Shown here: positions 1-26,792 of the stretch, piece by piece | Position numbering within the stretch: position 1 is the first letter of the stretch | Layout: every line of letters begins with the position of its first letter | Virus record (IMG/VR): IMGVR_UViG_3300030419_001378 | Span: 1-26,792 of that record | Origin: a virus | DNA length: 26,792 bases | Reading direction: 5' to 3' (one strand) | Program-made: the position numbers and the translations under genes | The notes under the pieces: model-generated | The model's input: only the letters and a program-made list of their open reading frames with translations | Told to the model about the DNA's origin: nothing | Databases searched by the model: none

Positions 1-1113
1 CTGACTGCTGGATTGCTACAGTCCGTACCACAAGAGAACTCAATGATAGTATTTGAGTCCACTGGGAACGGAGCAGAAACATGGTATCATAGGCGAGCCA
101 TTGCTGCACTTAATCCACGTAACGAATACGGGCTGCACTTCTTATCATGGAAAGACTTTCCAGAGTACACAGACGAGTGGCCGCAGGAAGAGACATACCA
201 GCTAGATTCTCTGTACGAGGAAGAGCAAGTATTTAACGACCACAACCTTACTCCAGGGCAGATGTCTTGGCGTAGGCGCAAGATTGACGATATGGATGGT
301 GACTTAGCACTGTTCAGACAAGAGTATCCATTAACACTCGATGAATGCTTTCAAACCCGTGGTCAGAGTTTCTTCCACCGAGTTCAGTACGAGGACATCG
401 GAGATAGGTGGAAACCGCACCCAGATAGCCCGTACTTTACCTACGATACAGAGCATCCTCGGCCCCAGCACCACTACGGTATTGGAGTCGATGTTGGTGG
501 AGGAGTTGGAGGTGATTCATCTGTCGTCGAAGTCTTTTCGCTTGAGGATTACAGACAGGTCGGGGAGTACGTTAATAATAACATTTCCCCTGACGAGTTT
601 TCAAGAGTTCTTAGCTGGATTGGAGAGTTCTTCAACTACGCACCAATCAACCTCGAAACTAACAACCACGGAATCCTCACACTCTATCAGTTACTTGAAG
701 AGTATCCTATTGAGCATATATATCGAGACGAAAGATTTACTCAGACGACTTACGACAGAGGTACGCAGACTACTCGGCGCTCCAAGCCAATCATCATAGG
801 TAACCTAAGACGTGCCTTAGCTGGTGGCTTGACAGTAGTTAGCCCGTACCTCCGTGGTGAGTTGTCTAGCTTTATCGAAAAGTCTACATCGGATGTAACT
901 ACTAAGTTAGAAGCAAGGGATGGTGCACACGATGATTCCGTCATAGCAGCTGCCCTGGCAAACGAGGTGCTACTTCGCCATGCAGAGCAGATAGCTTACG
1001 ACGTGGACAGGCCACAAGTTATTAACCCAGAAGCAGACTTTACCTTTAGAGGTATACTAGCTAACTATAATCAATCCAAATTTCCGATAGAACATAATTT
1101 ACTGCCACGATGA
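1..1113 (+). CDS. Terminase large subunit, C-terminal part (5' end outside window)
   Basis: This is the 3' portion of the DNA-packaging motor protein; the frame is open from the first base, so the ATPase Walker A and B motifs lie upstream of the window. Numbering codons from base 1, residues 16-24 read IVFESTGNG, which fits the coupling motif (motif III, typically ESTxNG) of the packaging ATPase. The C-terminal half is the RNase H-like nuclease: GIGVDVGGG gives a first acidic residue at D164, NLETNN gives E219, and GAHDDSV gives D311/D312, the usual spacing of the three metal-binding positions in TerL nucleases. An internal TTG at base 13 is not the real start. The gene ends in a 4-nt ATGA overlap with the next gene. 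A small subunit is not visible here. The family call is secure; the subfamily is not determined. Confidence 0.93.
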   Translation: MTAGLLQSVPQENSMIVFESTGNGAETWYHRRAIAALNPRNEYGLHFLSWKDFPEYTDEWPQEETYQLDSLYEEEQVFNDHNLTPGQMSWRRRKIDDMDGDLALFRQEYPLTLDECFQTRGQSFFHRVQYEDIGDRWKPHPDSPYFTYDTEHPRPQHHYGIGVDVGGGVGGDSSVVEVFSLEDYRQVGEYVNNNISPDEFSRVLSWIGEFFNYAPINLETNNHGILTLYQLLEEYPIEHIYRDERFTQTTYDRGTQTTRRSKPIIIGNLRRALAGGLTVVSPYLRGELSSFIEKSTSDVTTKLEARDGAHDDSVIAAALANEVLLRHAEQIAYDVDRPQVINPEADFTFRGILANYNQSKFPIEHNLLPR

Positions 1114-2165
1114 AAGTACTCTTTTTGAGTACAGGCATTGGCCTAGCATTGGCGACTCGATTGTCGCAAGAAGGTCACGAAGTCAAAGTATTTATACATA
1201 ACGACTATAGTGATACGGGCGAAGGCTTGTACGAGCGCGTAGGCGCATGGAAACCATATGTTAATCGTAGTGATTTAGTTTTAGCAGATGACCCGTTTTT
1301 TGGCTACAAAGAGTTTAGGTTTGAGAACGCACCTACTAGGACCCTTGGCATTAGTCGGTTGTTTACTTATGCTTCTAGGAGCATTAATAACCGCCGTAGT
1401 ATCTTGGAGCTTACTGAAATGCCTCTTGGCGTTGGTGACGGTATGTATAGCGTTGAAGCATGGTGGAATGGCCGTAAGTGGTGCACTCCATTCATACTTT
1501 CAACGTACCACAAACAGCTTATATCACAGCAGGTTGGGCCGAATGTGGGAGCGATGGTTACTATTAGTAAGACGCTTGAGGACGTTCCTAAACCCATATT
1601 CGAGGGATTTCGTAAACTAAAGCCACTATTTGAAAAAGGCTCATACAGAGGTCCAGTACGACTAGATTTTGACCATGCAAACGCACTTACAGACATATAT
1701 GCAGGTTTTACGTTTGACAATACAGAAGCTATGCTTGAAGGTGTGCAAGAGCCACCGATGGATGTCTTGCTGGAAGTCGCTGGTGGTACACGTTCCGACC
1801 TTAACTTAATACAAGGACACTACGTTGCAGTCAGATTTCAACACATCGGATGGCCTACCACTAAAGATTTTAGAATCTACGGACTGGTGGATGCCAATCT
1901 TAAGCACTGTGGACTCAATAGTGTGCTTATCAGAAATGGACATTACTACTGCTCACAAAAGTTCGGACCAATCCTTAAAGTCACTGCAAGAGGCGATACA
2001 GCAAAAGACGCCTTTGCAAGAGCAAGTAGAACAATTACAAATCTCGATATTGAAAACATCTGCTACAGGGCAGACCTCTTAGAAAAATACTCTAAAGTCA
2101 AATACCCTGCTATCGACAAGATACTTGATACATGGAAGGATACAAAAACAACAAGCCAGAAGTAG
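1110..2165 (+). CDS. PurD-like (GAR synthetase / ATP-grasp) protein, shortened
   Basis: This 351-residue protein resembles phosphoribosylamine-glycine ligase, the purine-pathway enzyme that joins glycine to phosphoribosylamine using ATP. What I see: a Rossmann-like N-terminus MKVLFLSTGIGLALATRL; a central stretch MYSVEAWWNG followed by a basic/aromatic segment and VGPNVGAM, which corresponds to the GxNTGGMG region of PurD; and a C-terminus with VTARGDTAKDAFARA and NICYRADL, matching the PurD end (TALGDTxEEA, FYRRDIG). Bacterial PurD is about 420-430 residues; this one is about 80 shorter and I cannot find the glycine-rich ATP-binding loop (LAAGKGV type) between residues 80 and 110. It may have lost or altered catalysis. 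It lies between terminase and portal, starts on the terminase stop (ATGA) and overlaps the portal start by 34 nt. Role in the phage is unknown. Confidence 0.7.
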   Translation: MKVLFLSTGIGLALATRLSQEGHEVKVFIHNDYSDTGEGLYERVGAWKPYVNRSDLVLADDPFFGYKEFRFENAPTRTLGISRLFTYASRSINNRRSILELTEMPLGVGDGMYSVEAWWNGRKWCTPFILSTYHKQLISQQVGPNVGAMVTISKTLEDVPKPIFEGFRKLKPLFEKGSYRGPVRLDFDHANALTDIYAGFTFDNTEAMLEGVQEPPMDVLLEVAGGTRSDLNLIQGHYVAVRFQHIGWPTTKDFRIYGLVDANLKHCGLNSVLIRNGHYYCSQKFGPILKVTARGDTAKDAFARASRTITNLDIENICYRADLLEKYSKVKYPAIDKILDTWKDTKTTSQK

Positions 2166-3799
2166 CGTGGTGGGAAGACCAGATTAAAGCTGGTGAAGAG
2201 TACCGACGCAAGTGGGCTAGTGAGGAAGACTGGAAGCTGTGGCAGGCATACTATCGCAGCGACTACAACAGTAAAGCTGTCCTTCCTAAGAATGTAGTAT
2301 TTATGATGCTACGGATGCTGACACCTAGGATTTATTTTAGGAATCCTGGTATAAGTATAACTCCCAAAAAGCCAGGACCCGAGGCCGTAGCAGTAGCTAA
2401 GGTTATGGAACGAGTTAGTAACCAGATGATGCACCACATGGGAGTCAAACAAGAGAGTAAGCGTCAGGTGCAGAATGCTTTCTTTCACGGAACGGGGATT
2501 GGTAAGTTCGGCTTTGGTGCTCAGTATACGCCCACCCCTGAGCCGATGGGAACCGATGCTCCGATGACGAAAGGAGGTGATAAAGTAGAGTGGGCCTCCA
2601 ATGTTATGAACAATATGCCGTGGTATAGAACGGTTGACACATCTAACTTTGTCGTACCATACGGAACAGACAGGTTCGACAACGCATACTTCACAGCAGA
2701 AAAGATTACTAGGTTTACTGACGATATAATCAACGATGATCGTCTGTCCCACACTAAAGACATTGCCGACCAAGCGGTGCGCAATCAAGACACTATGGGG
2801 CTTTACGAGGTCATCACGACCAATCCACGTAACATTGTTGATTTGTGGGAGGTACGGGATAAGCGAACTGGAAAAGTTTTTGTCATTTGTCCTAGCCTTA
2901 CGGATAAAATCCTGTACTTCGAGGACGATGAGCTTCAAATGGATAATGGGGTTCCGTACTTTCCCATGGTATTTAATCCTGATAATGAGGTGTTCTGGGG
3001 CGTACCAGACATCAAGGTACTGGAGCCATTCCAGCGCGAGATAAATGAGATTAAAACTCAGATGATGCAACATCGTCGTTTGAGCATCATAAAGTTTATT
3101 GTAGAGAAAGGTGCTATTAACGAAGATGAGGCTGCAAAGTTGCTCGATGAGGATGGCCCAGGTTTAGTACGTGTCATGAACATGGCAGGGATAAAGAACA
3201 TTGAAGTAGCTCCAATACCAGATAGCTTGATTAGGGCCGAAGATCGTATCATGACTGATGTACGAGAGATTATGGGACTAAGCCGTAACGAGGCAGGTTC
3301 ATTTGGCGAGGGTAGTGCAGACAGGACAGCTACTGAAGTTCAAGCTATTCGTGAGGCAGCAAGCATACGAGAAGACGAGCGACGAGACGTAATAGCAGAT
3401 GCACATACTAGCATGATTCGTTTAATGCACGAAGTCATCTATAGGCATTGGTCTGAAGAGCAGGTTGTGCAGGTAATAGGTCCTGACCAACTTCCAGTAT
3501 GGGTGAGGTTTGTTGGTAGGGAGTTAGCAGGTTACAAGTTTTTTATCAAGGTAGACCCTGACTCGGCTGTGGCAGAAACCAAGGCGGTCAAAGAAGAACG
3601 TGCTGTACGAACCTATCAGCTACTTTCACAGAACCCACTCATTGATAATATTAAGCTGACTAAGTACCTGCTAGATCAGCAAGTTGGTGTGCAGTTTGAT
3701 GATATGTTACAAGAGCAACCAGCAGGTGCTCCAGGTACACAGCAAAACCCACTATCTATGGGACAGTTTAGTCAACAAATCCAACAACAGGCAGCATGA
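2132..3799 (+). CDS. Portal protein
   Basis: A 555-residue portal, the dodecameric ring at the special vertex through which DNA enters and leaves, docking the terminase and later the adaptor. The N-terminus WWEDQIKAGEEYRRKWASEE and the run of helices after it, the segment VPDIKVLEPFQREINEIKTQ (stem/wing helix), and GLSRNEAGSFGEGSADRTAT followed by VQAIREAASIREDERR are typical of podovirus-type portals. The C-terminus is Gln-rich (GQFSQQIQQQ). Length is within the usual 500-700 range. The ATG at 2132 overlaps the upstream gene by 34 nt and has only a weak ribosome site, but the next in-frame ATG is about 50 codons further in and would remove conserved sequence. Position right after terminase supports the call. 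The stop overlaps the next start (ATGA). Confidence 0.88.
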   Translation: MEGYKNNKPEVAWWEDQIKAGEEYRRKWASEEDWKLWQAYYRSDYNSKAVLPKNVVFMMLRMLTPRIYFRNPGISITPKKPGPEAVAVAKVMERVSNQMMHHMGVKQESKRQVQNAFFHGTGIGKFGFGAQYTPTPEPMGTDAPMTKGGDKVEWASNVMNNMPWYRTVDTSNFVVPYGTDRFDNAYFTAEKITRFTDDIINDDRLSHTKDIADQAVRNQDTMGLYEVITTNPRNIVDLWEVRDKRTGKVFVICPSLTDKILYFEDDELQMDNGVPYFPMVFNPDNEVFWGVPDIKVLEPFQREINEIKTQMMQHRRLSIIKFIVEKGAINEDEAAKLLDEDGPGLVRVMNMAGIKNIEVAPIPDSLIRAEDRIMTDVREIMGLSRNEAGSFGEGSADRTATEVQAIREAASIREDERRDVIADAHTSMIRLMHEVIYRHWSEEQVVQVIGPDQLPVWVRFVGRELAGYKFFIKVDPDSAVAETKAVKEERAVRTYQLLSQNPLIDNIKLTKYLLDQQVGVQFDDMLQEQPAGAPGTQQNPLSMGQFSQQIQQQAA

Positions 3800-4239
3800 A
3801 CTGGCTTCAAGTAGGCACACGTACTTTACCTAGTGTAGCTCGGCTTACAATTCGGGCACTTCGTAATGCGTCTCGCGAAGGTGCTATGGATATAAGTAAA
3901 GCTAGGCAAGCTATGTCATCTAGGGATAGTCAACTTGAGATTGCTAGAGATGCAGCGAAAGTACGAGAGTTAGAAAAAGTTACTAAACGGTTGTACGAAG
4001 AAGCTGGTACTACACCGCAAGAAGTGGCTAAGCGTGTGGCTGAGAGTAAATTAGCAAACAGGCCAAGAGATAATAAAATGGTCCACAGAAAGCTAACACC
4101 TGAAGAACGAGCACGCTATGAGAATCCTTTGACTGAAGAACAGCTTGATGCGCTTCTGGAGGGCTACCAACCAGATCCTGAGCTACGTGCTAAAGAAGAG
4201 CTTAAGAAGGCAATACCTAATCCCTTTCAATTCAAATGA
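3796..4239 (+). CDS. Hypothetical protein, charged and helical
   Basis: A 147-residue protein that I do not recognise. It is strongly charged and predicted helical by eye: the middle region (residues about 35-85) is rich in Arg, Lys, Glu and Ala with heptad-like spacing (LEIARDAAKVRELEKVTKRL), and the C-terminal third has LTPEERARYENPLTEEQLDA, a short acidic helix pair. There is no signal peptide, membrane segment or cysteine pair. It starts inside the portal stop codon and ends on the start of the next small gene, both 4-nt ATGA overlaps, so it is translated as part of the portal-to-scaffold string. A head-associated or assembly role is only suggested by position. Confidence 0.8.
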   Translation: MNWLQVGTRTLPSVARLTIRALRNASREGAMDISKARQAMSSRDSQLEIARDAAKVRELEKVTKRLYEEAGTTPQEVAKRVAESKLANRPRDNKMVHRKLTPEERARYENPLTEEQLDALLEGYQPDPELRAKEELKKAIPNPFQFK

Positions 4240-4367
4240 AAAAGAAAAAGTATAACTACAACGGTGATCCGCACAAAGACAAGTCACACTACGATTCCGC
4301 AGCTGTGTACTGGCTTCGTGACATGGCCAAGATGAAAGGCCCATACAAAGTAAAGGTTGACTTATGA
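4236..4367 (+). CDS. Small hypothetical protein (43 residues)
   Basis: A short reading frame linking two other genes by ATGA overlaps at both ends, which is the main reason to believe it. It encodes 43 residues starting MKKKKYNYNGDPHKDKSHYD and continuing SAAVYWLRDMAKMKG; it is basic, with a lysine-rich start and a short amphipathic helix. No family is recognised. Without it there would be a 124-nt gap in a region where every other junction is overlapping, so it is probably real. Confidence 0.65.
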   Translation: MKKKKYNYNGDPHKDKSHYDSAAVYWLRDMAKMKGPYKVKVDL

Positions 4368-4693
4368 GACAGCGAGTAAAAATTAATACTTGGACAGACG
4401 CAGATAAGAAAGCATTCCCTGCTTGGTACAAAAAGTTCGCTGAACAGCACGGATTTGCTAAGGAACCAGAAGGTCAGAAGTACGACTTTTGGACACACTT
4501 TAAGTCGGGTGCCGACCCCTTGGTAGTATTCCCTAAGTTCCAGACTGACGGATGGTGCTTTGTTCGGGAATCTTTGGATGTGGTGGCTGAAGAACCTGTA
4601 GTAGTTACCGAATCTGTGGACACGGCTAAGGTAGGAAACACTACTGCAGAGTCTGGTAAAGCCACCGCTCCCAAAAAGAAAGCCAAGAAATGA
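4364..4693 (+). CDS. Hypothetical protein
   Basis: A 109-residue protein with two parts. Residues 1-70 look folded and aromatic-rich (WTDADKKAFPAWYKKFAEQH, KYDFWTHF, DGWCFV); residues 75-109 are a low-complexity tail of Val, Thr, Glu and Ala that ends in a lysine cluster (APKKKAKK). The basic end could contact DNA or a capsid surface, but I do not recognise the family. It is joined to both neighbours by 4-nt ATGA overlaps. Confidence 0.75.
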   Translation: MRQRVKINTWTDADKKAFPAWYKKFAEQHGFAKEPEGQKYDFWTHFKSGADPLVVFPKFQTDGWCFVRESLDVVAEEPVVVTESVDTAKVGNTTAESGKATAPKKKAKK

Positions 4694-4893
4694 CTGAGGC
4701 AGAAAAAGCCTACTACATGGAAAGGCTTAGAAATGTTAGGTTAGGTGACGAGCCAACGTACAAGGAAGATGTTGCTCCACCTAAGCCCAAGATTAAACCC
4801 AAGAAGAAGCGTAAGTTTCGACCTAGTTCAGAACCAAGTCAAGGCAGATTACAGTATGCTGCTACGGCTGCAAGAAAGCTACGAAATGCTTAA
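4690..4893 (+). CDS. Small basic hypothetical protein
   Basis: A 67-residue protein. After an acidic N-terminal helix (MTEAEKAYYMERLRN) it is proline- and lysine-rich (PPKPKIKPKKKRKFR) and ends in a basic Ala/Arg helix. The composition suggests a disordered, nucleic-acid- or acid-surface-binding peptide. It overlaps the previous gene by 4 nt and the next by 8 nt. No family is recognised. Confidence 0.65.
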   Translation: MTEAEKAYYMERLRNVRLGDEPTYKEDVAPPKPKIKPKKKRKFRPSSEPSQGRLQYAATAARKLRNA

Positions 4894-5173
4894 TTATGAT
4901 TATAGTTGCACCGAGTGCGACATAGTTTTCGAAGAGACCGTGGATTACGAGCATCGCAACGATGTTAAGTGCGTGGTATGCGAGGGTCCAGCTAAGATAG
5001 CATGGTTTAAATTCGGAAAGCCAGCCATCTTTCAAGAGGCTGAGTATCATCTAAATCCTGGTGATCACAGGGGCACACATTGCTCTAGTAAGCGCCAGTT
5101 GCTAGATGAGATTAAACGAGTGAATGATAATAACCCTAATCCAGTCGAACTGGCGAGTGAGTATTATGGCTAA
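4886..5173 (+). CDS. FmdB-like zinc-ribbon protein
   Basis: A 95-residue protein with an N-terminal zinc ribbon: C8-x2-C11 (SCTEC) and C29-x2-C32 (KCVVC), with the aromatic start NYDYSC that is typical of the FmdB-type putative regulatory zinc ribbon. After about residue 40 the sequence is not a recognised domain (IFQEAEYHLNPGDHRGTH, then a short helix). I chose ATG 4886 rather than the upstream in-frame ATG at 4745 because the ribbon begins right after it and it gives an 8-nt overlap with the previous gene, the same spacing as the next junction. FmdB-like ribbons occur in many phage morphogenesis clusters without a known task; metal-stabilised binding to protein or DNA is a guess. Confidence 0.72.
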   Translation: MLNYDYSCTECDIVFEETVDYEHRNDVKCVVCEGPAKIAWFKFGKPAIFQEAEYHLNPGDHRGTHCSSKRQLLDEIKRVNDNNPNPVELASEYYG

Positions 5174-5405
5174 TTGTAGGATAGTTGTAGATTATGAGGC
5201 CAAAGGCGCAGATGGCTATGGTATAAATGTAACCATCCAAGGTGATGGTGGCTGTGTCCCGATGGGTATGTTAGAGGATATTCGTGATAAGATCAAGCGT
5301 GGTCTTAACGAGTACCGTTTTCATGGTCAGAAATCTGACCCAATAGGAACCACGATAGGAGTTACCGATGGCAGAACAAGAAGAACAGCAAAGTCAGCAA
5401 GTTGA
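5166..5405 (+). CDS. Hypothetical protein
   Basis: A 79-residue protein, unrecognised. The first half alternates hydrophobic and polar residues like a small beta sheet (CRIVVDYEAKGADGYGINVT), followed by a helix (LEDIRDKIKRGLNEYRF). ATG 5166 gives an 8-nt overlap with the zinc-ribbon gene; an upstream in-frame ATG (5124) would overlap by 50 nt. Its last 38 nt overlap the scaffold gene, so the last dozen codons also carry the scaffold ribosome-binding site. Confidence 0.68.
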   Translation: MANCRIVVDYEAKGADGYGINVTIQGDGGCVPMGMLEDIRDKIKRGLNEYRFHGQKSDPIGTTIGVTDGRTRRTAKSAS

Positions 5406-6072
5406 TTTGCAAGCACTGGTGCAATTCGTAGAGAACGCTAGTGCAAAAATGGCTAGTCAGGATGAGCAGATTAAGGCTCTGGAAAACAGACTTACTCAAG
5501 CTACCGCAGAGCCAGAATATGAACCACGTGAGACAGTACCACAAGTATCGGAAGAGGATATAGAAAGTATGTCAAACGGACAGTTACTAAACCTTATGGA
5601 ACAGCGGTTTAATGCTAGCCTTAACAATACGCTAGGTGATGCGCTTAAGCCAGTTCGTGAAGGTATGCAGAATCAACAGCAGTTAAATATTGACAATCAA
5701 GTACAGTCAGAGATTGCAGGATTGCAGAAGCAGTATAGCGACTTTAACCATTTTGCAAATAAAGCTGCTGACCTTGTTGAGCAACGTAACCAAGCAGGTT
5801 TTAAGCTGAGTATTGAAGATGCTTACAAACTTGCTAAGGCTGAAAACCCCGATATGGTAAATGAGTTTAAAGACTCACAGCCCAAGCCTACTCTGGCTGG
5901 TGGCTTATTGCCTACTTCCAGGCTGATAGGACAACCTAGTTCCGGAAGCAACGACCTTGATTTTGACCAAGCCGCTGAGCGTGCTTTTCAAGAGGAGGTT
6001 GTAAACGAGGGACTCTCAGGTTTATTTAGTACAGAAGATTCAACCTCACATTCACCGCCCTTAAAGGAGTAA
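5368..6072 (+). CDS. Capsid scaffold protein (probable)
   Basis: A 234-residue, acidic, Gln/Glu/Ala-rich helical protein directly upstream of the coat gene, the standard place for a scaffold that guides procapsid assembly and then leaves. Residues 1-45 are Gln-rich and heptad-like (QEEQQSQQVDLQALVQFVEN, MASQDEQIKALENRLTQ), followed by a disordered Pro/Glu segment, a second long helical region (QQLNIDNQVQSEIAGLQKQY) and an acidic C-terminal helix (DLDFDQAAERAFQEEV). This plan matches podovirus scaffolds. AGGAG at 5357-5361 lies six bases before the ATG. No protease motif is visible, so nothing suggests it is a fused maturation protease. Identification rests on position, size and composition rather than a sequence signature. 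Confidence 0.75.
   Translation: MAEQEEQQSQQVDLQALVQFVENASAKMASQDEQIKALENRLTQATAEPEYEPRETVPQVSEEDIESMSNGQLLNLMEQRFNASLNNTLGDALKPVREGMQNQQQLNIDNQVQSEIAGLQKQYSDFNHFANKAADLVEQRNQAGFKLSIEDAYKLAKAENPDMVNEFKDSQPKPTLAGGLLPTSRLIGQPSSGSNDLDFDQAAERAFQEEVVNEGLSGLFSTEDSTSHSPPLKE
6063..6069 (+). promoter_or_regulatory. Strong ribosome-binding site of the coat gene
   Basis: AAAGGAG, six bases before ATG 6076. This is one of the few canonical Shine-Dalgarno sequences in a region where most genes start inside the previous stop codon, consistent with the very high output needed for coat protein. Confidence 0.8.
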
Positions 6073-6075
6073 CCT

Positions 6076-7098
6076 ATGGCAAGCGTGAGAACATTTAGTG
6101 AAGTCCTAGATAGCATGGCTGTTGCTACCTGGAGACATATGAAGAAAACAGTCGTAGATCAAATCTTTGATGAGATAGTATTCTATAACTATCTGCGTAG
6201 CAAGGGTAAGATCCAGTCATACCAAGGTGGTAAGTACATTGAGACGCCTCTTAGCAATGCGGAAAATGATACTCTGTCTTGGATCAACGAGCAGGATGCT
6301 GTAAATATCAATGACCTCGATCCGATCAGTTCGGCTCAGTGGGATTGGAAGTATCTTGTAGCCTCTGTAACTCGTTCACAGATCGAGGAGCAGAAGAATC
6401 GTGGTAAGATGCAACTCATTAACCTGCTCAAGCATAAGATGCAGGTGACTAAGGACACCTTAGTTAAAGAGTTGGAGTCTAAGTTGTTCTCCGATGTTGA
6501 TAGCACCGGAAAGCAGATGGAAGGCTTACAGCATCTTATTGCTGACGACGGAGTAGGTACAGTTGGTGGAGTTAATGCTACTACCTATACATGGTGGAAG
6601 AATCAATTCTATGGGTATTATGCTGGTTATGGTGGAAGTGGTTCAAGCCAAGGGTTTGGAACTGCCCATGCTAGTGGCCCTGATCGTGGTATCGTAGCAA
6701 TGCGTGATATGATTGACAACTGTTCTAAGTCACTCGGCAACGCAAAGCCTGATCTTATTCTTACTGACAAAGCAACGTATCGTAAGTACAATGCTTCTAT
6801 CGATGATAAGCTCCGGATTGTTACGCAGAAAGTTGGTGACATGAGTTTCCAGACACTTACTTTTGAGGGTCTGCCAATTCTGCACACCGACACTTGTCCT
6901 ACCTCTAGTAATGGTAGTAGAATGTACTTCATTGATTGTGACCATGTAACAATGTTCTACGATCCTGGTATGTTCTTTGACATGACTGAGTGGAAACCAG
7001 TACCCAATCAGTTGAAGCGAGCAGCTCAGATTGTAACTGCTTGTAATATGATTACCACTATGAGGCGTTCTAGTGGTGTAATCTTTGATATTTATTAA
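6076..7098 (+). CDS. Major capsid protein
   Basis: A 340-residue coat protein, the shell subunit. It follows the scaffold and precedes a decoration-like gene and the adaptor. The N-terminal arm (SVRTFSEVLDSMAVATWRHM) leads into an E-loop-like beta region (YLRSKGKIQSYQGGKYIETP) and an SWINEQDAVNINDLDPISSA segment, then a long helix rich in Lys/Gln (spine-helix-like, residues about 110-140). The C-terminal part (DLILTDKATYRKYNAS, LPILHTDTCP, MYFIDCDHVTMFYDPGMFFD) matches the P- and A-domain pattern of HK97-fold coat proteins. It is separated from its neighbours by short gaps and has its own strong ribosome site. Size is normal for this fold. HK97 fold is inferred from layout, not from a structure. 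Confidence 0.88.
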   Translation: MASVRTFSEVLDSMAVATWRHMKKTVVDQIFDEIVFYNYLRSKGKIQSYQGGKYIETPLSNAENDTLSWINEQDAVNINDLDPISSAQWDWKYLVASVTRSQIEEQKNRGKMQLINLLKHKMQVTKDTLVKELESKLFSDVDSTGKQMEGLQHLIADDGVGTVGGVNATTYTWWKNQFYGYYAGYGGSGSSQGFGTAHASGPDRGIVAMRDMIDNCSKSLGNAKPDLILTDKATYRKYNASIDDKLRIVTQKVGDMSFQTLTFEGLPILHTDTCPTSSNGSRMYFIDCDHVTMFYDPGMFFDMTEWKPVPNQLKRAAQIVTACNMITTMRRSSGVIFDIY

Positions 7099-7099
7099 T

Positions 7100-7105
7100 A
7101 AGGAG
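7100..7105 (+). promoter_or_regulatory. Strong ribosome-binding site of the decoration-like gene
   Basis: AAGGAG, five bases before ATG 7111. Together with the site before the coat gene it suggests that these two adjacent products are made in the largest amounts. Confidence 0.75.
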
Positions 7106-7110
7106 TATAT

Positions 7111-7581
7111 ATGGCTGATACATATACCCTTGACGACAAGGGCCAAAAAGTCGTATGGTCTGGGGCTGTTACTGAAGTCCACTCCACTCAGAAGGAAACT
7201 GTAGGTGCTGTGCGGTATCATGGTACTAAGGTTTACAAGTATGTGCATTTTACTCAGGGAGCTACTGCTGTAGCATCTGGGGATTTTGCAGGGTACTTGA
7301 AAGAGCGACGTGACTCAGTAACTGCGGATGCTAGTACAACTGACATCGTACCTGCTGGAATGTTTATCTCTGCACCTGCTGATGGCAACTTTTGCTGGAT
7401 TCAGGTTCGTGGACCGGCTACTTGCACAGTAGCTAATCTTTCTAGCGTAGCTGATGGTGTTAATTGTATGCTTGATGCAAGCAATGATAAGAAGGTTATT
7501 GCACAGACTGCTGGTAAACGTGCTCTTTGTCAGAGCATTGATACCTCTGCTGGGCTAATCTACATCGACGCTCATATCTAG
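7111..7581 (+). CDS. Probable head decoration / capsid-stabilising protein
   Basis: A 156-residue, beta-rich, small-residue-rich protein placed right after the coat gene with an equally strong ribosome site, as expected for a protein present in many copies on the shell. The sequence shows alternating strands (AVRYHGTKVYKYVHFTQGAT, GNFCWIQVRGPATCTVANLS), and the arrangement SVADGVNCMLD followed by KKVIAQTAGKRALCQS resembles the DUF2190-type small capsid proteins. No helix-rich or transmembrane segments are visible. It could instead be a minor head protein or short spike. The role is inferred mainly from position and expression signals. Confidence 0.6.
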   Translation: MADTYTLDDKGQKVVWSGAVTEVHSTQKETVGAVRYHGTKVYKYVHFTQGATAVASGDFAGYLKERRDSVTADASTTDIVPAGMFISAPADGNFCWIQVRGPATCTVANLSSVADGVNCMLDASNDKKVIAQTAGKRALCQSIDTSAGLIYIDAHI

Positions 7582-7587
7582 TGACCT

Positions 7588-8277
7588 ATGGGAGACTTGA
7601 CTCTTAGCCAAATGAAAGACCAAGTGAAGTTGGCACTTGGCAATCGAGAGGATTTGGACGTACATCTGACTCCACTCATTAATACTTGCCAACTTCGTGT
7701 AGCTCGGTACTTCGACTTCGAGGAACTTGTAGCTACGACCAATCTGACCATCTCCTACACAGGTGATGCGTTTGTTGACGGGTCAGTCTCTCTCCCTACT
7801 GGTACTAGGGAACTGCATGGTATCAACATCTTGGATAGTGGTGATTTGTACCACATCCAGGCTGTTGACCATAAACAATGGAAAGATCATTACTATCCGT
7901 TGTATGGCTCAACTACTGGCCGACCATCGCACTATTCCATGTGGGGCGAGAAGATAGAGTTTTACTCACCGCCCGACAAAGCATACACCGCAAAGGTGCG
8001 ATATACTAAGTGGCCTGCGGATCTCTCGTCTGATGAGGACAAGAGTGAGCTAACTAAAAAAGATGACTTAATAGTTGCCCTCACTATATGCTGGACACTT
8101 TATCACCTTAACAATCCAGACAGGGCAAATGCGTACTGGGCTATTTTCCGATCTATGATGAAGGAAGCCATAGATGCTCAGAACATGAAGCCAGACTTGC
8201 ACATGAAGATAGATAGCCTAGCTCCTGACATGACTGGCGACTACTGGAAGCAACCCTTTGTGAAGGCAATTAGGTAA
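7588..8277 (+). CDS. Head-tail adaptor (connector) protein
   Basis: A 229-residue protein with the pattern of phage adaptors that form the ring below the portal (P22 gp4 / gp6-type). The N-terminal half has helices (LTLSQMKDQVKLALGNREDL, LTPLINTCQLRVARYFDFEE), the middle is beta-rich (LPTGTRELHGINILDSGDLY, HYSMWGEKIEFYSPPDKAYT), and the C-terminal half is helical (LIVALTICWTLYHLNNPDRA, WAIFRSMMKEAIDAQNM). A large helical bundle with a central strand insertion is the usual adaptor layout. It lies between the head genes and the tail genes. It starts six bases after the previous stop without a clear Shine-Dalgarno and ends in a TAATG junction with the collar gene. Confidence 0.72.
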   Translation: MGDLTLSQMKDQVKLALGNREDLDVHLTPLINTCQLRVARYFDFEELVATTNLTISYTGDAFVDGSVSLPTGTRELHGINILDSGDLYHIQAVDHKQWKDHYYPLYGSTTGRPSHYSMWGEKIEFYSPPDKAYTAKVRYTKWPADLSSDEDKSELTKKDDLIVALTICWTLYHLNNPDRANAYWAIFRSMMKEAIDAQNMKPDLHMKIDSLAPDMTGDYWKQPFVKAIR

Positions 8278-9515
8278 TGGCTAATAATATAAGTTGGAAT
8301 GAATCTAGTCCGGCTAACACCGATGATGTGCTAGAGGGTGCGTTACGTATCCGTGAGGACAAAGAAGCTACTAGGGAAAGGCTAAACCGAGATCACATGA
8401 TGGGAGCAGTTGCTGACCCATCGGCTGAATCTGGTATGACTGAAGGTAACGACTCTGGGTTTCACAGAAGAATTACCATGCAGGAACGAACATCTTACAA
8501 TCCTGCTTCCCGACTCACTACAGTAAACAATGGTGCTACTACTAAGTTTAGTGAGATATATATCGAGGGTGGCACAGGTCAGCAACGGTTAAAGTTTACC
8601 AGCTCAGACAACACAGAGCGTGAAATGGTAAGCACAGACCAAACCCAAACGCTTACTAACAAGACACTTACTTCGCCCACAATTAATGGGGCATCTGTTG
8701 ATATTGACTCAGGAACTATTGACAATACAACAATCGGTACGACGACTCCGACTACCGCAAGAGTCACCAAGCTCGGTGTTAATAAGGCTTTGCCTAGCGG
8801 AGATGGTGACGCTGACATTGGTGGTGACCTAACAGTAGATGGAAACACTACTATTGGCAGCGCAAGTTCTGACACACTCACAATTAATGCTACTGTTTCG
8901 GGAAACCAAAACAAGTCAGGAATTGTTGGAGAAATCAAAATGTACGGAGGAGCCACCGCACCAACAGGATGGCACATCTGTAACGGAGCAGAAATAAGTC
9001 GTACTACTTATGCAACTTTATTTGCTGTACTAGGCACTACTTATGGCATTGGCAATGGTTCGTCAACTTTTAACTTGCCTGACCTTCGTGGCAGAATACC
9101 TATTGGAGCTGGCACGGGTATTGGGGGTGGTGCAGAAGATGCTAGCGGAGGTAGTGCGCCTGCTGGTGGTGACGCTTTATCTGCTAGGGCATTAGGCCAG
9201 TGGGGTGGTAATGAGAAAATTTTGCTGGCTCATATGCCTGAGCATAAGCACGATGTCGCTGCTACTACGTCTGGCTCTGATGGTAATCATAGTCATAATT
9301 ATACTGACCCAACACATGATGCTAATGATCCGCCCGAAGTGGGCTTAGAGGAAGATGGATACGGAAACACTTCTGATGTTGTGCATATTAATGGTAGGGC
9401 AGTTTCAGGTGCTGGTACACATGGCCATACTATAACAGTTACCGAAGCTAACAAAGGTAGTGGTTCTGCCCACACTCCGCCCATACTGTGTATTAATTTT
9501 ATAATAAAAGACTAA
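8277..9515 (+). CDS. Tail-collar fibre protein (Phage tail collar domain)
   Basis: A 412-residue host-recognition protein. Residues 1-70 are a probable virion-binding region. Residues 110-200 form a Thr/Asn/Gly-rich shaft with the common phage repeat TLTNKTLTSPTINGA and DADIGGDLTVDGNTTIGS. From residue about 217 comes a phage tail-collar domain: GEIKMYGGATAPTGWHICNG, then YATLFAVLGTTYGIGNGSST and FNLPDLRGRIPIGAG, the family signature. After it come three HxH motifs, H323-K-H325, H338-S-H340 and H382-G-H384, which in T4 gp12 and long tail fibres bind metal along the trimer axis; the C-terminus is ILCINFIIKD. It starts in the adaptor stop codon (TAATG). Its place between adaptor and nozzle genes suggests a fibre attached near the neck or tail rather than the distal fibres encoded 12 kb downstream. 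Confidence 0.9.
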   Translation: MANNISWNESSPANTDDVLEGALRIREDKEATRERLNRDHMMGAVADPSAESGMTEGNDSGFHRRITMQERTSYNPASRLTTVNNGATTKFSEIYIEGGTGQQRLKFTSSDNTEREMVSTDQTQTLTNKTLTSPTINGASVDIDSGTIDNTTIGTTTPTTARVTKLGVNKALPSGDGDADIGGDLTVDGNTTIGSASSDTLTINATVSGNQNKSGIVGEIKMYGGATAPTGWHICNGAEISRTTYATLFAVLGTTYGIGNGSSTFNLPDLRGRIPIGAGTGIGGGAEDASGGSAPAGGDALSARALGQWGGNEKILLAHMPEHKHDVAATTSGSDGNHSHNYTDPTHDANDPPEVGLEEDGYGNTSDVVHINGRAVSGAGTHGHTITVTEANKGSGSAHTPPILCINFIIKD

Positions 9516-9516
9516 T

Positions 9517-9681
9517 ATGCCTAAACACGCTACTATAAAAGAAATTGATGGTCAATGGCACGTTATTGGCAAATCAGGTCAATTTGCTGGTAAGACTGTA
9601 GTAATCCGAGATACTGAGCAAGAAGCAATTAATTGGGCAAAAAAGCGTGATGATAAATGGCGAGAGCTTGGTAGGTGGTAA
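9517..9681 (+). CDS. Small hypothetical protein (54 residues), DUF2188-like
   Basis: A short gene filling the gap between the collar fibre and the next gene. The product reads MPKHATIKEIDGQWHVIGKS and continues with QFAGKTVVIRDTEQEAINWA before a basic C-terminal helix ending in LGRW. A strand-strand-helix plan with 'dGqWhV' and 'teqeAinwA' is similar to the small DUF2188-type fold, but that is a tentative match. It begins one base after the collar stop and ends in TAATG with the next ATG, so both junctions favour a real gene. Confidence 0.65.
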   Translation: MPKHATIKEIDGQWHVIGKSGQFAGKTVVIRDTEQEAINWAKKRDDKWRELGRW

Positions 9682-9947
9682 TGCAAAACCTAGATGTTAA
9701 TAGGGGTAAGCTGCTACCACGTAGAGAGCAGTTTGCAGATGATAGTACATACAATGAGATAGTGCGAATTTGTGATGCTTACGAGGAAAGGTTTAAAGAC
9801 TTGTTTAACTACATGGATAGACTGTGTGCGCCTAGTTACACAACAACCGAGCGTGACGCATTGACTGCGGTTAATGGTATGATGGTGTATAACACTACTA
9901 CTAGTAAGTTTCAAGTGTACGAAAACGGAGGATGGCGAGATGCCTGA
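9681..9947 (+). CDS. Small tail-associated protein
   Basis: An 88-residue protein. The first half is helical and charged (NEIVRICDAYEERFKDLFNY). The second half is a well-known phage tail module: SYTTTERDALTAVNGMMVYN followed by TTTSKFQVYENGGWRDA, which occurs at the ends of tail fibres and tail-needle-like proteins. ATG 9681 overlaps the previous stop in TAATG; a GTG two codons earlier is less likely. The gene overlaps the next by 8 nt. It is probably a small tail or head-closure component carrying a fibre-type tip; its exact task is unknown. Confidence 0.68.
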   Translation: MQNLDVNRGKLLPRREQFADDSTYNEIVRICDAYEERFKDLFNYMDRLCAPSYTTTERDALTAVNGMMVYNTTTSKFQVYENGGWRDA

Positions 9948-12108
9948 GCCTAACAAAACATCGTTTGAGTACAAGCACCTGCAAGAGTTTACGGGTGGTA
10001 TCCGTAAAGATATGCGTAGTGATACTATTCCAGACAATGCACTTGTAGCAGGGCATAACGTATCTATTAGGCAGGGTGTTATTGCAGCAGATAAAGGTTT
10101 TTCTAGGTTTATGCAAGCAGTTCGTGGCACACCTCAGCTTATCGAAAACATCCAGTATCCTAACGGCACTACGGATATGGTACTGGTTACTACGGACACT
10201 GTGTACGAACGGCTCTCGGGTGAGTGGGCGTATGCTGTAGATGCTGGTGATGGCACGGGTACAGTTAATACTAGCACAATTAGCGCAGATGTAGCTAGTG
10301 GTGACGTTATTTCTATACCAGCAGCTGATGTTGGTAAGTTTTCGCAAGGTGACCATGTTGGTATTAGGTACAAAGTGCAAAATGCTAAGACTATCACAGG
10401 CACTACCAAAGGAAGCACTACTACGTATACGCTATCTGCTGCAGATGGTGGTATTTTTAACGTAGACGATACTGTGTATGTCTCTGGTATGAGTCCTACT
10501 GATTACAATGTAGAACAAACTATTACGTCTGTAAGTACCGCAAGTAATGTGACTACTATTGTGACTGGTTTAAACTCGTCGGGTTTTGGTAGTCCAGGTG
10601 GTAGTCCCAAGATGGAAAAGACTTACACTACAAAAGAGTTCCATACTACTATTGCAAGTATAGCTGGATCGGGTGATCCAAGGAATATTACTCTAGCTGC
10701 TGATCTTCCTGGCAGAGTTATTAAAGGTGCTAGGTTTGTTAAGGCACACGTACTTAATGGTGTGACAACCCAAGCTGTAGACTCTGTTATAGTACCTGGG
10801 TTCACTCCACAGATTAGCTCTACAGGGCCAGTTAATGCAACCAAAGCTGGTGCTATAGTTTATACTAATGGTGTGGATATACCAAAAGTAATCTGTAGTG
10901 GTGCGGGTGGGGTGACTGTTCGGGACTTGTATAAAAGTAATATACATGACCTTGGTACTACTAGCACTGTTAGTGCCTTTACCGCTAGAACAGTTAGCTT
11001 GTTTAATGGCAAGTTGATGTTTGCCAACACTAATGAAGGAACTGCCAAGACGTTTATAAACAGAGTGCGGTTGTCGCAGATAGATGACTTTGAGGACTTT
11101 CGTGCAGCACAGGGTGGTGAAATAGTCGAGTTGGTAGAAGGTTCTACTGGCATAGCAGCTATGGAGCCTATGTCAGACTTTGTTGTTGTCTACAAAGAGG
11201 ATGTTATCTATCGTGGTGACTGGATTGGTAGCCCAAATGTATCTGTGCGGTTTACAGCTACTGTCCAAACCGAGGGTACAGTCGGCACTAACGCAGTAGC
11301 TCCATTGCCAGGCTACCATTACTTTGTTGGCAAACGTAATATTTACAAGTATGATGGTGGTAAACAGCTACAGCCTATTGGTGATCCTATTCGGTCAGAG
11401 TTGTATACTATTAATCGTAGTTTAAATATAGCCAATCAGCACTATGTGTTTGCTTTCTTCGACCCAGAGAATCGTGAGCTTAACGTGGTTTACCCAAAAG
11501 GTATGACCGAGGGCGCTAGAGAGTCTTTGCGATACTACGAGCCTTACCAATCTTGGAGTACGCGTACATATAATAACTGGTTTACTTACGGCAAGGCTTT
11601 GCGGTCGCACCAAACACTTACTTGGGCTAACTTACGGCAAAACTGGCAAGCTTATACCCAACCATGGACTACTGCATTTTTTGTAGCTGCTAAGTACCAC
11701 AAGTTTTTGCTAGGCAACGGCAAGTATGTTAATGTCAGTGCTATTAAAACGTCCATTGAGGACACTGACTTGTTTGTCTACGATGTAAACGAGGTTAAAA
11801 ACACAGATGATGGGTACTCAGTCCGTTGGGAAGTTGAGACAAAGGACTTTTACCTGCCTAACTCGTTTATCCGTGTAGACTTTGCTGACGTTTATTGTGC
11901 TGGTGACGATGTTGCTATGCACTTTAGTGATGATCTTGGTGTTACCTTTAGGCGAGTTCGACAAACTGAGCCTAGAGACTTGCTAGAGTCTGAGAGACTT
12001 TACATGAACAAAGCTGGTAAACAGATGAGGTTTAGATTTCGTGGACAAAGCACAAACTTTCAGCTAGGCTGGATGGGCTTTTCTTTTGCACCTGAATTTT
12101 CATGGTAA
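9940..12108 (+). CDS. Tail nozzle / packaged-DNA stabilisation protein
   Basis: A 722-residue protein that resembles the gp10-type stabilisation and nozzle proteins of podoviruses, which close the portal-adaptor channel. Features: N-terminal motif DTIPDNALVAGHNVSIRQGV, a sequence common near the start of these proteins (the 'gg(i)..dxxp.neal.l.Nv.vrqG' pattern); a beta-rich insert at residues 90-220 with many Gly/Thr/Ser; then a propeller-like section with repeated FNGKLMFAN, SDFVVVYKEDVIYRGDWIGS, GYHYFVGKRNIYKYDGGKQL, followed by YVFAFFDPENRELNVVYP. The C-terminal region is beta-rich (VRWEVETKDFYLPNSFIRVD, MRFRFRGQSTNFQLGWMGFS). Size and order match. The C-terminal 'GWMGFSFAPEFSW' is also typical. 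T7 gp12-like naming would be equally possible. Confidence 0.75.
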   Translation: MPEPNKTSFEYKHLQEFTGGIRKDMRSDTIPDNALVAGHNVSIRQGVIAADKGFSRFMQAVRGTPQLIENIQYPNGTTDMVLVTTDTVYERLSGEWAYAVDAGDGTGTVNTSTISADVASGDVISIPAADVGKFSQGDHVGIRYKVQNAKTITGTTKGSTTTYTLSAADGGIFNVDDTVYVSGMSPTDYNVEQTITSVSTASNVTTIVTGLNSSGFGSPGGSPKMEKTYTTKEFHTTIASIAGSGDPRNITLAADLPGRVIKGARFVKAHVLNGVTTQAVDSVIVPGFTPQISSTGPVNATKAGAIVYTNGVDIPKVICSGAGGVTVRDLYKSNIHDLGTTSTVSAFTARTVSLFNGKLMFANTNEGTAKTFINRVRLSQIDDFEDFRAAQGGEIVELVEGSTGIAAMEPMSDFVVVYKEDVIYRGDWIGSPNVSVRFTATVQTEGTVGTNAVAPLPGYHYFVGKRNIYKYDGGKQLQPIGDPIRSELYTINRSLNIANQHYVFAFFDPENRELNVVYPKGMTEGARESLRYYEPYQSWSTRTYNNWFTYGKALRSHQTLTWANLRQNWQAYTQPWTTAFFVAAKYHKFLLGNGKYVNVSAIKTSIEDTDLFVYDVNEVKNTDDGYSVRWEVETKDFYLPNSFIRVDFADVYCAGDDVAMHFSDDLGVTFRRVRQTEPRDLLESERLYMNKAGKQMRFRFRGQSTNFQLGWMGFSFAPEFSW

Positions 12109-12109
12109 T

Positions 12110-13618
12110 ATGGAAGCATTTAATATAGAACATAAGATACTAAACAAACAGCCTAAGCATATTGCGTACATAATTGATACTCTTAGTGGTGCTGTTGATA
12201 GTCTCAAGGGTATTGTTATGGGGACTGAGGGTAGCACAACAAAGGATGTAGGGCAACTTACTAGCAAAGAACAGCAAGAGGCACTAAATAAAGCCTTAAC
12301 ACAAGCTGGTAAGTTTACGCCTAGGGAAACAGCAGCTTACAAAAGTGGGACTGTGCTAGACCAAAATGCCCTAAAATACAGTGCTCCTAATGCTATGCTA
12401 ACTGGTGATAAAGTTACTAATGTTGGCTATGGTGGAGTTAACCAAGAGGGTGTTTCTATAGCTGGCTTAGACAGACTAACGTCAGCAGATCCCAGTGCTA
12501 GATTGGCAGGTGTAGCTAGCAAGTTAGAAGCAGAGGCAGGTGCTGGCCAAGGATTTCGAGCTGAGATGGATGCTTCCATTAAAGATGCCTACAAGACACT
12601 AGCTGAAACAAGGATAGCTGGTAAACGTGGCTTAAGTGGTGCAGGTGGTAGATACGCTAGTGCTACAGAAGAGATGGATGCCCAGGCGTACGAGCAGTTT
12701 GGTGCAAGTGTTGGTAATGCTATTCAGCAGAATAAGGAAAAGTCATTTATGCAAAGGCAACAGCTTACCTTAGAGGCTCTTAAAGGTGCTGGTGATGTAA
12801 CTACTAAGGGGTTGAGTCTTGAGACAGATGCAGCTACAGCTGCTGCTAACATTGAGCTAGCTGCATACTCTAAAGCGGCCGACGTAGGATTAAGTAATGT
12901 AACTAACTTGATACAAGGCTTAGGTACTATAGATGCAAACTCTATTACTAATGCTCAGAATCAAGTACAAGCTGCATTGCAGGCTGGTACGCTGACAGTA
13001 CAAGAAGCTGACAACTTAAACAATCTTATATTACAAAGAGATGCTCAGTACAATCAGTCTGTCCAGCAAAATCTGCAGACCATGATTTCTGGTGGCACAG
13101 CACAGACGCAAGAGAATATAGTCACACAGGATGCTGGGTCTGAAGGTCTGTTAGGTCCGATGGCCAGTGCTGCTACTAGCGTTGCAACTGCTAAAGTGAT
13201 GACCGCTACTTGTATGCCAGGCACTACCGAGATTGATACTTGGGACGGTGATAAGGCTATCGAGGATATAGAAGTAGGTGATAAGGTTATTGGCTATAAT
13301 GGTTTAGAGGCCGTAGTGTTACAGAAACACCAGTACATGAACCCCGAGTGGCGTAAGGTTTACACAGTCACATTTAAGAATGGTGCTCAAATAGAGGTAT
13401 GTGATAATCATAAGATCATGGGCGTACCTATTAAAGACTTGAAAGAAAGTGAGTTTGCTGATTCTGTAGAATCCTTGACTTACCGCACTGGTGTTGATGT
13501 GACTTACGATATACTTACAAGTTCGTTTAATGGTGGCTACCGTATACAAGGTGTAGAAGTTAATAGTATGATACCTGAGATGGTTACTGAAGCAATTAAA
13601 CTCCAAGAAGCAGCATAA
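12110..13618 (+). CDS. Probable internal/ejection virion protein with C-terminal Hint (intein-like) domain
   Basis: A 502-residue fusion. Residues about 1-360 are helical, rich in Ala, Gln and Thr (LTSKEQQEALNKALTQAGKF, GVASKLEAEAGAGQGF, EKSFMQRQQLTLEALKG, LQTMISGGTAQTQEN), as in proteins stored in the capsid and ejected with DNA; with the next two genes it makes a three-protein set comparable in order to T7 gp14, gp15 and gp16. At residue 368 a Hint domain begins (CMPGTTEIDTWDGDKAIEDI) and runs to N485, followed by S486 and a 16-residue tail. ATG 12110 is chosen, two bases after the previous stop; the upstream TTG at 12086 is unlikely. Its stop shares the TAATG with the next gene. The Hint call is good; function of the N-terminal part is inferred from position. 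Confidence 0.72.
   Translation: MEAFNIEHKILNKQPKHIAYIIDTLSGAVDSLKGIVMGTEGSTTKDVGQLTSKEQQEALNKALTQAGKFTPRETAAYKSGTVLDQNALKYSAPNAMLTGDKVTNVGYGGVNQEGVSIAGLDRLTSADPSARLAGVASKLEAEAGAGQGFRAEMDASIKDAYKTLAETRIAGKRGLSGAGGRYASATEEMDAQAYEQFGASVGNAIQQNKEKSFMQRQQLTLEALKGAGDVTTKGLSLETDAATAAANIELAAYSKAADVGLSNVTNLIQGLGTIDANSITNAQNQVQAALQAGTLTVQEADNLNNLILQRDAQYNQSVQQNLQTMISGGTAQTQENIVTQDAGSEGLLGPMASAATSVATAKVMTATCMPGTTEIDTWDGDKAIEDIEVGDKVIGYNGLEAVVLQKHQYMNPEWRKVYTVTFKNGAQIEVCDNHKIMGVPIKDLKESEFADSVESLTYRTGVDVTYDILTSSFNGGYRIQGVEVNSMIPEMVTEAIKLQEAA
13211..13564 (+). other. Hint/intein-like domain within the 502-residue virion protein
   Basis: A 118-codon segment, C368 to N485. Block A-like start C-MPGTTEIDTWDGDKAIEDI followed by VGDKVIGYNG; block B-like TFKNGAQIEVCDNH, in which the usual TxxH is CxxH with the His kept; block F/G-like DVTYDILTSSF and GYRIQGVEVN, followed by Ser. 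The first-position Cys, block B His and terminal Asn-Ser pair are present; the usual His before the Asn is Val. At this size it has no homing endonuclease domain. This is compatible with a bacterial-intein-like (BIL) element or a self-cleaving Hint module. Whether it splices, cleaves or is inactive cannot be read from sequence. Confidence 0.8.
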
Positions 13619-16600
13619 TGGCAACTGTAATATACAAAGAGCGCAGGAAAAACCAACTAGGTAGCGCACTTCAGCAAGCTAGTGAAGCTATTGCTAAGAG
13701 TATGTATGCGCAGAAAGAGCGTGAGTTCCAGCAAGAGCAGCAAGAGGATAGACAAAAGCACCAGTTTGACTACCTTAAAAAGCAGTCTGAGCTAAATCTT
13801 GCTAACACAATGACTGCCAATAGGTACAAGCAGAATGTCAAAAACATCCAGAATACAAGAGATGGTTTAGTATACGACTTTTTTGCTACGCATACTGAGC
13901 AGGGCAAGTACGGGCCAAAACTCAGTGCTAAAAGTGCTACAGAGTGGGCTAAGGTTAGTGCTCCGCTTATGGCAGGTGCTAGTAACGATGCTAGAAAGTT
14001 TGCAGAAAATAGACTTGGTGAGTTTGACAAAACACTTCAGACTGAGAATATTGTAGCTGGTAATGTCAGGGCCTTTACTGCAGCAGGTGGTCCTGAAAAC
14101 CTCAAGTACATGATTAACGAGAACCCTGAGAGCGTTAAAGCCACACTAGACTTATACTTTGGTAAAGATGGTATGCTTTCCAGAGGTGTCGATGAAGTGT
14201 TGGCTATGGTTGAGTTAGGTCATATACCTTTTGAAACACTCAGGGATAGTAGTACCGCAGGTAGTATGCAGTTTAAGCACGCTACTGCAAATGCAGCTGG
14301 TGGTGTCGGTGTACCTATGGCAGCTATAGTAAAAGACGATAGGTTTAAAGACCTTGCTAACTTGCATAGATGGTATAGTGGGAAGTTGTCGGGTATAGAT
14401 CGTCAATTAATAACTGCTGAAGGTGAGGAGAAGGCAGATCAAGAGCAACTCCGTAGTATCTATGTTGGTATGCAGAGCATGAGTATGCCAAAAGAGCTTA
14501 CCGAGGGGATTATTAAAGAGTACAAAGACGGCAAAACTCAGGAAGACCTTGCTAGGTTTTTCAAGCTCAAGGCTAATAATGATTACATACCAGAGACACT
14601 AAGGGATAAGCTAGCTAGGACCGAAACAGGTAGGCAACTTGTAGATACCTACATTGAAAAGCAGGCTAAAGACAACCAGTTAATTGCTGATGCTGGTGAT
14701 CTGGCTGAGTTAAAAGAAAAGTTTCTGAACGTGGACTACGAGCCAGAGTCTGATCCGTTGTATCTTAGGGTAAAGCAACATAGTGGTGCACAGAACTATT
14801 TGGCTACTTCTGCTATGGCTAAGATTCTGATGTCTGAAAGTGACTTGTTTAATAGCGAGATAGCTCCGATGTTTGCTAGTGCTGAGAACCCAAATGAAGC
14901 ATTTATGGCTTATGCTATGCAAGAGTTTGCGGGGCCAGGAGGTGCAGACTTACTCAGAAAGACTTACGAAGACAAGTTTAACCAGACTGTTGCTGGTAAG
15001 TTGATGAAGATTGTTGAGAACCAGTTGGTAGGTAAGGAAGCAGATCCAGACGATTGGAACATCATCCAAGGTGTTTATGCTAACAGATCCCTTTCGCAGT
15101 ATATGCCAGTCGTTAAAGACATTATGGCACGGGCGCAAGACCCTTTTAAGACTATTACAGTTGGTGACACTTCAATAACTGCCAAGCAGTCTAACTTGCC
15201 TGCGTTGATTGAGGCTAATGTTAAACTAGGTAAGTTTACTGCAGATGAGTTAAGCAGGAATGCTGCTGTGATTTTGACGATGGATGCTATGGGTCAGCTT
15301 GACCTGACACCAGCAGAGCGTGATAGTAAGATGCAGTTGCTAAAAGGTGAGGCTCTGGGTTCAGTCACTAAGCTGTATCAAGATGGTGCTGCTAGGCAGT
15401 TGGCTATTGGTGAAGGTCGGGCCAAGGGGCTGATTACTGATGAAGAGATTAGGCTGGGTATGTTTAACATGGCTGATCCTAACTCAGTGATAGAGACTAT
15501 CAAGAGTAGGCAACAAAAGCAACAAGGTGAGTCAGACCAAGCTGTGTTTAATATGCCTGTTTCAGGGCCTTTGAGTAAGATGCAACAGGCTACACTTGCT
15601 TTGGCTAGTCCTGATGTGCAGAAAGCATTCTGGGAGAAACGTACTGGTGTTGAGGCCATACTAGAGCAACGCAGGTATGATGACTACCTTGTGGATCGTG
15701 AAAACACAGAGCGTCTTAACGTGCTTACTAGCTTGCGACTTGTCAACCCAGCGGTAAAACAAAATAATACGTTTTTACTTGCGCTGTCTAAGAACAAAGA
15801 GTTGGCTGGTAAGTTCGTTTCAGAAGCACTGCAAGAGCAGACCGAGGCAGGCACATCCTTTGCGCTAAAGACTAAGACCAAGTACCAGCAGATGTTGCTG
15901 AAAGATACTGTAGAAAACTTCTATGCGGTGACAGGCACGACTCAGTTGGACTTGACTCCGAGCACTTCTCCTACTGGTGAGTTTGTAGTTACTAATAACG
16001 CTACCAACAAAGCGTTGACACCTAACCAGCTAGACTCTTTAGGTGAACTTACCTCGCAGGTTATGTCACGGCAAAACTGGATAGATGCGCACCAAGGTTT
16101 GATCCGTGGCCAAGGTGGTGCAATAGTTGATAAAAATACTATGTGGACAGGTACTGCAAGGGATACAAATACTGTAGTAGCTGGGCTGTCCCAAGAGATG
16201 TGGAATACTGCGTTGCAAGAAGGTATGATACCGGATTGGAGTGCTATCTTAACTCAGTCTAACCAGATTGCTTTGCAGGTTATGAGTTCGTTAAAAGGTG
16301 GTAACATTAGTAAGTTTTCACAGGTAATAGAAAACCCTAAGTATGAAGAGGCAATACGGGCATCGAAACAATATGTGCTAGAGTCGGCTCCCTTTGTTCG
16401 GCATGGTATTAAATATTCTGAAAATGCTACGTTTATACCCGACTCTATTAGAGCACCTGACCTTGACAAAACTATACAACAACGTGTAGATTTTGCATCC
16501 AAAGCACCAGTAAATAAAGTATTGGTTCAGCACAAGGATTTATATAATAAGCTGTTTGACTCTGAAGATCCTGGTGTAGTTATAGGTAAAATGATTAACT

Positions 16601-16950
16601 ACGACGTAGGTGAGGAGTTCGATCCTAATATGGCTATAATGCTAATAGATGGATTGCAAGACATGGTAAAAGGTGTAGATGAGCAGAGTGACCAAAAGTA
16701 CCAAAGCAGTGTGCAGAATGGATTTAACCTTGGTATGTTTGGCACAGGTTTAAGCTATGCAGCTCAGAATGGCACTATCAACCCTAACGCACCTTTACGA
16801 GCAAGTCGCTCTACTTGGAATGACGCAATACGTGCAAAGTGGGAAGAGATTGTAACTACTGGCAGTAACACTAGGGAGCATGACAACGAGCTAAAATACC
16901 TGCTTCATGCTACACAGGAACTTGCTAAAAAAGCAATGAATAATGGCTGA
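13618..16950 (+). CDS. Large internal virion (ejection) protein, 1110 residues
   Basis: A long, mainly helical protein without recognisable enzyme motifs. Residues 1-80 form a basic, Gln/Glu-rich coiled-coil-like start (RKNQLGSALQQASEAIAKSM, EREFQQEQQEDRQKHQF). The rest alternates amphipathic helices and loops, with segments such as PKELTEGIIKEYKDGKTQED and MGQLDLTPAERDSKMQLL; there is no signal peptide or convincing transmembrane stretch. The middle position in a run of three long genes after the nozzle gene, and the size, match the second of the three core proteins in T7-like phages (gp15 analogue), which form a transperiplasmic tube. No lysozyme or transglycosylase signature was found. It starts in TAATG with the Hint-containing gene and overlaps the next start by 8 nt. 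Confidence 0.68.
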   Translation: MATVIYKERRKNQLGSALQQASEAIAKSMYAQKEREFQQEQQEDRQKHQFDYLKKQSELNLANTMTANRYKQNVKNIQNTRDGLVYDFFATHTEQGKYGPKLSAKSATEWAKVSAPLMAGASNDARKFAENRLGEFDKTLQTENIVAGNVRAFTAAGGPENLKYMINENPESVKATLDLYFGKDGMLSRGVDEVLAMVELGHIPFETLRDSSTAGSMQFKHATANAAGGVGVPMAAIVKDDRFKDLANLHRWYSGKLSGIDRQLITAEGEEKADQEQLRSIYVGMQSMSMPKELTEGIIKEYKDGKTQEDLARFFKLKANNDYIPETLRDKLARTETGRQLVDTYIEKQAKDNQLIADAGDLAELKEKFLNVDYEPESDPLYLRVKQHSGAQNYLATSAMAKILMSESDLFNSEIAPMFASAENPNEAFMAYAMQEFAGPGGADLLRKTYEDKFNQTVAGKLMKIVENQLVGKEADPDDWNIIQGVYANRSLSQYMPVVKDIMARAQDPFKTITVGDTSITAKQSNLPALIEANVKLGKFTADELSRNAAVILTMDAMGQLDLTPAERDSKMQLLKGEALGSVTKLYQDGAARQLAIGEGRAKGLITDEEIRLGMFNMADPNSVIETIKSRQQKQQGESDQAVFNMPVSGPLSKMQQATLALASPDVQKAFWEKRTGVEAILEQRRYDDYLVDRENTERLNVLTSLRLVNPAVKQNNTFLLALSKNKELAGKFVSEALQEQTEAGTSFALKTKTKYQQMLLKDTVENFYAVTGTTQLDLTPSTSPTGEFVVTNNATNKALTPNQLDSLGELTSQVMSRQNWIDAHQGLIRGQGGAIVDKNTMWTGTARDTNTVVAGLSQEMWNTALQEGMIPDWSAILTQSNQIALQVMSSLKGGNISKFSQVIENPKYEEAIRASKQYVLESAPFVRHGIKYSENATFIPDSIRAPDLDKTIQQRVDFASKAPVNKVLVQHKDLYNKLFDSEDPGVVIGKMINYDVGEEFDPNMAIMLIDGLQDMVKGVDEQSDQKYQSSVQNGFNLGMFGTGLSYAAQNGTINPNAPLRASRSTWNDAIRAKWEEIVTTGSNTREHDNELKYLLHATQELAKKAMNNG

Positions 16951-19900
16951 TACTAGAGAGTTATTACTTAATTATAAAAAAGCAAAGCCAGTAAGTCAGT
17001 ATCCTACTACTGATCCTGGGTCTAAGGCCAGTCCAGCTACGTTGCTAGGTACGTATAAGGACAATGGCAAGAGTGATGCTTGGGATCGGGATGGTTGGAA
17101 GGTTACGCTAGGTCCACTAGGTGAAGCTGTGTCTGTCATACAAAATGCTGTTTATGATCCTGTGCATAACTACATAGCTGGTGCGATGGCTAACTCAAAC
17201 CAACTTACTGCGGGTGCTACTTTGCTAGCTGCTGACTTAGGCGAGATGATGGGTTTGTCTACGGATGGTATGCGTAACTTTGCAGCTAGTTTGACAAACT
17301 ACAGTAAAAAGAGTTTGCAACCATACGGCACAGATGTCGAGTCCATGGGCCACTTCGGTGCTGACTTGGGTGATAGAGTCATGTATCAGCTTGGGCATTA
17401 CACACCTGGAATATTTGGTGCTATGTCAGCTGGCCAGATGATGATGCCGTTAGCTAGTGTCAATGCTTTAAGCCGTGTAGCTATCCCAATGTTCGGAACT
17501 AACATTACTGCACCACAGGTAATGAACATGACTGGCCGGACTTTAGGTGGTAACTTAGTGACTGTACTTGATGAGTACGGACAGGCATTTGAAGAAGGTC
17601 GTGACCCACAATTGCTAGAAGCTGTTAAGCAAGACTTTATGTTTAATCTTGCGTTTGGCACTACATTTGAGTTTGTGCGAGCTATGAATCTGCCACCTAA
17701 GATTTCGGCTAGTCTGGCTCCCGCTATTGGCATGGGCATAGTCGGTGCTAGTGGTGCTCCAGCAGAGGATGTCATTGCTACTGGTATATTGTTTGCTCTC
17801 GGCCAGATGGGTCACATTAGAGCAGCAGGTCCTAACGATGGGCCTACTCAGCAATCCGCTTTACGTGTGCTAGATGGCAACATAAGAGAATGGTATCGAG
17901 CAAGGCAAAAGGCAGGGTTGTCAACCACGGCTAAAGACTACATCAGAGAGTTTTATCCAGTAGATTACAAGCGTGTTTATGAGCCTACTGGCACGGATGC
18001 TGTTATACAAGAGTTAGAGTCCATAAACCAAAGTGTCCAAAGTCCCTGGGATGCGTACATAATGCAACTAGAGGATACGTTTGACCTGGAGTTAGCAGGT
18101 ATTACTCCACAAAACTTGCCTGCTCAGTTGTATGCTACCCTTGCTGAGATGCAGGAACTTCGTGGTATGAAGCGAGGGGAGTTTGTTAAGTATTGGAGTG
18201 GCATGACTGATGCCATTGTGCAGGAAAACAACAAGTTTATGGAGGCCAATCCTGACTATGTTGGACTACGAGATTACGATCCAAACAATCGCTACTTAGA
18301 CAATGTAGGTGATCTGCCAGCTAGGGAAGTAACTCTGCTGAAAGAGCTTGAGCCAGGAGCAACGTATTTTTACAAGGACAAGAAAGGGTACATAGGTTAT
18401 ACTATGGTTCCACATCCCAAGACCAAAGGGATGAAAAAGAAGATGCTCAAGTTAGAAGACTTAACTTTGCAAGAGGCCGTAGCATTGCTGGGTGGAGAGA
18501 ATGTTTCAGATCCTGCATTAACTGGGTTGCTTGAGGGTGACAGCACGTATGAGAACATACGTATGAAGCACATGGATGCAGTATCCCAAAAGCTGGCCCG
18601 TGGTGTTCGTGTGCCTAAAGAGATCCTTAAAGAGTACAAAGACACCCTTGGCAAAAGGCCAGAAGTAGCTGCTTTGTATGCTAAAGCTATCCCGCTTAGG
18701 AAGACATTTGAGACCAGGGCAGAAGGTAGCGATGTTATGCAGAAAGCCGAGGATCGCAGGTTTGAGCATGACAAGCAACTCGAGTTAGAGCGCAAGACAC
18801 GAGGCACGTCTTTGTGGGAAACGTTGTATGCTGGTGTAGTTGACTCATTTGGGTTTACAGAGGGCAGGCTACGCAAGGAAGGATTTCATGATGTAGCTGA
18901 TGCTATCAATCTTAGGTACGGAGCTACGTCCAAAACCCACTTGGCTTGGAACACACTAGACAAAGCCATTGGCATTAAGGATTGGAGTCCAGAGTATACT
19001 AATGCGTTTAGCGACTTCTACGATGCAGTAGTACAGAAAGCATTTAAACAGCGTAAAGCTGCTAGGCAAGCTCCGTTTAAAACCAGCATGGCTCAGGATG
19101 AGTTGTTGCTGTTGGCGGATGGTATACTAAAGAAAGCTGACAATGGTGAGATCCCTGGGTTTACTGGTGGATCTAAGGTAATGCTTGAGCATTTTCATAC
19201 AGTTAAAAAGCTGTTTGACGATACCCTGGACTATGCTTACGAGCATGGCATGGTTACTGACAAAGTGTATAAGGAGGTTCAGGGATTTGCGTACGCTCCA
19301 CAGAAAATGGTACGTGCGATGCTTAGGGCCACGGGTGGTGGCACACCTAGAATGATCGATGCTAACAAGAATATACTTGACAGGTTGTCTAAGGAGATAG
19401 ACGCTAAAGGCAGGTTAATTGATATGCCTTTTTTAATACAAGCTCACTTGGCTCGTGTCAACAGTGCTGTAGCTACTAACAGAGTAGCCATGGCAATGGG
19501 TAAGTATGCTGATGAAAACGTCAAGACCAACACGTTTAGCAGAGTACAAGAACAGCCTGACTGGTTGCCTATTGAGTATTTCGAGGATGGTAAACGCAAG
19601 CGAGTGTTTGTAGAGCCAAAGACTGCTATGATGGTAGAGCAGGGATTGTTGCAGAACGCAGCTGACCAGACATCCGACGTTGGACTACGCAGGTTTGTTG
19701 CATGGGCTAGTGGTGCTAACCTAGATAGATTGCTGATTTCTAGTAGTCCAGTGTTTGCACTTACTCAGATCATGCCTGACTTTTTGCATATTGTAACTAG
19801 CCACCCTGAGTTTCATCCGTCTCCAGCAGCAGTAGGAAAGCTATCTGCGTACACAAGTGTATATCGTACTGGCTTAAAGTTCTTTAAGGGTGACAAAGAG

Positions 19901-21772
19901 AATGGTGTAAGCTCATTTGCCAGCAATGTCAAGGCCGTGAAGACACTAGGCCCAGAGTATGAAGAGTTTATTAAAGTAGGTGGTAGTGCTGTCACTTTGG
20001 CAAACAATGCAGCTATACAAGACTTGCTTGATCGTAGTGTCAGGGGCCGAACAGGGTGGGAAACACCTGACCAACTTGCTGGCATAGCAGAACCTGCTAA
20101 ACGGCTGACTAATGTGACGATGAAGAATACCATTAGTGCATTTCAGGCTATGGCAGAATACTCGCACGCTATGGAGATGGGTGGCAGGCTTACTGAGTAC
20201 CAACTGCTCAAGGCTAATGGCATGACACCAGAGCAGGCAGCTGCTTCTGTAAATGCAAGACTAAACTACTCAAAGGCTGGGTTGTGGACTAAGCAGTTAA
20301 AGTCATTTGTGCCGTTCTTGGTGCCAGGTATTAGTGCCACAGATACTACTGTAAAGTTTGTTGTGCAGGATTATAAGCAAACAGGTGGCAAGCGTACTGG
20401 CAGGATTATGTCTCAGCTTGCTTTGGGGTACGGAGCTATGCGTGCAATTAATGAGCAAGTGGCTCCAGGCGCAGAGCAAGATCGTAGCATGGAAGATAGG
20501 ATCTATACAAGTCTTATGTTTATTGGTGAAAAAGATCGTGATCCGCACACAGGAGAAGTACGGCATTATGGCATACGGGTTAAGGATGCTATGAACCCTA
20601 TTGCAGCTACGGCAAAGTACATTACCTTGATGACACAGGATTATTACTACGACAAGATGGCTGGTAGAGAGCCTACTATATATACAGAAGCGCAGATTAG
20701 TGATGTTGTGGACTTAATAATAGCATCTACCCCTGCCGAGCTACAGTCATACGTACCTAGTGCTGGTGACATTTTTGCGATTTATATGGGCAACACAAAG
20801 CGTATGGCATTTAATGCTGGCAAAGTTTACCTTGGTGAGCCTACCACACCTGAAAGAGAAAAGAATGACATCTTAACTAAGTCAGAGCGTGGGTATGGTA
20901 ATGTAACTGAGCCTGCATTTGAAGTTGCTGGTGAGTTTGTTGGTGATATGAACTCTGCTATCTTTGGAGAAGGTCGAGGTGCAAGTTTTTTAGCATCACC
21001 TGCTCGTATGCAAGCTGCTGTAAATGCGTACTTTGCTAGTAGCACAACAACTGATACTGTAAGGGCATTGCCTAAGTTGTTTGGGTGGACTAACGATGAA
21101 CCTCAATCCTTGATTCATACTTTTGCTAAGGATGTGCCAGCTATCAATAAGTTCTTAGGGTATACTACACCTAACATAGCTATGCGTGATAGGATGTATA
21201 AGGTAGATAGAATCTCTAAGCGTAACTTTGACAGGGCAATCGAAGACAAGATCCGACCTGCTAAGATTGATATGTTAAAAGAGATGAAGCTCCCAGATAT
21301 TCGTAGCACCAAAGAACTGTTTAAAACTACGGACATACTTACAAAGGGTATTGCCAAGCTAAATGGGTATAATTGGGAAGGTAAAGAGAACTTACGATCA
21401 GAAGCAGTTAAGAGGTTGACTAACTATCATAGTAGTTTGGTAACATACTGGCAGATGGACAAGACTATTAAGGATATTGCCAAAGCTAGTAAGGTTGAAA
21501 TGATGGATGCGTACTCAGTTATAGGTCCGTGGAAGGTTTGGCGTAACATATTTGATGGTGATAAACTACCAGAAGATAGAGGGCAGTTGCTGTACGAACG
21601 ATGGTTACAGCTGTACGCTACTCAAGACGATTGGGATATGACCAAGAAGGGTTGGACTAAAGTATCCAACTTGTTTAACACACTCGCTACCCAGGCAGGC
21701 TCGTTTGATGGTAGCGCGTATTTAGAGTTTGATAAACTCAGGAAAAACTTTATTAAAAGGAAGTCAAAATGA
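16943..21772 (+). CDS. Very large internal virion (ejection) protein, 1609 residues
   Basis: The largest gene in the window; probably the third ejection protein. It is mainly helical. Residues about 155-185 and 253-289 are Gly/Ala/Met-rich and hydrophobic (GIFGAMSAGQMMMPLASVNA; LAPAIGMGIVGASGAPAED, GILFALGQMG) and could insert in a membrane during DNA entry. Residues 570-640 are charged coiled coil. In the C-terminal half, LLISSSPVFALTQIMPDF and, near residue 1108, NARLNYSKAGLWTKQLK resemble the large polyvalent protein-associated domains found in giant phage proteins. I see no transglycosylase or peptidase motif, although gp16-type proteins often carry one. Starts with an 8-nt overlap and ends in an ATGA with the first fibre-type gene. 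Length is above the 1300 of T7 gp16. Confidence 0.7.
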   Translation: MADTRELLLNYKKAKPVSQYPTTDPGSKASPATLLGTYKDNGKSDAWDRDGWKVTLGPLGEAVSVIQNAVYDPVHNYIAGAMANSNQLTAGATLLAADLGEMMGLSTDGMRNFAASLTNYSKKSLQPYGTDVESMGHFGADLGDRVMYQLGHYTPGIFGAMSAGQMMMPLASVNALSRVAIPMFGTNITAPQVMNMTGRTLGGNLVTVLDEYGQAFEEGRDPQLLEAVKQDFMFNLAFGTTFEFVRAMNLPPKISASLAPAIGMGIVGASGAPAEDVIATGILFALGQMGHIRAAGPNDGPTQQSALRVLDGNIREWYRARQKAGLSTTAKDYIREFYPVDYKRVYEPTGTDAVIQELESINQSVQSPWDAYIMQLEDTFDLELAGITPQNLPAQLYATLAEMQELRGMKRGEFVKYWSGMTDAIVQENNKFMEANPDYVGLRDYDPNNRYLDNVGDLPAREVTLLKELEPGATYFYKDKKGYIGYTMVPHPKTKGMKKKMLKLEDLTLQEAVALLGGENVSDPALTGLLEGDSTYENIRMKHMDAVSQKLARGVRVPKEILKEYKDTLGKRPEVAALYAKAIPLRKTFETRAEGSDVMQKAEDRRFEHDKQLELERKTRGTSLWETLYAGVVDSFGFTEGRLRKEGFHDVADAINLRYGATSKTHLAWNTLDKAIGIKDWSPEYTNAFSDFYDAVVQKAFKQRKAARQAPFKTSMAQDELLLLADGILKKADNGEIPGFTGGSKVMLEHFHTVKKLFDDTLDYAYEHGMVTDKVYKEVQGFAYAPQKMVRAMLRATGGGTPRMIDANKNILDRLSKEIDAKGRLIDMPFLIQAHLARVNSAVATNRVAMAMGKYADENVKTNTFSRVQEQPDWLPIEYFEDGKRKRVFVEPKTAMMVEQGLLQNAADQTSDVGLRRFVAWASGANLDRLLISSSPVFALTQIMPDFLHIVTSHPEFHPSPAAVGKLSAYTSVYRTGLKFFKGDKENGVSSFASNVKAVKTLGPEYEEFIKVGGSAVTLANNAAIQDLLDRSVRGRTGWETPDQLAGIAEPAKRLTNVTMKNTISAFQAMAEYSHAMEMGGRLTEYQLLKANGMTPEQAAASVNARLNYSKAGLWTKQLKSFVPFLVPGISATDTTVKFVVQDYKQTGGKRTGRIMSQLALGYGAMRAINEQVAPGAEQDRSMEDRIYTSLMFIGEKDRDPHTGEVRHYGIRVKDAMNPIAATAKYITLMTQDYYYDKMAGREPTIYTEAQISDVVDLIIASTPAELQSYVPSAGDIFAIYMGNTKRMAFNAGKVYLGEPTTPEREKNDILTKSERGYGNVTEPAFEVAGEFVGDMNSAIFGEGRGASFLASPARMQAAVNAYFASSTTTDTVRALPKLFGWTNDEPQSLIHTFAKDVPAINKFLGYTTPNIAMRDRMYKVDRISKRNFDRAIEDKIRPAKIDMLKEMKLPDIRSTKELFKTTDILTKGIAKLNGYNWEGKENLRSEAVKRLTNYHSSLVTYWQMDKTIKDIAKASKVEMMDAYSVIGPWKVWRNIFDGDKLPEDRGQLLYERWLQLYATQDDWDMTKKGWTKVSNLFNTLATQAGSFDGSAYLEFDKLRKNFIKRKSK
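21755..21763 (+). promoter_or_regulatory. Ribosome-binding site opening the fibre region
   Basis: AAAAGGAAG, five bases before ATG 21769, inside the end of the 1609-residue gene. It lets the first fibre-type gene be made independently of the very long upstream gene. Confidence 0.6.
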
Positions 21773-22188
21773 GTGCAATGAGTGACTATCTTGAGCAGAA
21801 GCTCATAGATCATCTGTTCGACGCAGACGGAGCTGGTAACTATACACCTGCTTCTGGGTACTGGATTGAACTATTTACTGTAGCAGTCAACGATGCTGGG
21901 TCTGGTGGTACAGCAGTATCGGGCGGTAACTATGCTAGGAGTAATAACAACACGGCTAGGGGTTCTGCTAACTGGACACGGGCTGGCAACGTAGTTAGTA
22001 ACGCTAAGGTTATTACGTTTAATACACCTAATGCTAACTGGGGTGTTGTTGTGGGGTTTGGGTTGTACGATGCGTCTAGTAGCGGAAACCTTATCCTCCA
22101 CGGCACACTGACCAACTCTAAGACTATTAACAATGGTGACCCTGCTCCCAAGTTTAATATTGGTGAGCTTAAGTTTACCTTAGACTGA
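21769..22188 (+). CDS. Tail fibre-family protein, 139 residues
   Basis: A small beta-rich protein of a family that I recognise from many phages as 'phage tail fibre protein'. Diagnostic features: N-terminal helix MSDYLEQKLIDHLF; YIELFT-type strand (SGYWIELFTVAVNDAGSGGT); the motif AVSGGNYARSNN; ITFNTPNANWGVVVGFGLYD; ASSSGNLILHGTLTNSKTIN; and ending with FNIGELKFTLD. All the conserved segments are present, so it is full length. It begins in the ATGA of the preceding gene behind a good ribosome site. It is probably a small structural part of the fibre or tail tip; precise location in the virion is unknown. Confidence 0.82.
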   Translation: MSAMSDYLEQKLIDHLFDADGAGNYTPASGYWIELFTVAVNDAGSGGTAVSGGNYARSNNNTARGSANWTRAGNVVSNAKVITFNTPNANWGVVVGFGLYDASSSGNLILHGTLTNSKTINNGDPAPKFNIGELKFTLD

Positions 22189-22196
22189 GATAACGA

Positions 22197-22628
22197 ATGG
22201 CAGTACCTAATCCTACTACACGTATTAGCACTCAGGTCGATCTCAGGCTTGATATTGATGGCAGTACGTACCAGTTGAACAGCATAAGCAATGAGGCTGT
22301 AAGTCTCAGTACGCTAGCTGCTCAGGGTGGTACGAACTACAAGATAGGGTATCTTAATGAACGTCCTGCTACAGCGAGCTTTAGTGGTGGGAACGCTGCA
22401 CCCGCAATTTCTGGCTTGACATTGGTCGGTGCTATTGGTAGTATAGATGCAAATACTAAGTTCTTTGTGGACTATGACAGAGCGTTTATACTATTGCACA
22501 GCACTTACGGCTCTAGCTCAGTTAATGTGACGTACAGCGGGATGGGTACTCTTGTTAGAGCAAAAGAAATAAATGACTGCTTGGCTGAAATTGGTCAGGC
22601 TACTGTAATGGCACTTGCACTAGGATAA
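22197..22628 (+). CDS. Hypothetical tail-region structural protein
   Basis: A 143-residue beta-rich protein starting MAVPNPTTRISTQVDLRLDI. It has a Gly/Ala/Ser-rich centre (ATASFSGGNAAPAISG), strands such as FFVDYDRAFILLHSTYGSSS, VNVTYSGMG, and a C-terminal helix (RAKEINDCLAEIGQATVMAL). I do not recognise the family with certainty. It sits between two fibre-region genes with gaps of 8 and 3 nt, so it is probably a tail or fibre-assembly part. Confidence 0.7.
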   Translation: MAVPNPTTRISTQVDLRLDIDGSTYQLNSISNEAVSLSTLAAQGGTNYKIGYLNERPATASFSGGNAAPAISGLTLVGAIGSIDANTKFFVDYDRAFILLHSTYGSSSVNVTYSGMGTLVRAKEINDCLAEIGQATVMALALG

Positions 22629-22631
22629 CAC

Positions 22632-22973
22632 ATGGCAAACACATTTAAAAATGCTTGGGCAAAAGAGGTAGATCACTCGTCGGCCCAGACTGTATACACA
22701 GCACCCGGAGCTACTACGTCAATTCTGATTGGCATGACGCTGACTAACAAAGGTGCAAGTGATATTACGGCCACAGTTACTTTGCACGATGATAGCAATG
22801 GCGGTAGTGGTACGGATATTATATTTCTCAAGGATGTCAGCATACCTAAAAACACAGCACTTGAAGTCATGCGTGGCAACAAGATCGTGATGGAAACTGG
22901 TGACATCGTAAAAATACAATGTAATACCGAGGACGTACTTAACGCATTTCTTAGCGTACTGGAGATTTCATGA
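22632..22973 (+). CDS. Hypothetical beta-sandwich tail protein
   Basis: A 113-residue protein with a beta-sandwich look: hydrophobic strands separated by polar turns (SILIGMTLTNKGASDITATV, TLHDDSNGGSGTDIIFLKDV, SIPKNTALEVMRGNKIVMET) and a C-terminal strand (LNAFLSVLEIS). This type is common in marine phage fibre regions and may be an adaptor or tip. It starts three bases after the previous stop and overlaps the next gene by ATGA. Confidence 0.7.
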   Translation: MANTFKNAWAKEVDHSSAQTVYTAPGATTSILIGMTLTNKGASDITATVTLHDDSNGGSGTDIIFLKDVSIPKNTALEVMRGNKIVMETGDIVKIQCNTEDVLNAFLSVLEIS

Positions 22974-24313
22974 GTGTAGGATCTAGCATTGTTGAAGGTG
23001 GATACATTGGGTTCACCTTAGATAATGTAGGCATAGACAGACGGATATATACTGGGCTGACTAGCACCAACCCTACGTTGAATGTTAGCTACAATGCAGG
23101 CCGTGTTGATGTCTACTTGAACGGAGTTAAGCTGGTAGGAAACCATCCTGAAATGGGTGGGTCTACCCATGACTATACTTACACAGGCACAGGCCAGGGC
23201 AGTAACATTGTCTTGGCTACGGGAGTTGCTCTGGTAGCAGCCGACGTGGTTGAGTGCATAGGCTATGTGAGTAACTCTTCTAACACGCTTACTACTTATA
23301 ACTATACTGCTAGCGGTGGGCAAACTGAGTTTAATGCAAATAACGTAGCGTCGGATATAGTCAATGTTTTTCTTAATGGTGTTTTGCTGGATTCCACTGA
23401 CTATAATCTTAATACTACGAACAAGGTTACACTAAGCTCGGGTGCTACTGCCAGTGACATAGTGCATATCCAGGTCATAGGTGCTTTGGATAATGCTAAC
23501 TTTGTCCCTGCTGGTGGTGGGACTTTTACAGGCCCAATAACTGGTGTAGATGTTAATGGTTCAGAGTTAGTTCTTGATGCAGATGGTGACACAAGTATTA
23601 CTGCTGATACTGATGATCAGATAGATGTAAAAATAGGTGGTACTGATAAAGTTACTATTGATGCTACTGCGTTAAAAACAGATGACATTCAGGAAAAGAC
23701 ATCAGCACACGGAGTAGAAATTGATGGAATAATAGTTAAAGACTCTGCTTTAGTCGATTCGACAGACAAACATCCTGCTTTATCTGTATCCCGATTAGCT
23801 AGTGGTGTTAGCACCTCTAAGGCGTTCATCAAAACTAATAATTTCAGTTTTAATGCTCACATGACTACAGCTATCGATGTAGCCACCACTACCACTACGG
23901 AAATGGGAAGCGGTTGTGGGTGGACTTTTGAAAGTGGTGGAGTAGGCACAGCAACAAACAAAGCAGATCCTTTTGATAAATTTTCACAATCAACAGGGAG
24001 ATTTACACCAACTCACCCAGGATACTATTTTTTCTCTTGTTTTTTTCTCCTTGGTGAAGATTTAGGATCAGGAGATTACTTTTTTGTGTATATATCAAGG
24101 AACGGAGCCGTAGATGTTACTAATACCACCGACACAATTGCCTTTATGCGACACTACATGCCACTTACTGAAAAGGCATCCTATGCGTTATCAGGGACTA
24201 TAGCCTTAGATGCTGATGATTATGTTTCTTGTCATGTTAGGCACAATTATGGTTCTAATAGAGAAATAAGTAATGGTCGGTTTAGCGGATTTTATATAGG
24301 GGAAAATTTATGA
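22970..24313 (+). CDS. Tail fibre with C1q/TNF-like C-terminal domain
   Basis: A 447-residue receptor-binding protein. Residues 1-170 contain two related beta modules, each with a 'vyLNGVxL' core (RVDVYLNGVKLV near residue 48 and IVNVFLNGVLLDSTDY near residue 130), a repeat of phage base-of-fibre domains. Residues 185-270 are a shaft with DGDTSITADTDDQIDVKIGG and the widespread SAHGVEIDGIIVKDSAL segment. From about residue 285 the C-terminal domain looks like a C1q jelly roll: QSTGRFTPTHPGYYFFSCFF, YFFVYISRNG, SGTIALDADDYVSCHVRHN and GRFSGFYIGENL. Base composition falls sharply within the gene near 23.8 kb, as if the tip was exchanged. ATGA links at both ends; the next gene looks like its chaperone. 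Confidence 0.85.
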   Translation: MSVGSSIVEGGYIGFTLDNVGIDRRIYTGLTSTNPTLNVSYNAGRVDVYLNGVKLVGNHPEMGGSTHDYTYTGTGQGSNIVLATGVALVAADVVECIGYVSNSSNTLTTYNYTASGGQTEFNANNVASDIVNVFLNGVLLDSTDYNLNTTNKVTLSSGATASDIVHIQVIGALDNANFVPAGGGTFTGPITGVDVNGSELVLDADGDTSITADTDDQIDVKIGGTDKVTIDATALKTDDIQEKTSAHGVEIDGIIVKDSALVDSTDKHPALSVSRLASGVSTSKAFIKTNNFSFNAHMTTAIDVATTTTTEMGSGCGWTFESGGVGTATNKADPFDKFSQSTGRFTPTHPGYYFFSCFFLLGEDLGSGDYFFVYISRNGAVDVTNTTDTIAFMRHYMPLTEKASYALSGTIALDADDYVSCHVRHNYGSNREISNGRFSGFYIGENL

Positions 24314-24681
24314 GTTTACCAAAAAACACAGCATCATGTATCCAGTATCTTTTCCCAGATAGTATACCTGAAACTGATTGGTCAGTAGCTACAAGTGGTG
24401 ACGGAAAAACTAAGATAGTCAAATGGAATAATTCTATTGGGAAACAGCCAACTGAATCAGAACTAATTGCAATAAAAAATGAGGTAAATAAAGCTGAAGG
24501 TTTTAATGAAATAAGAAAACAAAGAAATAAACTTTTAGAAGAAACCGATTGGATGGCAGGAACAGATGTAAACATGACTGACGATTGGAAAAAATTCAGA
24601 CAAGATTTGCGTGATCTTCCTGCATCAAATAGTGATCCTAGTAAAATAGTATTCCCCACTAAACCAGACGGAGGAAAATGA
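24310..24681 (+). CDS. Tail (fibre) assembly chaperone-like protein
   Basis: A 123-residue protein of the phage tail-assembly-chaperone type. The signature is a C-terminal helix RKQRNKLLEETDWMAGTD followed by DDWKKFRQDLRDLPA, that is, 'RN-lL--tDW ... ew-xyRqxLRdlP', and a middle WNNSIGKQPTESELI. Such proteins are needed to fold or trimerise fibre tips and normally lie directly after the fibre. It starts in the fibre stop (ATGA) and overlaps the next gene likewise. Very AT-rich DNA: 24481-24540 is 14 of 60 G or C by hand count. Confidence 0.75.
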   Translation: MSLPKNTASCIQYLFPDSIPETDWSVATSGDGKTKIVKWNNSIGKQPTESELIAIKNEVNKAEGFNEIRKQRNKLLEETDWMAGTDVNMTDDWKKFRQDLRDLPASNSDPSKIVFPTKPDGGK

Positions 24682-25283
24682 GTAGGGCAAGAGACATGGC
24701 GAACCTTGGTGCACAAGCTGGGTCAGGGTTAGATGCTAGTGATATAACTACTGGAACTTTAGGTAACACAGTTCAGGATAACATTACTAGGTTGGGTACT
24801 GTTACTACTGGTACTATGAAAAACACTATTCATAGTGATTCGACTTTTCCTACTGGTCATGTAATACAAACTGTATTTAAACAGAGTGGAGAACAAGGTA
24901 GTACTACAAGCACAAGCTGGGATAATAGAGTAACGGGAATGGATACTACAATAACTCCAAGATTTGCTAGTTCTAGTATTTTAATAACAGCTAGTTTTGG
25001 TCATTATTCTAGTGGTGATTATAGTATTTATGATATTTATAAAAATGCTTCAGATGTTACTGAAACCTATAATTTAAGTGGAAAATCTTTTGGTATAGCA
25101 CAAGCCTCAGGACAATCCAAATGGATGCATACTACTGCGACTTATGAAGATCCTCTTGCCGAAAATTCTATAACTCAAAAGACTTACAGCCTTTCTTTTA
25201 AATGTCATAGTTCTGGAACTACTTATTTAGGGTGGGGTTCAAGTTCTATAATTGTATTAACATTACAAGAAATTGCAGGATGA
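24678..25283 (+). CDS. Tail fibre protein, 201 residues
   Basis: A second fibre. N-terminal virion-side segment MSRARDMANLGAQAGSGLDA, then shaft-like DITTGTLGNTVQDNITRLGT, and a beta tip: PTGHVIQTVFKQSGEQGS, TPRFASSSILITASFGHYSS, GTTYLGWGSSSIIVLTLQEI. This tip pattern ('P.GHvIQtV ... tItP.fasSkIlit') recurs in marine phage fibres and is short, so it is probably a trimeric tail fibre or spike. GGAGG (24670-24674) precedes the ATG by three bases, which is closer than usual. It is followed by a small chaperone-like gene. Confidence 0.75.
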   Translation: MSRARDMANLGAQAGSGLDASDITTGTLGNTVQDNITRLGTVTTGTMKNTIHSDSTFPTGHVIQTVFKQSGEQGSTTSTSWDNRVTGMDTTITPRFASSSILITASFGHYSSGDYSIYDIYKNASDVTETYNLSGKSFGIAQASGQSKWMHTTATYEDPLAENSITQKTYSLSFKCHSSGTTYLGWGSSSIIVLTLQEIAG

Positions 25284-25284
25284 T

Positions 25285-25581
25285 ATGAAACCAAATTTAT
25301 TTGAGGCAGTTCTTGAATTGGTGGGAGGCCGAATTACTGGTAGTGCTGATCTGGCAAAATATACATTCCATGATGGTCAAACACCACCAACTGAAGAAGA
25401 AGCACAAAAAAAATTAAAAGAGCTTCAAGATGATTACGATTCCAAACAATACCAACGTGACCGCTTGACAGAATACCCCTCAATCCAAGAGCTAGTCGTT
25501 GCATTGTACGATGAAGAAGACAAGCAAGCGATCATAGAAAAACGTACTGCAGTCAAAGCAAAATACCCTAAACCTAAATAA
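25285..25581 (+). CDS. Small fibre-linked chaperone-like protein A
   Basis: A 98-residue acidic/basic helical protein starting MKPNLFEAVLELVGG. Its C-terminal half has YDSKQYQRDRLTEYPSIQEL, LYDEEDKQA and ends in KYPKPK. It is a paralogue of the gene at 26241 (both have TPPT, YQRDR and the KYPKPK end), and each follows a fibre gene. The general plan resembles small phage tail-fibre assembly or XkdW-like proteins. I chose ATG 25285; a TTG at 25273 would overlap the fibre stop. Function in fibre folding is an inference from position and pairing. Confidence 0.66.
   Translation: MKPNLFEAVLELVGGRITGSADLAKYTFHDGQTPPTEEEAQKKLKELQDDYDSKQYQRDRLTEYPSIQELVVALYDEEDKQAIIEKRTAVKAKYPKPK
25450..25463 (+). 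repeat. 14-bp exact repeat shared by the two fibre-linked paralogues, copy 1
   Basis: TACCAACGTGACCG, identical to 26415-26428. It encodes part of the YQRDR motif in both proteins, so common descent plus selection may explain it; identical third bases hint at recent duplication or recombination. Confidence 0.6.
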
Positions 25582-25584
25582 ACT

Positions 25585-26241
25585 ATGGCAACAACTAAAG
25601 CGACAACACTAGCACACGGACAAGCTGGTTCTATAGTATCTGGGACTTTTCCTACAGCAAGAATAGCAGATGATGCGATTACTTTGGATAAGTTAGCTCA
25701 TCTAGGAACGGATGGTCATGTACTTACTTCTACTGGTACTGGATCTGCTCCTGCTTTTGAGGCTATACCCTCTAGTGGAGTTACTCACGCATCAACGTGG
25801 CGTTTAACAAGTAATTTGACTGGTAGTGCTGCTCCAATTTCTTCTAATTTAGCAGAGGCAGTAGTTGACGGTTATACTAGAAAAGGTAGTGCTTTGACCC
25901 AATCATCTGGGGTTTTTACTTTTCCAGTAACAGGATTGTGGTTTATAACATTTCAATCGTATGCAGAAATTAACGGGGATTCACGAAGAAATATTATATA
26001 TATTAAAACTACACATAATAATTCGACTTGGGTTGAAGCTTCAAGTAACAGGTATCATATTCAACAAACAAGTGGTGATTATACTGCAGGTGGTGCTTTT
26101 ACTTCAGTCCTTTTTACAGTAAGTGATGTTTCAAATTATAAAGTTCGGTTTGAAATAAACGTGGATAATTCTTCAGTTGACACAAAAGGAGGCACTGCCA
26201 CTGCCACAGGTATGAACTTTATACGATTAGGAGATGCTTAA
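25585..26241 (+). CDS. Tail fibre protein with C1q-like tip, 218 residues
   Basis: A third fibre. N-terminal shaft-like segment with QAGSIVSGTFPTARIADDAI and TDGHVLTSTGTGSAPAFEAI, both common in phage fibre shafts. The C-terminal domain from about residue 75 looks like a C1q jelly roll (SGVFTFPVTGLWFITFQSYA, RRNIIYIKTTHN, SVLFTVSDVSNYKVRFEINV, TGMNFIRLGDA). It is followed, with TAATG, by a small chaperone-like gene, repeating the arrangement of the two previous fibres. AT-rich through the tip. Confidence 0.75.
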   Translation: MATTKATTLAHGQAGSIVSGTFPTARIADDAITLDKLAHLGTDGHVLTSTGTGSAPAFEAIPSSGVTHASTWRLTSNLTGSAAPISSNLAEAVVDGYTRKGSALTQSSGVFTFPVTGLWFITFQSYAEINGDSRRNIIYIKTTHNNSTWVEASSNRYHIQQTSGDYTAGGAFTSVLFTVSDVSNYKVRFEINVDNSSVDTKGGTATATGMNFIRLGDA

Positions 26242-26540
26242 TGATTACATACGCTGAAGCAGTTATTGAATTAGTAGGTACTGATAACTTTATTGGTGGT
26301 CCAACAGATGGGCCGATAGGTAAGATTAATTTAGTAGAAGGTACAACACCACCAACTGATAAACAAATAAACGACAAAATTGCAGAACTAAAAGCTGAGT
26401 ATGACGCTAAAAAGTACCAACGTGACCGAGCCGAAGCCTACGACCCAATCCCAGAACAGCTAGACCAGATATATCACGATATGGATGGGTGGAAAGCTAA
26501 GATTAAAGCAGTAAAGGATAAGTATCCTAAACCCAAATAA
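26241..26540 (+). CDS. Small fibre-linked chaperone-like protein B
   Basis: A 99-residue paralogue of the gene at 25285: MITYAEAVIELVGTDNFIGG, central TTPPTDKQINDK, then KKYQRDRAEAYDPIPEQLDQ, IYHDMDGWKAKIKAV and the shared KYPKPK end. The 'EQLDxIYHDM..WK..I..VK' stretch matches the small proteins found after fibres in many marine phages. It starts in the fibre stop codon (TAATG). Probably helps the preceding fibre fold or attach; not demonstrated here. Confidence 0.68.
   Translation: MITYAEAVIELVGTDNFIGGPTDGPIGKINLVEGTTPPTDKQINDKIAELKAEYDAKKYQRDRAEAYDPIPEQLDQIYHDMDGWKAKIKAVKDKYPKPK
26415..26428 (+). repeat. 14-bp exact repeat, copy 2
   Basis: Second copy of TACCAACGTGACCG, inside the 26241 gene at the YQRDR motif; see 25450-25463. 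Confidence 0.6.
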
Positions 26541-26544
26541 ATAA

Positions 26545-26792
26545 TGGCTTATAGGTACGCTACTCAAAACAATACTGCTAGTACCAATACTTATCTTCAC
26601 AGTTTGGTCGGTGCAGAGTGCTGTGACACTCATCAAGTCAGAGGACTTGAAGTGCATGGCTTTGAATATCTACCACGAGGCCAGGAATGAAAGCACTGCT
26701 GGCCAAGTTGCAGTTGCTCAGGTGGTACTCAACAGAGTTAAGTCGCCTGGGTTTCCGCAGACAATTTGTGATGTTGTATATCAAGGACAACA
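26545..26792 (+). CDS. SleB-type cell-wall hydrolase (endolysin), 5' part; start codon unresolved
   Basis: The frame is open to the end of the window. It encodes a hydrophobic N-terminal segment (LLKTILLVPILIFTVWSVQS, from about base 26560), then LKCMALNIYHEARNESTAGQ, VAVAQVVLNRVKSPGFP and ICDVVYQGQ. This is the start of the hydrolase_2/SleB family, which cleaves peptidoglycan; E of YHEARNE is the expected catalytic Glu. The hydrophobic segment fits a signal peptide or signal-anchor, so a SAR-type endolysin is possible. The frame is preceded by TAA at 26542-26544 and has no ATG until 26656, which would remove the export segment. The ATG at 26544 is in a different frame. A one-base extra G (ATGG for ATG) at 26546-26547 would restore M-L-I-G-T-L-L. 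Continues outside the window. Confidence 0.78.

Follow-up and report, generated by a model that had tools for sequence, protein, structure and literature searches.

A Hint domain in a phage is usually taken for an intein, a parasite of an enzyme of replication or packaging. The window analysed here, a whole stretch of 26,792 nucleotides of viral DNA (IMG/VR record IMGVR_UViG_3300030419_001378), raises the question of what such a domain does at the C-terminal end of a virion protein, where the original prediction had placed one. The gene (P0001) encodes 502 amino acids from an ATG at positions 12110–13618 on the plus strand, which also carries all genes and protein features of the window given below; an alternative start at a TTG (12086) is possible. 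An N-terminal ejection-protein-like part (residues 1–367; 12110–13210) is followed by the Hint domain (residues 368–485; 13211–13564). Upstream lies the gene for a 722-amino acid virion structural protein (9940–12108; match to PHROG 3287). Downstream, proteins of 1110 (13618–16950) and 1609 amino acids (16943–21772) occupy gp15-like and gp16-like slots, based on the open reading frame list and gene order.

The predicted Hint domain proved real, and the residues originally assigned to it (C368, a 118-residue block, CxxH, V484 ahead of N485, a 17-residue tail) were correctly placed. The profile search proposed at that stage gave weak, consistent Hint and intein matches. Pfam Hint (PF01079) matched with an E-value of 2.8e-5, under the curated cut-off, and the match to NCBIfam TIGR01445 (intein_Nterm; E 1.6e-4, just under the cut-off) started exactly at residue 368. 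In profile–profile alignments, a profile of 69 relatives aligned to inteins over its full length, and C368 fell on C1 and C431-x-x-H434 on TxxH of HN-ending inteins. The AlphaFold model, made with a 69-sequence alignment, had a pLDDT >90 across most of the Hint domain, with one helix just ahead of C368 (residues 350–365, including K362; 13157–13204) and another right past N485-S486 (residues 488–501; 13571–13612). The best PDB matches of this model in Foldseek were mini-inteins and BIL domains, with Hedgehog further down. The domain has the predicted beta fold, block A Cys/Ser and block B His of the Hint superfamily, and its Hint signal is not due to chance. Matches to helicase and terminase families in PHROGs were discarded, as they corresponded to the intein parts of those families.

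The assignment to an ejection protein is upheld by gene order. Podovirus ejection genes have been described in the order gp14-gp15-gp16, and in T7 ejection starts with gp14, a protein that is insoluble by itself and makes a pore in the outer membrane (PMC8954989). P0001 occupies the position of a T7 gp14-type protein, ahead of the gp15- and gp16-like genes. In the window and in almost every phage locus that had enough sequence, two larger genes, encoding approximately 430–1110 and 570–1610 amino acids, came after the Hint gene. Since P0001 had no sequence or profile match to an ejection protein, the label rests on gene position, and P0001 is probably an ejection protein.

IMG/VR was scanned for the C-terminal motif G-Y/F-x3-G-V/I-x-V-N-S-M-I with a degenerate DNA pattern, and all 40 stretches recovered encoded C-terminal Hint domains (40/40). 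Each consisted of a long, often Ala/Gln-rich protein, a Cys-initial Hint domain of approximately 120 residues and, past the motif, a tail of 9–31 residues; the N-terminal parts of the phage carriers fell into several mutually unrelated groups. Throughout the family the domain was at the extreme C-terminus (tail usually 4–35 residues, 96 in L079) and never inserted, as an intein is, inside an otherwise whole host protein. Among 50,697 records of cultured phages, two family Hint queries found no member at E 1e-3. P0001 itself matched one ordinary helicase intein only (E 3e-3), and its Hint domain alone, at E up to 10, essentially returned inteins and other generic Hint proteins. The first viral matches (L003–L012) were rejected as generic Hint or intein proteins, not relatives. 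Three of these (L006, L008 and L010, near position 6001) have a VHN-ending Hint domain flanked by Gly-rich stretches, close to the N-terminus of proteins of 2061–2073 amino acids, and are probably ordinary inteins. The ‘hint domain protein’ of Vibrio phage 1.266.O (L011:3167-5290), encoded between terminase/portal-region genes and the capsid gene, is unrelated to the P0001 family.

Conservation was evaluated for 91 distinct members (92 rows, one being a second copy of the window). C1, D376, H434, D467, T470 and S486 were exceptionless wherever the residue was present, and the search patterns had not demanded C1, the block B His or the block F Asp. The conserved segments of P0001 are the block A nucleophile C368 (13211–13213), block B, C431-x-x-H434 (13400–13411), block F, Y466-D467-I-L-T470 (13505–13519), and the conserved domain end, N485-S486-M487-I488-x-E490-M491 (13562–13582; N485 codon 13562–13564). 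H407 (13328–13330) was conserved, with Cys in nine phage rows, and the block B Thr position held Cys in 80 rows, Ser in 10 and Gly in one. Conservation outside the catalytic set included Lys at −5, Phe at −2, Q405, Y409, GYR and SMIxEM. The Lys, found in every cell member and in 31 of 40 phage rows, is K362 in P0001, 5–6 residues ahead of C1. P0001 was the most divergent member; no other branch in the tree was as long as its own (1.76). Two loci (L014:4338-4790 and L025:2539-2991) were identical in DNA except from block B to the stop codon, the second half of the domain, where identity was approximately 71%, a pattern resembling the exchange of half a domain.

Homologous virion proteins differed in what they carried at the C-terminus. 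Phage L001 was 94.6% identical to the window in DNA over 9679–12172; the similarity stopped abruptly 63 bases into the P0001 gene, with none detected past the sharp, recombination-like breakpoint (12172–12174). Its homologue of P0001, traced across residues 1–364 with 34% identity over residues 1–357, stops where the Hint domain would start. A comparison of homologues with and without the domain, suggested alongside the original prediction, thus yielded one that ends before it. A viral scan with the N-terminal part of P0001 or L001 recovered L001 alone. Among 30 homologues of the L018-type virion protein, six carried the Hint domain, eight a Peptidase_S74-like domain, and the rest mostly no recognisable module. 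All eight S74-like domains (L173, L176, L179, L182, L187, L192, L196 and L198) had the catalytic Ser and a Lys at +5 (all SK), corresponding to the self-cleaving dyad formed by S911/K916 of endoNF and S587/K592 of MyRF (PMC8326128). Their PF13884 matches were weak: one, at full length, narrowly exceeded the cut-off, and some missed E 0.01. The proteins that end in these domains are probable ejection proteins, not tail spikes, and one carrier from this other group, L179, matched PHROG 4287 ‘DNA ejection protein’ (E 1.4e-4). The N-termini of the S74-bearing proteins were not detectably homologous to P0001, which counts against the comparison, and P0001 itself had neither a PF13884 match nor a Ser-Lys dyad. 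An 819-residue L018-type form (L184:6001-8457) had a weak S74-like stretch followed by a long extra C-terminal part. In another group (L206, L209), the same slot held a third, Cys-containing C-terminal module, CWVAREVYGxxxPxW, shared with gp25 of Puniceispirillum phage HMO-2011 (L213) and without a significant Pfam or PHROG match.

The family was also found in bacterial chromosomes. Scanning one genome for each bacterial and archaeal species with a profile-derived pattern gave 43 loci, 42 in Verrucomicrobiota MAGs and one on a phage-like contig in an alphaproteobacterial MAG. The Verrucomicrobiota genes (stand-alone Hint lipoproteins L073–L161, e.g., L086:5947-6420) mostly encoded approximately 190 residues, with a signal peptide, a lipobox-type Cys, a spacer and the family Hint domain, which AlphaFold modelled for one member with a pLDDT of 92–98 through most of its length. 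The lipobox Cys was 14–35 residues ahead of C1, mostly 18, 22 or 26. A strict lipobox pattern fitted 40 of 50 sequences, and the misses listed had GC or SC there, apart from L104, whose stretch had been delimited wrongly. A prophage origin was ruled out at the sampled loci, where the gene was single copy (6/6 genomes checked) and its neighbours were core metabolic genes. The lipoprotein is patchy in the phylum, not universal, because a phylum-wide draw had a true member in only one of 289 genomes; in one family it was present in approximately 28 of 75 genomes, in another in 4 of 68. One predicted secreted Verrucomicrobiota protein (L125, open reading frame from about 1330) had two tandem Hint domains, each HN-K-G-ending.

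We lean towards the hypothesis that the Hint domain serves as a C-terminal autoprocessing module, dedicated and swappable, that cuts itself off at C368, without splicing and without cleavage at N485. Self-cleavage at C368 is the best and most economical reading, since C1, the block B His and the block F Asp are invariant, the slot, in one homologous set of virion proteins, holds a Hint domain, an S74-like domain with its dyad or nothing recognisable, and L001, nearly identical just upstream, ends where the Hint would begin. It is further supported by the structural neighbours of the domain (inteins, BIL and Hedgehog), with C1 and TxxH in register, and by its constant C-terminal position ahead of a short tail (L079 excepted). 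The absence of splicing is supported by block G being out of register and by the lack of a match of P0001 to the NCBIfam intein C-terminal model. The domain would fold at the C-terminus of the ejection protein, and C368, aided by H434 and C431, would attack the T367-C368 peptide bond. The resulting thioester would be hydrolysed or otherwise resolved, freeing the ejection protein, with T367 as its new end, from the Hint domain and short tail. The domain would thereby take the role that the self-cleaving Peptidase_S74 chaperone has on other virion proteins of the slot, possibly by capping a hydrophobic C-terminus until removal or by aiding its assembly. We infer that the cleavage occurs, and likewise its timing and purpose; fold, family, conservation, position and the alternation with S74 or no domain are direct observations.

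Such a reaction would resemble the B-type BIL half of the intein reaction. B-type BIL domains have N-terminal cleavage motifs and lack the intein-type C-terminal motif (PMC7765530), which, together with the fold and the rank of BIL structure 2lwy among the best Foldseek matches, makes them similar to the P0001 family. Unlike them, this family is strictly at the extreme C-terminus, has its own conserved end (YDLLTxxxGYRxxGxPVNSMIxEM) and is found on phage ejection proteins and lipoproteins, whereas B-type BIL domains occur in hypervariable bacterial proteins. The mini-inteins MchDnaB-1, Msm DnaB and gp41-1 share the fold and blocks A, B and F, but the P0001 family lacks their terminal HN, has Cys/Ser for the Thr of TxxH, has only a short conserved tail as C-extein and is never in an enzyme active site. 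Peptidase_S74 domains (endosialidase intramolecular chaperones), which self-cleave in characterised members, share the C-terminal slot in one group of homologous virion proteins, although their fold and Ser-Lys chemistry are unrelated to Hint.

A less probable alternative, which nevertheless deserves serious consideration, is a non-cleaving structural or binding domain. The Hint fold would have been retained for interaction, such as keeping the ejection protein soluble at its hydrophobic end or providing contact with the next core protein, and its residues for folding or for metal or disulfide binding. Conserved residues do reach past the catalytic set; the Lys at −5, Phe at −2 and SMIxEM suggest binding work beyond bare cleavage. 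The alternation of His and Cys at position 407 and of Cys and Ser at position 431 could suit a metal or redox site, and a redox switch is possible because C1 and C431 would both sit in the active site. Catalytic conservation could also reflect a retained thioester or disulfide site. On the other hand, the C1-His-Asp set is exceptionless in phages and bacteria alike, on proteins whose N-termini are unrelated, and relatives have an established self-cleaving domain in the slot.

It is also conceivable, but rather doubtful, that the T367 thioester is transferred to a nucleophile, on the host envelope or on another virion protein, as in Hedgehog, anchoring the ejection protein covalently; in Verrucomicrobia, a short lipopeptide would be anchored. 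Both carriers are predicted to be envelope-located, the lipobox Cys lies close ahead of C1, and the outer membrane is where T7 gp14 ends up (PMC8954989). Hedgehog (1at0) and the bacterial secreted C-terminal Hint proteins (PMC2362128) resemble the family in Cys1, the block B His and the presence of a processing domain at the C-terminus of a secreted or envelope protein. Hedgehog Asp303, which is required for the transfer step (PMC4695875), is 26 residues ahead of His329, and H407 is 27 ahead of the block B His; the Asp303 position thus seems to be His or Cys in this family, a match by spacing and not by structural alignment. However, Hedgehog belongs to a different sequence family, its sterol or adduct recognition region is absent here, where only a short tail follows the Hint domain, and no acceptor is known. 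We hold out little expectation of a system common to phages and bacteria in which the C-terminus of an ejection protein or lipid-anchored peptide is transferred to an envelope nucleophile.

The original prediction corresponds to a version in which N485 cyclises, freeing a 17-residue peptide or permitting alternative splicing (A-type BIL-like), and the pair N485-S486 is nearly invariant. This is very unlikely, and here the prediction did not hold. V-N485-S486-M487 aligned gaplessly to V-H-N-(+1) of inteins in the profile–profile alignment, which puts N485 at the penultimate His, one position off, and S486 at the terminal Asn. P0001 lacks a terminal Asn after His followed by Cys/Ser/Thr, as well as the C-terminal His-Asn motif of A-type BIL domains. 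The SMIxEM segment past N485 is as conserved as the core and leads into the predicted helix, as expected of a part of the domain and not of a released peptide. The first two family searches favoured VNSMI; routes with less bias (a whole-profile genome search, the block F pattern and searches with N-terminal virion parts) found NSMIE in 35 of 35 genome loci. The only phage exceptions were three (D485 in L164, V488 in L172, M488/D490 in L204), and in L164 Asp replaces the Asn that would cyclise. The register, the Asp member and the conserved helix make splicing or C-terminal cleavage unlikely, and the earlier preference for cleavage over splicing appears justified. A degenerate intein relic stranded in a C-terminus, for which the long branch of P0001 might speak, is hardly credible for a family that retains its catalytic residues and is always C-terminal, on unrelated proteins.

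The original prediction thus stands as to a Hint domain, its competent-looking first Cys and its place on a probable ejection protein, but not as to its N485-S486 pair, and it had missed the family, its sharing with Verrucomicrobia lipoproteins and its exchange with Peptidase_S74 domains. Within the limits of the open-access literature, no description of this Hint family was found, and it is apparently undescribed: its fold and chemistry are known, whereas the clade itself, the motif at its end, the proteins that carry it and the exchange with S74 domains seem to be new. In Verrucomicrobiota, a family of chromosomally encoded Hint lipoproteins has been brought to light, and the domain is a small candidate tool for generating thioesters. 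One Hint clade appears to have been recruited as a functional C-terminal module of a protein thought to build the envelope DNA-entry channel, and in one homologous group it alternates with an unrelated self-cleaving chaperone. If this is true, autoproteolytic maturation of podovirus ejection proteins would be a general and testable idea.
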